From a virus: 64,000 nucleotides of DNA. Positions 1-64,000 of this stretch are shown piece by piece. Position 1 is the first letter of the stretch. Each line of letters opens with the position of its first letter. A program made the position numbers and the translations under genes. Where the stretch lies: IMG/VR virus record IMGVR_UViG_3300050821_006280, positions 1-64,000 of that record; one strand, written 5' to 3'. Below the pieces are notes generated by a model. The model made no database searches and had not been told where the DNA came from. It worked only from the letters and a program-made list of their open reading frames with translations.

Positions 1-93
1 GTAATTTGTTCTAGTAATCGGCGGCCCAAGATGTCTATCTCGAATGTCACTTCTTGCACATCAGCGCCATCGTCGTAGTCACGAGCGGATTGA

Positions 94-285
94 TCAGAGA
101 TATAAAATCTTGCTGTTCTTTCGCTTAGAACCACAACATCCATCCTCCACCACATGAGCGTGCTGCGCTCTGATCATACCGACTACAACATCTCTTCTTT
201 TTGGTTTAACAGACATTGAACGCCATAAGCAAACCCAGATGACCAGTACGAAATTGGTAGCAAATATAAACATACACAAAATCAT
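94..285 (-). CDS. possible small membrane protein (63 aa)
   Basis: Open frame divergent from the metzincin gene. Residues 3-21 are strongly hydrophobic (one likely membrane segment), followed by a basic stretch (KPKRR) and a short Cys-containing tail. No Shine-Dalgarno sequence is visible before the ATG, and the next in-frame ATG (273) also lacks one. The remaining bases from 1 to 351 show no other convincing gene. It could be a chance open frame in AT-rich intergenic DNA. Low confidence. Confidence 0.3.
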   Translation of the reverse strand: MILCMFIFATNFVLVIWVCLWRSMSVKPKRRDVVVGMIRAQHAHVVEDGCCGSKRKNSKILYL

Positions 286-302
286 ATACTTATACGGATG
301 TC

Positions 303-331
303 GTAATCTACTGATCTCTGGTTCGTATAAG
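303..331 (+). promoter_or_regulatory. putative phage promoter for the metzincin gene
   Basis: GTAATC at 303-308, 12 nt, then GTTCGTATAAG at 321-331, so that a -10-like TATAAG lies 17 nt from GTAATC. The same GTAATC-N12-GTTCGTATAA arrangement appears on the minus strand at 45401-45429. The predicted transcript would start about 14 nt before the ATG at 352, and a GAGG-type ribosome site fits in that leader. The -35-like element is not the TTGACA consensus, so a phage-specific or modified sigma factor is possible. Confidence 0.55.
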
Positions 332-351
332 ACGAAGAGAGGTTAACGAAC

Positions 352-885
352 ATGTCCAATCAGAACGGGATTTTCGCCACGATACTAGGCTGCCTACTGT
401 CCTTGCTCTTTGGTGGTTGCATTCACTACCCGTCGCACGGCTACGTCATCGTCGACGTGGCACCTGAAGTCACCGCGATGATCGCCCTGGATGACCAGGG
501 TCAGCCGACCATCCGAATCGCCGACTATGTTGGCAAAGGGATCCACTACTGGGACGTAGTGGGGTGCCAGTTCGTGCTCCCGCAGGAAGCCCCGAACGCG
601 CTCGGCCAGCACCTCCAGATCGTCGAAGCGTCAACGATAGAAGCAGACATAGTTGCCGGCGGCGACGCCGTGGCCTGGTACGATTCAACTGACGGCAAGA
701 TCAAGCTGAACGCGGCGAATCTGCCAGAAGCCTTCCCGGGCTACTGGGCGGATACCTGGGCACATGAGATCGGCCACGCGCTGGGTCTAGGCCACTTAGA
801 TGGATCAGCGATCATGAATCCTTACTTCATCGACGATCACTTAGAATCCGCCGATATCATAGCTTTTGAAAACATGACTCACTAG
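352..885 (+). CDS. lipoprotein metzincin (matrixin-like) zinc protease
   Basis: 177 aa and the only confident plus-strand gene. An N-terminal hydrophobic signal ends in LFGGC (Cys23), a lipobox-like site, so the mature protein is probably a lipid-anchored exported protein. The metzincin zinc site HEIGHALGLGH lies at residues 138-148 with the three His ligands and the catalytic Glu139, followed by a Met-turn (AIMNP, Met155). This pattern is diagnostic of metzincin peptidases. A GAGG ribosome site precedes the ATG. Its TAG stop shares the palindrome CTAG with the stop of the opposing fibre gene. A role in modifying the host envelope or in lysis is inference; substrates are unknown. Phage-encoded exported metzincins are uncommon, so it may be host-derived cargo. 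Confidence 0.85.
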   Translation: MSNQNGIFATILGCLLSLLFGGCIHYPSHGYVIVDVAPEVTAMIALDDQGQPTIRIADYVGKGIHYWDVVGCQFVLPQEAPNALGQHLQIVEASTIEADIVAGGDAVAWYDSTDGKIKLNAANLPEAFPGYWADTWAHEIGHALGLGHLDGSAIMNPYFIDDHLESADIIAFENMTH

Positions 886-3191
886 AGCGCGGGAAGGCTT
901 AACCTGCGATTGAAGGATATCTTCAATCCTCCAATTATGAGAGTCGACGCAGACGCAGCCGCGCCAGCAAACATCTCGAAAACCATATTAAGAGGGAATA
1001 CTAGCGGAATGTTGCTCGATGAAGCGACTTGAACCTCGTTCAAGAACACAAGTCCTATCTTTCCCAACGGACTAGAAGCTCCGTGAGCCTCTATTCTCAC
1101 TCTTAGCGAACTAGCATCTGTTGCCCCCGGGTCGACTGCAACACCGCTGTCGATCGTCGTTGTTGTTGCTGATTGAATAAAATCCACCTGCCAGTTCGCG
1201 CTACCAGACTGCGCACGAATATGAATTGCGTTCGTTGAAGACGATTGCGGATCATTATTGCTATCCAGACCAGCGTATGCCGTGTATGTCCCATTCGCAC
1301 TCAATCCAAGATCGAATTCAATCACGATCGAAGTAGTAGTCCCAATTCTTACCAACGGACCAGCCGAATACAAAGATGCCTTGCTTCCGTTGGTGGCTGA
1401 CGTTTCAATTCCTACTGCGGGTGCCGCATAGTTTGAAGACGGTCCGCCAGCCGATGGGAGAATGGTTCCGCCAGAGGCAATTAGAGCAGACCAACGCGGA
1501 AGGGTAGCGATTGGAGTGGCTGACGCAACAATCGCTACCGCAGGGGTCACCCAGTTTTCGACCAGATCAAAGGTACGGCCCATACGATAACCGTTATGAT
1601 CGATGAGCCCACGAATATTGCCTGCTGCATCTTCCCAGGTCTGTTGTGGTTTCGTGTTGCTGACTGTCCCATGGACGATTATGCCAATTCCAGTCACTCC
1701 ACCAGTGAATTCCCCGCCAATTCCACTTCCGTTTCCGACTGCAAGAATCGATGTCTGATTTGCAGTATTACCTGTCGCAAGTGTTACCTGATTATTGGTC
1801 CAGCTTGACCACGTACCTGGAGGATCGTTAGTTCCAGCTGGCTCGCTAAACAGATCTATGGCATTCGCCGTATAGCGCATTAAGGATGCAGCACCAGCCA
1901 CATCCTTCGTCCATACAACGCCATTACGATAAGCATTCTGAGTCCAATAAAGGGCTCCAGCGCTATCTGTGTAGAGACGAGAGTTGCCAGTGCCATCCGT
2001 CCCAGGAGAATGCAACAGAAGCGAATAGTCCAGAACAGAGTGCGGCATATAGATCATAGGCGCCTGATCAAACGGCGCTTCTGTGATCATGCGAACGACG
2101 TCGATTACACCTGCACGCTCGTCAAACCTATAATAGGACGTAGGATCAAGAATCTGAAGATACGCTTGGAAGTTGTCGAGCTGTAGAACTGTACCCGCCG
2201 TCGGGAAGACACAGCTACTGAAGAAGAAACCAACTCGAATCAAAGTGACAGTATTCGCAGGAGCAGTGAATGTCGCGTCCACCAGTCTGTAAACACCGTC
2301 GATCGTATTCGTGTTACTTACGAACGTCGAATAGACCTCGGTCAGCACAGCTCCAAACTGATCGCCCCAGTCAACATAGACAAAGATATTTCCGCTCGTT
2401 GGCACTTGCAGTAACTTCATGTACAGGCGATAACGCAGAACCTGCCCGGCCGTTGCCGGTACATTCTGATCCTGATATATGGTGCCGTTGACCGTGGCGG
2501 GGCTCGCTGTGGTCACCAGCTCCAAATCTTTGAAGCCACCGCTCGGAGCTGGATTCGTGTTCAGCTGGAGATGAGCGCTCCCGCCGCCAAAACCACTTGT
2601 ATACGTCCAGAACGGTAACTGCTGTGGCGCAAGAGCAACGCCTCCAGGGCCACGCTCAAAGCCACCGTTTCTAATCAACGGGTCCCACGGAACAGCTTCC
2701 AATGGTCGATTCAGGAATGCTGAACTACGAGTAGCGTACGTGATATTAGCAGCTGGGATTGTGCCGCTTGCTGGCACCGTCACCTGGCCAAGAACGATGA
2801 TGCTACCAGCTGGAGCCGCATTGTACTGAGCCTGCGTATAGGCATTCAGTGTCGCAGTGGAGTCCACGCCGATGCTGTATGTAGCCTCGATTCCGATGTA
2901 GATGGTTTGGCTTGTGAACGCAGCCAAGCTCACATCGAAGTCTCCTGACATGTGCACAGTCAGTGAGTAACGAGGGGCTGCTTGCGTCTCGTACACCGCC
3001 ACATGGTCATCCGTGGTCGCGTCGGACTCAATCGTGATACTAAGGACAGTCGCGCTTGGAGTGATCGCGAACCCGCGGTAGATACCGGCAGCAATCGCCG
3101 TCATCTTCTGGTTGAGACCCTCGGAGACGTAGGTCTCGCGCCACCGCATCCTTAGGTTGTTCGTAATCGTGCTCAGCAGCGTACCAGCCAT
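882..3191 (-). CDS. tail fibre / receptor-binding-type structural protein
   Basis: 769 aa, last gene of the tail operon. The N-terminal 150 residues look like a virion-attachment region. Residues about 175-345 begin NGGFERG and end LQLDNFQAYL, with the spacing of a carbohydrate-binding jelly-roll (CBM4/9-like) domain. The C-terminal region is beta-rich, with a second likely jelly-roll before the end. Position after the baseplate genes and the sugar-binding-like fold suggest host-surface recognition. The receptor role is inference; the domain call is by pattern only. The start follows a weak ribosome site, 11 nt after the upstream stop. Its stop overlaps the stop of the plus-strand metzincin. 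Confidence 0.7.
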   Translation of the reverse strand: MAGTLLSTITNNLRMRWRETYVSEGLNQKMTAIAAGIYRGFAITPSATVLSITIESDATTDDHVAVYETQAAPRYSLTVHMSGDFDVSLAAFTSQTIYIGIEATYSIGVDSTATLNAYTQAQYNAAPAGSIIVLGQVTVPASGTIPAANITYATRSSAFLNRPLEAVPWDPLIRNGGFERGPGGVALAPQQLPFWTYTSGFGGGSAHLQLNTNPAPSGGFKDLELVTTASPATVNGTIYQDQNVPATAGQVLRYRLYMKLLQVPTSGNIFVYVDWGDQFGAVLTEVYSTFVSNTNTIDGVYRLVDATFTAPANTVTLIRVGFFFSSCVFPTAGTVLQLDNFQAYLQILDPTSYYRFDERAGVIDVVRMITEAPFDQAPMIYMPHSVLDYSLLLHSPGTDGTGNSRLYTDSAGALYWTQNAYRNGVVWTKDVAGAASLMRYTANAIDLFSEPAGTNDPPGTWSSWTNNQVTLATGNTANQTSILAVGNGSGIGGEFTGGVTGIGIIVHGTVSNTKPQQTWEDAAGNIRGLIDHNGYRMGRTFDLVENWVTPAVAIVASATPIATLPRWSALIASGGTILPSAGGPSSNYAAPAVGIETSATNGSKASLYSAGPLVRIGTTTSIVIEFDLGLSANGTYTAYAGLDSNNDPQSSSTNAIHIRAQSGSANWQVDFIQSATTTTIDSGVAVDPGATDASSLRVRIEAHGASSPLGKIGLVFLNEVQVASSSNIPLVFPLNMVFEMFAGAAASASTLIIGGLKISFNRRLSLPAL

Positions 3192-3202
3192 GATCTGTGC
3201 TC

Positions 3203-3664
3203 CTAGAAATCGATGTAGATGAAGTGTTCAAGCGTCTTGTCGACCGTCTTCACTTCCATTGGGAAAGTCGAATACACCAACATCACGTTGCTGGCGTCGA
3301 ACACCCCTAACTCAAAGAACTGGGGCGGATTATTGTTCGACGTGAGATTCGCTTCGCCTGTGTCAACAAAGCAGTGAACCCTGGCGCGACGCGGCGCTAT
3401 GTATACAAGATCAGAAATGATCACGAAGTTCTTCGTGAAGATAAAGCTATAGTCACCGCCGGTATAGATTCCTGTTCCGGCAGTCAGCGCCGTCAGTGTC
3501 GGATCAGGGCTATTTGGCTGGTGGCCATTTACTGTATTTGTCCAACCACCGCAGCCGATGATGAAATGGTGTGGCAGAGTAATAGAGGCTCCGCCGTTAC
3601 CATAGAACTGAGCCAGCTCGGACCGCCAGCCATTGCTCACGACTGCGTTTACGATATTGGACAT
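3203..3664 (-). CDS. small tail structural protein, function unknown
   Basis: 153 aa, beta-rich, no recognised motif and no Cys-rich or coiled-coil segment except isolated residues. It lies between the large baseplate-fibre protein and the terminal fibre protein and is read in the same direction with short spacings (13 and 11 nt), so it is probably a virion component or a fibre connector. No family recognised. Confidence 0.6.
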   Translation of the reverse strand: MSNIVNAVVSNGWRSELAQFYGNGGASITLPHHFIIGCGGWTNTVNGHQPNSPDPTLTALTAGTGIYTGGDYSFIFTKNFVIISDLVYIAPRRARVHCFVDTGEANLTSNNNPPQFFELGVFDASNVMLVYSTFPMEVKTVDKTLEHFIYIDF

Positions 3665-3677
3665 CAGCTAGATCCTT

Positions 3678-6600
3678 TCACGGCACAACGCGAACAACGA
3701 TATCATCCAAGAACCATCCTTCGTATGTCGGATCAACGACTACGCTCGTAACGGTGTCGAAGTTCCACCTTACTCTGAATTGTCCAGCACCAACAACAGC
3801 TGTCGTTATATTGAGAACGATATATGCCCATTGGGCAGGAGTCGAATAACCGCTCCCAGCTCGCACTGACAGGCCAGTGGCGTCCAGGTTCCCCACTTGG
3901 TTTTTGTTGAAGTGCTGTAGAACGACGCCGACCGAGTTGACAATATCAACTGATGCCAAGTAGTTAGTCATGCCGGATTCGGCAAAGAAGTAGTGCCAAA
4001 ACTCAGCTGTCACTGTGGTCGCTGCGCTAACTGGTCCGATCAAGGGCGAAGACAAAGACCCCGCATTCGGCCTGGCGCCAAGATCAATTCGATTCTGGAA
4101 CGGAGTGTTCGGGTCGGTGATTCCATATGCAAACAATGCCGATCCAGAAGGCTTCAATCCAGCGGCCAAGAAATAGCTCTCGCCGGATGGTCTGGTCTGG
4201 CTTACATGCCAAAGGCCCGTCCCCAGCCAACTATTCGCCAGTGGCGACGTTCCATCGACGTGCTCCTCCAAGATGAACGGAGTCACCTGGTTCGAGGTCG
4301 ATGTCGCCACCATCTGATCAAACCCGTTACCCGTTCCACCTGTAGTGGTTCCTGGAGTCGCTAACGCATCCGCTGTCCATTCTTCTGCATCATCGTAAAG
4401 CGGCGCGAAAGACACGGGATCCAGGTTGTCTTCTTTGATCGAGCTGGATGCCATAAATGCTGGAAACGTCGCGATACCTGGCCCCGGATCGTAGACGAAT
4501 TGTGCGAAGCGAATATGGACCGGCACCAGCGGCTTGAGTCGGTTCGTCAGTCTGGTTCCAGGATCATCAGCCAAGGCCGCTGGATCGGCCAGGATGGCAT
4601 CTGGGGTCATGAGCACGCGGATAATGCTCGCCCGGCACCAATCGCACTCAGGGATGATATTGGGTACGTAGCTGATGTAGATCGATGTCCCCTGGACAGG
4701 AATCACCGCAGTTACCAGCTCGATGTTCAGACGGGTCCCATCCCAGGCCATCGACTCGATCCATGCCGAGGTCCCGTCGCTAAATGTCACTTCCCAGTTT
4801 CCCTGCTGGACCGGCGCAAGCAGCGGCTCATCGCCAGCGTAGGGACCCGACAGATTAGTCATCACCCTGACGCGATGACCAGTGAACCCCGTGTATTGCG
4901 GGCCGAAATTCTGTACTGCGGGAGTACCAGAGATTATCGTCGGAATTGTCGCCGCTAACGGTACGGCTCTCCACGTAACCGTACCAGCTCCAGCAACAGG
5001 AGTATTCGGAGCGAGCACCTCGAACGAATACTGGGTATTGCTTAGGAGCTGGAAATTCTCTACCTTGAACGAGTTCGCCGCCACATCAACGAATACTGCC
5101 TGAGGGAATGCGAGCGAGCGATTCATCTGCCCCGCATTCGGGGTGACTACGACGCTGTTCCTAAAATCCGTCCCCTCAGTCCGAATGAAGGTAACGGAGT
5201 TAACCGTCACATTCTGGATCAAGTCTGGGAACGTTGGACTGAAATCAAACAGATCAGTCGTAACGAAATCTGCTGGAATCTCATCCATTACAGCTCGTCG
5301 CGGATCAATATCAGTGTAGTACCCGGTGAATGACACCGCCTGCTCAAGTTTTAGTGGACTGACAGCACCAATAGTCGCCAAGACGATCGCTGTTTCAGCA
5401 ATTGTCGACGATACTGTTGCCGTGAAGACTCCGCTCCCATTTGTTATTCCACTCGTGGCAGAAAATGTTAGACCCAGATCTTGCGTCGATAGCGATACAG
5501 GCTGGCCGACAATAGGATTATTAGTGTTATCAAGAACAGTTACCGTAAGCGTTATGGTTGCAACGCCATCAGCCAATGCCGATGGAGGCGAAAAAGTAAA
5601 TGTCGAATGCCCGCTCCTCGATGGCAACGTGAGCGACGATCTGTTTCTCGGAATGACGATATTAAAGACATTGATTACCGGCAGAAGGGGCACCCAGTAC
5701 GAGGCGATCCGATAAAGTCCGAAGGAGCGTACGAAGAATCCCGCAATCGCCCCCATGTACTTGTAGCCATCCGCGGAGCCCTTGATATCCCAGAGCTGGA
5801 ACGAATGGTTGACAAACGAACGTTGAAAAGGAATCGGATCGTGACGATCTATCTCGACAGCGAAATCGGACCCCAAGATTGCCAGAATGTGCTGTGAATT
5901 AACTGTTCCGTCTTCTGGGTACGAAACAGATATCGAGAGATTGTCAGCAATCCCCGCATCCTTCGTGTACAGCACAATCGTACCCGTCGAGAAGTTGACC
6001 GTGCTCCCATTCCCTAGATCACCAGTCAACTGACCCGTCGGCGTGAATACACCGACCCGAGGAGTAGCCCCCTCGGTCCACCGAACGGTTGTCGGTTTCT
6101 CAGCAAGATCTGGTGCTGAGAGAGTGAAGATGTATGGAGGAGCAGTCACTCCATCAGCGACGTGCCCTGCCGCATATTGTCCGGCATTTGGTGTCTCAAC
6201 GATCGGGATCCGGGTGTACGTCAAAGTGATTGAAAGATTGTCTGCTGTCTTGAAGTCTTTGGTATAGACAGTGATCAATCCGGTCAGAAAGTTGACCGAG
6301 CTGCCGAGCCCAAGATCCCCGTTTGGTTGGCCCTTGTTGTTGAGACTACCTGCTTTAGCAGCTCCCGATTCCCTCCACGTTATCTGAATCGCATTGGCAG
6401 CAATGGGCGGGAAGGCAACGGTAAAAATATATGGCGGGGCTGTTGTTCCATCGTTGACATGTCCAGCCTGATACTGACCAACGATTGGATTTTCGTTGAA
6501 AACAAGCGCGCCAGAGACCATGGGAACCGTCTCTTGAGCAGCCTGAGAGATATTGCTGACAATGATATTCTTTGCGGTCGCCATCCCTGTGAATGGATCA

Positions 6601-7040
6601 ATGGGGATTGGGCTAGTGAAATCCCCAGGGACTGCTGACGAGTTGATCTCGACGATATTGAAGCGGGTCTGGGTGAAATCCTGAAGAGTCTGACCGAGGC
6701 GAATTGAAGTGAACTTGTCGCCATTTATGCCGTTACTGATGAATACACGCGATGTTCCGTCCCCGAGATTATCAACCTGGAGGATCTGGATTGTCTCGCT
6801 GAAAGTCTGATCGGTAGGAGCAAGAAAAACATCACGCAAGTCATCAAAGTCACGTATTTTCCTACGTGACTCGTCCATGGATTGCCCAACCACCTGGAGC
6901 AGCTCGCCAAGTCTATTGTTGCCAACGCTCTGATCGAGATCCTTATAAATATCTGGCACAGCTCCAGCTATGGCCTTTAATGCCCATGGCCACTGGCCAA
7001 AGCCGCCGCTACCAAATGGTCCTTTGCCAAATCCAGGCAC
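3678..7040 (-). CDS. large baseplate/fibre protein with Ig-like and jelly-roll domains
   Basis: 1120 aa. The N-terminal ~130 residues (Gly-rich start, then a helical LGELLQVVGQSMDESRRKI segment) resemble baseplate-attachment regions of large myophage tail proteins. Two tandem ~95-residue repeats follow at about 180-385, sharing AGHV.DG.TAPPYIFT, SVNF.TG.I..YTKD and ADNLSI. A bacterial Ig-like (Big_1-type) domain is seen near 480-580. The C-terminal ~170 residues look like a MAM/concanavalin-like jelly-roll ending in EGWFLDDIVVRV. The multidomain layout suggests a long adhesive fibre or baseplate peripheral protein. The repeats resemble insertions in the sheath protein of this window. Exact role is inference. 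Confidence 0.75.
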   Translation of the reverse strand: MPGFGKGPFGSGGFGQWPWALKAIAGAVPDIYKDLDQSVGNNRLGELLQVVGQSMDESRRKIRDFDDLRDVFLAPTDQTFSETIQILQVDNLGDGTSRVFISNGINGDKFTSIRLGQTLQDFTQTRFNIVEINSSAVPGDFTSPIPIDPFTGMATAKNIIVSNISQAAQETVPMVSGALVFNENPIVGQYQAGHVNDGTTAPPYIFTVAFPPIAANAIQITWRESGAAKAGSLNNKGQPNGDLGLGSSVNFLTGLITVYTKDFKTADNLSITLTYTRIPIVETPNAGQYAAGHVADGVTAPPYIFTLSAPDLAEKPTTVRWTEGATPRVGVFTPTGQLTGDLGNGSTVNFSTGTIVLYTKDAGIADNLSISVSYPEDGTVNSQHILAILGSDFAVEIDRHDPIPFQRSFVNHSFQLWDIKGSADGYKYMGAIAGFFVRSFGLYRIASYWVPLLPVINVFNIVIPRNRSSLTLPSRSGHSTFTFSPPSALADGVATITLTVTVLDNTNNPIVGQPVSLSTQDLGLTFSATSGITNGSGVFTATVSSTIAETAIVLATIGAVSPLKLEQAVSFTGYYTDIDPRRAVMDEIPADFVTTDLFDFSPTFPDLIQNVTVNSVTFIRTEGTDFRNSVVVTPNAGQMNRSLAFPQAVFVDVAANSFKVENFQLLSNTQYSFEVLAPNTPVAGAGTVTWRAVPLAATIPTIISGTPAVQNFGPQYTGFTGHRVRVMTNLSGPYAGDEPLLAPVQQGNWEVTFSDGTSAWIESMAWDGTRLNIELVTAVIPVQGTSIYISYVPNIIPECDWCRASIIRVLMTPDAILADPAALADDPGTRLTNRLKPLVPVHIRFAQFVYDPGPGIATFPAFMASSSIKEDNLDPVSFAPLYDDAEEWTADALATPGTTTGGTGNGFDQMVATSTSNQVTPFILEEHVDGTSPLANSWLGTGLWHVSQTRPSGESYFLAAGLKPSGSALFAYGITDPNTPFQNRIDLGARPNAGSLSSPLIGPVSAATTVTAEFWHYFFAESGMTNYLASVDIVNSVGVVLQHFNKNQVGNLDATGLSVRAGSGYSTPAQWAYIVLNITTAVVGAGQFRVRWNFDTVTSVVVDPTYEGWFLDDIVVRVVP

Positions 7041-7052
7041 TTACATCACCGC

Positions 7053-7232
7053 TTAAAGAGCCTTGATTCTGCCAGTTATTGCAGGCACTAAGACGATCAG
7101 TCCAGTCACAGGAATCTGTTGGATCATTTTATGACCCACCTGATTGGCATAGTTGATCATTGCCTTCAGCCGAGGCACTTCGTGAAAGGTCCCCGTTGGA
7201 ATACTGATCGGTTTCACTGTCGCAGTAATCAT
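7053..7232 (-). CDS. small tail-operon protein (59 aa)
   Basis: The frame is open further upstream, but the ATG at 7232 is the likely start: an AAGGAG ribosome site lies 8-9 nt before it and overlaps the stop of the preceding gene, as expected for a coupled gene. The product is short and largely hydrophobic in its C-terminal half (IPVTGLIVLVPAITG), possibly a membrane or trimer-core segment. Family unknown. A connector or chaperone for the neighbouring fibre is possible but unproven. Confidence 0.6.
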   Translation of the reverse strand: MITATVKPISIPTGTFHEVPRLKAMINYANQVGHKMIQQIPVTGLIVLVPAITGRIKAL

Positions 7233-7245
7233 CGCTGGGATCTCC

Positions 7246-7971
7246 TTACAGAGCCGCCTGCCAGCTAACAATGCCCACGAAGGTCGGATCATCGACATAC
7301 ACATCCATGAAGGTGCCATTCGTGTCGATATTACCGATCCTGCAATTTGTACGCGGAGTTCCTGGACCCATGGAGCACTGAAAGTTAAATACCGATGCTC
7401 CAGCAACTCCAAAGCTTTGAGCAAACGTCACGCGTCTCGATCCTGTGGTGCTATCAGGACCGACCGTTACTCCGTCAAACGAGACTCGACCTCGCTCCTC
7501 GTGGCCTGGTCCAGCAACCGCAGGGAATGGATTGATGACTTGACCGTCAGTAATACTGTTCCCACGAATGAAGTACACCGATGACGCCCGGCGAATGCAG
7601 AATACGAGCGCATCATTCGTATTCGGCACGGAGGTCGCCACCGTCAACGTTACATTCATGTTCGTGAGCGGAGATCTCGTTAGAACCAGATAAGCCATCT
7701 GGCCGTCACTGAGGACCACGCTGCCAGCAGGAATCGTGAGTACGTGACCCGTGATCATATTCACGAAATCGATTCCCGCTGACCACGTCAATGCACCGCT
7801 AGATGCAACGAATGAAAACGTCGCAGTGCTGCTGAGGATCAAATGGCGATCTTCGCGAGACGCATATCCCGAGGCATCGACCTGAGTAGCAAAAGCCTGA
7901 AAGTCGTCAAACCACGGATCCGCATCTTCTTCTGGGTACGGCCACTGCATCCTGTCGGTGATATTAGCCAC
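7246..7971 (-). CDS. tail structural protein (baseplate periphery)
   Basis: 241 aa. The N-terminus (MANITDRMQWPYPEEDADPW) has the form seen in many phage fibre/baseplate attachment proteins. The rest is beta-rich with a TIPAGSVVLSDGQMAYLVL segment typical of fibre-base domains that precede host-binding parts. It sits between a BppU-like protein and the large multidomain protein. Inferred to be a fibre adaptor. No enzymatic motif seen. Confidence 0.65.
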   Translation of the reverse strand: MANITDRMQWPYPEEDADPWFDDFQAFATQVDASGYASREDRHLILSSTATFSFVASSGALTWSAGIDFVNMITGHVLTIPAGSVVLSDGQMAYLVLTRSPLTNMNVTLTVATSVPNTNDALVFCIRRASSVYFIRGNSITDGQVINPFPAVAGPGHEERGRVSFDGVTVGPDSTTGSRRVTFAQSFGVAGASVFNFQCSMGPGTPRTNCRIGNIDTNGTFMDVYVDDPTFVGIVSWQAAL

Positions 7972-8010
7972 TGATCGTACCCTTTCTGGCGTGTCGCATC
8001 GATCCGCTGC

Positions 8011-8436
8011 CTACCCAGCTATGATCGTTACTGGCTGCTTAACGATGAACTCGGATACTTCTATCACGGGGTAAGTCTTCCCGCCACTGAGCACAACCCA
8101 GACATCGAATACGTAGGTATCCGCTTCCAGTTTGTAGGTATCCAATGGGCCGAAATGGATCACGGCAACACCGGAAGTCGTTGGCGCCGTAAAGGAAATC
8201 TGGGTCACGTCGGTTGAAACCTTCTTGATCAGCAGGATTGGATTTCCGGGCTCACTGCGAACGGAGCAGTACATCACCGCTCCGGCTAGATCTACAGACA
8301 CATCCGCTGGTAAATTTGTCCGCGGATCGATACCTGGCTGGGTCAAATCGACTTCGATATCCTTCGATTGACCCTTGTAAATCTCGATCGCATTTCCGCT
8401 CTTTGTGATTTTTGAGTTGACTGCGGTCAGTGCCAT
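8011..8436 (-). CDS. BppU-like baseplate protein
   Basis: 141 aa, beta-rich. The order of elements (kG.skdI.VdL, then ..A.MYCSVRSEPGNPILLIKK, then ..YVFDVWVVLSGGKTYPVIEVSEFIV) matches the immunoglobulin-like N-terminal domain found in baseplate upper proteins and related fibre-attachment proteins. It follows the J-type wedge gene by 10 nt and is probably a virion protein linking baseplate and fibre. The family assignment is from pattern only. Confidence 0.55.
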   Translation of the reverse strand: MALTAVNSKITKSGNAIEIYKGQSKDIEVDLTQPGIDPRTNLPADVSVDLAGAVMYCSVRSEPGNPILLIKKVSTDVTQISFTAPTTSGVAVIHFGPLDTYKLEADTYVFDVWVVLSGGKTYPVIEVSEFIVKQPVTIIAG

Positions 8437-8446
8437 AGCGTCCTCC

Positions 8447-10690
8447 TTATGACACTACGAATGTCACGATATTGAACGCTAAGTTCTGCCCGATATCGGT
8501 ACCGCGTGTAGCGACCTGCGACGCATCAACTTGCAAGTTACCAACTTCATCGATCTGCAATGCACTCCCGGAAGTCACCAACGCTGGAGTGATCAGAATC
8601 CCTCTCGCGTCGTAGACCCCGGTACCAATCTTCGCCACTGGATCGCCTGGAACAATACTGATATTGACACTCGAAAGACCGTCGATCGTAGCAGTACTCG
8701 GTGTAACTGGCCCGTAAAGCTCATCGAGATAGAGCGTAGCTCCAAACGATCGACCCTTCATCACGTTTAGCACCGCTGCCTGAACCTGTGCCTTGACCGT
8801 ATCTATGACGAATCCTGTCAAGATGCCGATCTTTACGCTCAGCCATACCTGCACCAGCTGATCGTACGCTCCGACAACCTTAACAACTTGTGATACTTCT
8901 TTGTTTTGATCCAAGAATGACTGGAGCGACTTCATCAGACCGAATGTCGGCGGCACATAAAAGCCATCAGCATCCAGGGTGAGTACAGGTACCTCGACCA
9001 AATTGGCGCTACAGTCTGCTGACAAGAAGGCGTTGACATGATCGAAGATATTCTTGACGAATCCGCTGCCTAGCTGAATCGATCCGATATCAGCCACGAG
9101 CGTTCCAACTGATGCTGTCAGGTTATTTACTTGGGTCTCTGCGGCTGCCTCTTGCGTTAGAACGTCCGTTGCCTTTGCCGAGATAGACCCAGAAAAACCC
9201 GTTGCCTCTGCCGCCTTAGAAACAATAGAGCCATTCTGAGTGGCGATTGTCGACGGGTCCACCGCAGCAGCCCCAGTCTGGACGACAGTCACCTGCGCCG
9301 TCAGTGTTGCCCGAGTCGCCGCAGTCAATCCATCCGATACAGCCGTTGGGATTCCAGCAATGGCCGTTTGCAGAGCCGTGGCTGCGGTGTTGATCTGTCC
9401 CTGCCCCACCTGGATTTGAGAAATCGCGGTCTTGATCGTGCTGGTTGAGCCAGCAATTGCTGTGAGATCGGTATTCAACAAACCTAACAACGCTGTGATC
9501 CCCGTGGACGGATCGTTGATATCCGTTTTGATGTTGGCAAGAGGCCCTGCCAACAGAGATGCAGCTGTATTGTCGATGTTCCTCTCAAGGGTCTCTGTAT
9601 CGCTTGAGATCGAATTCAGCTGTGAATTCAAATATGCATCATCGCCGGCCGATTTGACCGTGATGGCATGAGCTACCGCAATTGCTCCTTGGGTACCATC
9701 ACGGAAGGTCCCAGCGCGAGACTGGTAATCCTCGGCCGTGATGTTGACTCCACGACTCTTGAAGAAAAGCGGCGCGTTCGCCTTGGCACTTGCAATACTT
9801 TCAGCGTCAGAGCCACCAACGCTAGAACTCGGGTTGTTGATAACCAAGCCGATGTTCTGGGTATTAACGACCAGAGGAGTATTGACAGACTGAATCGTGT
9901 TCGCCAGAACTTGGCCGTTGATACCAGTCGAGGCGAAGTACGTTATAACGACGGACGCATTCTGAGGAGGAATGTTTCCCGCAACGCCATCGCCGAACCT
10001 CAACGTTGGTGGCGAGTCGTTATATCCGATCTCGAATTGATTCGTTGCACCAAAAGACAGCAATTCACTTTCGGTCCACTTCACGCCATTGACAGTCACC
10101 GTTACCTGCGACTGACCATTTGATCCTGGACCAACAACAAACTTACCGACCGGGACGTTAGCGATCGGGAAAATCTGATTTGCCAAGCCATTCGACGTGA
10201 ACGTAGCTGATAGAGTCTGTCCCTCAGAGCAAGTAATACTTGCCGTTGAGTTTGTGAATTTCGGCCACGTATAGGCCTGCTGCGCCTCAAAGATCAAACC
10301 ATTCGGGCCTTTGAACTCAAATCCAATCGGAAGCGGAACATCGAATGGATACTGCTGCTGGAGAGAAACAGCCACCAGGACGCTAGAAGCGACCGCCGGT
10401 CCCATCTTGTACCCGATTTGGCGAGCTGCGCGGGCAACAGACTTCCTAGTGCGTGCAGTGGAAAGGAAGTTATCGGTCGCACGTCGATCAAGATAAAACG
10501 CCAAGGTATCGAGACCGAAGGCAAATAAATCTACCAGCATGATCCCAAGCGACGAAACAACGAAGTCGTTGTAAGACGCCGCATAGGTGATCTGCAAACG
10601 AGCAAGAATCTCGTCTTCGTAAGAATCGAAATCGAGCCCAGCGTACTGGACGCGGTTCAAATTCGCCCTGGAGACCGTAGTGTTAGCCAT
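8447..10690 (-). CDS. baseplate wedge protein, J/gp6-like, with coiled-coil insertion
   Basis: 747 aa. Residues 1-340 carry baseplate J-family features: a helical N-terminus with LDTLAFYLDRRATDNFL, the RFGDGVAGNIPP loop and the TAEDYQSRA motif. Residues about 345-545 are an Ala/Thr/Ser/Gln-rich helical insertion that looks like a long coiled coil, after which the J-like C-terminal part resumes (QVWLSVKIG...). J-type proteins form the wedge ring that triggers sheath contraction. Most homologues lack such a long insertion. The gene is followed on the map by BppU-like and fibre genes and preceded by the gp25-like gene. Confidence 0.85.
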   Translation of the reverse strand: MANTTVSRANLNRVQYAGLDFDSYEDEILARLQITYAASYNDFVVSSLGIMLVDLFAFGLDTLAFYLDRRATDNFLSTARTRKSVARAARQIGYKMGPAVASSVLVAVSLQQQYPFDVPLPIGFEFKGPNGLIFEAQQAYTWPKFTNSTASITCSEGQTLSATFTSNGLANQIFPIANVPVGKFVVGPGSNGQSQVTVTVNGVKWTESELLSFGATNQFEIGYNDSPPTLRFGDGVAGNIPPQNASVVITYFASTGINGQVLANTIQSVNTPLVVNTQNIGLVINNPSSSVGGSDAESIASAKANAPLFFKSRGVNITAEDYQSRAGTFRDGTQGAIAVAHAITVKSAGDDAYLNSQLNSISSDTETLERNIDNTAASLLAGPLANIKTDINDPSTGITALLGLLNTDLTAIAGSTSTIKTAISQIQVGQGQINTAATALQTAIAGIPTAVSDGLTAATRATLTAQVTVVQTGAAAVDPSTIATQNGSIVSKAAEATGFSGSISAKATDVLTQEAAAETQVNNLTASVGTLVADIGSIQLGSGFVKNIFDHVNAFLSADCSANLVEVPVLTLDADGFYVPPTFGLMKSLQSFLDQNKEVSQVVKVVGAYDQLVQVWLSVKIGILTGFVIDTVKAQVQAAVLNVMKGRSFGATLYLDELYGPVTPSTATIDGLSSVNISIVPGDPVAKIGTGVYDARGILITPALVTSGSALQIDEVGNLQVDASQVATRGTDIGQNLAFNIVTFVVS

Positions 10691-10693
10691 GCT

Positions 10694-11074
10694 CTATAGG
10701 CCTCCCACAAGTGCAACTGCCTGCGCAGTCTGGCTGGCGATGACTGTGTAATAGATCGTGATCAGAATCTGCCCTGGGGCAGTGATATCGTCACCGCTTT
10801 CGACCGTCACGGCATCCACCTGAATCCGCGGCTCCCACTTAGCCAAGGAGCTACGGACCTCTCGCTCTACCAGGCGCCTGAAATTGTCGTCGTTGTTCTC
10901 GAAGACGAACGAGAATGCGTCACATCCAAAGTCTGGTCGCATCACCCTAGACTTCTTCCCGGTACAAATGATCTGGATGATTGACGACATGATCGCATCG
11001 TCATCGAACGCTGGGTTTGGAAAGGCCTGTGTTCCGGCCTTAAAAGGGAACTGTATGCTGAATATCGTCGGCAT
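10694..11074 (-). CDS. baseplate wedge protein, gp25/GPW-like
   Basis: 126 aa from the ATG at 11074, which lies 4 nt after the upstream stop. A TTG at 11104 would give a 10-residue longer form but overlaps the previous gene. The sequence shows the gp25 pattern: IIQIICTGKKSRVMRPDFGCD, then RRLVEREVRSSLAKWEPRI and V.VE. The E-R-x-R-x-x-L-x-x-x-E-P-R segment is the family hallmark. gp25 proteins join the J-like wedge to the sheath initiation ring, and gene order next to the J homologue agrees. Confidence 0.85.
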   Translation of the reverse strand: MPTIFSIQFPFKAGTQAFPNPAFDDDAIMSSIIQIICTGKKSRVMRPDFGCDAFSFVFENNDDNFRRLVEREVRSSLAKWEPRIQVDAVTVESGDDITAPGQILITIYYTVIASQTAQAVALVGGL

Positions 11075-11078
11075 CGTA

Positions 11079-11543
11079 TTATTGCAATGTCCCTGGTGGA
11101 CCAAGGATTGGCGGGTATGTCACCACCACTGTCTTGGTCGCCAGATCCAAAGCATCCGCCAGCGTTTGGGCTGACTCTGCATAGGAGTTTGCCTGGATAG
11201 CTGATAGCTTTGCAACCGCAGGTGGAGTTATGATCGCGGTACACACCCCGCCAACGGCAGTCATCACCGGAGGAACAAGCCAGAACTGCATGACAGCCAA
11301 GCCGATCTGCTGGGATGCACCAGCCAGCGGTATCTGGTGATCCATTATCTGCTGAAGAACATTCTTGAGCTGCTGCATCTCAATCCCCTTGAGAAGTACA
11401 GGATCACCGTGTGGACCCTGTGCAGCTGTCGCATAAATCTGGTAAGCAGTTGCAATTCGCTGGGCAATCGCAGAACTACTATCGAGCGTTTGATTGAAAA
11501 TCTGAAGGATTTGGGCATAAAGCCCAGCGGATACAAGAGCCAT
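11079..11543 (-). CDS. baseplate-region protein, function unknown
   Basis: 154 aa, helical N-terminal half (LYAQILQIFNQTLDSS) and a hydrophobic middle (FWLVPPVMTAVGGVCTAIITPP), ending in a proline-rich tail. Located between the gpV-like spike and the gp25-like wedge genes, with the next gene starting 4 nt after its stop and its own start directly abutting the upstream stop. Likely a virion or assembly protein. Family not recognised. Confidence 0.6.
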   Translation of the reverse strand: MALVSAGLYAQILQIFNQTLDSSSAIAQRIATAYQIYATAAQGPHGDPVLLKGIEMQQLKNVLQQIMDHQIPLAGASQQIGLAVMQFWLVPPVMTAVGGVCTAIITPPAVAKLSAIQANSYAESAQTLADALDLATKTVVVTYPPILGPPGTLQ

Positions 11544-12224
11544 CTAGCTTGTCTCGGTATCGCTGCTTAGCGCATTCTGCGGAAGCGGGGTTAGAGGCTT
11601 CTGCGTCGGCCCATAAGCGTGTGGATGCGTATGGTTATCAAGCCAGTTTTTGACTTGCTTGCCGAGCAGCATTGGCTCGAAGGAGCCATCTTTACTGCCT
11701 ACGCTGATCTTATCCTTTGTAATCCGAACGATTTTTCCTGACTTCTGCTTCACCAGGATCGATTCTGATCCATTGGTGTCATCGATGATGATCTTGTTCC
11801 CTCCAGGAGTCACCCAGCCACGCTTTTTCGGAGCATTCTTTGGGGAGGGAGCAAGCTCGGAGTCGATGTCAGAACCGTGATACCACCCTCCCAGGTAACA
11901 TGCTGGCTCATTCGGGTCCCCATTATCGAAGAAGATCCAGACCGCATCACCCTTCTCTGGCGGAAAGAACTCGCCATGACCTGGTCCAGCTCCCGCGGCC
12001 ATGGGAAATAACCAGTGACCATTGTCCTTCAGCATGCGTGCACGCGGACATGAAACCGTGACCCTCCCAAGTCCAGCCGGATCTGCGTTGTCCTCGACGA
12101 TCGCGCGGTAGGGGCCATAGTACCTACGGAAATACTCCAGACCCAGTCTCTTCAGGTTCCCGGTAAATTCATCAAAATCAGACCCGAGCTTCCGAAGATG
12201 ATCCATTACTGCCTCAAACAGCAT
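11544..12224 (-). CDS. baseplate spike / assembly protein V (gp5-like)
   Basis: 226 aa. An OB-fold region (about 35-115: YRAIVEDNADPAGLGRVTV, FPPEKGDAVWIFFDNGDPNEP) is followed by a TPGGNKIIIDD segment and short beta repeats, then HTHPHAYG near the C-terminus. This is the gpV / T4 gp5 N-terminal layout of the central membrane-puncturing spike. No lysozyme domain is present, so it is the spike without the cell-wall-cutting part of T4 gp5. It lies directly after the hub gene. Confidence 0.85.
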   Translation of the reverse strand: MLFEAVMDHLRKLGSDFDEFTGNLKRLGLEYFRRYYGPYRAIVEDNADPAGLGRVTVSCPRARMLKDNGHWLFPMAAGAGPGHGEFFPPEKGDAVWIFFDNGDPNEPACYLGGWYHGSDIDSELAPSPKNAPKKRGWVTPGGNKIIIDDTNGSESILVKQKSGKIVRITKDKISVGSKDGSFEPMLLGKQVKNWLDNHTHPHAYGPTQKPLTPLPQNALSSDTETS

Positions 12225-12227
12225 CGG

Positions 12228-13730
12228 TCAGCCTCCCGGCAGGGTGGTCTTGCCAGTGGCGATCGGATCTATTTTGATCCTCGTTCCCTGGACCTGATTG
12301 CTTAACAAGCCAACACTTGGAGAAGGATCGATATTGGAGGCCTGGCCCTTTTGGGCAGTAGCCATGGCCATGACTTCAGGCAGGTAGTTGCCAATCGCCT
12401 TGAAGTGGCAAGAATACCCACCGATCCCTATGGTATGGATCACGTTCACCACGCCATAGTCTCCATTAAAGACCCCTCTACCATTGCTGCTGGCAGACTC
12501 CGTTCCAAGAACTGTGATTACTTCCCCAGGAACTAGGTCTGGAATTCCGACTGTCTCAACCTCGATATTGATCCCCTTCTTGTAGTTCTGGTTCTTGAAT
12601 TCTCCCCTGGCATACTCGATAGCCGCGGTCTCAGGATTGCCCGGGAAGTGGAGCCCGAAGTTCTGTGTCCTACCAAATGCCTTCTGGGTCTTGTCAACGG
12701 TTCCCTGTCCAGTCTGGTTGATTGGGTTTGACTGATCATCGATCGTCACCTTGTTAACCCCAGAGCTGTCAGGCCCTTTGCGATCTGCTGGAACATCCTG
12801 CTGGAGTACTTCGCCGATACCAGCTGAGAGCCATACAGCCGTCGTTGGAGACGATAGATCGAGGATCGGGAACAGCAGACTCTGCGGATCCATCCCTCCG
12901 CGCACCACGAAACGCTTGACTCCCTTGTTCGGCTGGTTCACGTACCAGTTGTTGCGGTCCTTTATCTGAACGTTCTTTCCGACCACATAGAGATCAAGTC
13001 CATAGTTCTTGCACTCTTCCTGGATAAACCACCAATCGTTCCGCGGACCGACTTCAATCGTGACCGGCGTCTGCACGTCGTTACCATTGCTATCCTTGAC
13101 CTTGACACTCTGCGGAGCTTGGAAGAATGGATGTTTCACTCCAGAATTTCTCGCCGACTGGCTCTTTGAAAGTCCGAAGTCCTTCCAGAGATCGTCAAGG
13201 ACGAACTCCGTATAGTCCTTCAATACAGTCTCAACCGCTTCTGCCGGCGACGTGCCAGCTGGAAACTGGCGCCCGTTGACGCTGTTGGCGGTGTCGAGGG
13301 CATACCCAACACCAAGAGCATTCAAGGTGATCGTGATATCGCTTCCGATTCTGACATCTGGCTTCTGGAGTAATCCTCCATATGTCAGCGTTCGTAAAGC
13401 AGCATTATTGCCGTTGAGTGGCGTAGTGTAACCGATGACAACCTCAAGCTGACCAATGCCCCACTGAACCAGCGGTGAGTTGATGATCTCTAGTGCGTCC
13501 TCGAACGGCGGTGTCATCGTCACAGAAACGCGCGAGTTACGCGCCATTCCGACTTCGATCTGTACTTCTGAAACGTAAGCCAAGTTCGCAAGTGCCTTCA
13601 GCTGACTCGGCAAAGCACTACCATTCGCAGAATCTGTCCAGAGATCGAATTCGCGTTGGCCGCCAATCTCCTTGCCTGCGAAGGTTTTGATCTTGCCTGC
13701 GATGTAACAACCAAATAGGTCTAGCGCCAT
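12228..13730 (-). CDS. baseplate hub protein, gpD/gp27-like
   Basis: 500 aa. Features of late-control gpD-type hub proteins: an N-terminal ELQ..GMARNSRVSVTMTPPFEDAL and GQLEVVIGYTTPLNG region (scaffold beta barrel), a GTSPAEAVETVLKDY segment, then a LDLYVVGKNVQIKDR segment and a C-terminal LVPGEVITVLGTES.. portion. gpD proteins form the trimeric ring that carries the spike, and the spike gene follows after 3 nt. Usual family length is about 350-400 aa, so this one is somewhat extended. Confidence 0.75.
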   Translation of the reverse strand: MALDLFGCYIAGKIKTFAGKEIGGQREFDLWTDSANGSALPSQLKALANLAYVSEVQIEVGMARNSRVSVTMTPPFEDALEIINSPLVQWGIGQLEVVIGYTTPLNGNNAALRTLTYGGLLQKPDVRIGSDITITLNALGVGYALDTANSVNGRQFPAGTSPAEAVETVLKDYTEFVLDDLWKDFGLSKSQSARNSGVKHPFFQAPQSVKVKDSNGNDVQTPVTIEVGPRNDWWFIQEECKNYGLDLYVVGKNVQIKDRNNWYVNQPNKGVKRFVVRGGMDPQSLLFPILDLSSPTTAVWLSAGIGEVLQQDVPADRKGPDSSGVNKVTIDDQSNPINQTGQGTVDKTQKAFGRTQNFGLHFPGNPETAAIEYARGEFKNQNYKKGINIEVETVGIPDLVPGEVITVLGTESASSNGRGVFNGDYGVVNVIHTIGIGGYSCHFKAIGNYLPEVMAMATAQKGQASNIDPSPSVGLLSNQVQGTRIKIDPIATGKTTLPGG

Positions 13731-13733
13731 GGC

Positions 13734-14060
13734 TTAGGACTGCTGCTGGGTGGTGGGAGCCGGAAGGAACGAATTGATGATGAAATCAGGATCTGGAATC
13801 ACGATATCGTGATCGGCCTTGAGATCTGTTGGCAAAATCTCCATGCCGTTCGCCCACGCAATTACCCACCAGAAACCAGCATCGTTGTAATACTGGAATG
13901 CCAGGACATCGATTCGATCGCTTGAATCCACTCTATGTTTCAGATCGCCAGGACGAGCTACGAAATCTGGTAGATCGAGCGTATCCCAGAACTCAAACCC
14001 GCTGATACTAAGCAGCTGGTTGAACAGTAATCTAGAAACTGGGGAGATCCCAACTGACAT
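13734..14060 (-). CDS. baseplate wedge protein, gp53/LysM-like
   Basis: 108 aa. The central motif DLKHRVDSSDRIDVLAFQYY followed by WWVIAWANG has the form of T4 gp53 and related LysM-like tail proteins (D..a..yyg...ww.ia..N). It sits between tape measure and hub, where such proteins are commonly found. It probably clamps wedge components at the baseplate. The call is by motif and context. Confidence 0.7.
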   Translation of the reverse strand: MSVGISPVSRLLFNQLLSISGFEFWDTLDLPDFVARPGDLKHRVDSSDRIDVLAFQYYNDAGFWWVIAWANGMEILPTDLKADHDIVIPDPDFIINSFLPAPTTQQQS

Positions 14061-14069
14061 CTAATTCTC

Positions 14070-16517
14070 CTAATGACTACTGACGCCTGTCGTGTTTCTG
14101 CCACTGTCGCCAACTGATCCACCGCTCCTGCCACCACCGCCTCCTCCACTTTGAAGTCGGTTTGCGATCTGGTCGGGCAAGCTCTGGAGCGCCGACAGTT
14201 GGGCACGCTGAATGTCGTTGCTCTCTGTCGCCCATTCAGGATGGTGTGTGGCCTCGACGAGCGCCTTGGTAGTCTGTGAAGCCTTCGACATCGGAGTATC
14301 CGATCCAGCCGAATAACTAGCGACAGACGCTGGCTGAAGAGGCTCGGACGCATTGGGCAGAGACACAGTCGCCCCGCTTGATTGCAAGATCGTTCCTGGC
14401 TTCGGCAGCTGCCCCAGCAACTTCTCGTAGCCAAGATCGGGCGCGAGCTGCTTGAGCTGCTCGTACCGAAGATCCTGCATCTTCTTGTCATTGCTCCTGA
14501 GCGCTTCCCAGTAGTCGTGCTGGTACTTGTTCCAAGTTAATGACGATGCTCCCTTAGGATCATCCCCTGCGTGCTTCATGCTAAGGAAGTCGGGAGTGAT
14601 TGCATCCCAGAACGCATCCATTGCGGCATCAGCAAGCGCATGGAAAGCCTGCTTTGCGTAGGGGGTAACCATCTTCATCAGGCTATCGAAGCCACTCTTC
14701 ATCGCACTCGACGCTTGATCACCACCAAGATCCTTGTAGAGATCGCTCAGCAGCTTTGTCAGCCCATGCCACCAGATCGGGATATTCGTCCGCAGGTATT
14801 CCATGGTGTGATCCCACAGCTTCGTCATTGCCTCTTTAGGCGTATGAGCAGGATCATCCTTATACAAAGCATTGTAGAGAGCCATCAGCGCCTTGCTACC
14901 TGCGTCCTTCATCACAGGCCAAAGAACCTCGAAACCCCTGATCATGTCGTTAATGAACTCGCCGACACCCGCGCCAAACTTCGACATCTGGGTTTTCATA
15001 TTGTCGAACATGGAGGTCATCTCTTTGCCTCCACGGCCAGCCCTGACAAACAGCATGCCCAAGTTGACGACGCCAGCTCCCAATGGACCCATGTTCTTAG
15101 TGAGGGCCTGCGTAGCCAGCAATGACTTATCGAGGTGACCAAGAAACCCACCAAATCCGTGGTAATTGATCTCCTGGATCGCATCGAAGAATTTTCCGAT
15201 CCCCTTGTACTCGCCCTTCATTGCGGTGATGCTGCCCTCCATCACCTTGATCGAGCTACGAAGACTATCGTTGAAGGCGCTGTCATTGACCTTGCCTAGG
15301 TGTTTCAGCTTAGTCGCCATCTGATCTAGGATTCGCCCATACTCTTCCTGAGTACTGATGCCGCTCTTGAAGCCCTTGTTCAGAGCGTCAATTCCACCTG
15401 GACCACCGAGCCCGCCGGCACCAATCGCCTTTATTAGCTCCGTCGCCTTGTCGTGCATTGGCGTCATGCCATGCGTGATGAAGTCAGCAATAGCGGGGCT
15501 GGCCTCCTTCGAGATCTGCTGCGAGAAGCGACCGATTGCCTCTTGAAGCTTGTTCTTTGGAATGACCTTCTCAGCCTTCGTAAAGGCTTCATTGAGCTTC
15601 TGGGAAAACTCCAAAGGCGACTTCTGCAATAGCTCGAAGGCTTCCTGGACCCCGCCTCCCATGTTCTGGGCAAGAATGTCGGCCGCGGGTCCCAGATCCT
15701 GCGCCAGGCCATCATAGAGCGACTGGAAGTCATTCACGCCACCAACAACGACCTTCGTGAGTCCTTGGGCCAGGGACTGAGCTTCCTTCGCGCTATGACC
15801 TGCCTGCATGAACATGCCAGCCAAAGCAGTCCCGGACTCGATAAACATCTTGGTGCGCTCAGGACCCCACTGGGTGAAGAGACCCTGTCCCTCCTCCTGC
15901 ATCAGCTTGGTCATGTCGATCATGCCCTGCATCGACTCCGAGCCCATGTTGAACATGCGACCAACGTTGGCGGTCGTTTGGATCATCGACTTGAGTTGCT
16001 TGTCGTTTAATCCAACCTCTTTCCTCAAGTGACCAATGGTGGCAGCCATCTCAGCGCCATTCACATCAGCCACATCCATAATTTTGATGAACTTTGATAG
16101 ACTTCCAAATCCGATCTTGCCAACGTCAATGCCTTGTTGCTCCAAGGCCTTCATTGACTCTGCGATACTGTCAATCGGACGATTGAGGCTGTAGGCAAGA
16201 CCGCCAGCAGTCTTCTTTGCCTTCTCCAGGCTCATCGACATGTGCCCCATGCCGGCGAAGACCTTACTGGTCACAACGTCGTACCCGACCCATCTGGATT
16301 CAAGATCGGTGAGGTTGTTTTTCATGTCTCCCATCGCTTGGGAAACACTGTCGGCACGTGCGAAGCCCGTGAACATCTTCTTCGCACTGGTCATCGCGAT
16401 ATCTTTTACGGATCCAGCGAGACCGACAAATCCAGCCTTAACTGATCCGATTGTCTTCGACAGCCCGGTATCCCGGCCCGTGAAGTTGAAACCGACGCCC
16501 ATGTTATTCAGGGCCAC
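14070..16517 (-). CDS. tail tape measure protein
   Basis: 815 aa, helical throughout with hydrophobic patches. The section from about 100 to 330 (LAYSLNRPIDSIAESMKALEQQGID, MAATIGHLRKEVGL, SLAQGLTKVVVGGVND) matches the conserved tape-measure core. The C-terminus is Gly/Ser-rich and disordered. It sets tail length; at about 1.5 Angstrom per residue it would imply a tail of roughly 120 nm. The start codon is GTG at 16517, with AAGGAG 8 nt upstream. No lysozyme or peptidase domain was seen. Confidence 0.85.
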   Translation of the reverse strand: MALNNMGVGFNFTGRDTGLSKTIGSVKAGFVGLAGSVKDIAMTSAKKMFTGFARADSVSQAMGDMKNNLTDLESRWVGYDVVTSKVFAGMGHMSMSLEKAKKTAGGLAYSLNRPIDSIAESMKALEQQGIDVGKIGFGSLSKFIKIMDVADVNGAEMAATIGHLRKEVGLNDKQLKSMIQTTANVGRMFNMGSESMQGMIDMTKLMQEEGQGLFTQWGPERTKMFIESGTALAGMFMQAGHSAKEAQSLAQGLTKVVVGGVNDFQSLYDGLAQDLGPAADILAQNMGGGVQEAFELLQKSPLEFSQKLNEAFTKAEKVIPKNKLQEAIGRFSQQISKEASPAIADFITHGMTPMHDKATELIKAIGAGGLGGPGGIDALNKGFKSGISTQEEYGRILDQMATKLKHLGKVNDSAFNDSLRSSIKVMEGSITAMKGEYKGIGKFFDAIQEINYHGFGGFLGHLDKSLLATQALTKNMGPLGAGVVNLGMLFVRAGRGGKEMTSMFDNMKTQMSKFGAGVGEFINDMIRGFEVLWPVMKDAGSKALMALYNALYKDDPAHTPKEAMTKLWDHTMEYLRTNIPIWWHGLTKLLSDLYKDLGGDQASSAMKSGFDSLMKMVTPYAKQAFHALADAAMDAFWDAITPDFLSMKHAGDDPKGASSLTWNKYQHDYWEALRSNDKKMQDLRYEQLKQLAPDLGYEKLLGQLPKPGTILQSSGATVSLPNASEPLQPASVASYSAGSDTPMSKASQTTKALVEATHHPEWATESNDIQRAQLSALQSLPDQIANRLQSGGGGGGRSGGSVGDSGRNTTGVSSH

Positions 16518-16551
16518 GTGGACAGCTCCTTTTCGCTCGGAAGCGTCGGCT

Positions 16552-17070
16552 CTACGCTACGTCGATTCCAATGATCGTGCTACCGGGGATGATCTGCGCA
16601 TACGCAAACCGACGAACGTTTCCGAGTTGCTTACGCCTGCACGTCACTGTTCGATGGCAGTTAGCACAAAGAAGATCGCATTTCGCAACCTCGTCCATAA
16701 CTTTGATCTTTAAAGCATCAAAAGATGGGAACTTCTTGGCAGGAAAATTAACCGCCTCCGAGACGTTGAACTCCTTGATACCTCGGACATGATCCCACTC
16801 AAATGCTTCCCAATCCCAGAACTCATTCGGAATGGACGGACAGCGCGAACACCCGCCTCTGCTTATTTTCAGTTCAAGCAGAAACTTTTTAATCGGAGTC
16901 CTTTTCTTCTCCTGCCTTAGCTGTCGCTTCTTGTATTCGCACTGACGGCATATCCTGGTCTTACGACAATTTCGTTTCCATATTTTAAGCGGATCAGCAG
17001 GACCAGTCATAAACAACGACTCGTCATTCTCACCGCAAATAGTACAGACCCTGGTCATCGACAACACCAT
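16552..17070 (-). CDS. HNH endonuclease, probably homing-type
   Basis: 172 aa. Two CxxC pairs in the N-terminal half (CTICG near 9-13, CRQC near 41-44), a further CSRC, then the HNH core FEWDHVRG and CDLLCANCHRT near 90-145. This is a DH...CxxCH nuclease of the type found in free-standing phage homing endonucleases. It separates the tail chaperone-like genes from the tape measure gene, normally adjacent in phages, which suggests insertion. No good ribosome site is seen for ATG 17070; ATG 17058 is an alternative. The C-terminal region has no second recognised DNA-binding domain. Confidence 0.8.
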   Translation of the reverse strand: MVLSMTRVCTICGENDESLFMTGPADPLKIWKRNCRKTRICRQCEYKKRQLRQEKKRTPIKKFLLELKISRGGCSRCPSIPNEFWDWEAFEWDHVRGIKEFNVSEAVNFPAKKFPSFDALKIKVMDEVAKCDLLCANCHRTVTCRRKQLGNVRRFAYAQIIPGSTIIGIDVA

Positions 17071-17106
17071 GTACGCAAGCGTTTGCGCAGATCGATCTTC
17101 ATCTTG

Positions 17107-17244
17107 CTACCGTCGACCCCGCAGCCTCTCTAAATGCTTCCTTCGTTCGTTCTCTAGATCGCCCTTCTGAAGCATCATTCGTAGTCGTCTCGATGACGGC
17201 ATTTCCATTAGATCTCGATACGACGAGCCCGGCCATACCTCCAT
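17107..17244 (-). CDS. small overlapping tail-chaperone-like protein (45 aa)
   Basis: Starts at the ATG whose A is the last base of the TGA stop of the 262-aa gene (TGATG), and runs 45 codons to a TAG. The peptide begins MEVWPGSSYRDLMEMP and is then rich in Arg/Leu/Met with a helical, basic end. A W...SY.DLM.MP..RR pattern resembles the short products encoded just after tail chaperone genes in other contractile phages. Position between tube and tape measure genes agrees. It may be translated by coupling to the upstream gene. Confidence 0.65.
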   Translation of the reverse strand: MEVWPGSSYRDLMEMPSSRRLRMMLQKGDLENERRKHLERLRGRR

Positions 17245-18032
17245 CAGGTAGAAGATTTCTTGTTCCAGCGTTTCAATACTGCCAAAGGGTTGAAGAAACC
17301 CTCCTGGCTTGGATCTACATTCGCTTGATACTCAGCGGCACAGCTTGGACATTCCATGTCTATACTTGTATCGATACCCCCTTCGTTATCCTCCCAGGCA
17401 TCCCGAAGAAAGTTACGATCCATGAGTCCAAGCACCTTTAAATCTTCTAAGGTACATGGCTTGTCGTTCATGGAATCAATCCGAGCCAGCAACGAGGTTG
17501 AAATCCTATCCTTGCCCGATTGAAGTGCCCTTGCGATCGAATCCTCACCGCGACCTGTCAGTACCTTCATTAGGACTTTGTGACCAGACTTCGGCAGGAC
17601 AATCGGATAGGTTCGTCTCTTCGGATCCGGCATAGCCTTCACCTCCAGCTCCGAGAGATCGACCACGATCTTCTGCTCCTGGTCGCAATGTGGGCACTTG
17701 GAAATGAATGGCATATCGTTTCCTAGGCTCACTCGCCGAATCGCAAACATGATGAAGAAGCGATCACCCTGACAGAGGTCGGGAATGATCTTCTCCATTG
17801 CCGCCTCGCCTCGATAAGGCCCGATAGCGGCTGTACACGCGATCATGAGCCTATTGAGTCTCCTAAACGCCATCATGTTGGTGGCAGCTAAGATCTCCTC
17901 CTCTGGTCCAGTGATTTCACGAATCTCGACCTGAGTGTGAAGCTTTCCGTCTTGATCGATATAACCGCACGGCAGCTCGAAACCATCGACCGAAGACTTC
18001 GGGAGTTCCACTGCTGGGTTCACAGTCTCCAT
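17244..18032 (-). CDS. tail assembly chaperone / T4 baseplate-protein-like, with two CxxC motifs
   Basis: 262 aa. The N-terminal region contains an REITGPEEEILA motif and LIACTAAIGPYRG. Two zinc-ribbon-like pairs are present, CPHC in the middle and CPSC near the C-terminus. This layout is seen in the phage family that includes T4 gp26/gp51-like proteins, and in many myophages the same gene lies between tube and tape measure, where the chaperone belongs. The short overlapping gene after it supports a chaperone pair. The family call is moderate and the zinc role is inferred from Cys spacing. Confidence 0.6.
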   Translation of the reverse strand: METVNPAVELPKSSVDGFELPCGYIDQDGKLHTQVEIREITGPEEEILAATNMMAFRRLNRLMIACTAAIGPYRGEAAMEKIIPDLCQGDRFFIMFAIRRVSLGNDMPFISKCPHCDQEQKIVVDLSELEVKAMPDPKRRTYPIVLPKSGHKVLMKVLTGRGEDSIARALQSGKDRISTSLLARIDSMNDKPCTLEDLKVLGLMDRNFLRDAWEDNEGGIDTSIDMECPSCAAEYQANVDPSQEGFFNPLAVLKRWNKKSST

Positions 18033-18596
18033 CTAGTTGTCCTTGGTATATCCGTCGACTGCCATCAACAGAAGCGACTTGAGGGCATCCGTATAGGATA
18101 TCCCTCGATCGTTACACATGTTTTTGAATAATTCGTACTGATTTCCATCGACCCAACCGTTCACCTTCACGTCGGAACCGATGTCCTGCCAGAGCGCCAT
18201 ATCCTCGAACAGCTCCGGGCTCGCGATAAACGAGTTCATCATTCCCCTAACGACAGAGGAAACGCTCCCGTAGTTGGAACCGTTGCTCGCATAGTCCATC
18301 ACGACCTTGTGAAGCTTGGCGCTGATCAGAAAATTGATTGGTGTCTTGTTGTCGATTCGGGTTGGCAGAACGCGAGCACCTTCAGCAGCGATCCGACAAT
18401 CGCGGCATACTGTTACTCCGTTTTGAGTACGCAGCTTGCCTCCAACTTCAGGAGGAATGATGAAACAAGCAGTGACCTTTCCGACGTTTGTGCAATTGAC
18501 GCACTCGCCCTTGTCACGCTCGATTACTTTTTGCTTCCATTCCTCCAGCGTCTTTACGTCGGAGAGATGTCCAGCTCTGATCTGATCGGTCAACAC
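18033..18596 (-). CDS. degenerate HNH fold fused to ribbon-helix-helix-like domain(s)
   Basis: 187 aa, GTG start. Residues about 24-73 have the HNH scaffold (RDKGECVNC, PPEVGG, NGVTVCRDCR), but the catalytic His pair is replaced (ACFIIP), so a dead nuclease fold is likely. Residues about 84-120 (INFLISAKLHKVV then SVSSVVRGMMNSFI) look like a ribbon-helix-helix DNA-binding domain. A similar unit (KVNGWVDGNQYELFKNM, YTDALKSLLLMAV) follows at 140-183. A promoter overlapped by a near-perfect inverted repeat abuts its start codon, suggesting a self-regulating DNA-binding protein. It sits inside the tail operon and may derive from a homing endonuclease. Confidence 0.6.
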   Translation of the reverse strand: MLTDQIRAGHLSDVKTLEEWKQKVIERDKGECVNCTNVGKVTACFIIPPEVGGKLRTQNGVTVCRDCRIAAEGARVLPTRIDNKTPINFLISAKLHKVVMDYASNGSNYGSVSSVVRGMMNSFIASPELFEDMALWQDIGSDVKVNGWVDGNQYELFKNMCNDRGISYTDALKSLLLMAVDGYTKDN

Positions 18597-18653
18597 GATA
18601 TCCGCAGATAGAAGTAACTATGATTTCTACTTCTATCTGGGGATATCAGTCAA
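18597..18653 (-). promoter_or_regulatory. promoter with embedded inverted-repeat operator
   Basis: Two 20-bp arms, 18597-18616 and 18628-18647, are inverted repeats matching at 19 of 20 positions around an 11-nt centre. On the minus strand TTGACT (18653-18648), an 18-nt spacer made of one arm, and TAGAAA (18629-18624) form a sigma70-like promoter. The second arm ends at the base next to the GTG start at 18596. The layout suits repression by a symmetric DNA-binding protein, probably the product of the adjacent gene. If transcription comes from further upstream, the same repeat would fold into an RNA hairpin up to the start codon. Confidence 0.6.
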
Positions 18654-18680
18654 GTTGATTATTTGAATATGAGATCAGAT

Positions 18681-18917
18681 CTATCGCCTGTGTTTGATGA
18701 GAGCATCCCATTGCAACCCGAGAACCTCCATGTAATCGGGATCTATGATGTACTGATCATCCTCAAGCGACAGCTCGTCATGGCCTCGGCTTGGATGTCC
18801 ACCTGTCAATGGGAAGCTGTGATAACTGATCGGCGTTCTCTCCCCAGACTCGATACGCTCATCACGATCACGCAGCAGCCCAGCGATGTCCGGCGTTTCC
18901 CATTTATCGTTCGGCAT
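18681..18917 (-). CDS. small tail-operon protein (78 aa)
   Basis: Good ribosome site (GGAG) before the ATG at 18917, 9 nt after the upstream tube gene. The peptide is charged, with a RDRDERI helix and a C-terminal DYMEVLGLQWDALIKHRR. No family recognised. Its position immediately after the tube genes makes a tail-assembly role possible. Confidence 0.65.
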   Translation of the reverse strand: MPNDKWETPDIAGLLRDRDERIESGERTPISYHSFPLTGGHPSRGHDELSLEDDQYIIDPDYMEVLGLQWDALIKHRR

Positions 18918-18926
18918 TTTGTTCTC

Positions 18927-19577
18927 CTACGGTTTCAGCCCAAAGCTAAATTCCTCAATCCACTCCGGCTGAACCTCCAGCGACATTATTGAGATTCCTG
19001 CTGACGAGCCGTCGAAATCAGATCCAGCGACGTAACTTGTGGGAATGCAGTTATGAAGCAACCACGCGCGAGCTGGTATTCTGGCAGCAAATTCAAATGG
19101 TCCAAGAGACACTGCTCCCGGCGGACCAGATGAACCCGGTCCAAGGTTGATCGCTCCGTTTATCCCTGGATTGATTGTCGAGAAGTGCAACACAACGAGA
19201 TTCCGACGAATACCAGGAGCAAGCACATCCACCGTAGACGTGCTCAAGCCTTTTCCAGCCAGCGTGCCGGATACATTCTGGTCATTGGTAATTTTCTGGC
19301 CATAAATCGCGTATGCAATCCAGTCGTAGAAATCTGAATCGAAGAAGCTCGCACCCCGCTCGAACCCAACCGGCTGCACCGACGCACCCTTAATTACAGA
19401 ACGCTGGTACAAGAAAGTACCGTCCTTGAACGTTTCTACGTCAGCATCGATCTTCGGACTTGTAATCCGCGCAAAGCCAAATAGCGGTGTGAATACAGGC
19501 GCTACGATCGGCGCAGAGGCGTCGAAAGCCCAGAATGTGTGTTGCTGGAGAAAATCGGTGATTCGGCTACGAGGCAC
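18927..19577 (-). CDS. tail tube protein paralogue 1 (gp19-like)
   Basis: 216 aa. The pattern FGFARITSPKIDADVETFKDG, a ..GASVQPVGFERGASF strand pair and a DFYDWI motif corresponds to the T4 gp19-like tube fold, in which a strictly spaced beta sandwich is followed by a short helix. The C-terminus (SLEVQPEWIEEFSFG) matches the usual last strand. It is related in layout to the next gene, giving two tandem tube-like genes. One may be the tube and the other a tube-initiator or terminal ring; the sequence does not tell which. Confidence 0.75.
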   Translation of the reverse strand: MPRSRITDFLQQHTFWAFDASAPIVAPVFTPLFGFARITSPKIDADVETFKDGTFLYQRSVIKGASVQPVGFERGASFFDSDFYDWIAYAIYGQKITNDQNVSGTLAGKGLSTSTVDVLAPGIRRNLVVLHFSTINPGINGAINLGPGSSGPPGAVSLGPFEFAARIPARAWLLHNCIPTSYVAGSDFDGSSAGISIMSLEVQPEWIEEFSFGLKP

Positions 19578-19615
19578 GATCAGAAGGATAGCAGAAAGCT
19601 TTACCTCATTGATCG

Positions 19616-20197
19616 CTATGGAGTGGCAGATTGATTCGGGTTCTCGATATCGAAGTATTCGTAGGCAAGATCAAGCTCTTGAATCGAAACCTCAGAAGCC
19701 GTCGAATCGAGATCACCAGCAACCTTGTGCCGGGTTGGGAATGCCTCGTGGAGATGGTAGATCATCGAGCCCTTGCCATCCCCGACTCCAGCAGCGCCAC
19801 CAACTCCCATCTGCGTCGTATTCGTTGGCGACGATTGGGTCTGCTGCTTCGCATCGCGGTGGAAATGCTTGATGTCTACGTCTGCGCGATACTCCTCGTT
19901 GCCTTCGATGCAACGCTTCATCCACTGCCAGAAAGTACCATCCGTCATCGCAACACCACGAGAAAGCGTGATGTCAGCGATCGATGGAAGACCAACGAAC
20001 TTCTTCGTGTAGATGTAGTGTCCCTCTCGATACTCGACCGCTTCCTCAGAGGCCTCTGGAGTCGAGCACGCGTTGAACCCTGCCTGTGGCTTGTCTCCGC
20101 CGCTTTGCAGTGCCGGAGATGTCGTCGCCCCAAATCCATTGACAATCACATGGAATCGGAACGAGTGGAGAAAATCCGTTGCCTTAGGACGAGCCAT
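19616..20197 (-). CDS. tail tube protein paralogue 2 (gp19-like)
   Basis: 193 aa. FRFHVIVNGFG, VEYREGHY, KFVGLPSIADITLSRG, FWQWMKR and the C-terminal SIQELDLAYEYFDIEN are the hallmark segments of T4 gp19-type tail tube proteins. It follows the sheath gene by 20 nt, the usual order. The centre holds a His/Gln/Thr-rich insertion. Forms the inner tail tube through which DNA passes. Confidence 0.85.
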   Translation of the reverse strand: MARPKATDFLHSFRFHVIVNGFGATTSPALQSGGDKPQAGFNACSTPEASEEAVEYREGHYIYTKKFVGLPSIADITLSRGVAMTDGTFWQWMKRCIEGNEEYRADVDIKHFHRDAKQQTQSSPTNTTQMGVGGAAGVGDGKGSMIYHLHEAFPTRHKVAGDLDSTASEVSIQELDLAYEYFDIENPNQSATP

Positions 20198-20217
20198 TTA
20201 CCGTCTCCTGTTCCCGA

Positions 20218-22365
20218 CTAGGAGGTCAACAACTTCTGTTGGAAGCGGAATCTGATGAACTCACCTGGCTTGTTCGGCGCCAACGCGACATCGCAAATAA
20301 CCTGGCCTGCGTTCACGACATCAGGCGGGTTGTTATCTCCATCGCACTTCACGAAGTACGCTTGCGTAGCCGACGTTCCGGCAAAGTAGCCCTGATTGAA
20401 CAGGTTGCCCAGGAAGCTATCGAGCTGGCTCTTGATCTGGCTGTATAGCGTTTGTCCGATATTCTCGAAGACAAACTGATGCGTCGAGTTGAATACTGAC
20501 TTCTCGACGAACATGAAGAGTCGTACTGCGTTGATGTATTTCCACGCCGAGTCCGCCGATAGCGTTCTCGCACCCCAGACAGCCCTACCTGTCTGCGGTG
20601 TATCGATCATTGAATTGATGCGAGCTGGCGAGACAGTGTCTCGCTCGCCCTTGTCTGGAATATGCTCCAGAGCCGTAAGGAATTGCAGCGCACCATCCAC
20701 CGTCCCAGCCGGCGACTTACCGACATTCTTCGTCAAGTCGGTACGAGCAATCACTCCAGCAACATGGGCCTGGGGCGGAAATAGAATGCTACGGTTGTTT
20801 CGCAGCGGGTCCGCCACCTTGAGCCACGGCCAGTAAATTGCCGCATACTTCGAGAAGCGGTTGAACGTGATCCGCACGTAATCGACCGCCTGCTGAGCAG
20901 CAAAACCACTTGGCGTCGACAGGATCACAAAGATATCGCGGCGTGCTTCTGCAAAGTCGACCTGGTCTCCGCCAATGGTCGTATCGCCAGCGAAGTCCGG
21001 GATGATCAGCTGCATCATCTCGTCGACACGATTCAGTGCGAATAGGCCAAGTTTGTTCGGAGAAAGTGTTGGACTACTGAAGACGTTCCGTCCAAATTGG
21101 CTTGACCCGATCGTCAGGGTTCCATCGGAACCACCGGCGAATGTATAGGTCACCGAACTCGTCGCCGGCATCTTGATGTAGTCGATCGTGATCGTAGTCG
21201 TGTTGTCAGGTGCAGTGGCGAAATTCAAGGTGATCACGCCAGTTGCATAGACAATGCTATTCGTCTTTGTGGCATCAAAGTCAGTGCCAGTGAAATTACC
21301 TGATGAATCTGGCGTAGCCGTCTTCACTACGGCGCCGATCGTGTAATGCAAAACTGGCGAGACCTGCACAATAGGAAATTGTGCAGCGGTGTGAGAGAAG
21401 TTCTTGATGGTTCCGTTTCCTGTACCAATCGACTCAGCCGTAACGGTCGTCGGCTTGAATGTCGACGGAACGTCATGGATGTTGTTGTCGGTGATCACGA
21501 TGTAATTACTGGCATCATTGATCACCGCAGGCGCAAACAACGGATCGGTAGGATCGGTGAAGCTCAGCTCATCGTAGGTCTCGACGATTGAGACTATGTT
21601 CGTCACTGGATCTGTGATCTGAACCAGCAAGTCATACTTGGTCCACGTTCCAGCATTCGCAACCCCTGGAATACCGTAGACAAAGTCATTCTGGCTGCCA
21701 CGCAGCACCACGCTCAGATTGAGGCTCCATTCGCCGACGTTCGCTGCGACAAGGGGCCACATCGAATACGTGTAGTCGAGACGAATCGAATCGACCGCCG
21801 GAGGCGCCGCATTGAAAGTGATCGTGAGGACGCCGGTCGTACGATTCAGGGTCGCGGACGACACAGCTGATGCGTTCGTACCTCCGATTGTTGACGTTCC
21901 AGTGATCGTCGCGACTTTCGATCCCGTCGAAGTCCAATGGACCGTAACCACATCTGCCGTCAGAGGAAAGTGCGATAGCTGGATCGTAAACGGACCATTG
22001 GTGGTCCCGTCCTGCGCAGGCGAGATCGACGCACCTGGTGCTGTCGAAGGATCTTCACCAAGAAGGACAGTAGAAATTCCAGAGACGCCAGCCACGGCGT
22101 CGGTAGGAACCACGCGGACTACGTAGCAGCGGGTTCCACCATTCGCAAAGAACGCACTGACCGATAGAGGAACACGGGACTCAACCGTCTGATCGCCGAA
22201 TTGACGTGCGTAGCTATCCGTGCTGGTCACAAGGGAGGCCCGATTAGCAACGCCAAACGTTGTCCATCCAACGATAGCCATCGTCGACGTTCCGACAGCC
22301 TGGACAGTTTGGCCGCCAGAATTGACCTCTTCGATGAAGACTCCAGGCGACAGAAATTCCGACAT
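20218..22365 (-). CDS. tail sheath protein
   Basis: 715 aa from the ATG at 22365, with GGAGG 9 nt upstream; a GTG two codons earlier is less well placed. The N-terminus (SPGVFIEEVNSG, STMAIVGWT) and the C-terminal part (VDYVRITFNRFSKYAAIYWPW, NNRSILFPPQAHVAGVIART, GRAVWGARTL, FVEKSVFNSTHQFVFE, QAYFVKCD) are diagnostic of contractile sheath proteins. Two ~90-residue beta-sandwich-like insertions (about 115-210 and 300-395) lengthen it and resemble the tandem repeats in the 1120-aa baseplate protein. They probably decorate the sheath surface. Confidence 0.93.
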   Translation of the reverse strand: MSEFLSPGVFIEEVNSGGQTVQAVGTSTMAIVGWTTFGVANRASLVTSTDSYARQFGDQTVESRVPLSVSAFFANGGTRCYVVRVVPTDAVAGVSGISTVLLGEDPSTAPGASISPAQDGTTNGPFTIQLSHFPLTADVVTVHWTSTGSKVATITGTSTIGGTNASAVSSATLNRTTGVLTITFNAAPPAVDSIRLDYTYSMWPLVAANVGEWSLNLSVVLRGSQNDFVYGIPGVANAGTWTKYDLLVQITDPVTNIVSIVETYDELSFTDPTDPLFAPAVINDASNYIVITDNNIHDVPSTFKPTTVTAESIGTGNGTIKNFSHTAAQFPIVQVSPVLHYTIGAVVKTATPDSSGNFTGTDFDATKTNSIVYATGVITLNFATAPDNTTTITIDYIKMPATSSVTYTFAGGSDGTLTIGSSQFGRNVFSSPTLSPNKLGLFALNRVDEMMQLIIPDFAGDTTIGGDQVDFAEARRDIFVILSTPSGFAAQQAVDYVRITFNRFSKYAAIYWPWLKVADPLRNNRSILFPPQAHVAGVIARTDLTKNVGKSPAGTVDGALQFLTALEHIPDKGERDTVSPARINSMIDTPQTGRAVWGARTLSADSAWKYINAVRLFMFVEKSVFNSTHQFVFENIGQTLYSQIKSQLDSFLGNLFNQGYFAGTSATQAYFVKCDGDNNPPDVVNAGQVICDVALAPNKPGEFIRFRFQQKLLTS

Positions 22366-22400
22366 GGTCACTGTCCTCCCTTACGGCACTCGGAACTATC

Positions 22401-22437
22401 AACTTTTCTCATGAAAAGTTCGGGAGATGTTCTCCCG
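22401..22437 (-). promoter_or_regulatory. two tandem perfect hairpins in the sheath leader
   Basis: The 22366-22608 gap contains no gene. Two adjacent perfect inverted repeats lie at 22401-22420 (AACTTTTC, 4-nt loop, GAAAAGTT) and 22421-22437 (CGGGAGA, 3-nt loop, TCTCCCG). Reading the minus strand, the GC-rich stem comes first, then the AU-rich stem, about 35 nt before the sheath start. They may stabilise or process the mRNA of an abundant protein, or form a weak terminator. A CGTATAAGT sequence on the minus strand (22549-22541) is a possible promoter element. A 13-bp direct repeat with one mismatch spans 22587-22612. Confidence 0.55.
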
Positions 22438-22608
22438 ATAGCGATTGGTCGATCAACATATAACCATCGTGGACCTTACCATGCCGATCATGATGACGAC
22501 TGGAAGTATCTGAAATGCTTCTAGTTGTAGAGATTTGATCACTTATACGCGCGATACACCGCCGAGGATAGAGCTGCTGCTTTTCCGGCGCGAAACTATG
22601 GCGCGTAA

Positions 22609-23349
22609 CTATTCAGAGAAAGAGAAGCGGAACATGGGAAGACTGGTGAGCGCTTGGATCGTGTAGGGGTCATTCAGGTCGATCTCCGCCTCAACCCGGA
22701 GACTGATATTGAATGTGGTAGTCCGGTTCGCAACGTCCGTCTTCGTATCCACTGGATTTGGACTTTCATTGAAGGCATCGTAACTGCGTAGGTCACCAAG
22801 ACTGTCCTTGACGAACAACGTCGTGTATGGCTGGTACTTCCGCAATGCATACTGAAGCATCTGCATCGCTTCTACCCGCAAATTGTTCCGATATCGTGCC
22901 CGAATCTGAATCGTATAGAGCAGATCTGCCGGAACGGCCTGACTCTTCTCTTCGTAGTGGTCCCAGCCGGTCTTGATCGGGTTTCCAGTAATTGGATGAT
23001 ACACCGTTGACTGGTGTGCTCCAGGTGCCGGGACTCGGTACTCGGTTACCCCAAGATGCCACCGACTCATCGCCCACGAGATGCTGTCACGTCTGATCAC
23101 AAACGATGGCAGGATCTTTTGATCGATGGTCTCCTCTGGAAACGCGAAATAGATTGGCACTCCCTCGAAATCTGGCGGAGGACTCACATTCGGTACATTT
23201 GTCAAGATGTACGTGTCGCCAGCAGTATTAGGGACGCCTCCCAGCGTCTCAAACACGCCACGATCGAACTCTACGAGCCCAATAGTCCCGGTGCGTGCGC
23301 TGCCGTCATCGGCAGAGTTAACGTGCAATGGAAGAGGCGGCGCGGGCAT
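22609..23349 (-). CDS. tail/neck structural protein, function unknown
   Basis: 246 aa, beta-rich with a conserved-looking ADLLYTIQIRARYRNNLRVEA segment and MLQYALRKYQPYTTLFVKD helix, ending in FRFSFSE. It is the gene just before the sheath and starts in a TGATG overlap with the upstream gene. Proteins at this place in contractile phages are usually tail terminators or neck proteins; that is context only. Confidence 0.55.
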   Translation of the reverse strand: MPAPPLPLHVNSADDGSARTGTIGLVEFDRGVFETLGGVPNTAGDTYILTNVPNVSPPPDFEGVPIYFAFPEETIDQKILPSFVIRRDSISWAMSRWHLGVTEYRVPAPGAHQSTVYHPITGNPIKTGWDHYEEKSQAVPADLLYTIQIRARYRNNLRVEAMQMLQYALRKYQPYTTLFVKDSLGDLRSYDAFNESPNPVDTKTDVANRTTTFNISLRVEAEIDLNDPYTIQALTSLPMFRFSFSE

Positions 23350-24194
23350 CAGATGAATCCTAGCTTCTTCATAAATGGAGTGAAGCCACGGGCTACACCA
23401 ACCTTAACCTTGTCCTTCACCTTGGGCCACCGCTTCCATTGGGTGCTATCAGGATCGGACAGCGCCTTCTTCAGCTCCCGATACTTTCGCGGAGCTGTCT
23501 TAATGCCGCTCCGCATCACGTCACCAACACCAACACGCCACGCCGGTATTGGCCGATGACCCTCGCCGCCATACTCCAGCTGAATAGCAACAAAGCTGGT
23601 ATCGGGAACAGCCTTGTTCATCCTCAGACGCTGGGAAGCTGTAGCAGCTTTGTCCTTCTGGAGCTTCTTGATCGAGAGCTTTTGCATCAGCGCTGAAATC
23701 TTGCCGCTCTGACTGCGTTGCATCCTAGCGATATGATCCGCTTCTCGCTTGGAGACCAAGCGCTGGACCACTACCGCCCATTTCTTAGAAGGCCAAAAGG
23801 GGATCGTATCTGTAGTCCACGGTCCATTGTCTTCCAAGAATTTGATGCGCTCTGGAGCTGGATTAAGAAGGCCTCTCTTGACACGAACATATAGAACGGT
23901 CTTCTGCTGGTCGACCTTCTTGACCTTCCTGCTTTTCAGCGATGCATGAACAGAGAATGAAGGTTCATCTCCACCAGGAATCTCTGACAATACGAGCGAA
24001 TCGCGAAGATCACGATACTCTGCCGTCTTAGGAATCTTATCCTTGAGGTTCGTCAGCAGCTCCTGAGCTGCAACGTATACAAACATCCGCTTTATGGATT
24101 TGAGTCTGTCTTCAAGCTGATCGACATAGCGCCATCCTGGTCCAGTCTCGCTGTCCTTCAGGATGTTCCATTCAAAACCGTTATCAATCGCCAT
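23349..24194 (-). CDS. head-tail region protein, function unknown
   Basis: 281 aa. Basic, with a helical N-terminal section (VDQLEDRLKSIKRMFVYVAAQELL) of the sort found in HK97 gp10-like head-tail joining proteins and a long Lys/Arg-rich middle (ADHIARMQRSQSGKISALM). C-terminus VGVARGFTPFMKKLGF. Its start overlaps the end of the Cys-rich gene by 11 nt. Role inferred from place only. Confidence 0.5.
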   Translation of the reverse strand: MAIDNGFEWNILKDSETGPGWRYVDQLEDRLKSIKRMFVYVAAQELLTNLKDKIPKTAEYRDLRDSLVLSEIPGGDEPSFSVHASLKSRKVKKVDQQKTVLYVRVKRGLLNPAPERIKFLEDNGPWTTDTIPFWPSKKWAVVVQRLVSKREADHIARMQRSQSGKISALMQKLSIKKLQKDKAATASQRLRMNKAVPDTSFVAIQLEYGGEGHRPIPAWRVGVGDVMRSGIKTAPRKYRELKKALSDPDSTQWKRWPKVKDKVKVGVARGFTPFMKKLGFI

Positions 24195-24609
24195 CGTCCA
24201 GTCTCATTCGCAGAGTGCCAGATATTTTCTGTGGCTTCCTCTCGTCTGAGACGCTCTCGCCATTCTTCCCTATGATCACAACACTGACGGTCTTACCCTC
24301 AGCGCGGAGGTCGTTAACCAGCCGTATATGGGTTGAACAGCAGCCAATAACCCGAACGTACCCCTTGACTCGAATTGCATGAGTCGACTTCAAGCCGCAC
24401 ACGAAACAGAACTCACCAAACTGGGTCATCGGACCGACGTACTGGTGAAACACATCACCAGCAATCGGAGAACCACATGGGCCAACTGCGAGGCACTCGT
24501 GCCCCGGCTTCCCGTTATCACGAGCTTGCCAGTACTTTTCACACGTGGCACAGACTACGGAAAGTCCCTGAGAGACTACGAGGGCTACCTTGGTTCCATC
24601 GAGCGGCAT
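24184..24609 (-). CDS. Cys-rich zinc-binding-like protein (141 aa)
   Basis: Contains CATC, a later C....GPC, CFVCG and CCSTH, spaced like one or two zinc-knuckle sites in the first 95 residues, then a short charged tail. No catalytic motif recognised. Located among the head-tail joining genes and overlapping both neighbours closely. It could be a small structural zinc protein or a regulator. Family unknown. Confidence 0.5.
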   Translation of the reverse strand: MPLDGTKVALVVSQGLSVVCATCEKYWQARDNGKPGHECLAVGPCGSPIAGDVFHQYVGPMTQFGEFCFVCGLKSTHAIRVKGYVRVIGCCSTHIRLVNDLRAEGKTVSVVIIGKNGESVSDERKPQKISGTLRMRLDDGD

Positions 24610-25374
24610 CTACGAATGCCTTGCACGCTCACGCATCAGATCTCGGTAGAGCATCGGGAACATTTCTTCCGGCGTACTGCCAGCTTTCTTCGCGAGCTTG
24701 GCTAGTTTCTGGATCTCTTTCTCTACCGCCTTGAGATCTCGCTTCTGAGCAGCTTGTACCTTCTTCGCATCCTGGAACATTCTCGTCGTCATGACCTTCG
24801 CCCTGGAAGTGGGGCGATCGGTCGCTGGACGGTGCGGCAACATGTATCTTTCTGTATCCGCTTTTTCCTTGGCTGCTTTCTTCGCGTTCCCAGCTGGCGA
24901 AAATACCGCCTCTGCCAGTCGCGGATTCTCCTTCGTAAGTCTGGTCTTCACGCGCGAATCAGCCTCGTCGACCATCTTCGCAGACCAAGAAACGAGTCGT
25001 GTAATGACGTTGTCGTCACGGCTGATTTTATTCATCATCAGGAACGACCCACGTCCAAGATCCTCTGGGACCTCAAATTCGCGAGCAAATCCTGACCAGG
25101 CAGCACGAAACGACGCCGTTCCCTCCCAGAGGGCACGATTCAACCCGATAACAGCTTCTGGTGGGTACATCCCGAAGGCTGCAATCTGGAAAACTTCGTT
25201 CCATTCCAATCGGGACAGCGACTCCAGCACGGCGTCGTCGACAAGCGTATTGCCAGGCTGCTGGAATGTGGCAGCGATAGCAGCCGGCGTCGGAGTCGCT
25301 GCTTCCATCTTGTCAGCTACGTCTTTGTAGCCGAGGATCTCGTTCATCTCCATCAAGAGCGCAGTCTTGTCCAT
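24610..25374 (-). CDS. hypothetical head-tail region protein (254 aa)
   Basis: Helical. Middle part has SLSRLEWNEVFQIAAFG and WSGFAREFEVPEDLGRGS; C-terminal 70 residues are a Lys/Ala/Glu-rich helix that is probably a coiled coil (KRDLKAVEKEIQKLAKLAKKAG). The stop abuts the next start. No family recognised. May be a virion or scaffold-like protein. Confidence 0.5.
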   Translation of the reverse strand: MDKTALLMEMNEILGYKDVADKMEAATPTPAAIAATFQQPGNTLVDDAVLESLSRLEWNEVFQIAAFGMYPPEAVIGLNRALWEGTASFRAAWSGFAREFEVPEDLGRGSFLMMNKISRDDNVITRLVSWSAKMVDEADSRVKTRLTKENPRLAEAVFSPAGNAKKAAKEKADTERYMLPHRPATDRPTSRAKVMTTRMFQDAKKVQAAQKRDLKAVEKEIQKLAKLAKKAGSTPEEMFPMLYRDLMRERARHS

Positions 25375-25383
25375 CTCGGCTCC

Positions 25384-26943
25384 TTATCGGCGACGGAATT
25401 GCGTGCCGCCAGCGCCGACTGACGGATCTCGACCGGCACCTGCCGGAAGGCGACGACGCGGCGAGTATCGAGTATCTCCCCGCATATACGCCACCTCTGC
25501 TTTGCGCATATTGTTGTTGTGGACCATATCGCCGTACCTACGCTCGCGCTCTCCAGGCCCACCAAAGACCTGCGCGAGCACGGGGTGATTGGAGCGGAAA
25601 TGATGCAGAGCAGCGGCGCCGACGTTCTTGGCAATACCACCGACCAGCTTGCCCGCCCCACGCACTAGCCGGCGCAACATACCTGGCTTCCTCTCCGCGG
25701 GAGACTCGGGCGCTCCAGCATCTGGTGCAGCTGGAGACCCGGACGTTCCCGCCGCCTGTCCCATAGCCGGCGCTGGAGTCTCCGCGTTGCCGCCCTGCAT
25801 CCGATTCATGGCATTGCTGGCGGCGCCACTGATTCCCTGGGCGGCACGCTTTGTAACATCTCCCAGAGCCCCTAGAGCCGATTTGCCCGCAGCCTTGAGT
25901 CTTGCTCCAAAACCGGGGGCAGCAGGCTGTGGGTCATCAGGAAGGTTGGCGGGACCGTCGTTCTGTCGAGCCACGATATCGTTCGTCGCAGCCTGGACGG
26001 CTTTCTTCTTAGACTTTTCACGTCTGGCAAGACGGTTCGCTTCAACGCCATGCAGCGCTGGATCATCCTTGCGAAGGTCGCCGATTTCATCTGGCGTACC
26101 AGATGACGCGCCCAAATTTGCAATATGCCCTGGCTGTCGTGCCGCAAGCGGATCCTGTCCCTGCGATGACCTCATCTGAGCGCGACGCTGACGCTTTGCC
26201 TGCGCAACTGGATCGTTTGCCATATCCCCTGGTTTGTTGATTTGGGGCGGTGGCGTCCCGCGTCGGGCATGAGCCACGCTGGAGAAATAGCCAGGAGCAG
26301 CACCAACTTCCATAAGCTCATGTTGGGTACGCTCCTGGAGGAACCGATATGTATGTGGACGCGATGCTACGTCAAACCAGGCCTCAGCGAGTGGTTGTCC
26401 TCCGCGCTCAAGACACGCCTCAACCTGCTCGAAATCAGACTCCGAAAGCATCGTGTCGAGCGAAGCAATCGCCTCAACCGTCGCAAATGGCAATGTCGCG
26501 AGCTTGGCGATTAGCAGCTGATCGATTTCATCATGAGCTTCATTGAAGACCGATTGGACAACGCCATCGTACTGTTTTGTTAGCTGTTCCATAGAAGGGA
26601 CAGATCCCTTCTTCAGCTTCGACTTACAGTTACACGCACCCATGCAACTGCATGTACGAGGATTGTTGTAGTCCTCGCTGAGAACACGTGTCAGCTCCCC
26701 AATCAAGTCCATCTTCTTGTCCTCATCGAAGGTTGGAGTGACTCCAAACATATTACGAAGAACAATGGCCACATCAGGAGCAAGCAATGCGCCCACGCCA
26801 CGCTTCTCCAAATACGAGACGATATCTCTCTTTGAGATCGTGTCTCCCTTTTTGAGCTTCTTCTCACCAGCAAGGGCTATGGCCATTTCATCCGGTATAT
26901 ACGGCTCGCCCTGCGAAGTACCTGGTCCCAGATAAAGTTGCAT
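25384..26943 (-). CDS. large low-complexity virion-region protein (519 aa)
   Basis: The ATG at 26943 (MQLYLGPGTSQ) is chosen because the frame extends further only into the upstream gene. An N-terminal helical domain is followed by a Cys cluster (CSCMGACNCKSKLKKG near 95-110) that may bind a metal. The middle (DEIDQLLIAKLATLPFATVEAIASLD) is helical, and residues from about 230 to the end are low-complexity, Ala/Gly/Pro/Arg-rich and probably disordered, ending in a strongly basic RRR tail. A basic disordered tail suggests DNA or head-interior contact. Function unknown. Confidence 0.5.
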   Translation of the reverse strand: MQLYLGPGTSQGEPYIPDEMAIALAGEKKLKKGDTISKRDIVSYLEKRGVGALLAPDVAIVLRNMFGVTPTFDEDKKMDLIGELTRVLSEDYNNPRTCSCMGACNCKSKLKKGSVPSMEQLTKQYDGVVQSVFNEAHDEIDQLLIAKLATLPFATVEAIASLDTMLSESDFEQVEACLERGGQPLAEAWFDVASRPHTYRFLQERTQHELMEVGAAPGYFSSVAHARRGTPPPQINKPGDMANDPVAQAKRQRRAQMRSSQGQDPLAARQPGHIANLGASSGTPDEIGDLRKDDPALHGVEANRLARREKSKKKAVQAATNDIVARQNDGPANLPDDPQPAAPGFGARLKAAGKSALGALGDVTKRAAQGISGAASNAMNRMQGGNAETPAPAMGQAAGTSGSPAAPDAGAPESPAERKPGMLRRLVRGAGKLVGGIAKNVGAAALHHFRSNHPVLAQVFGGPGERERRYGDMVHNNNMRKAEVAYMRGDTRYSPRRRLPAGAGRDPSVGAGGTQFRRR

Positions 26944-26953
26944 GTCCTGGCCT

Positions 26954-27445
26954 CTAGGGAGGAGTGATGCGCCGTTCCGCACCGAATTCGGTGCGACGCT
27001 TCAAATAGAGCTTAAACTGAACGAAAGAGGCCGTGTCATTGACATGGCCATCATTATTCACCTTGATCACATCAAAGAACATACCCTTTCCCAGCGATTT
27101 CGCATCGTGATATGGCGTTCGCCATGCCTCGATGACATCTGCCTCGCTAGGGTACGGAGCTTCTTGTTCATCAAGATCGATCCGTGAAATTACACATAGA
27201 CAGTCGAAGTTATAGCCAAATCCTTGCTCGCCAGCTTCTGGTTCCAGGTTCGGCCACTGAAACCATGCCGACACGCGGAACGGGCCTAAAGTCTGGCGCT
27301 GGATTGGTTCGCCGTATAGAGGATCAATCTTATACTTCGCCCGATTCATGGCGTAGTAATTGATATCGTCTCCGGCCAAGGCATTCAGCTCAGAGGCAAT
27401 GCTGTCGAAGTACTCCAGCTCGCTATCGTCTAGCAGCTTACCCAT
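26954..27445 (-). CDS. head-tail connector-region protein (163 aa)
   Basis: Mixed alpha/beta. Starts MGKLLDDSELEYFDSIASELN; has GPFRVSAWFQWPNLEPEAG and FGYNFDCLCVISRIDLDEQE. The stop shares bases with the next start region and the start overlaps the upstream stop by 1 nt. Neck or tail-terminator proteins are typical here, but no homology was recognised. Confidence 0.5.
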   Translation of the reverse strand: MGKLLDDSELEYFDSIASELNALAGDDINYYAMNRAKYKIDPLYGEPIQRQTLGPFRVSAWFQWPNLEPEAGEQGFGYNFDCLCVISRIDLDEQEAPYPSEADVIEAWRTPYHDAKSLGKGMFFDVIKVNNDGHVNDTASFVQFKLYLKRRTEFGAERRITPP

Positions 27446-27846
27446 TAGTCCTGGCGTGCGGCCTTTACCTGCTTCTCAAAGTATTTGAACTTAGCTGGAT
27501 CGTCCTTAGCCCGCGACTTCGAGGCGCTCTTGGCTGCACCCTTCTTGGTCAGATCCGCCGATCCTTTTTTATAGTTCCCTGCCTTCTGCATCGACGCACG
27601 GCAGATCGCAAAAGCACCGGACATGTCCCTGCCCTGCTTCTTCATTACATCTGCAACGCAGCGCCGTTCGATTGTTGGCGTGTGTTTGCGTTCCTCAGCA
27701 AATAAGGAGCGAACAAAGCTCTCACCCATCGCAACGCTTGGAGAGATCAATGGAGGCGACGAAACAATGTTCGCGTCATAATCGTTCCGTCTTAGCCACT
27801 CCGGCCAATCCTCATCCTTCTCTGGCTTCTTTGGACTCTTGGCCAT
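27445..27846 (-). CDS. basic head-region protein (133 aa)
   Basis: ATG at 27846 (MAKSPKKPEKDEDW) is favoured over the upstream GTG because an AGG ribosome site is well placed. Lys-rich at both ends. The middle ERRCVADVMKKQGRDMSGAFAICRASMQKAG has a pattern of regularly spaced Cys and Met. The gene starts inside the preceding stop region. Function unknown; a head-completion role is possible. Confidence 0.5.
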   Translation of the reverse strand: MAKSPKKPEKDEDWPEWLRRNDYDANIVSSPPLISPSVAMGESFVRSLFAEERKHTPTIERRCVADVMKKQGRDMSGAFAICRASMQKAGNYKKGSADLTKKGAAKSASKSRAKDDPAKFKYFEKQVKAARQD

Positions 27847-27854
27847 TCGACGCC

Positions 27855-28271
27855 TCACTTGTCTAGCATTCCGCGGACCTTGGTGTAGGCCATCCCGAGT
27901 GGTGTGTACTTCTTCCAGGCACCGACGGCCTTTGGAGCGAGCTTACCCCCAACATATGATCCAGCAGGACCAAGCTCAGCACCCGCCATCTTCCCAACGG
28001 TCGACGCAACAGCAGCTTCTCCAGGCGTTGTCTCATCTGGATTGTAGGCCTCTTCAGGACTATGGATCATTGCCTTCCCGAGCCGGCGCTGAGCTTTATT
28101 GAAGCGCTTAGCAGTATTTCCACGATCGGTGGCGTTCGAGAGATGCTTTCGCCAGCGTGTTTGATAGGCCTTTTCACTGCTTGCCTTGGCCATCTTCGTT
28201 ATCGCCGATTGCATAGGCCCCTCACTGAGAACGGTCCGAGCTTCAGCAATAATCTTGGCGAATGCAGACAT
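27855..28271 (-). CDS. small basic head-region protein (138 aa)
   Basis: Helical N-terminus (IIAEARTVLSEGPMQSAITKMAKA), an Arg/Lys-rich central helix (WRKHLSNATDRGNTAKRF), then a Gly/Ala-rich hydrophobic stretch (VGKMAGAELGPAGSYVGGKLAPKAVG) with glycine-zipper spacing. Might associate with membranes or the head interior. No family recognised; context only. Confidence 0.5.
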   Translation of the reverse strand: MSAFAKIIAEARTVLSEGPMQSAITKMAKASSEKAYQTRWRKHLSNATDRGNTAKRFNKAQRRLGKAMIHSPEEAYNPDETTPGEAAVASTVGKMAGAELGPAGSYVGGKLAPKAVGAWKKYTPLGMAYTKVRGMLDK

Positions 28272-28279
28272 GGTCGCTC

Positions 28280-29017
28280 CTAGCCCACAACGAAGGGCAT
28301 TGGCATTGCGCTGTCGACAATCTCCTGCTCCAGCTTTTCAAATTCCTGGGCCGCTTGCTGAAGCAATTCATTGCCATTCAATCGCGTCATGCCTTGGGCA
28401 GTTGGATAGGCATCATACTTGGAGCGGATCATCCCCAAGTCTCTCTTTGCCCACGCCAGAGCAAATCTCTTCACGAGATCGTGATCTCGTTCTGGAAGTT
28501 GCTCAATAGTGTTGACCGTACTCTTGTACTCAACGACTGCTAGACCGCCCCCCTTTGGATCAGGCAGAATGAGCAACTTCTTGCGATAGGGGAAGAATAG
28601 CCAGTTGGCTTCGGCGTTAAGTACCCGCTTAGCCATGTCGGTGTATTGAAGGGCTTGTACAAAGGAACTGTATAAGCCAACTGAGCTTGGAGCGGCAAAG
28701 ACGTTGTACGGGATCTTCTCGTCGGCAATGATGTTTGGCGCAAAGATCAGGCTGATATCGAGAGGAGACACCTGAAACGAGACATCGATTACCGCGTCAC
28801 AGTCTGGAGGGACGTCGTATTCCGTCTGTCCGCCATAGAGCGGGATGTTAACCATCCGCTCTACACCCTTCTTAGCGGCGAACCAGCGCTTTGCTTCTTG
28901 TACTGCGTCCGTTAGATGATCCTCGTCAAGTTCGACTTTGAGGACTGGAGCACCAAGCCGACGCTTGATCCACTTTTTTAGTTCCGGCTCCTTAAACAAC
29001 TGAAGATCGGCGGCCAT
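28280..29017 (-). CDS. neck protein, gp13/gp14-like
   Basis: 245 aa. An N-terminal helix (LFKEPELKKWIKRRLGAPVLKVELDEDHLTDAVQEAKRWF), a central beta region (NIPLYGGQTEYDVPPDCDAVIDVSF, KLLILPDPKGGGLAVVEY) and a C-terminal helix (LVKRFALAWAKRDLGMIRSKY) form the layout of T4-type neck proteins of the head-completion group in large myophages. Position between capsid and sheath agrees. Identity as gp13 versus gp14 type is not resolved. Confidence 0.6.
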   Translation of the reverse strand: MAADLQLFKEPELKKWIKRRLGAPVLKVELDEDHLTDAVQEAKRWFAAKKGVERMVNIPLYGGQTEYDVPPDCDAVIDVSFQVSPLDISLIFAPNIIADEKIPYNVFAAPSSVGLYSSFVQALQYTDMAKRVLNAEANWLFFPYRKKLLILPDPKGGGLAVVEYKSTVNTIEQLPERDHDLVKRFALAWAKRDLGMIRSKYDAYPTAQGMTRLNGNELLQQAAQEFEKLEQEIVDSAMPMPFVVG

Positions 29018-29035
29018 GTTCTAACTCCTAACCGA

Positions 29036-29383
29036 TCAGCTGTTGCTTCCAGAACTACTACCCTCGTCATTCGGTGAGAGGACGCGACGACGACGAGAAG
29101 CTCTTTGCGCCTCGCGATGGTCGCTGAACTGCTTCTCCGGCTGTGCGTCAGGAACGACCACAACTGGTTCGATTGGCTGCGGAACGATCACTACAGGTAC
29201 GTCCACCGGATCTGTACTGACCTCCGCCGTTGCAGGAGCATCCACTTCCACTCTGACAACGTAGTCCAACGCAACGAATGGTTCCCATTCCTCGCCATAA
29301 ACGATCTCGTCATGCAGTAGCATCCCGGATCGATCTGGATAAGGAACCGGACCACTATTAGGATGCCTCTTATAGGCGTTCAC
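29036..29383 (-). CDS. hypothetical virion-region protein (115 aa)
   Basis: The first 45 residues look folded (SGMLLHDEIVYGEEWEPFVAL). The rest is a low-complexity stretch of valines and prolines (VDVPVVIVPQPIEPVVVVPD) followed by a basic RRRR tail and a Ser-rich end. Likely disordered C-terminal half. No family recognised. Confidence 0.5.
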   Translation of the reverse strand: MNAYKRHPNSGPVPYPDRSGMLLHDEIVYGEEWEPFVALDYVVRVEVDAPATAEVSTDPVDVPVVIVPQPIEPVVVVPDAQPEKQFSDHREAQRASRRRRVLSPNDEGSSSGSNS

Positions 29384-29418
29384 GTGGCCCTCCAGTTACA
29401 GCCCGTCGCTTCCAGCTA

Positions 29419-30399
29419 CTAGGCGACGACCATGTACCAAACGTTGACCACGACATTACCAGCAGTGCATGTGCTCATATTGACGGTCGAGCTGACGTGA
29501 GCATGCAGCTGTTGGGTGCCCTGAGGGGCCATTGGGTAACCAAGAGCACCTGCCACGCCAGCCTTCGGAAATCCAGACTGACCAACTGAGACGTTGACGT
29601 TCGCTGCAATATCCGCAGCGCCAGCTCCGCCAAGCGACACGTTCCATACGGCATGCGTCGCATCGTCAACGCCAGTGAAAGTTCCCTCGCCAACGTCATA
29701 GCCAATGATTCTGGCATTCGCTGGGAGAGCGGCACCGATGTTGATATTCCCAGAGGTTGCAGCGCCCAACGCTGCAATGGTGGTGTTCGTGAGGGTAACC
29801 GTAACCTTCTGGGGCTTCGTTGGAATGGTTGGGTTTGGATAGCTTCCCGCCAGATCGCCGCCAGCAGCGCCGGTTGGTGCGCCAGCAGGAGCCACTAGGC
29901 TTCCCAACCACTCCGTGGCGTATCGAACGAACCGAGCACGGCCGTAGTTGGAAGCGATGACCAGGTTGGCGCCACCGTTGACAGTTCCAGCGGCAGGCGT
30001 GACCGTGATATTGTTCGTTCCACCGTCACCAGTTGCGTCGATAACTTCCACCACCATTCCCACATAGGGAGTCGGTGGCAAAGTGACAGCCACGGCGCCA
30101 GGCGCTGCCAGCTTGGTCAAAACGACCGAGTCTAGCTGGGTCATCACCACCGGAGTAACCGTAGCCACTCGCGTTGTTGATTGGTTGATGTCATATCCAA
30201 CCGGCAATGCGTCGTGGGTCTCCTTGGCGAGAACCACGCTGACCTTGCCAGCGAGGACCAAATCCTTCAGCTCAGTCTGCCGATCCAGATCGGACGACGT
30301 GTACGAGAACGTGACAGCTGCGCTCGGCGCAAGCGTCTTGTCGTCCAGAAAGGCAATATCGACAGGAGCGCTTGAAATGTTCGTAATAGTGACCTGCAT
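29419..30399 (-). CDS. head decoration / head fibre-like protein
   Basis: 326 aa, beta-rich. The middle carries the AGGDLAGSYPNPTI motif that recurs in phage fibre and decoration proteins as a linker between an N-terminal attachment domain and a C-terminal beta domain. It is the first gene after the capsid terminator. The C-terminal half (VTLTNTTIAALGAATSGNINIGAALPANARIIGYDVG) looks like a compact beta sandwich. Attachment to the capsid is inferred from place. A TATGAT hexamer on the minus strand (30436-30431) may be its -10 element. Confidence 0.65.
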   Translation of the reverse strand: MQVTITNISSAPVDIAFLDDKTLAPSAAVTFSYTSSDLDRQTELKDLVLAGKVSVVLAKETHDALPVGYDINQSTTRVATVTPVVMTQLDSVVLTKLAAPGAVAVTLPPTPYVGMVVEVIDATGDGGTNNITVTPAAGTVNGGANLVIASNYGRARFVRYATEWLGSLVAPAGAPTGAAGGDLAGSYPNPTIPTKPQKVTVTLTNTTIAALGAATSGNINIGAALPANARIIGYDVGEGTFTGVDDATHAVWNVSLGGAGAADIAANVNVSVGQSGFPKAGVAGALGYPMAPQGTQQLHAHVSSTVNMSTCTAGNVVVNVWYMVVA

Positions 30400-30501
30400 G
30401 GTGTCCTCTCCGGTGGATTATTTACCCAGTATCATATCTGACCTATCACCGCAAATCGTCTAGCAGTAAAGCGATCAGATGTTACCTGGATTTACCCCTG
30501 A

Positions 30502-30543
30502 TAAACGGAAAGGCCAGCAAAGTAGCCCTGGCCTTTCCGTTTA
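30502..30543 (-). terminator. strong hairpin terminator after the capsid gene
   Basis: A perfect 16-bp inverted repeat (30502-30517 and 30528-30543; outer bases TAAACGG / CCGTTTA) with a 10-nt loop lies 18 nt past the stop of the major capsid gene. The outer pairs are A/T, so each strand ends in TTTA, and it could work in both directions. The long U-tract of a classic intrinsic terminator is missing. It probably isolates or stabilises the abundant capsid transcript. The rest of the 30400-30561 gap shows no gene. Confidence 0.8.
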
Positions 30544-30561
30544 CTACTATCTGCCTACCGC

Positions 30562-32037
30562 TTACAGGCCGCTAACCGTCAGCTGCCCGTAGTACTCGGT
30601 ACGGAGCACCTTCTTGCCGTAACGAGTACGCAGACCCTTGCGGAACGAGAAGTCCGCCGGATCGAGGAAGGTTGGCGTGACCTGGAGCGGGATGTATGGC
30701 GCCCACACGTAGCCAGCGTCGAGGAAGCTTGCTCCCTTGAGGCCGATCAGCATCGCGTTCGTGGTGAAGAACGGATCCTCGTACACCACCCACTTGTTCA
30801 TGAGGGTGCCGACCTTATAGATGCCGAACTGGCCATGCTGGGTCAGCGGACGCGGCAGATCAGCCGGACCGTACGGCGAGGCTCCGCCCGACACCCATAG
30901 CGGACGGAAGTCGCCATGCGTCGTAAGCTGAGCCAGACGCGCGCTGATCTCTGGCGAGGTGACGATGAAGTTCGCCGGAGCGCGGAGCGTCTTCTTGTGG
31001 ATCAGGTTCGAGATCGTGCTGATCTTGGTGATCATTGCACGCAGATGGTCGATCTCGGGGATGCCAGCAGGCGGCGTCAGCGAGAACGTATCCGTGGTTC
31101 CACCCGAATTGACATAGAGATCATTGATGATCTCGCGGTCGATTTCGAGCGCGATCTCCTGGGCAATGCCCGATACCAGCTCGGTCTCAGCGTCCAGACC
31201 GTGGAAGGCACGGAGGTCTTCTGCTGCTTCCGAAGACCACAGAGCCTTGAGGCGACGCGGAACTGCCTCGATCGGGCTCTTGCTGATATCCAGGTTGACC
31301 TGGGGGATCTTGGTGTTCAGCTCACCATCATAGTAGTACGTGGCGATGATCTGGTTGTTCAACGCCGGAGCGGCCGTGAACTTGAACGCCGACAGCGCGC
31401 CGTTGCCGTAGTTCAGGGCACCACCAGTCACGGCACCAGTAAAGCCACCTGCACCGTTGTCAGTCGCAGACTGAATGATGTTGCCCGACGAATCGACTTC
31501 CTGGATGATCGTCGAGTAACCGCGCGATACGTCCAGAGGACGCAGCGGGGTCCACGCCAGAACTGCTGCGAGAGCAGCACCAGCGCCACCGAAATTGGTA
31601 CCATCACCGATCGCGAGCACTTCGCCGGCAACCTTCTCCGACGAATAGTCACGATCGAAGTCGCGCGGGAAGATGTTGCCAGCCTGCGTCTTCCCCTTGT
31701 TCGATCCATACTTGTAATCGAAGAAGAAGACCGCTCCAACGGGGGCCGTCATCGGCTGAACCGAGACGATCTCGTTGGCAATCAGGTTCGGGAACACCCG
31801 GCGCAGAACCGGGAAGATGAACTTGGTGAAGGAGCCGACGTTGATCGTCTTCGTCTCCTCTTCCAGGCTTTGGAGCCACTGGCTCTCATTCTCCATGAGC
31901 ATGGCTGTGACACCACGCGTATATGGATCCTTGATTCCTTCCAGAAGCTCATGCCACTTACCCACGAGCGACTGGACGAAACCCTTATCCGCAATACTGC
32001 GGCGGGCCTCGGTCAGCTGGATGTCTCTCGCTTCCAT
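30562..32037 (-). CDS. major capsid protein (T4 gp23-like)
   Basis: 491 aa from the ATG at 32037, chosen because a GGAGG site lies 7-8 nt upstream; the frame is open further into the protease gene. The core VFPNLIANEIVSVQPMTAPVG is nearly the T4 gp23 signature, followed by an FFDYKYG segment; the typical C-terminal AGYVWAPYIPLQVTP section is present. The N-terminal ~60 residues are helical and probably a delta-domain removed by the prohead protease. HK97-fold capsid subunit. A long plus-strand open frame opposite this gene is only its shadow. Confidence 0.95.
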   Translation of the reverse strand: MEARDIQLTEARRSIADKGFVQSLVGKWHELLEGIKDPYTRGVTAMLMENESQWLQSLEEETKTINVGSFTKFIFPVLRRVFPNLIANEIVSVQPMTAPVGAVFFFDYKYGSNKGKTQAGNIFPRDFDRDYSSEKVAGEVLAIGDGTNFGGAGAALAAVLAWTPLRPLDVSRGYSTIIQEVDSSGNIIQSATDNGAGGFTGAVTGGALNYGNGALSAFKFTAAPALNNQIIATYYYDGELNTKIPQVNLDISKSPIEAVPRRLKALWSSEAAEDLRAFHGLDAETELVSGIAQEIALEIDREIINDLYVNSGGTTDTFSLTPPAGIPEIDHLRAMITKISTISNLIHKKTLRAPANFIVTSPEISARLAQLTTHGDFRPLWVSGGASPYGPADLPRPLTQHGQFGIYKVGTLMNKWVVYEDPFFTTNAMLIGLKGASFLDAGYVWAPYIPLQVTPTFLDPADFSFRKGLRTRYGKKVLRTEYYGQLTVSGL

Positions 32038-32056
32038 TGAAATTTCCTCCGTGTTC

Positions 32057-33721
32057 CTAGTTTGTGATCCCCGAGAGAGCACGGAGCTGCTCTAGCGAGA
32101 GCCCGAGCCCGTGGTAATCTTGGGAGTTGCCGTTCTTCGCAGAACCGTTCTGGTTTCCGCGTTCCTCGTGTTCGAGGACTGCTTCACGCGTCTGAGCCGA
32201 TCCGGCTAGCTTGCGCACGCGTTCACGTGCTTCTTCGATCGTCACCGGATCGCGACGCGGCTCTCTGAACTTCGAGAGAAGCGTGTCAACATCCTCTTTC
32301 GAGCCGATGTTGGCGTTTTCCAGGAGAACGCGGACTTCGCCAGCGCGAGGGTGATTCGCCAAGCGCTGCTCGACGTAGGTCTGGAGGCTGAGCTGCTTCG
32401 TTGCCTCCAAAGCCTTTTCTGTCGCGAGGCGGAGTTTCTTGTTCTCCTCCTCCAGCCGCATGATCTCGGAATCACGCTCCTCCTTCTGCGAAGCGGTCTT
32501 CTGGATTTCCTCAACGATCGCTTCAACCTTGGCGTTGATCGCCTCGACCGACTCGTAGACCTTCACGTCACCGACGAGCTTGCGAATCAGCTCTGCCTGT
32601 GGAATCCCATGGAGCAGACCTTCGAGATGGAAGCGGTAGCCGGCTTCCTTGGCAATAGCGGCGAGCTTTTCGTTCTCCTCTGCCAGCTTCACCATCTTCA
32701 GCTCTTGCTCGGCAAGCTTCGACTGAAGGGCCTCGATCTGCTGTTCTTTGGTCTTCACCACCGACTCGACATCCGATGGGATCACGAACGGCCGGAGCAT
32801 CTCCTTGACCTGCTCCAACGCTGCCTTGGCACCTGCAACAGCTGGATCGCTGAGAAGCTTGTTGCGCTCCTCTTGGGCAATCTGCTCGCGTGCATCGGCA
32901 AGAGCCTGCTGGAGTTGCTCAGCAAAGGTTCCACGAAGATCGCTTGCAGCTTCCTGACGTGCTGCTGTGATCTTTTTCGCCCAGATATCCGCGCCCTTCT
33001 TCTCGTACTCACGCTCCGCGTCGTGCATGAACGACTCGTACAGCGCGGGATTCTCCTTGCGGAGCTTCTCCAGGGTCAGATCCTTGCTCATCACTGCCTC
33101 CACCTGGACCGTTTCCGGCCGCGGCTTAGTCGTCGTCTTGGTGATCGTCACGGGTGCTGACGGCTTTGCTTCCACCACGTTTGCAGGCTCAGACTTCTTC
33201 GCTTCCGCGTGAATCGTCGGATACGAAGTGACATTGGCCGGCTCAGCCACGAAATCGAAAGTCATGAGCCGGTAGTCTTCCTGCACTACATCCTCACCCT
33301 TCATGTTCGGGCGAGTTGTTCCAAAACCACGCGAAGACACACCGACCTGTCCACTCGCGTCAAGGATCGCTTTCAGGTTTCGACCTTCAGCGGTATCGAG
33401 GATCTCTGCCTCGCCCACCACCACGCCGTTCTCCATATGGAGACCAGTAATGATGTGCGAGACACGCTTGAGCTGGGTACGTCCGTCCATCGGGTGATCC
33501 AGCTCGCCATAAACTTTGCGTTCTTGGATCGACTTCGAGAGACGAGAGAGTTCACGCTCCCAGAGCTTCAGTGGGTAGACACGCTTGTTCTCAGTAGCGA
33601 GATCCGCCCGCGCGAATTCACCTCGGGCGACGATCCTTGGACGACCGCCTCCCTTGCTACTGTTGTCCTCAAGGAGCTGCACCTTGAAGTTCAGCGTGTC
33701 GACGAGAAGTTTCTTTTCCAT
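32057..33721 (-). CDS. prohead protease fused to a scaffold domain
   Basis: 554 aa from the ATG at 33721, with GGAAGGA upstream. Residues 1-165 are the T4 gp21-type prohead protease: the ARADLATENKRVYP region, GELDHP (His76), GVSSRG (Ser129/130) and FDFVAEPA, consistent with a Ser-His herpes-protease-like fold. From about 210 to 500 the protein is a charged, heptad-rich coiled coil that resembles a scaffold protein. One polypeptide may therefore supply both functions separated in T4 (gp21 and gp22). The gene lies directly before the capsid gene. Self-cleavage between the parts is likely, but no site is proven. Confidence 0.88.
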   Translation of the reverse strand: MEKKLLVDTLNFKVQLLEDNSSKGGGRPRIVARGEFARADLATENKRVYPLKLWERELSRLSKSIQERKVYGELDHPMDGRTQLKRVSHIITGLHMENGVVVGEAEILDTAEGRNLKAILDASGQVGVSSRGFGTTRPNMKGEDVVQEDYRLMTFDFVAEPANVTSYPTIHAEAKKSEPANVVEAKPSAPVTITKTTTKPRPETVQVEAVMSKDLTLEKLRKENPALYESFMHDAEREYEKKGADIWAKKITAARQEAASDLRGTFAEQLQQALADAREQIAQEERNKLLSDPAVAGAKAALEQVKEMLRPFVIPSDVESVVKTKEQQIEALQSKLAEQELKMVKLAEENEKLAAIAKEAGYRFHLEGLLHGIPQAELIRKLVGDVKVYESVEAINAKVEAIVEEIQKTASQKEERDSEIMRLEEENKKLRLATEKALEATKQLSLQTYVEQRLANHPRAGEVRVLLENANIGSKEDVDTLLSKFREPRRDPVTIEEARERVRKLAGSAQTREAVLEHEERGNQNGSAKNGNSQDYHGLGLSLEQLRALSGITN

Positions 33722-33886
33722 CAGTCCTTCCGCCACCTGAATCGCCCACGCATCTGAAGTCTCGCGATTGGCGATTTGCTCTGATTCGTTACCCGACGCT
33801 TTACTTGTCCAACGTCAGGCTTCTCGTACCCGATCAACTCCTGGCGACCGGAGGAGTACTGAGTTCTCCTCCCGCGCTGCCATTCG
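33722..33886 (-). other. gap with hairpin and a stop-free coding-like frame
   Basis: An inverted repeat GGAGGAG / CTCCTCC (33850-33856 and 33866-33872) follows the upstream stop. One minus-strand frame has no stop from within the 3' end of the upstream gene to a TGA at 33723-33721, which forms a TGATG overlap with the protease ATG. Its peptide is Arg/Lys/Gln-rich, and its only early start is a TTG at 33837 directly after AGGAG. It may be a small basic protein, a frameshift extension of the acidic upstream protein, or chance. Confidence 0.35.
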
Positions 33887-35353
33887 TTAGTAGGCTCCTT
33901 CTTCCTCGCCTTTCCGAAAGGGCGCTTTGTGGCCCCCCATCATCGAATCGCGCTTGGACTTGAGGGCATGCATCTTCGCCATCATGTCCTGACGATCACC
34001 ATCGGTATCACCCTCTGGTGATGTGTCATCGTCGCCATCGTGATCGGGATCGCGGTCATCCATCCCGTCATCGTCGCCACCGGCAGCCATTCCATCCTCG
34101 CCGCCATCCTCACCGTCGCCTTCGGCTCCATCGCCCTCGGCATGGTGATGGTGATGAACATCGGAATGGTGATGGATATGGACGTGCGCTCCACCCTCTT
34201 CTCCATCCTGACCATCTTCATCGCCCTGGCCGTCGTCGGCCATGCGCGGATCTTCTTCGTCCTCGTCGTCTGTCGCTGCGTGACCTAGGGCGCCACCTGC
34301 GGCAGCTCCGACTGGACCACCAGCCATTGCTCCGAGCCCAGCGCCGACAGCTGTTCCGAGTGCGCCTTCTTCCTGCTCGCCCTCGTCAAGAGCGGAGTCG
34401 TACGCCTCAAGCGCATCCATGAGCTTGTCGACCATTGCCGAGAAGACCTTCTCCGCCTGCTCCTTGAATGCCGGTGACGGAATGTCATATGGCTTCTCTG
34501 GATCATGGTCCTTGGCCGACTCTTCCTCGGTCTCGTCCATGTCCTCGACGTGCTCATACTCGTCGGCAGCCGAATTCTTGATGGCAGCGTTCTCGTCACC
34601 GTCATCGCCGACATGAGTCATCTCGGTTTCGACGATATCGATCGCCTCAGCGGCAGCCCGCGAAAGCTCCTCCATCTCCGAAACGAGCTTCTCGACGTGA
34701 TAAACGTCAGCCATCTCCGTAAGGCGATCGGCGAGGAGAGCCGCGTCTTCACTGACAAGACGGAAACCGCGCATCAGGTTGTCTACGGCTTCGTCGATCT
34801 GGACTCCGCGAAGCAGCCCGGTGACCTCTTCGATCAGCGTCGCAGCCTTACCCAGAGTACCTACGCTCTCCATCCGAGAGCTGGTCTTGCTCATGCCACC
34901 AATCTTCTTGGCCGGCTTGAGACCCTGAGCAACCGCAGGTGCTTGTCCCTTTCCCTTACCCTTGGGATGGACATTCTTCTTGGCGAGCATGTAGCCCTTG
35001 TTCTCGCCCTTGATCGAAGCTTCCTTCCCTCCAGGAACCTTGTGATAGCTGCCCTTGGACTTGTGAGCGCCCTTCGAGCCACCATCCTCGATCGGATCCA
35101 TGACTGCCGAATCGTCGTCGTCAGGACCCATCGCCGGCTTCGGCTGCTTTGCCGTCTTGTGGTTCGCAGACTTGTCTCCGCCGCTGGTATCCAGACCAGG
35201 AAGCGTCGATGGTTCGGGTGATGGGATGTCTCTCGGCTTGGCCGGATCATCCACTTCGGACAGCTGCTTGCCCTCATTCAAAGGCGGAAGCAATCCGATC
35301 TTGCGGAAGTCTTCTTCGACGGTGGTGAGAATTCTTGGATATCTGTGGATCAT
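33887..35353 (-). CDS. acidic, His-rich glycine-zipper head-operon protein
   Basis: 488 aa, not matching any family I know. Features: two near-identical motifs DPAKPRDIPSP (36-46) and DPEKPYDIPSP (284-294); a helical middle (170-245); a glycine-zipper hydrophobic segment (330-357: GALGTAVGAGLGAMAGGP...); an Asp/Glu/Gly-rich tract (361-455) interrupted by a His cluster (390-404). A glycine zipper suggests membrane or self-association; the acidic/His tract could bind metal ions or basic partners. Location between portal and protease genes points to an internal head or scaffold-associated protein. It may be released on infection; this is inference. Confidence 0.7.
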   Translation of the reverse strand: MIHRYPRILTTVEEDFRKIGLLPPLNEGKQLSEVDDPAKPRDIPSPEPSTLPGLDTSGGDKSANHKTAKQPKPAMGPDDDDSAVMDPIEDGGSKGAHKSKGSYHKVPGGKEASIKGENKGYMLAKKNVHPKGKGKGQAPAVAQGLKPAKKIGGMSKTSSRMESVGTLGKAATLIEEVTGLLRGVQIDEAVDNLMRGFRLVSEDAALLADRLTEMADVYHVEKLVSEMEELSRAAAEAIDIVETEMTHVGDDGDENAAIKNSAADEYEHVEDMDETEEESAKDHDPEKPYDIPSPAFKEQAEKVFSAMVDKLMDALEAYDSALDEGEQEEGALGTAVGAGLGAMAGGPVGAAAGGALGHAATDDEDEEDPRMADDGQGDEDGQDGEEGGAHVHIHHHSDVHHHHHAEGDGAEGDGEDGGEDGMAAGGDDDGMDDRDPDHDGDDDTSPEGDTDGDRQDMMAKMHALKSKRDSMMGGHKAPFRKGEEEGAY

Positions 35354-35389
35354 TTGGCGATTCCTCTCCTGTTTCCGTCGCTTGGTGGA

Positions 35390-36358
35390 CTACTTGGCCT
35401 CAGTGAAACGCTTTGACATATGCTCGACAAATGTCCCAGCGATCTCGTAGTCAGTCAGCGCTTCAGCAAGCGCGTCATGGATCTGTCCGAGGCACATGAC
35501 GCACTGCTCATTCTTGAGAGCGAAGGCCAGATGTTCCCGGGCCTCCTGAAGATCCTCGAAGTAGTCATTTGCAAAGCTCTCGAACTGCTGAAGAACCTGA
35601 TCGTCCTCCGCGGTCCGAGTCACGTTCGCAATCGACTCCGCAAACGGGAGGAATGCCGTCTCTGCTCCCGTTTGAACCTTATCAAGACGGTCGGCAATCA
35701 CGCCGAGATCCATCCCAACAGCATCACGATAGGACTCGAACTTCTCTTCTGGGATCGTTCCGTCGTAGAGGGGGACGTACTTCGCATCAACCTTCCGAGC
35801 GACAAAAGCCTCAGCAAGATCTTTGATCTCTGCCGAGATTGCTTCCTTCTGCTCGGAATAGATGGAACGCCATTGCCGGCTTGTCTGATTCAGGTGATTG
35901 CGGATGATGTCGGTGAGACTCTCTTCTCCCGTCTCAACTGCCTCCTCTAGCTTAACCAGCGCCAGCAAGCGCTCACGCGACTCTGTCTTGTTCCCAGCGA
36001 GAATCGCGTCAACTGCACCAAGGGCATACTCACGGATGTAGTCTCCCGCGTTGCTGCTCTCAACAACCGGAACATCGAGTCTCTCTGGGAGACCCATCTT
36101 GATCCGACCGTTCACATCTTCGTACTTCGCTTTGAAGTATTGGCCGTCCTCAGTGCCAACCAATACGTGACTCTGAAACGTTGCCAGGCGCGCAACATCA
36201 ACTTCGCGCTTGCCGACGAACATGTGTCGGTTCTCTGCAATCGTATCGTCGAGTCGGAAAGAGAGATGCTCGAATGAGCCACGCGACAACTCGCGGAGCA
36301 CATCCACCGGCACCATCTTCTGTGACCCTGAAGTTGCCGCTCTCGTTTTATCGCCCAT
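35390..36358 (-). CDS. hypothetical head-operon protein (322 aa)
   Basis: Largely helical with acidic C-terminal half (FLPFAESIANVTRTAEDDQVL, FEDLQEAREHLAFALKNEQCVMCLGQIHDALAEAL). The N-terminal part (SFEHLSFRLDDTIAENRHMFVG) is more beta-like. A CVMC pair occurs near the end. Downstream of the portal gene and probably driven also by a promoter at 36372-36401. No family recognised; head-assembly role is by context. Confidence 0.55.
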   Translation of the reverse strand: MGDKTRAATSGSQKMVPVDVLRELSRGSFEHLSFRLDDTIAENRHMFVGKREVDVARLATFQSHVLVGTEDGQYFKAKYEDVNGRIKMGLPERLDVPVVESSNAGDYIREYALGAVDAILAGNKTESRERLLALVKLEEAVETGEESLTDIIRNHLNQTSRQWRSIYSEQKEAISAEIKDLAEAFVARKVDAKYVPLYDGTIPEEKFESYRDAVGMDLGVIADRLDKVQTGAETAFLPFAESIANVTRTAEDDQVLQQFESFANDYFEDLQEAREHLAFALKNEQCVMCLGQIHDALAEALTDYEIAGTFVEHMSKRFTEAK

Positions 36359-36371
36359 CGATGTGATGGCG

Positions 36372-36401
36372 ATACTATTGGAACGATCAAAACACTGTCA
36401 A
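36372..36401 (-). promoter_or_regulatory. sigma70-like promoter within the head operon
   Basis: On the minus strand TTGACA (36401-36396, full consensus), an 18-nt spacer and TAGTAT (36377-36372, 4 of 6). It lies in the 53-nt gap between the portal and the 322-aa gene, just ahead of the latter's ATG at 36358. It would give an extra start for the head genes from the host polymerase. Prediction only. Confidence 0.55.
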
Positions 36402-36411
36402 ACTAACGATA

Positions 36412-38241
36412 TCATCGATTATTCGAGTAACCGTTACGCGGCATCGAGTGGCGAAGCTCGTGTACTAATTCGCCCAACTCGCCGAGTCTATTAGCCATTC
36501 CACGATTGGACTTCAACACTTTTTCCATGTTGTCCTCCATCCGTTTCTCGTGATCTCGATTCCCGGCCATCAAATCTTTCTCAGTGATTGGCTGATAACC
36601 GGCCAATTGTCTCTTTAGTGGCCACATACGGGACAAAGAGCCTGCTTCGCGCATGTAGGCGCGTGCTTCTTCGGCCTGAACCGTTCCCGGCTTTGCAGTC
36701 ATCGCGTTTTGCAGCGGACCCATGCCGGCCATCTGTGCTTGTTGCTGCGCCTGGACAGCACCCTGAACCTGCAACTGCATGCCTCCAGCCTTCGCTTGGA
36801 TCTCGGCATCAGCGAGCATTTCTTCATGCCGTTGCTTGATGATGTATTCAATCTCGTGATCGCTAAGTCCGAATATCTTCTGGAGAATCCAATGCAGAGA
36901 AACAAACTGAGACATACGCCCTGCGAAGTCTGCCTTGGCGTTCCGAACCTCCAGCTGAGCCAGCTCAAAGATCGAGCTAGGCACGGTCATATAGATGTTG
37001 TAGTCGACCGCCGCGGGGTTGATATTCAGTGCTGCAAGGTGAACTCGCGCGACCTTAGAAAGTCCATTCCGTAGTTCTCGCTGTAAACGCAGGACTGTGC
37101 GAGCAAACCGAACGTCCTCCTGCGAAAGAACTCCTTTGCCGGTGGACTCTGCAAATCCGAGATATGTCTTCGGTACCTTGATCGCCGCGAAAAGCTTGAG
37201 ACGAAAATACTCGATGTCGTCCATGTGCTGCCAGGACGGTGATCCGAGCACGTCGATTCGTGTTCCCTGAACTCCCTTTCGGATTGGCAAGAAGAAGTCT
37301 TCATCTTGCGAAAGGGGATTGAATTTCAGGTCCAGCTTCCCCGTGGACGGATTGTAGAACTTCGTCTTCTTGTATTGCTGGCGAACCTTGTTGAGATACG
37401 CGAAGGCTTCCTTCGGAGGGAGATCGCCAACATCAACATAGAAGGCATACCGCTCAGGAGCGCGCTGAAGGCGATAGACCATGGCCGCGTCTTCGAGCAG
37501 CATCAGGCGCTTCCAAATCCATCGTGCAGGCTCTAAAACCGAGTGCCCGTAGATAGACCGCCGATGCTTGGATCGCATACGCATGTGGACAACTTCCCAG
37601 TCCTCAAGCGCAGCCATTTTCTCCCAGCCTTGGCCAGTTTCTCCGTACGCAGTACGCTGCGCCAAAATCTGCTTGAACTCATCTGGCGAGTATCCAAACC
37701 GACCTTTGAAGTCCTGGATAAAGCCAAACAGCTCTCCTCTGCGACCCTCAATACGTCGCATCGTTGGAGGAGGCAGAAAGTTGAGTCCTACGACACCATC
37801 ATTCGCAACGAGCAATTCCTCATAGTCGTTCCCGTACTTCACCAACGTGCGCGCCATCGACCAGATTTCTTCGTCGATGCGGAGCCGACGCTCCATTAAG
37901 TCGGTAATGATGGTCTCGATGGTCTTGTCTTGTGAATCACACCAGACAGTGCGGTTCTGAAGCGATTCATTCTGTGTGGCGTCGTCGGCGTAGATGTCGA
38001 TCGCAGATGCTAGTTCTGGATAGTCATCCATCTCCTCGTAGTCGACGAACCTCGCCATGAGGTCATGTTCGAGCTTGAGGTAATCAGAAAGTACGTCATA
38101 GCCATAGGCCTGAAGAAGATCGAAACCTGTCTGTGGATATGTAGAAGCCGTACCACCCTTAGCGAGCTGGAGAACAACCTTCTCTTTGTCCCATTGGAGA
38201 AGACTGCGAACCCGACCTGATACAGTTCCCCAGAAGCCCAT
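36412..38241 (-). CDS. portal protein (T4 gp20-like)
   Basis: 609 aa. Diagnostic segments of T4 gp20-type portals: YPELASAIDIYADDATQNES, EIWSMARTLVKYGNDYEELLV, LPPPTMRRIEG, RYAFYVDVGDLPPKEA, the QGTRIDVLGSPSW region and KVPKTYLGFAESTG. A Gln/Met-rich segment follows near 490-520, then a helical tail. Dodecameric ring at the head vertex through which DNA enters and leaves. It lies 12 nt from the DUF1360-like gene. Confidence 0.93.
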   Translation of the reverse strand: MGFWGTVSGRVRSLLQWDKEKVVLQLAKGGTASTYPQTGFDLLQAYGYDVLSDYLKLEHDLMARFVDYEEMDDYPELASAIDIYADDATQNESLQNRTVWCDSQDKTIETIITDLMERRLRIDEEIWSMARTLVKYGNDYEELLVANDGVVGLNFLPPPTMRRIEGRRGELFGFIQDFKGRFGYSPDEFKQILAQRTAYGETGQGWEKMAALEDWEVVHMRMRSKHRRSIYGHSVLEPARWIWKRLMLLEDAAMVYRLQRAPERYAFYVDVGDLPPKEAFAYLNKVRQQYKKTKFYNPSTGKLDLKFNPLSQDEDFFLPIRKGVQGTRIDVLGSPSWQHMDDIEYFRLKLFAAIKVPKTYLGFAESTGKGVLSQEDVRFARTVLRLQRELRNGLSKVARVHLAALNINPAAVDYNIYMTVPSSIFELAQLEVRNAKADFAGRMSQFVSLHWILQKIFGLSDHEIEYIIKQRHEEMLADAEIQAKAGGMQLQVQGAVQAQQQAQMAGMGPLQNAMTAKPGTVQAEEARAYMREAGSLSRMWPLKRQLAGYQPITEKDLMAGNRDHEKRMEDNMEKVLKSNRGMANRLGELGELVHELRHSMPRNGYSNNR

Positions 38242-38252
38242 CTATGGTGTCC

Positions 38253-38549
38253 TCACAGTGCATCCTCGCCGAGCCGTGCTAAAACAACTCTCGCGATCCA
38301 GCACCAGCCACTCGCCACGGTCCCTGCGACCGCAACGTCCATCCATCGAGACAGGTGGCTGCCAGGACCAAGCCCCAACAGGCACCAAACGGTTCCGACC
38401 CAGAGGCCCATACACATGGGACACTTGATCCAGTAGCCGAGAACCTTCGATCTCCGATCGAGTAACTTCCTAAGCCACTCGAAGATCTTACCTGAGGTTA
38501 CAATATTCGTAACCCCGTATGACGCTAGAAGAAAGATCAGAAGCTGCAT
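38253..38549 (-). CDS. DUF1360-like membrane protein
   Basis: 98 aa from ATG 38549; a TTG three codons earlier is an alternative. Three hydrophobic segments and the motif CPMCMGLWVG (Cys43 and Cys46), the signature of a small membrane-protein family that occurs in many large myophages and bacteria. A role in the inner membrane is likely, but the family has no agreed function. No clear ribosome site; a hairpin lies just upstream. Confidence 0.7.
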   Translation of the reverse strand: MQLLIFLLASYGVTNIVTSGKIFEWLRKLLDRRSKVLGYWIKCPMCMGLWVGTVWCLLGLGPGSHLSRWMDVAVAGTVASGWCWIARVVLARLGEDAL

Positions 38550-38564
38550 TTGATTCAATAGATA

Positions 38565-38590
38565 AGCCGACCCGAATTAACGGATCGGCT
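38565..38590 (-). terminator. hairpin upstream of the DUF1360-like gene
   Basis: AGCCGACCCG (38565-38574), a 6-nt AATTAA loop, and CGGATCGGCT (38581-38590) form a 10-bp stem with one G-U pair or mismatch. It lies about 70 nt after the previous minus-strand stop and 7-16 nt before the next start. A short AT-rich stretch follows on the minus strand. It may be a weak terminator or a leader hairpin. The rest of the 38550-38659 gap shows no gene. Confidence 0.5.
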
Positions 38591-38659
38591 ATCGTATGCA
38601 ACCGTTCTTGCAGCGGCGGACTGGTCGGAGCAAGCGTTTGCGCGGAGTCGAGTACTGAT

Positions 38660-38962
38660 TCATTTTTTGTCGTCTCCTTCAGCGACGGAAACGATACTAA
38701 CCGCCTCGACGGGAATCGGCTCGTGATTACCGAAATCGGCTGGCTTTGGCGAGTCAAGCAATGCGCGCTGATCGCGTTCCGTAACTGGCTTCATCGCTAG
38801 CTTGATCGTATTTGGATCCAATGCTGCTCGTAAGATAGAGCCACTGGAATCTCTAGGACTTTTTTCGACAGTCGTCTGCGGATCTACGGAGCAATATGCC
38901 TCCGTGCGCACGTTCTCCACTGTCTTGTGCTTAAACTCGTCGTTCGATACTGGTTTGTCCAT
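38660..38962 (-). CDS. hypothetical protein (100 aa)
   Basis: Starts at ATG 38962, with a TTG just before. Hydrophilic, no obvious domain; has an AYCSVDPQTTVEK stretch and a C-terminal PIPVEAVSIVSVAEGDDKK. No strong ribosome site. Codon pattern and direction agree with its neighbours, so it is probably real. Function unknown. Confidence 0.45.
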   Translation of the reverse strand: MDKPVSNDEFKHKTVENVRTEAYCSVDPQTTVEKSPRDSSGSILRAALDPNTIKLAMKPVTERDQRALLDSPKPADFGNHEPIPVEAVSIVSVAEGDDKK

Positions 38963-38992
38963 CAATCGGACAATACCATTGAGAGGATCTAA

Positions 38993-39313
38993 CTACCAGG
39001 CTTCGATCTCAAAGGCGCCGTTTCCACCAGAGCCCCGAACTGAAATCCCACCCTCGTGACGATCGAAATAGAAGTATTCGTTTCCTGCTGGCACACGGCC
39101 ATGGACGTTTTGTCCATCAAACGAGAACTCAATATCGGCCGTTGTTGCAACGATACGAAGACCCTGAGACCACGCCTGACCACCGCTTCCATTCGGATGA
39201 ACGAACAGGAACGCATTATCAGTAAAGTTTGCTGTCGTCGTCCCGGTCGCCGCGAACCGAAGCGAGTACATATTGGTTGGGATTGGCGGCGGCCAACCAG
39301 TGGGGAATGGCAT
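38993..39313 (-). CDS. small beta-rich structural protein (106 aa)
   Basis: Begins MPFPTGWPPPIPTN and then alternates strands and turns (NAFLFVHPNGSGGQAWSQGLRIVATTADIEFSFDGQNVHGRV), the look of a small virion decoration or fibre-tip protein. Located between holin-like and unknown genes. No family recognised. Confidence 0.55.
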   Translation of the reverse strand: MPFPTGWPPPIPTNMYSLRFAATGTTTANFTDNAFLFVHPNGSGGQAWSQGLRIVATTADIEFSFDGQNVHGRVPAGNEYFYFDRHEGGISVRGSGGNGAFEIEAW

Positions 39314-39326
39314 CGGTCAGTGCTCC

Positions 39327-39713
39327 TTAGCCGTTGAGCGCAGAAGGAACAGCTGTCGGTGGAGTCACAAGCTTCGACAGAGTTGCATCGACCAGCTTCG
39401 ACAACGAATCGCCAGCCTTCTGCTCTAGGTTGTGCTGCGCCAGTTCAGTGTTGACGAAGTCAATGACGGACTTCAGCTTCTGCTCACTTGGAGTTTTCGG
39501 TTTTCCAGCCTTGACTGCATTCTGCGATGCTTTCTCGGCAGCGAGGATTCCCTTCGTCACGAGATCCTGCACCTTGTCTTCGTAGGCCATCGCAGCGTCG
39601 AGATGGAACTTCTTGGCCAGCGCCGTGAATAGATCACGGGCAAGCACCAGAACTACTGGCGTTGCGATGGTGAATACGATCGGAATCAAGTTCTCCAGAA
39701 TCATCTTGAGCAT
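39327..39713 (-). CDS. holin-like membrane protein (LLH superfamily type)
   Basis: 128 aa. One N-terminal membrane segment (about residues 8-27: LIPIVFTIATPVVLVLARDL) followed by an amphipathic charged region with ILAAEKASQNAVKAGKPKTPSEQKLKS and FVNTELA, the layout of the superfamily 6 (LL-H) holins. Such proteins form the lesion that releases the endolysin. No recognisable endolysin is encoded in this window, so the partner must lie elsewhere or be unrecognised. The call is by layout only. Confidence 0.6.
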   Translation of the reverse strand: MLKMILENLIPIVFTIATPVVLVLARDLFTALAKKFHLDAAMAYEDKVQDLVTKGILAAEKASQNAVKAGKPKTPSEQKLKSVIDFVNTELAQHNLEQKAGDSLSKLVDATLSKLVTPPTAVPSALNG

Positions 39714-39725
39714 GAACAGCTCCTC

Positions 39726-39992
39726 TTATGACTTTCGTCGTCTCACCACAAGCGCTGGCTGAATCCGAGGTCTTTGTTCAGAAACCGGCTCTTTCTTCGC
39801 TTGATCGGCATTGCGAAGATACTGCAAAAGTGCCGTTTGGAAAACCTGGGCTGCCGTGCATCCCTCTTTTGCCGCCTGATCAGATATCAATCTATAAGTC
39901 GAAGCTGGAAGCACAAGAAACATGAATTCTGTCTCGGGTGCTTCACCAAGAATTTGGCTAGCCTCTCGAAGCGGCTCGCCTTTCACCTTCAC
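39726..39992 (-). CDS. ribbon-helix-helix-like small DNA-binding protein (88 aa)
   Basis: The GTG at 39992 is preferred: GGAGG lies 6 nt before it and it overlaps the upstream TGA as GTGA. The frame is open further but inside the previous gene. Residues 20-62 (ETEFMFLVLPASTYRLISDQAAKEG then AAQVFQTALLQYL) have RHH layout: one strand and two helices. The C-terminus is basic (PRIQPALVVRRRKS). Candidate transcriptional regulator encoded between packaging and lysis genes. Confidence 0.55.
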   Translation of the reverse strand: MKVKGEPLREASQILGEAPETEFMFLVLPASTYRLISDQAAKEGCTAAQVFQTALLQYLRNADQAKKEPVSEQRPRIQPALVVRRRKS

Positions 39993-40822
39993 GATCCGCC
40001 TCCGACCGGAGCTGGTGTCCCAATAGCTCCAGAACCACCATCTCGTTTTGCTGCAAATGGAACGGGGTCGCTCATGTACCACTGGATGCCCATCTCCAAT
40101 AGACGGACTTCTGCCGGATCCATTTGCGGCATCTTTACTGCCGCACGCTGGAAAGCTGCCTGGAGGATTGCTCCGGTCGGAATCGTTTTGTCTTTCGACA
40201 TGATCTCTAGCGCAGCCTTCCAAACCCGCCACGCCCCTTCACTCCGAAAGCCGAGGCCAGGAGATTTCGCCGGATCGTAAATTCCGCCCTGAGGCTGTCC
40301 ATCGCTATTATTCGAGAACCCAGGACCACCAATCGTTGGACCACCCTGGCGAATATTGACGCTGAGCGGATTCGGGACGGCAAATCCTGTCCATGCTACT
40401 GCACCTGCGCCGCTGCCCCCGGAAAACTCCAATAATCCCAACGAACGCCTCATCTCATGAATGACCCTGACCTTAGACGGCGGCACCCAGGAGGAACCCA
40501 TAGCTCCGCCACCAGGCCCAGCCCCAGCTCCGCCGGCTCCAGCTCCGCTGCCAGATGGAGATGCGCCACCAGCCGCTGGCGCATCGTCAGCGTCATGATC
40601 TCCGTCGTTGCCCGAATACGATCCAGGAGTCTTCGGGGTTCCAAGGCTTCCGCGATAGAACAGAGGAGCAAATGCCGCCGTATAGTGTTTTCTCTTCTTT
40701 TTCTTTGACTTAGTCTCTTCCTTCTTCTCTTCTTGGAAATCTGGCTCGAACACTTGGGCCTGCCGCGCTGATCTTGCAGCGCGATTAAGAACGCTTCCGA
40801 GGTTGTCGAATGAAATCGCCAT
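39989..40822 (-). CDS. low-complexity virion-region protein (277 aa)
   Basis: N-terminal 50 residues are charged and Lys-rich (EEKKEETKSKKKKRKHY). A Gly/Ala/Ser-rich disordered stretch follows near 80-110. The C-terminal half is more ordered (WRVWKAALEIMSKDKTIPTGAILQAAFQRAAVKM, DPAEVRLLEMGIQWYMSDPV). Located right after the large terminase gene with 3 nt between. Function unknown; a head-associated protein is possible. Confidence 0.5.
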   Translation of the reverse strand: MAISFDNLGSVLNRAARSARQAQVFEPDFQEEKKEETKSKKKKRKHYTAAFAPLFYRGSLGTPKTPGSYSGNDGDHDADDAPAAGGASPSGSGAGAGGAGAGPGGGAMGSSWVPPSKVRVIHEMRRSLGLLEFSGGSGAGAVAWTGFAVPNPLSVNIRQGGPTIGGPGFSNNSDGQPQGGIYDPAKSPGLGFRSEGAWRVWKAALEIMSKDKTIPTGAILQAAFQRAAVKMPQMDPAEVRLLEMGIQWYMSDPVPFAAKRDGGSGAIGTPAPVGGGS

Positions 40823-40825
40823 TGT

Positions 40826-42856
40826 TTACCCCGTGAGAAACGGCATAAAAAAGTTCGATGGCTCTACAATTTCGCGCTGTTGATCAACCATCGGATCTCC
40901 ATACTGAGAGATGCCTCTAACGATACCCATAGGTGCACCACGATATTTCGTCGTCAGAGAATACACGACGCCAGCGAGCGCATCGGACACGTCCTTAGAT
41001 CCGAGTCTCGGGTGATCGACCTTGTTCCGTATCCTGTCATGTTGCAGAGCGCGAAGTTCTTTGAGAACAGGCTCATATCTGTACATCATCAATCTATTTT
41101 CGTAGATAGCAGCCTTGAGTGTGTCATAGGCATCCATCGGCTTATCGACAGACACCCGTTCTGCTTCGATCCCTTGTGTTGTAAAAATCTGGAGAGACGC
41201 AGCCGAGTTATATTGATCCATAGAGAGATATCCGACCGCGAATCCGTGTTGCCTCATCTGATGGACCAGTCCTCTAACTTGCGCCTGATCGATTTCCCCG
41301 CCAATGGGCGGAATGATTCTCAACATCAGGTCGATCCAAATGATCGGAGCAGGCTCCGTATATGTCTCGCCAGTCTCCATGTTCCGTCGCTGAACATTTT
41401 TGAATCCCACCACGCAGCCACAGCAAAAACCAGTTGCGTCACTTGTAAGAGATGGGTCGATATGGACATGCCGCGTAGTGCCAGGATGGAATTTCGGAGC
41501 CCACCCATCGAATAATTCGGCCCCATCGCGTACCCTTACCTGGCTTGCAACCCGGTCCCACAGGAACTTGCCACTACCTTTCTGATCCCATTCCTCTACT
41601 GAAAATGGATGTTGATGTGGCGAATCGCTAAGCGAAAGACACTTTTCGAGAAGATCACGCTGCTGAATGAACGGGCTGATCGATACGGTTTCAACACCAG
41701 CAACGTCTCGAATGGACCCTTCTAGATCTGCCTCGAAGTCTTTGCGAAAGTCTTCTGGTACCGAGATGATGATGACACTGTCAAACTGACCGCTCTCCTT
41801 CAGCTTTTCACGGACTGGCTCGACTTCCTCGTCCTTCAAAATGCGTGATGGAACCGTCTCGTTACCGACCAATACGTGGAATGTCTTCTGCCCGTAAGCT
41901 TCCCGCTTTACGTCCCACATAGCGTAATCGCGGACAAAGACCTCGGGGTCATCCTTTGAGTCCCGAATCCTCTTCGCAGTAAAGTCTTCTTTCGTGCGCT
42001 TCGATGACACTACGATCATGAGGCCCGGCATACGGCCGCCTCTCATGAAGCGGGACTTCATACGTCGGACTAGCTGATCGTATAGCGCTTGTGCTTTATC
42101 TCTGTTGCCCCATCTTTCGTTTGCTGACGCTCCACGCTTGAGATTCTCGAAAAAGTTACCTTCGTCCATGATGCCGCCAAAGACGTTCAAACCCAGGGCA
42201 GCCGTATCAGTGGATGCTCGCGGAGCGACCCAGACGTTGTGCGGGAATCGAATTTCGCGTTTCGTTACCTCGAACGGGAAATTCTCCATAAAATATGGGG
42301 ACTGCTTGATTTTCGTGACAATATTCTCGAACACAACCTTCATCGCCAGCTGTTCACTGACGGAGATTGCGATCAGAGCAATGTTGGTGTCTTTAGCAAT
42401 ACCAAAGCTACGGTGTGGATCGCGAAGACAAGAGATCTCGTACAACACTCGGATCAATGCGATCGATGCAAAGAAGGTTTTTCCCCAACCGATCGATCCA
42501 GTGAGAATAGCCTCCCTGTAGCCACCATCAAAAAGCTCTTTAAGATCCTCGACTAACTGAGGATACAGGTTGTCGCATGTGGTGCCGAGGTAATAGGGGT
42601 CCTTGATGAAAGTCTCGATATCCACCATTGGGCGGAGGTATTCTCCGTCGCTGAGCGCATCGTAGATGCGAACTGGACCACCCCCGGTCTGAGCCTCAAT
42701 CGGACTTCGCATCGCAGGATCGCCCATCTCTCGAATCGTGAGAACAAGCGCCTCCTGCTCGGACGGAGATAGCTTCTGAAACTCCTTGAGAAGCATCGAA
42801 AGATACTCCTCGTTTGTCCTCTCAGAATGTACCCGGCCCCCTTTGTCCTTGATCAC
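40826..42856 (-). CDS. terminase large subunit (T4 gp17-like)
   Basis: 676 aa. Walker A GSIGWGKT (120-127), Walker B IMDEG (Asp231, Glu232), the motif around VTKREIRFP and ASTDTAALGLN before it, and a RNase H-like nuclease domain with HIDPSLTSDATG. This is the DNA-packaging ATPase/nuclease. The start is GTG, overlapping the small-subunit stop as GTGA. Length is similar to T4 gp17 (610 aa), with an extra C-terminal 60 residues. Confidence 0.9.
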   Translation of the reverse strand: MIKDKGGRVHSERTNEEYLSMLLKEFQKLSPSEQEALVLTIREMGDPAMRSPIEAQTGGGPVRIYDALSDGEYLRPMVDIETFIKDPYYLGTTCDNLYPQLVEDLKELFDGGYREAILTGSIGWGKTFFASIALIRVLYEISCLRDPHRSFGIAKDTNIALIAISVSEQLAMKVVFENIVTKIKQSPYFMENFPFEVTKREIRFPHNVWVAPRASTDTAALGLNVFGGIMDEGNFFENLKRGASANERWGNRDKAQALYDQLVRRMKSRFMRGGRMPGLMIVVSSKRTKEDFTAKRIRDSKDDPEVFVRDYAMWDVKREAYGQKTFHVLVGNETVPSRILKDEEVEPVREKLKESGQFDSVIIISVPEDFRKDFEADLEGSIRDVAGVETVSISPFIQQRDLLEKCLSLSDSPHQHPFSVEEWDQKGSGKFLWDRVASQVRVRDGAELFDGWAPKFHPGTTRHVHIDPSLTSDATGFCCGCVVGFKNVQRRNMETGETYTEPAPIIWIDLMLRIIPPIGGEIDQAQVRGLVHQMRQHGFAVGYLSMDQYNSAASLQIFTTQGIEAERVSVDKPMDAYDTLKAAIYENRLMMYRYEPVLKELRALQHDRIRNKVDHPRLGSKDVSDALAGVVYSLTTKYRGAPMGIVRGISQYGDPMVDQQREIVEPSNFFMPFLTG

Positions 42857-43632
42857 GGCGCACCAGGCGGCAACACCGGTGCAGATCCACCTTCGTTCTC
42901 GTTCCCCTCCGCATCGTCTATTGGCTTCGCATCGATCACGTCAGGTTGCTGAACGTCGCTAACTCTCCCCAGCACATCGACGACATCCAAGCTGGCCTTT
43001 GCTCCGAGCTGAAACAGACGCTCTGCAAGACCTAAGACCTTACGCCGCGAGTCTGGATCGGAAATGACCTTCCCAATGGAATCCTTGCCGTAACGCTCAG
43101 TAACTTCTGCGGCGACCTGGCCGGTGACTTCCATCGTTCCAAGCTGTCGTTTTACAAGCCCAAGGTCCATCTTCAGCTCAGCTGATTGCCGCAGGATCTT
43201 CATTGCAACGAAGACTTCTCTGCCCGTCGTCGCAAACAGCTTGCCCAGCTTTTTTTCGTTCTGAAAGTCGATCTGGATACGTTCTTCCTGAAGTTTGTAG
43301 AGCTTCTCTAGCTCATCCAGCTCGCTGATCCCGTCAGCTAGCTTTCTCGTAGCGTTACGAGCCACCAAAGAATTTGCCGAGACCATCGACAGCTCAGCTG
43401 CTGGAATCGTACCGCGGTAAGTATCAATGAGCTTCTTGATGTACGTGGCCGATAGGTCGGTCCACTCGCCAAACTCTTGCTGAATCGCCTTCGTCAAGGC
43501 TGGCGTCGTCCATCCAAGACGAAGCCTACGATCAATCTCGCTAAAACACTCAAGATCACCAAGCCGTCCCATCCCACCGCCGCCGCCACGGCTGATCGGA
43601 GTGATCCTTGGCTTTCTCGGCTCATCATTCAT
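42853..43632 (-). CDS. terminase small-subunit-like protein
   Basis: 259 aa. N-terminal Gly-rich region, then a helical segment (EIDRRLRLGWTTPALTKAIQQEFG, DLSATYIKKLIDTYRG) that looks like a winged/helix-turn-helix unit, a central coiled coil (ISELDELEKLYKLQEERIQIDFQNEKKL) and a C-terminal tail. Terminase small subunits often show HTH plus coiled-coil oligomerisation, and the gene immediately precedes the large subunit with a GTGA overlap. Identification is mainly by place. Confidence 0.6.
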   Translation of the reverse strand: MNDEPRKPRITPISRGGGGGMGRLGDLECFSEIDRRLRLGWTTPALTKAIQQEFGEWTDLSATYIKKLIDTYRGTIPAAELSMVSANSLVARNATRKLADGISELDELEKLYKLQEERIQIDFQNEKKLGKLFATTGREVFVAMKILRQSAELKMDLGLVKRQLGTMEVTGQVAAEVTERYGKDSIGKVISDPDSRRKVLGLAERLFQLGAKASLDVVDVLGRVSDVQQPDVIDAKPIDDAEGNENEGGSAPVLPPGAP

Positions 43633-43645
43633 CAGGAATGTCCTT

Positions 43646-43667
43646 ACCCGATATAAATCGATCGGGT
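43646..43667 (-). promoter_or_regulatory. inverted repeat in the terminase leader
   Basis: ACCCGAT (43646-43652), an 8-nt centre and ATCGGGT (43661-43667) form a perfect 7-bp inverted repeat 14 nt upstream of the terminase small-subunit ATG. The surrounding 123-nt gap (43633-43755) is AT-rich (minus-strand TATATAACC nearby) and could hold a promoter, though no consensus pair is clear. It may be an operator or leader hairpin for the terminase genes. Only the repeat itself is certain. Confidence 0.4.
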
Positions 43668-43755
43668 TATATAGACAATCCTATATCAATAACGAGACTT
43701 ATCGCAACCTGGCGCTAGGTAGGGGAGATCTTCGACGCAAGTGTCTGCGCGGAAG

Positions 43756-45108
43756 CTACTGCTGGGGAGGCATATCATCCGCGGGCTGTTCTTGGATGAT
43801 CGAAAGAAAATCAAATCCTTCATCGCTGATTTGGCCAATCATCGCATTGACATATTCGATGATATTGACGTTCGTAGGGCCATCTGCACCATACCCTCGA
43901 CGCAGAGGTACAAGGACATTGGATACAAACTCGATCGGTCTCTCCAAAACAGAACGAGATTCCATCTGGAGGTATGCCATCCTTGCATAGAAACCTGCGA
44001 TGCCCTGAAGAGGGATATCCAGAGCCGCCAGGACACGTCCAGCATGGAGGGCAATGTCGTCGCTAAGAGCTTCGCATACTTGATCAAACGTTACGAGTGC
44101 CTCCTGGACGTTTATCGGCGAAAGACTCTCTAGCAAAAAAGGAAGATCCCACGAGCTTGCTGGCTGAGCTGACGCAGCCCTGTCCAGTCCTGAGTAATTC
44201 TTCCTGCCCCAGCCCTTAGCCCGTTGGTTCGCATAGGCCTCAGCTGTCATTCCAGGATGCGGAAACGATAGCTGAAGATTCGGAATCACTAAACGATCGG
44301 TATTCATGTTGTACATGTAACTACTGAGCGGGCGCTCTTGTACGCCGAGTACGAAATCGATTGCATAGGCGCGATAGATGCTGTGGCGCAGCCGATCGCT
44401 TGACCGCGCCCACCTCTCTTGGTCTGAGACTCCAAGAGTTCCCCAGTATTCAACAAAATCATCCGCATCCGTGGGACAGAGCTGGAGTATTGCTGCCATC
44501 CCTAAACGCTCATCAATTTCGATAGGAGAAGTGCGCAGCTGGCGAGCCATGCGTTCACGAACCGCATCCGAAATAAGCGGGACGGGATCGATATCCCTCA
44601 CCACCAGTGGTGGTACTAGATCTTCGGACCCGAGGGCCTTTACAACCTCGTATGCAGCCTGCTCGCGACGTAGCAAGGCATAGTCTTCATCGAGCTGGTA
44701 CTCCTCACCCCACCGCTTCTGAAGGCCGTCTGATGGGTCCTCGAACTTGAGCCAACAGCTTCTGAGAGCTTCCCCGAGCCGCACGCGTGCCCAGAAGACA
44801 CCACCAGAGCCATCTAGCACCCTCTCTTCGACAAGCTCGATAGGAGCCTCTAGAAGCATCTCCCAGAGATCAGCCTCCGGCTGATTCCACGGAGGTGCTC
44901 CTGCGTCGCCATCGAACCGAACAGCTGGGAAAAGAACCATACCCGTGTGCGGCGAAATCGTTGGGTGCTCCGGTAGCTCAACTATGCCCTCCGCAGGAGG
45001 TTCCTGGCTTTGAGCTTCGATCTCGGTTGGGATTGGAGCTGGCGGGGAGTGGCTGAGAGTGCCGAAGACGTTGCTCAGCTCAGACAGCGGTCTCTTGCTC
45101 TGCGACAA
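43756..45108 (-). CDS. kinase-fold-like protein, decayed active site (pseudokinase)
   Basis: 450 aa, TTG start at 45108 with GGAGG 7 nt upstream. Residues 1-60 are Pro/Ser-rich. The kinase-like part has CWLKFED (Lys121), then a WGEEYQ..RREQAAYEVVKALG..DLVPPLVVR block shared with the 559-aa protein, an AAILQLCPTD hinge, and DFVLGVQERP with IPNLQLSFPHP. In PI3/4-kinase- or HipA-like kinases these last positions hold Asp..His/Arg..Asn and a metal-binding Asp. Here the catalytic Asp is Glu258 and the metal Asp is Asn277, so activity is doubtful. Located before the terminase genes. The family is inferred by motif order, not by a search. Confidence 0.6.
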   Translation of the reverse strand: MSQSKRPLSELSNVFGTLSHSPPAPIPTEIEAQSQEPPAEGIVELPEHPTISPHTGMVLFPAVRFDGDAGAPPWNQPEADLWEMLLEAPIELVEERVLDGSGGVFWARVRLGEALRSCWLKFEDPSDGLQKRWGEEYQLDEDYALLRREQAAYEVVKALGSEDLVPPLVVRDIDPVPLISDAVRERMARQLRTSPIEIDERLGMAAILQLCPTDADDFVEYWGTLGVSDQERWARSSDRLRHSIYRAYAIDFVLGVQERPLSSYMYNMNTDRLVIPNLQLSFPHPGMTAEAYANQRAKGWGRKNYSGLDRAASAQPASSWDLPFLLESLSPINVQEALVTFDQVCEALSDDIALHAGRVLAALDIPLQGIAGFYARMAYLQMESRSVLERPIEFVSNVLVPLRRGYGADGPTNVNIIEYVNAMIGQISDEGFDFLSIIQEQPADDMPPQQ

Positions 45109-45379
45109 GTTCAGCCTCCGGGAGAAGTTCGATCAGTTCCGACGACTTCCCAAGGTACTTGAAAGCGGTGCGCACGTCATTCACCTGAGCAACGTACAAA
45201 GGGTTCATCGACGACCGAAGATCGTCATGAGCCGCCTGGAGAGAATCATATGGCAGCTCCTCCTGCGCGATCTTCCCGTCCGACATCAACCGCCTAACAG
45301 CGACCATCCCTTCGTCGTCGATGTAATAGACAGCCGAAACCTTTGAAAAATCCCCTGAATATCCAAACATCACCGTCAT
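45080..45379 (-). CDS. hypothetical protein (99 aa) at the head of the packaging operon
   Basis: First gene after the promoter motif at 45401-45429. AGGAG lies about 11 nt before the ATG. Folded-looking: FGYSGDFSKVSAVYYIDDEGMVAV, then helical SLQAAHDDLRSSMNPL and a Glu-rich tail. Its end overlaps the start of the 450-aa kinase-like gene by 29 nt. Function unknown. Confidence 0.6.
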   Translation of the reverse strand: MTVMFGYSGDFSKVSAVYYIDDEGMVAVRRLMSDGKIAQEELPYDSLQAAHDDLRSSMNPLYVAQVNDVRTAFKYLGKSSELIELLPEAELVAEQETAV

Positions 45380-45400
45380 CTGTTACCAGTCTCCTGGCCT

Positions 45401-45429
45401 ATTATACGAACGATAATCACACGGATTAC
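45401..45429 (-). promoter_or_regulatory. putative phage promoter for the packaging operon
   Basis: Minus-strand GTAATC (45429-45424), 12 nt, GTTCGTATAAT (45411-45401), giving a full TATAAT -10 hexamer and 17-nt spacing. It is the second copy of the motif found ahead of the metzincin gene (303-331), with identical spacing, and the two spacers otherwise differ. The GTAATC overlaps the stop codon of the upstream gene. Predicted start is about 15 nt before the ATG at 45379, matching the leader length at the other copy. Confidence 0.6.
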
Positions 45430-46637
45430 CGGCTTTGGTTCCCATGATCTGTCTGTGTTGCATCGTTCTGCCGGAATCTATCTGGTTGATTTATTGCGCG
45501 ATTGGCAAGCGTGCCTTCCAATCCATGAGTTAAAAGCTCATGCGCATTTCGTTGGATCAACGAGGCGTCATCGGGATGGATGCCATGTTGCCCAAAATGC
45601 TCTCCACGCACGTAGGAGTGTAGTTGAGCTTGGACCTCGGGAGGGAAATTCGTCCCCCACTGCATCCCGTTCTTGTCATACGCCAGCTTTCCCCCTGGCA
45701 AGAAGTGAGAACGGACGCTCTCCTTGCCATGCATCTCTCTCCACGCACGCTGCGCATGCGATTCGCCGCCGATATCGTTGTCGAAGAGAACTGGGTGCAC
45801 CTTCCCATTCTGTCCGCGGGACAAACGAATATTCCCACCGTGACCATCTGTCTGACTGTGAAGAACATGAGCGACGGCGCCGATCATTCGATGCTGATCA
45901 TCAACCGCATCAATATCCCCCTGGCTCGAATGAGAGAGATTTTCGCCTGGAGAAAATTCGACAACATGCGCCGGCTGGCCTGCATGCGACCTTGCCATCT
46001 TCAACTGCTTTTCAGGCGTATCACTCTCGTCGGGATATGGGTGGCGCTTCGTCAACTGTCCGTGACCATGAAACGTACCGACGAAATTCGGCGTACCCAT
46101 GTGATGAGCACCGACCGCAGATAGGAAGTCATAGAGATGGGCGTTCTTAGCCCCGATTCTCTCGGGCTGATGAGTTGGATCAATCGTGGCCAACGGCTTC
46201 AAGATGGCCTGGTGACCGTTGCTCATTCGGGAATGAAAAACAGCATTCCGTGAGTCACCGAGATGTCGGACATTTTCAGCACTGGCTTGCTGATCGTTAT
46301 ATCGCTCCATGTGCTGCTGCTGGCGGATATGGCCATGCGGCAAATCTGGGCGCGTCTGCTGTGCAAGCGTCGGCTGCCCCGTGTCATGAGCCATAAATGG
46401 CTGTCGGACAGGCTGAATAGGTGATGCCATAGGCTCAACAGCAGGCGCTCCTCCCGGAACTCCCGTCGCAATTGCCTTCTTCCTAGCCTTTGGAGCCGCG
46501 GCATTTGTTCTAAAATCCGCCATTGGCGGTGCTGGCGCCTTTGGCTCTTTCCTTGGCATGTCCCGCAAATAGGAGAGATCTGGTGTTTCCTCGAACAATG
46601 CCGATACAGGCATTAGCGGCAACTTAGGCGCGCGCAT
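45426..46637 (-). CDS. kinase-fold-like protein with intact catalytic motif
   Basis: 403 aa from ATG 46637, which overlaps the upstream stop region; the frame extends further into the previous gene. Residues 1-110 are Pro/Ala-rich and disordered. Then NAVFHSRMSNGHQAILKPL (Lys147, N-lobe), HVVEFSPGENL (hinge-like), VLHSQTDGHGGNIRL (Asp264, His266, Asn269) and VLFDNDIGG (Asp286, Asp288). The DxHxxN and DND pattern is that of PI3/4-kinase-like, HipA-like and related atypical kinases. It is the best-preserved of three adjacent kinase-like proteins. Substrate unknown; a virion-packaged effector is one possibility. Confidence 0.65.
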   Translation of the reverse strand: MRAPKLPLMPVSALFEETPDLSYLRDMPRKEPKAPAPPMADFRTNAAAPKARKKAIATGVPGGAPAVEPMASPIQPVRQPFMAHDTGQPTLAQQTRPDLPHGHIRQQQHMERYNDQQASAENVRHLGDSRNAVFHSRMSNGHQAILKPLATIDPTHQPERIGAKNAHLYDFLSAVGAHHMGTPNFVGTFHGHGQLTKRHPYPDESDTPEKQLKMARSHAGQPAHVVEFSPGENLSHSSQGDIDAVDDQHRMIGAVAHVLHSQTDGHGGNIRLSRGQNGKVHPVLFDNDIGGESHAQRAWREMHGKESVRSHFLPGGKLAYDKNGMQWGTNFPPEVQAQLHSYVRGEHFGQHGIHPDDASLIQRNAHELLTHGLEGTLANRAINQPDRFRQNDATQTDHGNQSR

Positions 46638-46896
46638 ACCCCATAACCTCGACGGACACACCAGGGCAGCAAGCCAGTTTTTGGCGTAGTAGCTCTAGTG
46701 GGGAGACAAGCATCTCCCTGGCCTTAATCTCTAGATCTTCTTGCGAAGGTACCAGCAACCCTTCCCAGACGCTGGATACAGCAATCTTGCCATCGAGCGT
46801 CTGCCAAGCATCGCAACCTTGATCCAGTATCATCTCGCCTCTGACGAGCTTCGCCCTGAATATACGAAGGCGTCTCGTATCACTGATCGCTGGCAT
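46624..46896 (-). CDS. hypothetical protein (90 aa)
   Basis: ATG at 46896 is chosen because AAGGA lies 8 nt upstream, inside the end of the previous gene; an earlier start would overlap more. Mixed alpha/beta (RLRIFRAKLVRGEMILDQGCDAWQTLDGK) with a C-terminal CCPGVSVEVMGY. Sits between two kinase-like genes, overlapping both. Function unknown; may be a partner of one of them. Confidence 0.5.
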   Translation of the reverse strand: MPAISDTRRLRIFRAKLVRGEMILDQGCDAWQTLDGKIAVSSVWEGLLVPSQEDLEIKAREMLVSPLELLRQKLACCPGVSVEVMGYARA

Positions 46897-48559
46897 CTTC
46901 TTCCTTGTCTTCCGCACGCATTTCAGCTGAGAAGTCGAACGTTCGGCCTACCACGTTCGACATCACCTCGTTCACATAGTCCTCAACTTCCATGAACTCA
47001 GCTTCAATCGGCGTTGGATCTATGCTTTCTGCCAGGGCGGTAAAGTAGTCGAGCACCAAGAATGGATTCCTCGCGAGCTGCTGGTGATGAGTCCACAGCA
47101 TCCCGACACGAGCAAGCATGCCAGCAATGCTCAGCAATGGAATCTGATGTTCCATAAGCGACCGCACAAGCTCTGGCGATCGGTCATTACGGAGGTGACG
47201 GACAGCTGTTACAGCGATCTCCTCATAGTCACGAAGCTCTTGGTCACCACCACGAGTAGCAACCATCATCACCGGATCGCTCCATAAGAGCGGAAACGCA
47301 TTGGCCTCCACTGGTGGATCAAGATAGGTCTGACCATACTTCGATCGCAGAAGCACAAGACCATGCGGATTGGGCAGCGACAGCTCGTTGTCTCTCAAGA
47401 CAATGGCATGTCGATTATTGATCCCACCTCCCCACCCAATGCTGCCGAATGTTCGATCTCCAGTCCAAAGGATGAAATCGAATACAGCAGCCCGCAAAAT
47501 CGCCATGCGTCGTTCTGTCGGCATCACTTCAAAAAGACGATTCAGAGCGTCGTTTTCTACCCCTTCTGGCTCCTCGAATAATTCATGGAACCACTTTTCT
47601 CCATCTATGCCATGAATTCCATCTACATAGAACTGCACAGCGGCATAGCCCTGGAGATGGCGGCGAATCTTGTCAGGCTGATCGCCAACCACACGAGAAA
47701 TTGACTCCTCGAAGCGTTGCTTCCTCTCGATCAGCTCGTCAGACATAATGGCATCGAGACCACCGAACTCATCATGACGGAGCACTGTCGGTGGCACGAT
47801 ATCGTCAAATCCAGATGCCTTGGCGATCTCATACGCTGCTGCGGCCCGACGAGCAAAACCACCTTCTTTTTGCTCAGCGTCATACAGGTCACCCCAGACA
47901 TCATAAAGGTACGGGTCGTTGAGACCTTCGATCTTCAGATATCCTTTATGGATGTACCCATCACCACCTTCGATCTTGACGAGCATACAACCCGTTGAGC
48001 TGCCAGCCACCCGGAACTGAGTCATCCTTCCCGTACGTAGCCGTCCAACTAATTCTGGCTCTGTAACGCCCCACAGCATCTGCTCGCCAGCAGTTACAGT
48101 GTTTGCAGGGACGTACATCGACAGCGGATTCGTTGCCCGCGCCGTCTTGTTATTTACATCGTAGCGACGACGGACCTCCGGCGGGACTGGGTCTTCTGCG
48201 TCTTTGCCGTCACCAAGCTCCCAGGCTAGGTCCAAAACCTTCACGCTCACGCGAGATGGTAGAGGCGCTTGAATCTGCTCCTGAGGAGACTGCGCAGCTG
48301 CTTGGTCAGAGGCAATCTGATCTGCCGGCTGTGGTTCCTCGTCAGGAACCTGTGACTGTTGAGTTGCTGGCCCACTCGCCGCCGGAAGCTCATGTTCCTT
48401 CCGTTGAGCATAACGATCGCCGGGAGCAGCCTTCTTCACGTGGAATGACTGCTCATACTCATACGTCTTGCCGTCAGGTCCCTTGCGCTTCAGCTTGCGA
48501 ATGACACGGTGAAGCCCTGCGGCCAGATCCTCAGACACCACCTTCTCACTCTGGCTCAT
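46880..48559 (-). CDS. kinase-fold-like protein, partly decayed active site
   Basis: 559 aa from ATG 48559 (MSQSEKVV), with GGAAGG just upstream; the longer frame lies inside the preceding gene. Residues 50-115 are Gln/Pro/Glu-rich. The kinase-like region holds GYLKIEG (Lys209), a WGDLYD...ARRAAAAYEIAKASG..DIVPPTVLR block shared with the 450-aa protein, AAVQFYVDG (hinge), DFILWTGDRTFGSIGW (Asp368, Arg369) and IVLRDNELSLPNPHG (Asp390). The expected Asn after Asp-Arg is replaced by Ser. C-terminal ~170 residues are helical. Probably a paralogue of the neighbouring kinase-like proteins; activity uncertain. Confidence 0.6.
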   Translation of the reverse strand: MSQSEKVVSEDLAAGLHRVIRKLKRKGPDGKTYEYEQSFHVKKAAPGDRYAQRKEHELPAASGPATQQSQVPDEEPQPADQIASDQAAAQSPQEQIQAPLPSRVSVKVLDLAWELGDGKDAEDPVPPEVRRRYDVNNKTARATNPLSMYVPANTVTAGEQMLWGVTEPELVGRLRTGRMTQFRVAGSSTGCMLVKIEGGDGYIHKGYLKIEGLNDPYLYDVWGDLYDAEQKEGGFARRAAAAYEIAKASGFDDIVPPTVLRHDEFGGLDAIMSDELIERKQRFEESISRVVGDQPDKIRRHLQGYAAVQFYVDGIHGIDGEKWFHELFEEPEGVENDALNRLFEVMPTERRMAILRAAVFDFILWTGDRTFGSIGWGGGINNRHAIVLRDNELSLPNPHGLVLLRSKYGQTYLDPPVEANAFPLLWSDPVMMVATRGGDQELRDYEEIAVTAVRHLRNDRSPELVRSLMEHQIPLLSIAGMLARVGMLWTHHQQLARNPFLVLDYFTALAESIDPTPIEAEFMEVEDYVNEVMSNVVGRTFDFSAEMRAEDKEEDASDQ

Positions 48560-49016
48560 TTTCGCCTTCCAGAAGTTCCGTCCTGAACCAGCTTGCACGA
48601 GCCAATCGCTTCTCCAAGATTGCCAATGGAGAAAGATCCCTGGCCAGTGACGCATTCAAATATCGCTGCTTTGCTTGGGGCTCAAATAGCATCACAGCAA
48701 CCATCCCAGAGCCCTGGATCTGGCCAGCGTCATCCTGCCATGCGTCACCAAGGGGTGCTTCACCGGGCTCGTAATCTGGCCGGAGAGCGTAGACCATCAG
48801 GTGTCGACTATCGCCTACTGCCTGATCTTCTGTTGGTCCCGAATATTCATCCGGCTCTTGTTCCTCATCGGGCACGCTTTGCGGCTCTTGAGGCTGTTCC
48901 GATTGGTCTTGATCCTCTGGAGGCAAATCCTCAGGACCAGGCTCTTGCGGCGTGTCTGCCATTGCAGGATCCTGAGCTTCCCCCGAAGAATCAGCCGGCG
49001 CATCCATGTTAGCCAT
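48546..49016 (-). CDS. acidic, proline-rich protein (156 aa)
   Basis: Residues 1-60 are Glu/Asp/Pro/Gln-rich (EPGPEDLPPEDQDQSEQPQ) and disordered. Residues 70-156 look folded (HLMVYALRPDYEPGEAPLGDAWQDDAGQIQGSGMVAVMLF, helical end). The stop overlaps the start of the kinase-like gene by 14 nt and its own start directly follows the ParB-like gene. Function unknown. Confidence 0.5.
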   Translation of the reverse strand: MANMDAPADSSGEAQDPAMADTPQEPGPEDLPPEDQDQSEQPQEPQSVPDEEQEPDEYSGPTEDQAVGDSRHLMVYALRPDYEPGEAPLGDAWQDDAGQIQGSGMVAVMLFEPQAKQRYLNASLARDLSPLAILEKRLARASWFRTELLEGENEPE

Positions 49017-49871
49017 TTACGCCCTCGCTGCGCCTGTCTTTCCGTTCGCCTTCTTCTCATCGAACGAATCAGCTGCCTTCTGAATCGCTTCTCCAATCAA
49101 TTCATTGATATCGACATTCGCCGTTCGGCACTTAGTCATGATCTTCTTCATTGCATCATGAACTTTCTTGGACATGGCGATATAGGTGTGTTCCTTGCCG
49201 CCCCATGCAAAGACCATGAAGTTGAACCTGATTGAATCCCCATGCTCCTGGAAGAGGTGCTGAATGATACGCTCCAGGTCATTGATGGTACGGGCTTCCT
49301 TGGCTTGTGCCTCAAACTGCTGAGCCATCTCAGGGGGAAGCGTCGCCTTCATCTCTTTCGAGATTTGCTTGATGATCTTCTTCAGCGGCGCATCGCTGGT
49401 ATATCCCATCATTCCAGCGACTTTATCCTTCCCGTACTTGTCCGCCATCTCTGTGTAGAGTTTGGCCATTTTTTCCGGGTTCATCTCGCCATGGATGATA
49501 TTGAGACGCAGGTTCTGGAGTTTTTGATAGTCGAGATCCTTCCACTTCGCGTTCTTGGGGACATCGACTGGAATCTTTTTTAGACCCAGCTCCTTAGCAG
49601 CCTGCCAACGATGATGTCCGCCGATGATGATGTGATGTTCCCCATCCTCGTGAGGGACAGCGATAACTGGATCGATGAAACCGCATTCTGCGATGTTATC
49701 TTTGAGCTTCGCATACTTATCTGGCTTCATTTCATTTGGGTTATATTCCGTAGGGATCAGCTCATCTGGAGAGAGAATGATCCTGTAAGTATCCAGAAGA
49801 TCCTCTGCCTTGATCTCTGCTTCCCCGTTCTCGTCTCCCGCGGCGCGCTTTTGGTCATCCTGCTTATTCAT
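49017..49871 (-). CDS. ParB-like nuclease-domain protein
   Basis: 284 aa. The N-terminal domain shows the ParB/sulfiredoxin pattern: LIPTEYNPNEMKPDKYAKLKDNIAECGFIDPVIAV, then IIIGGHHRWQAAKELG (canonical GxHR core) and KIPVDVP. After it come helical regions and a short C-terminal basic tail. ParB-domain phage proteins act variously in DNA binding, CTP-dependent clamp loading or nicking. This one sits upstream of the packaging operon; whether it helps packaging, segregation or gene control is unknown. Confidence 0.75.
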   Translation of the reverse strand: MNKQDDQKRAAGDENGEAEIKAEDLLDTYRIILSPDELIPTEYNPNEMKPDKYAKLKDNIAECGFIDPVIAVPHEDGEHHIIIGGHHRWQAAKELGLKKIPVDVPKNAKWKDLDYQKLQNLRLNIIHGEMNPEKMAKLYTEMADKYGKDKVAGMMGYTSDAPLKKIIKQISKEMKATLPPEMAQQFEAQAKEARTINDLERIIQHLFQEHGDSIRFNFMVFAWGGKEHTYIAMSKKVHDAMKKIMTKCRTANVDINELIGEAIQKAADSFDEKKANGKTGAARA

Positions 49872-50088
49872 CCAACACCTCGACGATCGATGTAAGACGA
49901 TTCGCCGCTAGCATCAGCTCGCCGCGCAGCTGCATCTCGAAGACCTCCGCATCCAAGTCATTGGCCGGAAGATCTTCGCCGGGGATTCCCTCTTCAAGTC
50001 TCTCTTTCCATTTGGAAATGATGTCAAGGATCTGTGACATCTCTGATCGAAGGGTCTCCGCCCGCAGCTTCATCGCCATGACGGCCAT
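49864..50088 (-). CDS. hypothetical helical protein (74 aa)
   Basis: GGATAG ribosome site before the ATG. All-helical (ETLRSEMSQILDIISKWKERLEEG, AEVFEMQLRGELMLAANRLTSIVEVL) with heptad-like spacing, so probably a small coiled-coil protein. The stop overlaps the ParB-like start by 8 nt. Family not recognised. Confidence 0.55.
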   Translation of the reverse strand: MAVMAMKLRAETLRSEMSQILDIISKWKERLEEGIPGEDLPANDLDAEVFEMQLRGELMLAANRLTSIVEVLDE

Positions 50089-50138
50089 CCTATCCCAAAA
50101 TCTGATCGCTGTTGTCCAGTAAAGAGAAATCGTCGGTA

Positions 50139-50939
50139 TTACTTGGCGATTTCTCCCACGCTAACAAACAAGATCGGTTCTTCGATGTGGATTTCTACGA
50201 CTTCAGAAGTATCCGAAGATATCGTTCTCCAGATATCCTCGGTCAAAAGCACTGGTCGATTTTTGGAAAATGCAGCAACGATCCAAGACCTGGTATGACG
50301 ACGACGATCCCAACAGCGCTTGCACAGCCCATCTCCAGAATGCCGCTCGCGCTCGCCAGTGCCACTAGCACTGCACTGAATGCACCTGTCGATGTCGTAT
50401 TGGCGAGACCACTTCCTCTTCTCGTTCTTTAGATACTCGATGATTTCATGAACCTGGTCATCGGTAATCATGTACTTCCGTAGGCCATAGCGTTTCCAGG
50501 TCTGACCTATCGCATCGCGCGCCCGACGAATCTGACGCCAGTCATAACCAGTTTCTCGCTCGATACGACCACGTGTAAATGTCCCCTGCGTCGGTGAGAA
50601 CCCAAGTTCATAACAACGACGTTCGATTGCTACGCGGTTCCGCCGAGGAAGAAGATCCATCAATTCAAAAATCGACAGATGCCCAACATTCTTGACAAGT
50701 ACTAGATCTTCCTCTCGGCTCCACGGATAGGTTACACGCCCTGGCCTACAACCGGCGCGACGACCCTTTTCCTCTCTCAGCTTGAGAACACTTGCTTTGA
50801 ACCGAACCACGGACACGGTCTTGTTCAACGCCTTGGCCACGTCGGCATCACGCATCGTGCCCCATAGCTCTCTAAGCTTGGTCAGCTCATCCTCCGTCCA
50901 GGTGCTGCGCCTACCAGAAGCCCGGAGTTTGAATCTCAT
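50139..50939 (-). CDS. Myb/SANT-like DNA-binding protein with zinc ribbon
   Basis: 266 aa from ATG 50939. Two Myb/SANT-like units: residues about 10-55 (RSTWTEDELTKLRELWG, DADVAKALNKTVSVVRFKASVLKL) and 70-115 (YPWSREEDLVLVKNVGHLSIFELMDLLPRRNRVAIERRCYELGF). A later CIQC...CKRCW pair looks like a zinc ribbon. Such proteins bind DNA and are often gene regulators. The preceding gap (50940-51056) has no clear gene and no convincing promoter. Confidence 0.65.
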   Translation of the reverse strand: MRFKLRASGRRSTWTEDELTKLRELWGTMRDADVAKALNKTVSVVRFKASVLKLREEKGRRAGCRPGRVTYPWSREEDLVLVKNVGHLSIFELMDLLPRRNRVAIERRCYELGFSPTQGTFTRGRIERETGYDWRQIRRARDAIGQTWKRYGLRKYMITDDQVHEIIEYLKNEKRKWSRQYDIDRCIQCSASGTGERERHSGDGLCKRCWDRRRHTRSWIVAAFSKNRPVLLTEDIWRTISSDTSEVVEIHIEEPILFVSVGEIAK

Positions 50940-51056
50940 CTTGTCGCCGATCCTATACCAGCATATCGGTGAGCGCAAATACTAGCGTATCGCCGTTAAA
51001 CTACCACGGACGAACTTCTGATCGTTTTATCTGTAAAAGAGGAAGGGTTGTGGTGA

Positions 51057-51632
51057 TTAAGGAAGCTGATCTTGATACGAGTCGAGAAGATCTTTTGTTG
51101 ATAATGGCTCGCCAGCCATGACCGCAAGACAAGCCTTCCATGCCCATTCAGCCTGAAAAGCTAGAGGCGCAAATTGGACATGCCAGAAATCGGCAACCTC
51201 CCTCTCCTGGTCCGTGGCGAATGCCAGGAGCGCTGCATCTTCCGTAGTCGGCCAGTGGTCGCCCATTATCTTCAGCGCCTCAAGTGCCATCAGATTGCAC
51301 TGAGCAATGAATGGCGCCTTATTTGGCTTTGCCGTGATTTTCGGATCGCCTAGCTCATAGGCTTCGATTCCGTTCAGGCAGCGTCCATCCTTCTGTTCTG
51401 AGAAGTAGACCTTCTTCCAGAATTGGATAGCTCGATCGACCTTATCCCACGGCGTCGGGACTCGTTGAGCGATGACCTTACGGGTCTCAGAGTCTTTTTG
51501 ACGTTGGATGTTTTCGAGGATCTTGGCGACATCATCAGGCGTCTGTACGTCGACCTTGTATTGCGGCTTTAACTTCTCCAGTCGCTGAGCAATCTTCTCC
51601 TGGGTGAGCGAATCTGTTTCCTGATCCTTCAT
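51057..51632 (-). CDS. hypothetical protein (191 aa)
   Basis: Helical. N-terminus charged (LTQEKIAQRLEKLKPQYKVDVQTPDDVAKIL), middle WDKVDRAIQFWKKVYFSEQKD, then AFATDQEREVADFWHVQFAPLAFQAEWAWKACLAVMAGE. Overlaps the next gene by 4 nt. No domain recognised. Confidence 0.5.
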   Translation of the reverse strand: MKDQETDSLTQEKIAQRLEKLKPQYKVDVQTPDDVAKILENIQRQKDSETRKVIAQRVPTPWDKVDRAIQFWKKVYFSEQKDGRCLNGIEAYELGDPKITAKPNKAPFIAQCNLMALEALKIMGDHWPTTEDAALLAFATDQEREVADFWHVQFAPLAFQAEWAWKACLAVMAGEPLSTKDLLDSYQDQLP

Positions 51633-52123
51633 GACGTTCGTTTCTCCTCTTGCTCAGGCGCCTGCGATTCGCCATGAAGTGAGCACGGAGCAGCCGGCGC
51701 CACGCCGTCAAGGCCGTTTTGGATGTTCTCGAACTGCCCGCAGACGTAGTGATCGACCATATCTGCAATCCGAAGCTTCTTTAGCGTGCGCCTGATCTCA
51801 GCGGTGCCAGGAATCTGCCGACTCTCAGCAATCTGCATCGCGACCCCGACTGATCGAACAACCGGCCGACCCAGCTTGTCAGCTACCTGAGCAGCCTGAT
51901 GAACTACATGGGCGACAGCTGGGAACCGAGAATCCATCCGGCCATGGTGAGTCTTCCTGCATTCTTGCGACTTCTGGCAGATATCGAGACAGACAGACCT
52001 ATTATGGAGTGGCTTTTCGGTGAATTCACGGATGGCACGTCCATGCCCATAGCCAAAATATCCGTTGCACTGCCAGCTCGGAATCTTATCCTTGATCCGA
52101 TTCCGCTCCTTGCCGAAGCCCAT
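51629..52123 (-). CDS. hypothetical His/Cys-rich protein (164 aa)
   Basis: First 60 residues carry CNGYFGYGHGR and CLDICQKSQECRKTHHGR, with Cys/His spacing that could bind metal. The middle (FPAVAHVVHQAAQVADKLGRPVVRSVGVAMQ) is helical and hydrophobic. The C-terminus is Gln/Glu-rich. No family recognised. Gene is 3 nt from the next upstream gene. Confidence 0.45.
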   Translation of the reverse strand: MGFGKERNRIKDKIPSWQCNGYFGYGHGRAIREFTEKPLHNRSVCLDICQKSQECRKTHHGRMDSRFPAVAHVVHQAAQVADKLGRPVVRSVGVAMQIAESRQIPGTAEIRRTLKKLRIADMVDHYVCGQFENIQNGLDGVAPAAPCSLHGESQAPEQEEKRTS

Positions 52124-52126
52124 CGT

Positions 52127-53314
52127 CTACTCCTCGTCGTTGTCCTCTGGAGCCTCGACAAACCCGGGATCTTCGACCAGCTCTACATCGCCGTGAGCTT
52201 CTAGGATCTCGTCCGCTTTAGCTTCCAGGACATTTTCCTTCTTCTTTCGCTTCTTGCCGCGGATCGGAGTGACATTGCTCGGTTCCTCAGCAATCTCACC
52301 GGCACCATTTTTCTCTGCCATCACTCGCTCCTGGACTAACTTCCAGAGCAGATCTCCGCCGTATACCGGCTTGCCAGCCTTGAGGTCTACCGCCACCAGC
52401 TTGAGACCCAGCAGCTTCTCCATCTTGTGGATGTACTGCTTGAGATCTGTTTCTGGCTTCTTACCAAACTCATTGTTCGACAAGAAATCAGTGCAGATCA
52501 TCTCCAGATTGTGACCGATCTTGTCGGAGTGAGACATCCCTTTGGCGCGGTCGAGCGCTGCCTGAACCGTATCCCACTGGCCTTTGTAGAGACTCGTATG
52601 GAACTGGTGCATCTCCTCTGGCTTTGGCGGTGCATTGGGCTCGTCGTCATTGCCATCGCTCCCACCCGTGGCACTTCCGCCAGGGCGCGTCCCGCCCGCA
52701 AGAGCAAGGTCGGTATCACCCTCCATCTCATTGCGATCTGCTTTCGCAGCCTTGGCAACCCTGATCGCCTTCTTCAGCTCGTCATGCGTCATCTCCTGGG
52801 CCTTCTCTAGCCACGACATAACATCGTCTTCGCCGACGAACCCAGAAAGGAGGTAACACTTCGAGCGACCTAGAGCCTTGATCCGCTCTTTGACTTCCTT
52901 CGGCAAGTGCAACTTGATCTCGAACCAGTAGTAGGCATAGCGCATATTCTCTGCCGAACGCTTCAGGATGCCGATCTCCTGTTCGCAATACTCGGCAAAC
53001 GACTTGAATCCCCACTTGTCGAACAGCGCCTTCCTTGTCGCCCGCGCACCTTCGCCATTCATGAGAGCACGATAGCCACCGGGCACGCCGTCAAACACAT
53101 CGTAGAGACACTGGCCCAAATCCCAGTAGCTCTCCTCGATATCCTTGAACAGCTTCTTGGCCTTGGCCCTTAGCTCGTTCTCCGCTCGCTCTAGCTCCTC
53201 GACGGAGACTTCTCGCTTGGGAACAACGACGATCGAGCCATTCATAGCCTTCGGCTTGTTCTTGTCGTCATCGTCGCCAGTGAGAATTGCCAGACCCGTT
53301 GTGTCCGTGCTCAT
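52127..53314 (-). CDS. hypothetical protein with a helical DNA-binding-like N-terminus (395 aa)
   Basis: Residues about 35-175 are helical with an LFDKWGFKSFAEYCEQEIGILKRSAENMRYAYYWF segment and a GRSKCYLLSGF turn, the look of plasmid-type ParB/replication-regulator helical domains. A Gly/Ser/Asn-rich linker follows near 205-230, then a second helical part and an acidic C-terminus (DVELVEDPGFVEAPEDNDEE). A Lys-rich RGKKRKKKE stretch precedes it. DNA-binding is inference; no firm family. Confidence 0.45.
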   Translation of the reverse strand: MSTDTTGLAILTGDDDDKNKPKAMNGSIVVVPKREVSVEELERAENELRAKAKKLFKDIEESYWDLGQCLYDVFDGVPGGYRALMNGEGARATRKALFDKWGFKSFAEYCEQEIGILKRSAENMRYAYYWFEIKLHLPKEVKERIKALGRSKCYLLSGFVGEDDVMSWLEKAQEMTHDELKKAIRVAKAAKADRNEMEGDTDLALAGGTRPGGSATGGSDGNDDEPNAPPKPEEMHQFHTSLYKGQWDTVQAALDRAKGMSHSDKIGHNLEMICTDFLSNNEFGKKPETDLKQYIHKMEKLLGLKLVAVDLKAGKPVYGGDLLWKLVQERVMAEKNGAGEIAEEPSNVTPIRGKKRKKKENVLEAKADEILEAHGDVELVEDPGFVEAPEDNDEE

Positions 53315-53364
53315 CGAATTGATCTCCTATTAGGAAGAAGCGTTGCTGGCTACCAGGCGATTGT

Positions 53365-53562
53365 CTACTTCTCTTCAGGCTTTTTTTCGATCGGAAGCAG
53401 ACTGTCGCGTCGACCATGAACGATGAAGTCCGCCTGTTCGATGCTATGGCCCTGCGCCTTCAAAAGCTCGATAAACTTCTTAGTCGCGAGATCCGCATCG
53501 ATATCCTCACGACTGTTGTGATGGCAGCCCTGTCCATTGATCAAAATTGTCCAGTTTCCCAT
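53365..53562 (-). CDS. small hypothetical protein (65 aa)
   Basis: Starts at ATG 53562 (MGNWTILINGQGCHHNS), with AAGGAG 11 nt upstream; the frame extends further inside the preceding zinc-ribbon gene. Contains a QGCHHN motif, helical middle (ATKKFIELLKAQGHSIEQADFIVHG) and Glu/Lys-rich end. Function unknown. Confidence 0.55.
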   Translation of the reverse strand: MGNWTILINGQGCHHNSREDIDADLATKKFIELLKAQGHSIEQADFIVHGRRDSLLPIEKKPEEK

Positions 53563-53569
53563 GTTCGGA

Positions 53570-53728
53570 TTACTCCTTGGCTGGAAGGACGAAGTCCTCA
53601 GGTTCGGAAAGCGGATTGCACTTGGTGCTGCCGCAGCCCGCACAGCGCTTCGGCGCATTCATGTCCTCGGTCAGCATCTCCTGCTCTGATCCGCACTTTG
53701 TGCATTTACGTGTCCGCTGGTCCATCAT
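53570..53728 (-). CDS. small zinc-ribbon protein (52 aa)
   Basis: Read directly from the sequence between the SSB and the 65-aa gene. AAAGGAGG ribosome site lies 3-4 nt before the first of two adjacent ATGs (53728, 53725), and the stop is TAA at 53572-53570. CTKC near residues 9-12 and CAGC...TKC near 29-37 give a four-Cys zinc-ribbon pattern. The start overlaps the end of the SSB gene by 23 nt. Possibly a small nucleic-acid-binding protein. Confidence 0.7.
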   Translation of the reverse strand: MMDQRTRKCTKCGSEQEMLTEDMNAPKRCAGCGSTKCNPLSEPEDFVLPAKE

Positions 53729-54041
53729 TTGCCTCCTTTGAATCTGAGGATAGGGTCGGAAAAAAGAGAATATCTCTTGCCCGAACCTCGGTCAGCTCGC
53801 CATGTTTCCCCTGCCTGTTCATCAACTCGCCGATGATCGATACGTAGAGACCCTTGGAGACATTTTGCTGACACTTCTGCGCAAGCGCTCCATAGACATT
53901 GATGCGGACCCACGTTGTACCTCGCCCCAGCTCCTCAGCAGCAAGAGAGAACGAACACGCAGGGTTATTGTCTCGCGTCTGACCAGCAACGATCGGCCCA
54001 CCAACATTCCCGCTTACGAGGACGATATTGTGTCCTCTCAC
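53706..54041 (-). CDS. single-stranded DNA-binding protein, OB fold
   Basis: 111 aa. The order NIVLVSGNVGG, CSFSLAAEE, TTWVRINVYGALAQKC, VSKGLYVSIIGELMNRQGKHG, TEVRARDILFFP is the bacterial SSB OB-fold pattern in a short form with a small acidic tail. Likely coats ssDNA during replication or recombination, beside the RuvC-like and nuclease genes. It lacks the DDDIPF-type tip; the tail reads EANDGPADT. Confidence 0.85.
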   Translation of the reverse strand: MRGHNIVLVSGNVGGPIVAGQTRDNNPACSFSLAAEELGRGTTWVRINVYGALAQKCQQNVSKGLYVSIIGELMNRQGKHGELTEVRARDILFFPTLSSDSKEANDGPADT

Positions 54042-54613
54042 GATCCACCTGCTAGCTGATCCCAGCCGAAACGAGCACAGACATACGCATCCATTTCATC
54101 CTGGCTTTGAAAGGTAAGGCCTTGATCCTTTAACCTCATCCCGATCACATCTTTCACGGTAGCCGGTCGCATCTTTCCATTCTTCCCGGCAATCTTCCCG
54201 TAATCCCTCTTCTTCTTCGCTTTGCCCTTCGCGTCCAACACCTGATCGACCTTGAACGAGATCGAACCTACCACATGACTTCGCAGTTTTGTGGCCTGCT
54301 CAACCGACGGGACGATGCCACATGCCAGATATAGCTGCATCCTTACGCAGTAATGGAGGCCTCCTATCCTTGCCATTTGCCATACTTGGTTCATGGCTGG
54401 CGCCTCGATTACAACTAGATTTGGTGGATGATCTTTTACAACGCGAATGATCCTTGAGCAGATCGAGACAAGCCGATCTAGCTCCGCCTTCTCTCCCTTG
54501 ACCTGCACTTGTTCAACGAGGAAGGTGTTGACCACCGGCGAAGCATTACTATCACCTTGAAGAATACAGATCCCGGTCGAAAGCAGACTGAGATCAATAC
54601 CAATGACAATCAT
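54038..54613 (-). CDS. RuvC-like Holliday junction resolvase
   Basis: 191 aa. RNase H-like fold signals: IGIDLSLLSTG (Asp7), VVIEAPAMNQ (Glu70) and SQDEMDAYVCARFG near the end (Asp172, Asp175), the usual acidic active site. A Lys-rich insertion (KGKAKKKRDYGK) near 130-140 could contact DNA. Overlaps the SSB start. Probably resolves branched DNA before packaging. Confidence 0.8.
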   Translation of the reverse strand: MIVIGIDLSLLSTGICILQGDSNASPVVNTFLVEQVQVKGEKAELDRLVSICSRIIRVVKDHPPNLVVIEAPAMNQVWQMARIGGLHYCVRMQLYLACGIVPSVEQATKLRSHVVGSISFKVDQVLDAKGKAKKKRDYGKIAGKNGKMRPATVKDVIGMRLKDQGLTFQSQDEMDAYVCARFGWDQLAGGS

Positions 54614-54614
54614 T

Positions 54615-54953
54615 TCAGCGATTACGTAGCTTCTCGAAAACTATCTTGGCAGCGGAAGTCTGTCTGATTGCCACCAGAATACGATCAGCTTCCTCCTCTA
54701 AAACGAGTCCGTCCTCATCAGAGATTTTTCGGCCAAGCTCCTGCTCAACCGCAGCCACAAGCTTCATGATCGAGAATTTGTTCTGCCGTCCCCATTCAGT
54801 CTTCCTGAGGATGCAAAATGAGCACTCGGTCTGGATATACGGACCATCCTGACCCACTCGCCACCGCGCTCTCTTTTGAAGACAGCGCATGCAGATCTCC
54901 GGCTCTTTGCCTTCTAGCGGAGTTAAATGCCTAGGATCAATAAACAAAACCAT
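54615..54953 (-). CDS. small zinc-finger-like protein (112 aa)
   Basis: ATG at 54953; a GTG at 54959 overlapping the upstream stop is an alternative. CMRC...CSFC in the first half suggests a zinc ribbon, followed by a helical half (FSIMKLVAAVEQELGRK, ADRILVAIRQTSAAKIVFEKL). No further family. Coupled to the nuclease gene by position. Confidence 0.6.
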   Translation of the reverse strand: MVLFIDPRHLTPLEGKEPEICMRCLQKRARWRVGQDGPYIQTECSFCILRKTEWGRQNKFSIMKLVAAVEQELGRKISDEDGLVLEEEADRILVAIRQTSAAKIVFEKLRNR

Positions 54954-54955
54954 GG

Positions 54956-55831
54956 TCACGTCTTGATCTCAAAGCAATAATCCCGCGCCTTGCAGCCGAT
55001 CGCACGCGGGCAGCTGTAATCAGCGCAGACCATCCGCTCGGGAGCTATCCCGCCGACAATACCCCCTCTGATCTGCTTAATCGCCTGGTGAACACGCTCG
55101 ATCACCTCTGGATCGAAATTCATATCGTGCTCAACGATGAAGGTCCCCTTCGCGCCGTTTTTGTTGAAGTAGACGATCTTCGCCTTCTTCAGACCCGTCA
55201 GCCACAGATAACACTGAGCTTGGATCACATGTACGAAGTCTGGAGAATCTTTGTACTTATAGAAATTCCTGTCATTGGCGCTCTTGAACTCCAAGAGCCA
55301 CACGTCCTCGCCGACCGCAAGGTATCCATCTGGGTGACCGCCGATCTTCCACTCGTCATTGCCAACAAATTCTTCGACATACAAGAAGGCGTTCGGATGT
55401 GATCCTTGCTCAGGACGGCCATTGACCCGAGGCGCATCTCCAGCAACGGCACCACAGCGGATGCATCGCGTTGGCATCGCCACTAGGCCACGTTCTCTTC
55501 CCCCGTAGATCTCGCCGCACCATGTGCACCGCCAAGCCCCCACGAGCAGCCCGGTTGGTCCTACGGCGCGATTCTGCATCATCCAATGGACTGCATGGCC
55601 GAGAGCGAAGTTGATCCCCTGATCGCCAGTGATGTCTTCCTCGCGCATGATGTCGTGCTTAGCCACGAGCACTTCTTCGCGAGGACACATAGAACCGATT
55701 CCCGAGACGCGTATCCAGTCATCTTCCCGAAGCGGATGTTTGACCCGGTGCTCAGCCAACGCCCCATGGATCAGAGCTACAAGGCTGACATCCGTTTCGT
55801 TCTTCCGACGAATAACCGTGACAAGCGCCAT
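54956..55831 (-). CDS. Cas4/RecB-like PD-(D/E)XK nuclease
   Basis: 291 aa. The nuclease core is GHPDGYL (Asp168) then WLLEFKS (Glu181, Lys183) and HVIQAQCYLWL (Q motif). GHAVH near residue 80 fits motif I. Cys49 plus the C-terminal CADYSCPRAIGCKARDYC cluster (269-286) match the iron-sulphur cage of Cas4/AddB-type exonucleases. An extra zinc-ribbon-like CTWC...CIRC (102-126) is inserted between motif I and the core. Likely a DNA end-processing enzyme working with RecA and SSB. Confidence 0.85.
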   Translation of the reverse strand: MALVTVIRRKNETDVSLVALIHGALAEHRVKHPLREDDWIRVSGIGSMCPREEVLVAKHDIMREEDITGDQGINFALGHAVHWMMQNRAVGPTGLLVGAWRCTWCGEIYGGRERGLVAMPTRCIRCGAVAGDAPRVNGRPEQGSHPNAFLYVEEFVGNDEWKIGGHPDGYLAVGEDVWLLEFKSANDRNFYKYKDSPDFVHVIQAQCYLWLTGLKKAKIVYFNKNGAKGTFIVEHDMNFDPEVIERVHQAIKQIRGGIVGGIAPERMVCADYSCPRAIGCKARDYCFEIKT

Positions 55832-56130
55832 AGGAACCCTCTCTTTTTCCTCGTGATCGAAGCAAGTGTCTGGACACTTCGGATCGTGTCATCGCAGAGG
55901 ATCGTCGCCTCCTCTGCGGTCAGCTGGTATCCACAGCTCAGGCACTCAAAGAATCGCTCGCTCTCTCGCCACTCCAGCCGATCAGCACATGTCACGCACT
56001 GGTACCATGGCGCAAGGCCAGGATTACCCTCCTCGGGTGGCAAATAGGTCACACGGATCTCGACAGCCGCGTGCGGCTTGACCATGAATCTCTCTCGGTA
56101 CTTCACGAGATCAGCCACTGACGGCTCCAT
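55777..56130 (-). CDS. zinc-ribbon protein (117 aa)
   Basis: CVTC and CLSC pairs (residues about 45-66) form a four-Cys ribbon. N-terminal half is mixed, C-terminal end is basic and hydrophobic (KKRGFLWRLSRLFVGRTKRM). The gene overlaps the nuclease start by 55 nt and the methylase end by 20 nt. Function unknown; perhaps nucleic-acid binding. Confidence 0.6.
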   Translation of the reverse strand: MEPSVADLVKYRERFMVKPHAAVEIRVTYLPPEEGNPGLAPWYQCVTCADRLEWRESERFFECLSCGYQLTAEEATILCDDTIRSVQTLASITRKKRGFLWRLSRLFVGRTKRMSAL

Positions 56131-56968
56131 TGAACAACCCGAGCTGTCGACGATCCTGCATTGGTGGGATCGCGGTGATAATCACCTCGTCAACATCTTT
56201 TCGACTCTCTGCGGTTTTCCCGATCTTATGTCTGACCTTGATGATATCGATCTGAGACCAGCTGCTATACAGGCCACGGATACTCTCGCAGTCGATGTTG
56301 GATGAGAACACGCTCACGCCTCTCTTCACGGCGGACTGAAGACGACGTGCTAGCTGACGCTGATCTTTCTCCGTAAAGCTACGACCAGCGTATCTGTCAT
56401 ACGTCCCCCAGTATGGAGGATCAGCAAAAACCACATCGCCCTTGTGCGTTGCACGGAGTACTAAGCTGTACCCGTTGGAATACAGCGAAGCGCGCCCGAG
56501 CAAATCAGAAGCCCGACGTAGCTCCTCGCGAGGAGGAAACGTCGGCATCTTCTCCATCTTGCCCCAGGCGGCGTTGAACCACAGCTCCTCGTTCAACCGG
56601 AACAAGCCGTTGAAACAAGTGCGATTAAGATACAGCAGTCGAGCCGCAAACTTCACTCCGTAGTCGTGACCGTTCCACTCCTTCTTGAGAGCGTCATAGG
56701 TCTCTTTACAGAAAGGCAACTCCTGTAAGCGATCTAGCTCGTCACTTACCGCGTCTGGCTCACGACGAAGCGCCTCATAAAACGCCATAAGAGGCTTGCA
56801 GATATCAACCAAGACTGCCTTCTTAGGTTCCAGGTGAAAGAAGACAGCTGCCCCGCCAGCAAAGCACTCGACATATCGTCCCCTGTCGTCCATATAGGGA
56901 CGAATACGTTGTGCAATATTCTCAGCAATTCGGCGCTTACCGCCAGGCCATTTCAACAGCGGATTCAT
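56111..56968 (-). CDS. Dam-type DNA adenine methyltransferase
   Basis: 285 aa from ATG 56968 (MNPLLKWPGGKRR). Class D12 N6-adenine methylase: KWPGGK (6-11), CFAGGAAVF (35-43, SAM-binding), NRTCFNGLFR and the catalytic DPPY (183-186). Modifies adenine in short sites, probably to protect phage DNA from restriction or to time replication. Target sequence cannot be read from the gene alone. Sits among nuclease genes. Confidence 0.9.
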   Translation of the reverse strand: MNPLLKWPGGKRRIAENIAQRIRPYMDDRGRYVECFAGGAAVFFHLEPKKAVLVDICKPLMAFYEALRREPDAVSDELDRLQELPFCKETYDALKKEWNGHDYGVKFAARLLYLNRTCFNGLFRLNEELWFNAAWGKMEKMPTFPPREELRRASDLLGRASLYSNGYSLVLRATHKGDVVFADPPYWGTYDRYAGRSFTEKDQRQLARRLQSAVKRGVSVFSSNIDCESIRGLYSSWSQIDIIKVRHKIGKTAESRKDVDEVIITAIPPMQDRRQLGLFNGAVSG

Positions 56969-57246
56969 CGTTTGATCCCCATCATCGTGAACTGAGTCGG
57001 TGCAGACTCGGCTCCATCTGGATAAACGAAACACATGCCTGACCACACACTGGCGCGAATGTGATCCCCGGCGAGATTTGTCAGTTGCTCGATGAAATAC
57101 TGGATATCGTCGGCCGTTCCGATCATCTCAACGGGTACTCCGAATCCTTCTCCGGCCTGAAGCGCGATCAGAGCTTCCTGTTGAAGACGCTTGAGAATAC
57201 GAAGCTTCTTCCCTGCTGCCCACCATCGCTTCAGACCGGAGAACAT
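56965..57246 (-). CDS. hypothetical protein (93 aa)
   Basis: ATG at 57246 in a TAATG overlap with the upstream stop. Basic N-terminus (GLKRWWAAGKKLRILKRLQQ), then an alpha/beta part (EMIGTADDIQYFIEQLTNLAGDHIRASV). No family recognised; overlaps the methylase start by 4 nt. Confidence 0.5.
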   Translation of the reverse strand: MFSGLKRWWAAGKKLRILKRLQQEALIALQAGEGFGVPVEMIGTADDIQYFIEQLTNLAGDHIRASVWSGMCFVYPDGAESAPTQFTMMGIKR

Positions 57247-57485
57247 TAGCCAGCCTTGATCCTTCCTGTAGGGCCAATGGGAATCACGAACAGCGTCTGC
57301 CACATCTCGCTGGAATTGAAATGCACCGCGATCTGGCTCACCGTGTACGCGATCACTTCCCCGTTCTCGCTCGTCTCATCGAGAACGCGCGTCCCAGGAT
57401 TGTCAACGAGCGGCAGATCTCCGCTCCATATTACCTTGCCCTCTTCTCCATAGCTCCCGCCAGCAACTCTGATCTTTGTCTTCAT
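57246..57485 (-). CDS. small beta-rich protein (79 aa)
   Basis: Compact beta-rich sequence (IRVAGGSYGEEGKVIWSGDL, YTVSQIAVHF, LFVIPIGPTGRIKAG) with overlaps on both sides (4 nt with the resolvase-like gene). No family recognised. Confidence 0.5.
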   Translation of the reverse strand: MKTKIRVAGGSYGEEGKVIWSGDLPLVDNPGTRVLDETSENGEVIAYTVSQIAVHFNSSEMWQTLFVIPIGPTGRIKAG

Positions 57486-57853
57486 TCGCCTTGTTCCTTG
57501 TACCAGTCGATCAGCTCTTTGAGAAATGGAGCTGGAACAGCAACCCAGTCCTTCTCAATCAGCGGCGGCATGGCATTAAATTCTAGAGACAATGCCGGAA
57601 CACGACCAGAACCCATAGCCTCACGGCTGATCTTGATCAGCCACTTCTTGTCTACTCGAATAGTCTCTTGTTCCGTTCTCTTGCACTCAGTCAGCAGCTC
57701 AGTCGTCTTCACATCGCCCTTATGGAAGACAAGCGCACCCGAGCCTTTTTGGACCTTGCCTCCCAGTTTCTTCGCGACCCGCTTTTCCTGAAACTTTGAT
57801 TTCTTTCGTTTCTGGTAGTTCGGATCATCCTTCATGTATGTCGGCAAGCCCAT
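57482..57853 (-). CDS. Hjc/PD-(D/E)XK-like resolvase or nuclease
   Basis: 123 aa. KFQEKRVAKKLGGKV (Glu23), GDVKTTELLTECKRT (Asp47, Glu56, Lys58) form the GD..E.K catalytic pattern of small PD-(D/E)XK enzymes of the Holliday-junction-resolvase and VRR-type families. N-terminal 20 residues are basic. It lies directly beside RecA. A second resolvase (RuvC-like) is also encoded in this window; division of labour is unknown. Confidence 0.7.
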   Translation of the reverse strand: MGLPTYMKDDPNYQKRKKSKFQEKRVAKKLGGKVQKGSGALVFHKGDVKTTELLTECKRTEQETIRVDKKWLIKISREAMGSGRVPALSLEFNAMPPLIEKDWVAVPAPFLKELIDWYKEQGE

Positions 57854-57854
57854 G

Positions 57855-59006
57855 TTAAACTGCCAACAGCACGGGCATCAGCTCATTGCGAAACTCTTCG
57901 TAGGCTCCACGATTCTGCATGAAGTGCTTCGCGAGCGCAGATCCACCTCGATAGGGCTCTCCCTTCCACGACCTCATGGAACCATTGACATCGACGAGAC
58001 CAGCCTTCTCGCCCATATCAATTGCCCACTCTTCGTCAAGGACATCACCAACGTTCTTTACCTCTGTCTTCGACAGGACGAGCTTGTATTCGCCTTCCAT
58101 CTTGGCTGGCGCTGTCTTGTTCTTTTCGATCTTGAAGCGCATCTCAGCAGAAAGCGGCTTCCCTGTGATCTCATCCATCACGTACTTGCCAGATGAGCAG
58201 CGCACCTCAACAGACGTGGCGAAGCCTTGGGCCATTCCGCCAGGCACCGTCTCCGGGTTCCCAAACATAACGCCCACCTTCATGCGTAGCTGATTCGTCA
58301 GCCAGATCGTTGGGCGACGCCCTTCCTGTTGGGCAATCAGGTTTACACCACTGACAAACTTGCGGAACATGACGCCATTCAATCGAGCCTGTGTTCCGAC
58401 GGTCTGCTCGGTCGACGACTTCTCCGTCTCGACGAACGGTGTCATAAAAGCAATGGAATCAATCACGATGATATCGACCTCGCCAGTACGCAGCATTGAA
58501 TCAGCTGTGTCGATCGTCTGCTCAGCCGTCGATGGCTGTGTGAGGATCACATCTTCGGCCTTGAGAAATTTTGCCGCCCATTGGTGATCCCACACTCCTT
58601 CGACATCGAGCCAGCCGATGACAACCTTTCGATTATCGCCGCACTTGCACTTCGGCTTGCCACCTTCGACATCGGCTTTGGGGAACGTCCAGCACAGCGA
58701 ACACAGCCGCTGGGCGATCCCTCCTGCGCGAAGATACTTCGTGCTCTTGGATGAGGATTTCGGACCAAAAAGAAGGCTGACGCGGCCAACAGGTAGGCCA
58801 CCGCCGAGCGCATAGTCGACCTGAAAGATGCCGGTCGGGATCCGCGCCAGCTCCTTCACGTCGAAATCATTGGCCTGGTAGATGGCGCGCTCACCGAACT
58901 TCTTGGTAGTTGCTTTGATCAGCTCCGAGAGCTTCGCCTCTCGTGCCTTGATCGGGTCAAGCGCCTCTGTTCCCTGGTCTACTTCTGCCGCCTTCTTCTT
59001 CGCCAT
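57855..59006 (-). CDS. RecA-like recombinase with zinc-ribbon insertion
   Basis: 383 aa. RecA core is clear: Walker A position GPKSSSKST (81-89), LDVEG (134-137), IVIDSIAFMTP (Walker B), IWLTNQLRMKVGVMFGNPETVPGG (L2). Two deviations: Ser86 replaces the usual Walker A glycine, and a CSLC...CKC segment (Cys102, 105, 120, 122) forms a zinc-ribbon-like insert between Walker A and LDVEG. It should load on SSB-coated DNA for strand exchange. The C-terminal ~60 residues are extended and charged. Confidence 0.85.
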   Translation of the reverse strand: MAKKKAAEVDQGTEALDPIKAREAKLSELIKATTKKFGERAIYQANDFDVKELARIPTGIFQVDYALGGGLPVGRVSLLFGPKSSSKSTKYLRAGGIAQRLCSLCWTFPKADVEGGKPKCKCGDNRKVVIGWLDVEGVWDHQWAAKFLKAEDVILTQPSTAEQTIDTADSMLRTGEVDIIVIDSIAFMTPFVETEKSSTEQTVGTQARLNGVMFRKFVSGVNLIAQQEGRRPTIWLTNQLRMKVGVMFGNPETVPGGMAQGFATSVEVRCSSGKYVMDEITGKPLSAEMRFKIEKNKTAPAKMEGEYKLVLSKTEVKNVGDVLDEEWAIDMGEKAGLVDVNGSMRSWKGEPYRGGSALAKHFMQNRGAYEEFRNELMPVLLAV

Positions 59007-59015
59007 ACTATCCCC

Positions 59016-59375
59016 TTACAGAGGGTTGACTTTCTTGGACTTGTCCTGAAATGTCCTGATGAGCGACTTCTCGTGCTCGATCTTTTTCTCAACCCAGGAC
59101 TGCACAAATTTCGCAGTCTCTTCCACCTCTTCTTTGTAACAAGGCATCGTGAGCTGAATGTTGATCTTCGCTGACTCCCAATTACCCAGGTTGATGGTCA
59201 GCCCAACAGCAACACTGACCTTCGCCGGCTCAGTGACGAACCTATGGACCGCCAGCATTTCCTCTTCGGCTGTGGATTCTGGATCGGCAGCTTTGTCTCC
59301 ATTTCGAGAGACAGTCCTATTGACAATAGCCGTCGAAGCACGAGCGATTAGCTCATCCATTGGCGACTTTTCCAT
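59016..59375 (-). CDS. RecA-linked phage protein, unknown function (119 aa)
   Basis: ATG 59375 is preceded by GGAGA at 7 nt; it overlaps the upstream MerR-like gene by 23 nt. The middle KVSVAVGLTINLGNWESAKINIQLTMPC is a pattern I associate with a small protein found near RecA in many large phages. C-terminus helical and basic. Function unknown. Confidence 0.6.
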   Translation of the reverse strand: MEKSPMDELIARASTAIVNRTVSRNGDKAADPESTAEEEMLAVHRFVTEPAKVSVAVGLTINLGNWESAKINIQLTMPCYKEEVEETAKFVQSWVEKKIEHEKSLIRTFQDKSKKVNPL

Positions 59376-59922
59376 CGTTCTCTCCAATCTCTAAAGTTGC
59401 GTCGATATCAACGCCTATACCCTTCCATCCATTTACGATCTCTTCGTGGAAGGTACGGTCGGAGATCGAAATGGTGCCACTCCTTGCTTCCATCGCAGAT
59501 CGGACCACTGCGATCATTTCAGACGTATAGAGGCGCTCCTGCTTGTTCCTTCCAACCAGCGTAAACGGTGTCCTTGGCAGAACCCCTGATCTTTCCCATT
59601 GATGTACAGTTGGAACGCTTCTGCTGATTGCACGAGCAAAATAGCCCACGTGCACGAGTTGCTTTAGCGTTAGTACACCGTTGATCGGCACATTGATAGC
59701 GACTGGCTTCCGATGGCGTGGGATACGCACCCTCGGCTTAGGGATCTTCTTGGCCTCAGCCGACTTCTTCTCGCGATAAGCACGATTTTGTTCGAGAACT
59801 TTCTGTTTGTATTCAGGATCGTTCTCATACCGCTGACGACGCTTCTCGGCCAACTCGGCGGCATGCTTTGCATACCAATCCTTGTAACTCCAAGTCGTCT
59901 GATCGTCCTTACCGTTTTTCAT
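59353..59922 (-). CDS. MerR-like DNA-binding regulator with basic coiled N-terminus
   Basis: 189 aa from ATG 59922 (GGAG 6 nt upstream); a TTG six codons earlier is an alternative. Residues 15-60 form a very basic helix (EKRRQRYENDPEYKQKVLEQNRAYREKK). Residues about 85-145 resemble a MerR-type winged HTH (LTLKQLVHVGYFARAISRSVPTVHQWERSGVLPRTPF, QERLYTSEMIAVVRSAM). Candidate regulator of the recombination genes. Confidence 0.65.
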   Translation of the reverse strand: MKNGKDDQTTWSYKDWYAKHAAELAEKRRQRYENDPEYKQKVLEQNRAYREKKSAEAKKIPKPRVRIPRHRKPVAINVPINGVLTLKQLVHVGYFARAISRSVPTVHQWERSGVLPRTPFTLVGRNKQERLYTSEMIAVVRSAMEARSGTISISDRTFHEEIVNGWKGIGVDIDATLEIGENDGKVANG

Positions 59923-59987
59923 CACATACTCCGCGATCAACCTTTGCGGGGCGCTCTCCTGTTGTCAAGAAAGACTCCGTATCCACT

Positions 59988-61334
59988 TCACCCATTAACA
60001 GCCACTGCTTGCTGAGGATAGAACCTCGCATATGCGCGATCTCTACACTCGGCATATTCCTTACAGAGCGGGATCTGGTCTGCTCGGATATCAACGATCA
60101 CTGGGTCCTTCTTGCCTGGATAGGCCGTCAGTGCCCAGCCGACAGGAGCTTCTGGAGTCTTTATTGGAGACGCCAGCACAACTGTGTCAATCGCCGGGAT
60201 GTCGAGAGTCTTCGCCGAAGTCTTGTAGGACGCAAAGATCACATCTGCCACTGAAGCTGCCTCAATGTCAGAGTCAAGCATGTCTTCAGTGATATGATCC
60301 GTTTTGATAATCCGATCCTTAAACTGCGTCTCTACCTCAGTCCTGAGACGCTTCAGATGATCGAACGTCTCCGAAAACACGACAATCTTCCGACGGGCTG
60401 CTAGTGCCTGAACAATCTGATTTGTAACCTCTTGGTTGTAATTAGTGTTCTTAGAGACCACTTCAACCACAAGCTCACGCGACGCCAGCTGCGGATTGAA
60501 GTATGGATGCGTGATCCTAAACGACGTGAAAACCCTTCTGATTTTCGGCGTCAGTCGCTGCACTTGGCTCGTATATAGACGACGGCCAAGGTGATACTCA
60601 AAGACCTTGTCTGCCTTGTCATCGCGTGCAGGCTTGGAAGATAAGCCCAGGCGCTTCCCCGCGTGGAAGAAGCCAATAGCCCTTGAAAAGTTGGCTGGGT
60701 CTACGGAGTGACACTGGTCGACCACGACTAATCCAAAGCTTCGCTCTATCGACTCGGGCATCGTTTCCTTGACGACTTGCGACGCCACGCCATCAATCGG
60801 CGCCACGACCACATGACATCCATCAATCTCCCACTTACGATTTGCGAGCTGGCCGACCTTCATTGTTGGGCAACGCTCGTTCAATCGCTTTTTCCACAAC
60901 GCAAGTCGCTGAGTGCTATTGACCAGAATCACCGTCGTTGTCTTCAGGCGTGTGATTGCTTCGATGGTGGTGTTAATCTTCCCCCAGCCCGGCGGGGCGT
61001 AGACGATTCCTCCCGTGACCTCACGAGATGCAAGCGACGCAATCAGCATTCGCAAAGCAGTCTCGTTCTCATCTACAACCTTTAGTGCCGGCTCTACATC
61101 AGCGAACTCGGTTCCGGTGCTATGAGCCAATCGGATCTCGTGCTTGCGCGTGAGCTTACTGTAGAAGAATTCACGAGCGATCCCGAGTCGACCTTCCTGT
61201 TCAAGGAAGCAGTTGACGAGAGAGCAATCCTGCCCGACGCGGGGTACGGCCAGTTGACTCTTGAGCCAGCCAAGCTGAACAGGCTCAAGCTCCGATGTCG
61301 AGATCCATGCATATCCAGCGATGACGACTTCCAT
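59988..61334 (-). CDS. SF2 helicase-like protein with degenerate motifs
   Basis: 448 aa from ATG 61334. The layout is that of a UvsW/XPB-like SF2 helicase, but key residues are changed: motif I reads APPGWGKINTT (113-123, Ile where Thr/Ser should follow Lys), motif II reads VVVDQCHS (203-210, Gln for Glu), motif III region reads GLSSKPARDD, and motif VI reads VGWALTAYPGKKDP without the arginine fingers. ATP hydrolysis is therefore doubtful. It may be a DNA-binding or structural helicase-like partner. Preceded by a leader that can fold in alternative ways. Confidence 0.75.
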   Translation of the reverse strand: MEVVIAGYAWISTSELEPVQLGWLKSQLAVPRVGQDCSLVNCFLEQEGRLGIAREFFYSKLTRKHEIRLAHSTGTEFADVEPALKVVDENETALRMLIASLASREVTGGIVYAPPGWGKINTTIEAITRLKTTTVILVNSTQRLALWKKRLNERCPTMKVGQLANRKWEIDGCHVVVAPIDGVASQVVKETMPESIERSFGLVVVDQCHSVDPANFSRAIGFFHAGKRLGLSSKPARDDKADKVFEYHLGRRLYTSQVQRLTPKIRRVFTSFRITHPYFNPQLASRELVVEVVSKNTNYNQEVTNQIVQALAARRKIVVFSETFDHLKRLRTEVETQFKDRIIKTDHITEDMLDSDIEAASVADVIFASYKTSAKTLDIPAIDTVVLASPIKTPEAPVGWALTAYPGKKDPVIVDIRADQIPLCKEYAECRDRAYARFYPQQAVAVNG

Positions 61335-61335
61335 A

Positions 61336-61429
61336 GCCTGAGGCCTCACCAAAAAGGAACAAGGCCTCAGGCCTCTGGCGGCAACGCAAAGCCTTGACTC
61401 GACCAATCCGCTCAGAAGGCCTGAGGCCC
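61336..61429 (-). promoter_or_regulatory. three palindromic repeats forming alternative leader hairpins
   Basis: Three copies of the GCCTGAGGCC unit (or its complement) lie at 61336-61346, 61362-61374 and 61417-61429. On the minus-strand RNA the middle copy can pair with the first-transcribed copy (11 bp) or with the last copy, which ends one base before the helicase-like ATG and covers its only GAGG ribosome-site candidate. This is an arrangement for an attenuator or translational switch. No ligand site is apparent. The 61335-61448 gap holds no other gene. Confidence 0.55.
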
Positions 61430-61448
61430 AGTTTCAGCCCAACAGGGC

Positions 61449-62249
61449 CTAGAACGGAACGTCGTCCGTCTGCGTGCCGCCCGAGCTGCCGCCGGACGAG
61501 CCATTTGCCTGGAACCCACGGGCGCCAGACATAGCTGCCCTCATTGCAGCCGGCTCCATCGGGGCATGAACGTTGGCATAGTTGAATGGCGGAACGGAAG
61601 CTGGGATCTCTCCCGTCTCTGGGATCTGGAAGTGATGAGCAAGATAGCGGCGAACTCGTGCCGAGGTTGGGTCCGACGGGTTGTTCGCTGCGTCGATCAT
61701 GTCCTTCAGCTTCTTGCCCTTGTACGAAACGACTTCGTAGAGCTTGACCATATCGACTTCACGCTTGTGCTCGAAGTCATCGCCGGTGCTCGCCGAGTTG
61801 TCGTCCGTACGAAGAACCTGGAACAGCTGTCCGACCAAGCTTCCTTTTGCTTCCTTCTTGGCCTTGAGCTTGTTCAAGACCTTGGTCTTCGGCGACAGCT
61901 CGACCAGCTCGTACTTGTGTTCCTTGCCGTCCTTCGAGACGTATCCGGTCACGTCCACGATCGTGTAGTGACCGATATACTCAGCCTTTTGAACACCCTT
62001 GGCGGCATCGCCTGGACAACCTTCGGGATTGATCTTGGAGATGCAGGTCGCGTATTGGAAGTTCTTGTCATCACCAACGCGCCAGCTGTGCTCCCAGATG
62101 CAGAACGGAGAATCGTCGATGAATACGATCTCCTTGGAGGCACCAACCTTCAACCAGAAGCGACGCGGAGCGGCACCAAGATCTCTTCGCTCCTGTTCCT
62201 TCTCTGCGCCGGCATATCCGGTTTCGTACCACGACTTGTTTGCACTCAT
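61449..62249 (-). CDS. gp32-like ssDNA-binding protein
   Basis: 266 aa from ATG 62249, GGAGG upstream; the frame extends a few codons further. Middle region holds a Cys pair (CISKINPEGCPGD) and OB-like strands (EYIGHYTIVDVTGYVS, KYELVELSPKTK). The C-terminus is a Gly/Ser linker ending in the acidic tip DDVPF, matching the DDDIPF tip by which SSBs recruit partners. It is the second ssDNA-binding protein in the window and follows the primase gene. Confidence 0.7.
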   Translation of the reverse strand: MSANKSWYETGYAGAEKEQERRDLGAAPRRFWLKVGASKEIVFIDDSPFCIWEHSWRVGDDKNFQYATCISKINPEGCPGDAAKGVQKAEYIGHYTIVDVTGYVSKDGKEHKYELVELSPKTKVLNKLKAKKEAKGSLVGQLFQVLRTDDNSASTGDDFEHKREVDMVKLYEVVSYKGKKLKDMIDAANNPSDPTSARVRRYLAHHFQIPETGEIPASVPPFNYANVHAPMEPAAMRAAMSGARGFQANGSSGGSSGGTQTDDVPF

Positions 62250-62301
62250 ATGCGCCCTCCGCGCTGTAGGGGGTCCCTTATGGTGACCCGTGGTAAAGCC
62301 C

Positions 62302-62359
62302 AAGATCAGATCTTAGGCGAAACGAATTCCATTAAGCGCGTATGACGATCGAATGTCAA
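62302..62359 (-). promoter_or_regulatory. sigma70-like promoter with operator-like palindrome
   Basis: TTGACA (62359-62354, full consensus), 17-nt spacer and CTTAAT (62336-62331, 4 of 6) on the minus strand, with TTGACA overlapping the primase stop. An inverted repeat AAGATC-A-GATCTT (62302-62314) lies about 15-30 bases after the -10, in operator position. It would drive the gp32-like gene and those after it. Prediction only. Confidence 0.55.
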
Positions 62360-63468
62360 CCGACAAACTTAGATCGGATCTCGTCTAGATGATGGTCACT
62401 TAGCTGATCTGGATCGAGCCCATCAGGTGTCGGAAAAATCTGGGTGTTTATTCGTTTTCCTAACGAATCCGCGATCTGATTTGCGACCTTCCTGCCAGCT
62501 GCGTCTCCGTCGGGAATTATCACCAGACGATCAAACCATCGTACTATCTTCTCACGCTGGTACCTACCAAGGTCTGATCCGAGCATTCCGGTTACATTCT
62601 GTATCCCTCGGTCATCGAGCCAAATCACATCGAACATCCCCTCCACCAAAAACACTGTTCCACGACCTGAGCCATCATACGTGAGATGGTCCTCACCGAA
62701 GAGATACACCTCCTTCTTGAAGCCGGTAGCGTGCATCCATGGCGGTGGCTCCCAGTTATCAAGGGAACACGGCAGAAATCGTCCGCCAATATTCACCAGC
62801 CTCCCGTTACGATCATACTGCGGGATCGCTATGCGTTTAGCGACTGGATGCCAACCAAGCTTCCATTTCTGTATCGCAGCGAGAGAGAGATTTCGGCCCT
62901 TCTCCAAATATAGAAGAGGGTCCACTCCAGTTGCTTCGACCCAGCTACGATCAACGAGCATCGCACGCATATCATCCATGGCTTTGACATGCGTATCTGG
63001 TAAGCTCGGCAATGCATCAGCTACTGAAAGAACGTCACCGTAGTCGCGCCCCTGCGTGTAGAGCTTTGAAATGCTATCATTCGGATCTGGCATCGCGTAG
63101 ATACCGGATCCGTGTTTCAAACGTTCCAGCTGTGGAAGTGGATTGCGCTGGTCCCCGTCCTGAAGTTCATTGATGAGACGATCAATCTTATCTTTCGATT
63201 TCCTTTCAGTGTGCTGTCGTTTGATTCGATAAAGCAGGTCTTTCATCGTCCCGCGGAACATGCATGTTCCCGACAGGCACTTGCATTTGCTCTCATCGTT
63301 ATCGACGGCAAATACAGCGAACGACGGCCTCTTGTCCCGCCCCATCTTATGAGTCCATGGTGCCAAAGGACAAGACGAACGAACGATCTGCCCCGTTGCC
63401 GTGGCTGTCGTGGTGATCCGATCCACATGCAGAGCACGTAGAATTCGTTCGATTTTATCAGCCTTCAC
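62356..63468 (-). CDS. DNA primase (DnaG-type, Toprim)
   Basis: 370 aa. N-terminal zinc site (Cys33, Cys62, Cys64, Cys69), then a catalytic core with a LGWHPVAKRIAIPQYDRNGRLVNIGGR segment and the Toprim motifs VEGMFDV (Glu276, Asp280) and IIPDGDAAG (Asp320, Asp322). Makes RNA primers for lagging-strand synthesis. No helicase domain is fused, so a separate DnaB-type helicase should be encoded elsewhere. Confidence 0.9.
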   Translation of the reverse strand: MKADKIERILRALHVDRITTTATATGQIVRSSCPLAPWTHKMGRDKRPSFAVFAVDNDESKCKCLSGTCMFRGTMKDLLYRIKRQHTERKSKDKIDRLINELQDGDQRNPLPQLERLKHGSGIYAMPDPNDSISKLYTQGRDYGDVLSVADALPSLPDTHVKAMDDMRAMLVDRSWVEATGVDPLLYLEKGRNLSLAAIQKWKLGWHPVAKRIAIPQYDRNGRLVNIGGRFLPCSLDNWEPPPWMHATGFKKEVYLFGEDHLTYDGSGRGTVFLVEGMFDVIWLDDRGIQNVTGMLGSDLGRYQREKIVRWFDRLVIIPDGDAAGRKVANQIADSLGKRINTQIFPTPDGLDPDQLSDHHLDEIRSKFVG

Positions 63469-63502
63469 CGACGATCAGTGTCGCGTTCGTCGACGAGATT
63501 GT

Positions 63503-64000
63503 CTACTTCTTAGAAGGTGATTGTGGCTGCGGCGCGGCTGGATTGATCCCCGCTCGTTCTTGATCTTGACTGTCCTTGGCGTTGGCTGGCTTTGGTGGCT
63601 GCCGTCCACCAGGCCCATCCAGCTCATAAAGCTTGGGCTCGATCATTTTGAACAAGCGCTCAAACTGGAGATCTTTATTCGAGCCCTGAAAGCCTTCACG
63701 AATATGCTGCTGGTTCCGGGTCCAGCCTTTGCCAGTAAGCCTGATACCTTCAAGAACCTCTTGCCCGGCGGCCGGATAGAGGTATCCCTGCTTACCCAGC
63801 TGAGCACGAGCAATTTTCATTGCCCGGACTACCCCGTCGGCCCCACCGCCGGTGACACCTTTGTTGAAGATCGCTACGACGCAATGCCGAAAGAGAGGAG
63901 GGATGTCACGCCAGCCCGGCATGACTCGATCGTAGCACGAGTAACAGCTAGCTGGCCGCGGAGGCGCTCTTTTCTTTCTTCGGGTTCGCCTTCTTGGCAT
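63503..64000 (-). CDS. hypothetical protein, at the window edge (165 aa)
   Basis: Begins at an ATG formed by the last three bases of the window, so the true start may lie beyond it. N-terminus very basic (RRRTRRKKRAPPRP), CYSCYD pair, then WRDIPPLFRHCVVAIFNKGVTGG and a helical middle; C-terminus Pro/Gln-rich. Downstream of it lies the primase gene. Function unknown. Confidence 0.5.
   Translation of the reverse strand: MPRRRTRRKKRAPPRPASCYSCYDRVMPGWRDIPPLFRHCVVAIFNKGVTGGGADGVVRAMKIARAQLGKQGYLYPAAGQEVLEGIRLTGKGWTRNQQHIREGFQGSNKDLQFERLFKMIEPKLYELDGPGGRQPPKPANAKDSQDQERAGINPAAPQPQSPSKK

What the first reader, a model, noticed from the sequence alone, without database searches (positions are those of the whole stretch)
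17107..18653. Self-regulating HNH/RHH gene inside the tail operon
A gene with a dead HNH fold and ribbon-helix-helix-like units is preceded by a promoter (TTGACT, 18 nt, TAGAAA) overlapped by a 19-of-20-bp inverted repeat that ends at the start codon. RHH proteins bind symmetric repeats of this kind, so autoregulation is the simplest reading. The position, in the middle of a tail operon between tube and chaperone genes, is odd for a regulator and suggests an inserted element that acquired control.
Basis: partly seen in the sequence, partly recalled or inferred. Interest (0 to 1): 0.66.

Follow-up and report, generated by a model that had tools for sequence, protein, structure and literature searches.

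The report
Hairpin-gated regulator in phage tail operon
A conserved gene inside a phage tail-building operon, coding for a nuclease-derived DNA-binding protein that has lost its cutting residues, starts with a folding RNA that probably hides its ribosome site unless the message starts at the gene's own promoter, a trick known from phage T4 but not, as far as I found, described for this gene family.

Summary
In detail: on the minus strand TTGACT-18-TAGAAA and a 19/20-bp inverted repeat (18597-18616/18628-18647) end at the GTG of a 187-aa gene. It is the strongest such repeat in 64 kb. The protein is a degenerate HNH zinc domain plus two RHH units in one chain (TraY-like).

The insertion story is wrong. 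The gene holds the same operon slot in 8 near relatives and in most distant ones, and is at least as conserved as its structural neighbours.

A near-identical element, TTGAY-N12/13-TRGARGTA, precedes this gene in every near relative and is otherwise almost absent from their genomes. Each also has a hairpin just before or over the start, with differing arm sequence but kept pairing (14/14 positions, 5 compensatory, in the alignable subset). This looks like RNA, not a fixed protein operator. Predicted transcription starts fall within or after the 5' arm, so read-through mRNA masks the ribosome site while promoter-initiated mRNA frees it, strongly in the window: phage T4 e/I-TevI logic.

Autoregulation stays plausible, but the better operator candidate is the conserved TAGARGTA, not the repeat. 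Nothing was tested biochemically.

The parts
18033..18596 (-). 187-aa protein: degenerate HNH zinc domain (about 17-75, CxxC/CxxC kept, catalytic DH absent) plus two ribbon-helix-helix units (about 84-130 and 143-179)
18648..18653 (-). -35 hexamer TTGACT; TTGA[CT] conserved in all near relatives
18628..18635 (-). TAGAAGTA, conserved gene-specific site (TRGARGTA) just upstream of and overlapping -10; candidate operator
18624..18629 (-). -10 hexamer TAGAAA, spacer 18
18617..18617 (-). predicted transcription start (7th base after -10), at the end of the hairpin loop after the 5' arm; inferred, not mapped
18628..18647 (-). 5' arm of the leader hairpin (GATATCCCCAGATAGAAGTA); predicted to be present only in read-through transcripts
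18597..18616 (-). 3' arm (TACTTCTATCTGCGGATATC) holding a weak ribosome site GCGGA next to the GTG start

Best explanation
This is an ancestral tail-operon gene of a phage clade, coding for a nucleic-acid-binding protein (non-catalytic HNH zinc domain fused to a single-chain tandem RHH). It has its own mid-operon promoter and a leader hairpin over the translation start. Transcripts running in from upstream tail genes contain both arms and fold, hiding ribosome site and start codon. Transcripts begun at the gene's own promoter start within or beyond the 5' arm, lack the outer pairs or the whole arm, and can be translated. Expression is thus uncoupled from the surrounding operon, as for T4 e, soc and I-TevI. 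Most distant relatives carry an intrinsic terminator just upstream instead. The protein may also repress its own promoter by binding TAGARGTA. Shown by computation: gene conservation and synteny, conserved promoter-like motif, conserved pairing with changing sequence, predicted masking and unmasking. Inferred: the real start site, the translational effect, timing, and any binding.
For: Synteny and conservation. Motif TTGAY-N10-13-TRGARGTA lies at this gene in every near-clade record, with only single extra hits in two ~195-kb records. Leader folding vs shuffles: significant in 8 of 9 near-clade members (window included), Fisher p about 1e-10, random segments mean z about -0.4. In the four alignable hairpins 14/14 positions keep pairing and 5 carry compensatory changes. 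Initiation-region opening cost in the window is 22.4 kcal/mol read-through vs 7.7 promoter-initiated, the highest of 18 tail genes (others 4.8-16.8); the drop exceeds random positions, Fisher p about 2e-5 over 9 loci. Ribosome sites AGAGG/TGAGG/GGAGG sit in the 3' arm in L013, L014, L016, L017, L023. Terminator before the gene in L106/L107, seen by eye in L105, L108, L109. Precedents: PMC3014915, PMC2988022.
Against: Start sites, -10 boxes and start codons are predicted by eye; several -10 boxes are weak and the promoter scan did not list this one. L012 shows no unmasking and L014 little. L013's leader fold is not significant. L015 carries its GTG inside the 5' arm. Read-through masking alone is above background mainly in the window, L018 and L015; the combined effect leans on these. 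The tube2 start control also had negative fold scores (mean z -1.8), so structure at starts is not exclusive to this gene. Distant relatives other than L110 lack a significant start hairpin. The arm-swap test is partly circular because arms were chosen for pairing, and the compensatory count rests on a hand alignment of four sequences.
Confidence: 0.55

Rival explanations
1. One reading: the inverted repeat is the DNA operator of the RHH protein, which represses its own promoter.
For: RHH proteins are often autoregulators; the repeat overlaps the spacer and -10 in the window and L018. I-TevI autorepression at its own late promoter is a precedent (PMC2988022).
Against: Arm sequences differ between relatives whose RHH strands are nearly invariant; in the others the repeat lies downstream of the -10; pairing uses bulges and G-U pairs. 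A single-chain tandem RHH need not want a symmetric site (PMC12117103).
Confidence: 0.12
2. Autoregulation through the conserved asymmetric site TAGARGTA between -35 and -10, the hairpin being secondary (for example mRNA stability). It is compatible with the best explanation, so the confidences do not sum to one.
For: TRGARGTA is conserved in all near relatives, is essentially specific to this gene in whole contigs, and is more than a -10 box needs. The tandem RHH fold resembles TraY.
Against: Could be a polymerase contact rather than an operator; no site test was possible; distant relatives have GAGGTA only at the ribosome site.
Confidence: 0.4
3. The hairpin is a transcription attenuator, RNase processing site or 5' stabiliser rather than a translation gate.
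For: Terminators sit just upstream of the gene in most distant relatives and between tube genes in others.
Against: No T-run follows the hairpin in the near clade; it abuts or overlaps the start codon or ribosome site in all of them.
Confidence: 0.2

Closest known systems
T4 genes e, soc, 49 and I-TevI: hairpin-masked ribosome sites with a promoter inside or after the 5' arm
   Same: Read-through mRNA predicted to mask the start; promoter-initiated mRNA lacks the 5' arm (PMC3014915, PMC2988022).
   Different: Sigma-70-like -35/-10 instead of the T4 late promoter; protein unrelated to lysozyme, Soc or GIY-YIG; in most relatives only the outer pairs, not the whole arm, are lost; no experiment.
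I-TevI and Aeh1 MobE (HNH) homing endonuclease control
   Same: Nuclease-type gene with hairpin-masked start; I-TevI also autorepresses at its own promoter.
   Different: Here the HNH lacks its catalytic residues, the gene is fixed and syntenic rather than mobile, and it carries tandem RHH units.
F plasmid TraY / VirC2 single-chain tandem RHH
   Same: Foldseek matches over the two-RHH part (9f0y_E prob 0.99, TMt 0.60; VirC2 2rh3 prob 0.21, weaker).
   Different: Extra N-terminal HNH-like zinc domain; phage tail operon; TraY and VirC2 not found by sequence.
HNH endonucleases (PF14279/PF01844, Gme HNH 4h9d, phrog_7370)
   Same: CxxC...CxxC zinc ligands, GG and N of the HNH core.
   Different: Catalytic DH replaced by AC, PR, VD or VK in the members seen; the window protein scores below Pfam cut-offs.

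Membership tests
T4-type RBS-masking hairpin with embedded promoter | Hairpin covers ribosome site and/or start codon | tested here: met
   Window z -8.2; 8 of 9 near-clade members significant; opening cost 22.4 kcal/mol in the window.
T4-type RBS-masking hairpin with embedded promoter | Promoter placed so that its transcript lacks the 5' arm | tested here: inconclusive
   Full arm lost in window and L018; outer pairs lost in most others; no effect in L012; start sites only predicted.
T4-type RBS-masking hairpin with embedded promoter | Read-through mRNA is poorly translated in vivo | not testable with these tools
   Needs a reporter or ribosome profiling.
HNH endonuclease | Catalytic D/H-H-N residues | tested here: not met
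   DH absent in all 13 aligned homologs; N59 kept.
Homing endonuclease / inserted element | Sporadic presence and differing insertion sites | tested here: not met
   Same slot in all near and most distant relatives; only L109 places it farther from the tube genes.
RHH DNA-binding protein | Strand-helix-helix units forming a two-stranded sheet | tested here: met
   By prediction only: AlphaFold model pLDDT 81, E84-91/H93-106/H112-125 and E143-150/H151-163/H168-179; TraY match. Sequence profiles only weak.
RHH autorepressor | Binds an operator at its own promoter | not testable with these tools
   Only conservation of TRGARGTA supports it.

The most novel reading that the evidence does not exclude
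A degenerate HNH/tandem-RHH protein that reads the same GAGGTA signal twice: as DNA in its promoter (TAGAGGTA) and as RNA in its masked ribosome site (AGAGGTA), giving double autoregulation of a conserved tail-operon regulator.
Probability: 0.1. Interest if true: 0.7.

Novelty: new variant of a known kind. Interest (0 to 1): 0.42.

Why it matters
It would extend the T4/I-TevI hairpin-gating logic to unrelated phages using sigma-70-like promoters, and show a nuclease fold without its catalytic residues kept as a fixed, separately controlled member of a tail operon. It gives a compact, testable pair (TRGARGTA site and hairpin) for a protein family with no assigned role.

Tried and rejected
Inserted or mobile element: rejected by synteny and conservation. 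A fixed palindromic operator in the spacer (TATCTCT-N-AGAGGTA): seen in L012 and L016 only, spacing varies, not general (sequences, folds). Arm-swap permutation: 0 of 200,000, but circular because arms were picked for pairing; kept only as illustration. Covariation by MAFFT alignment: arms misaligned, so pairs were tabulated by hand. Isolated phage, bacterial and archaeal genome collections: no homolog. Distant-clade leader motif search: pattern mis-spaced, no hits. A paper search for an HNH-RHH phage tail regulator gave nothing relevant.

Full report
Observation. The minus strand carries TTGACT-18-TAGAAA at 18653-18624 and a 20-nt inverted repeat, 19 pairs, loop 11, at 18647-18628/18616-18597, ending at the GTG of a 187-aa gene. 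No other close inverted repeat in the 64 kb is as strong, and the segment folds far better than dinucleotide shuffles (z -8.2).

The protein. Residues 17-75 match HNH profiles weakly. The CxxC pairs, the GG and one N are kept, but the catalytic DH is absent in all 13 homologs aligned. An AlphaFold model (mean pLDDT 81) shows two strand-helix-helix units. Against the PDB no match reaches E 0.001. Apart from DotN, whose alignments have rmsd 11-17, the best are F TraY in relaxosome structures (prob up to 0.99, TMt about 0.6; that these chains are TraY is my reading of the entries, which hold TraI, TraM, TraY and IHF) and an HNH nicking enzyme (4h9d). F TraY is an RHH dimer fold in one chain (PMC12117103), so symmetric DNA need not be its target.

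Not an insertion. Seven relatives besides a near-identical contig were found at 61-69% identity, an eighth at 60%, and distant ones at about 32%. The order sheath - tube1 - tube2 - small ORF(s) - this gene - gp26-like - tape measure holds in the near clade and in L106; in L105, L108 and L110 the gene lies 1.5-2 kb after tube1 as in L106. No homolog was found in isolated phage records or in bacterial and archaeal genomes by pattern scan. No near relative lacks the gene; two tube-bearing records, G014 and G015, had no match but are fragments.

The promoter element. TTGA[CT]-N12/13-T[AG]GA[AG]GTA precedes this gene in every near-clade record. Across the whole contigs searched only two extra matches occur, in 194- and 197-kb records. 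The TAGARG part is not explained by a -10 box. A site this specific to one gene, upstream of a DNA-binding protein's own start, is the best operator candidate; this is inference.

The hairpin. The window and all 8 near relatives have a hairpin just before or over the start, with different arm sequences. Folding of the -35-to-start segment is significant in 8 of the 9, Fisher p about 1e-10, against random segments with mean z about -0.4. In L012, L014, L016 and L017, 14 of 14 aligned positions pair and 5 show compensatory double changes, with G-U pairs and a 3'-side bulge holding part of the ribosome site. That is an RNA signature rather than that of a DNA site read by a conserved protein.

Gate logic. 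Counting seven bases from the predicted -10 places the start of transcription inside or after the 5' arm. Opening the initiation region costs 22.4 kcal/mol in the window's read-through RNA, the highest of 18 tail-region genes (4.8-16.8 for the rest), and 7.7 in promoter-initiated RNA. Large drops are also seen in L013, L015-L018 and L023, a small one in L014, none in L012. For the two near-leaderless cases (L015, L018) random positions drop by 7-8 kcal/mol anyway, so the excess is smaller. L106/L107 have an intrinsic terminator directly upstream; L105, L108 and L109 show terminator-like sequence there by eye. Distant L110 instead has a hairpin covering both ribosome site and ATG (p 0.003). Either device would uncouple the gene from upstream transcription.

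Known counterparts. T4 e, soc, 49 and I-TevI use the same logic, and I-TevI also represses its own late promoter (PMC3014915, PMC2988022). This case works like those; membership is not proven because no start site or translation effect was measured.

Limits. Promoters and starts are predicted; control gene tube2 also shows structured starts in some phages; hosts, timing and function of the protein are unknown.

Noticed in passing
17107-17301 (-): In-frame -1 slippery heptamers GGGTTTC (17301-17295) and CCCTTTG (17289-17283) near the end of the gp26-like gene; the -1 frame runs to 17107 (60-64 aa) and is conserved, with TTTTTTC in all relatives checked: a likely G/GT-type tail-chaperone frameshift before the tape measure gene.
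   Followed up: partly
16552-17070 (-): A second HNH gene (phrog_2255, E 8e-15) between the gp26-like gene and the tape measure; no homolog in that slot in relatives, while L017 has related sequence after tube2: the likelier mobile insertion.
   Followed up: partly
19577-19600 (-): The tube2 GTG is preceded in the window and several relatives by TGnTAnnnT plus about 7 nt with no clear ribosome site, suggesting an extended -10 promoter and leaderless mRNA.
   Followed up: no
L013 1730-1780, L106 3082-3132: Strong hairpins followed by T-runs between tube1 and tube2, so the tail operon appears split by terminators in some relatives.
   Followed up: no
30502-30543: A perfect 16-bp inverted repeat with a 10-nt loop, not examined.
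   Followed up: no
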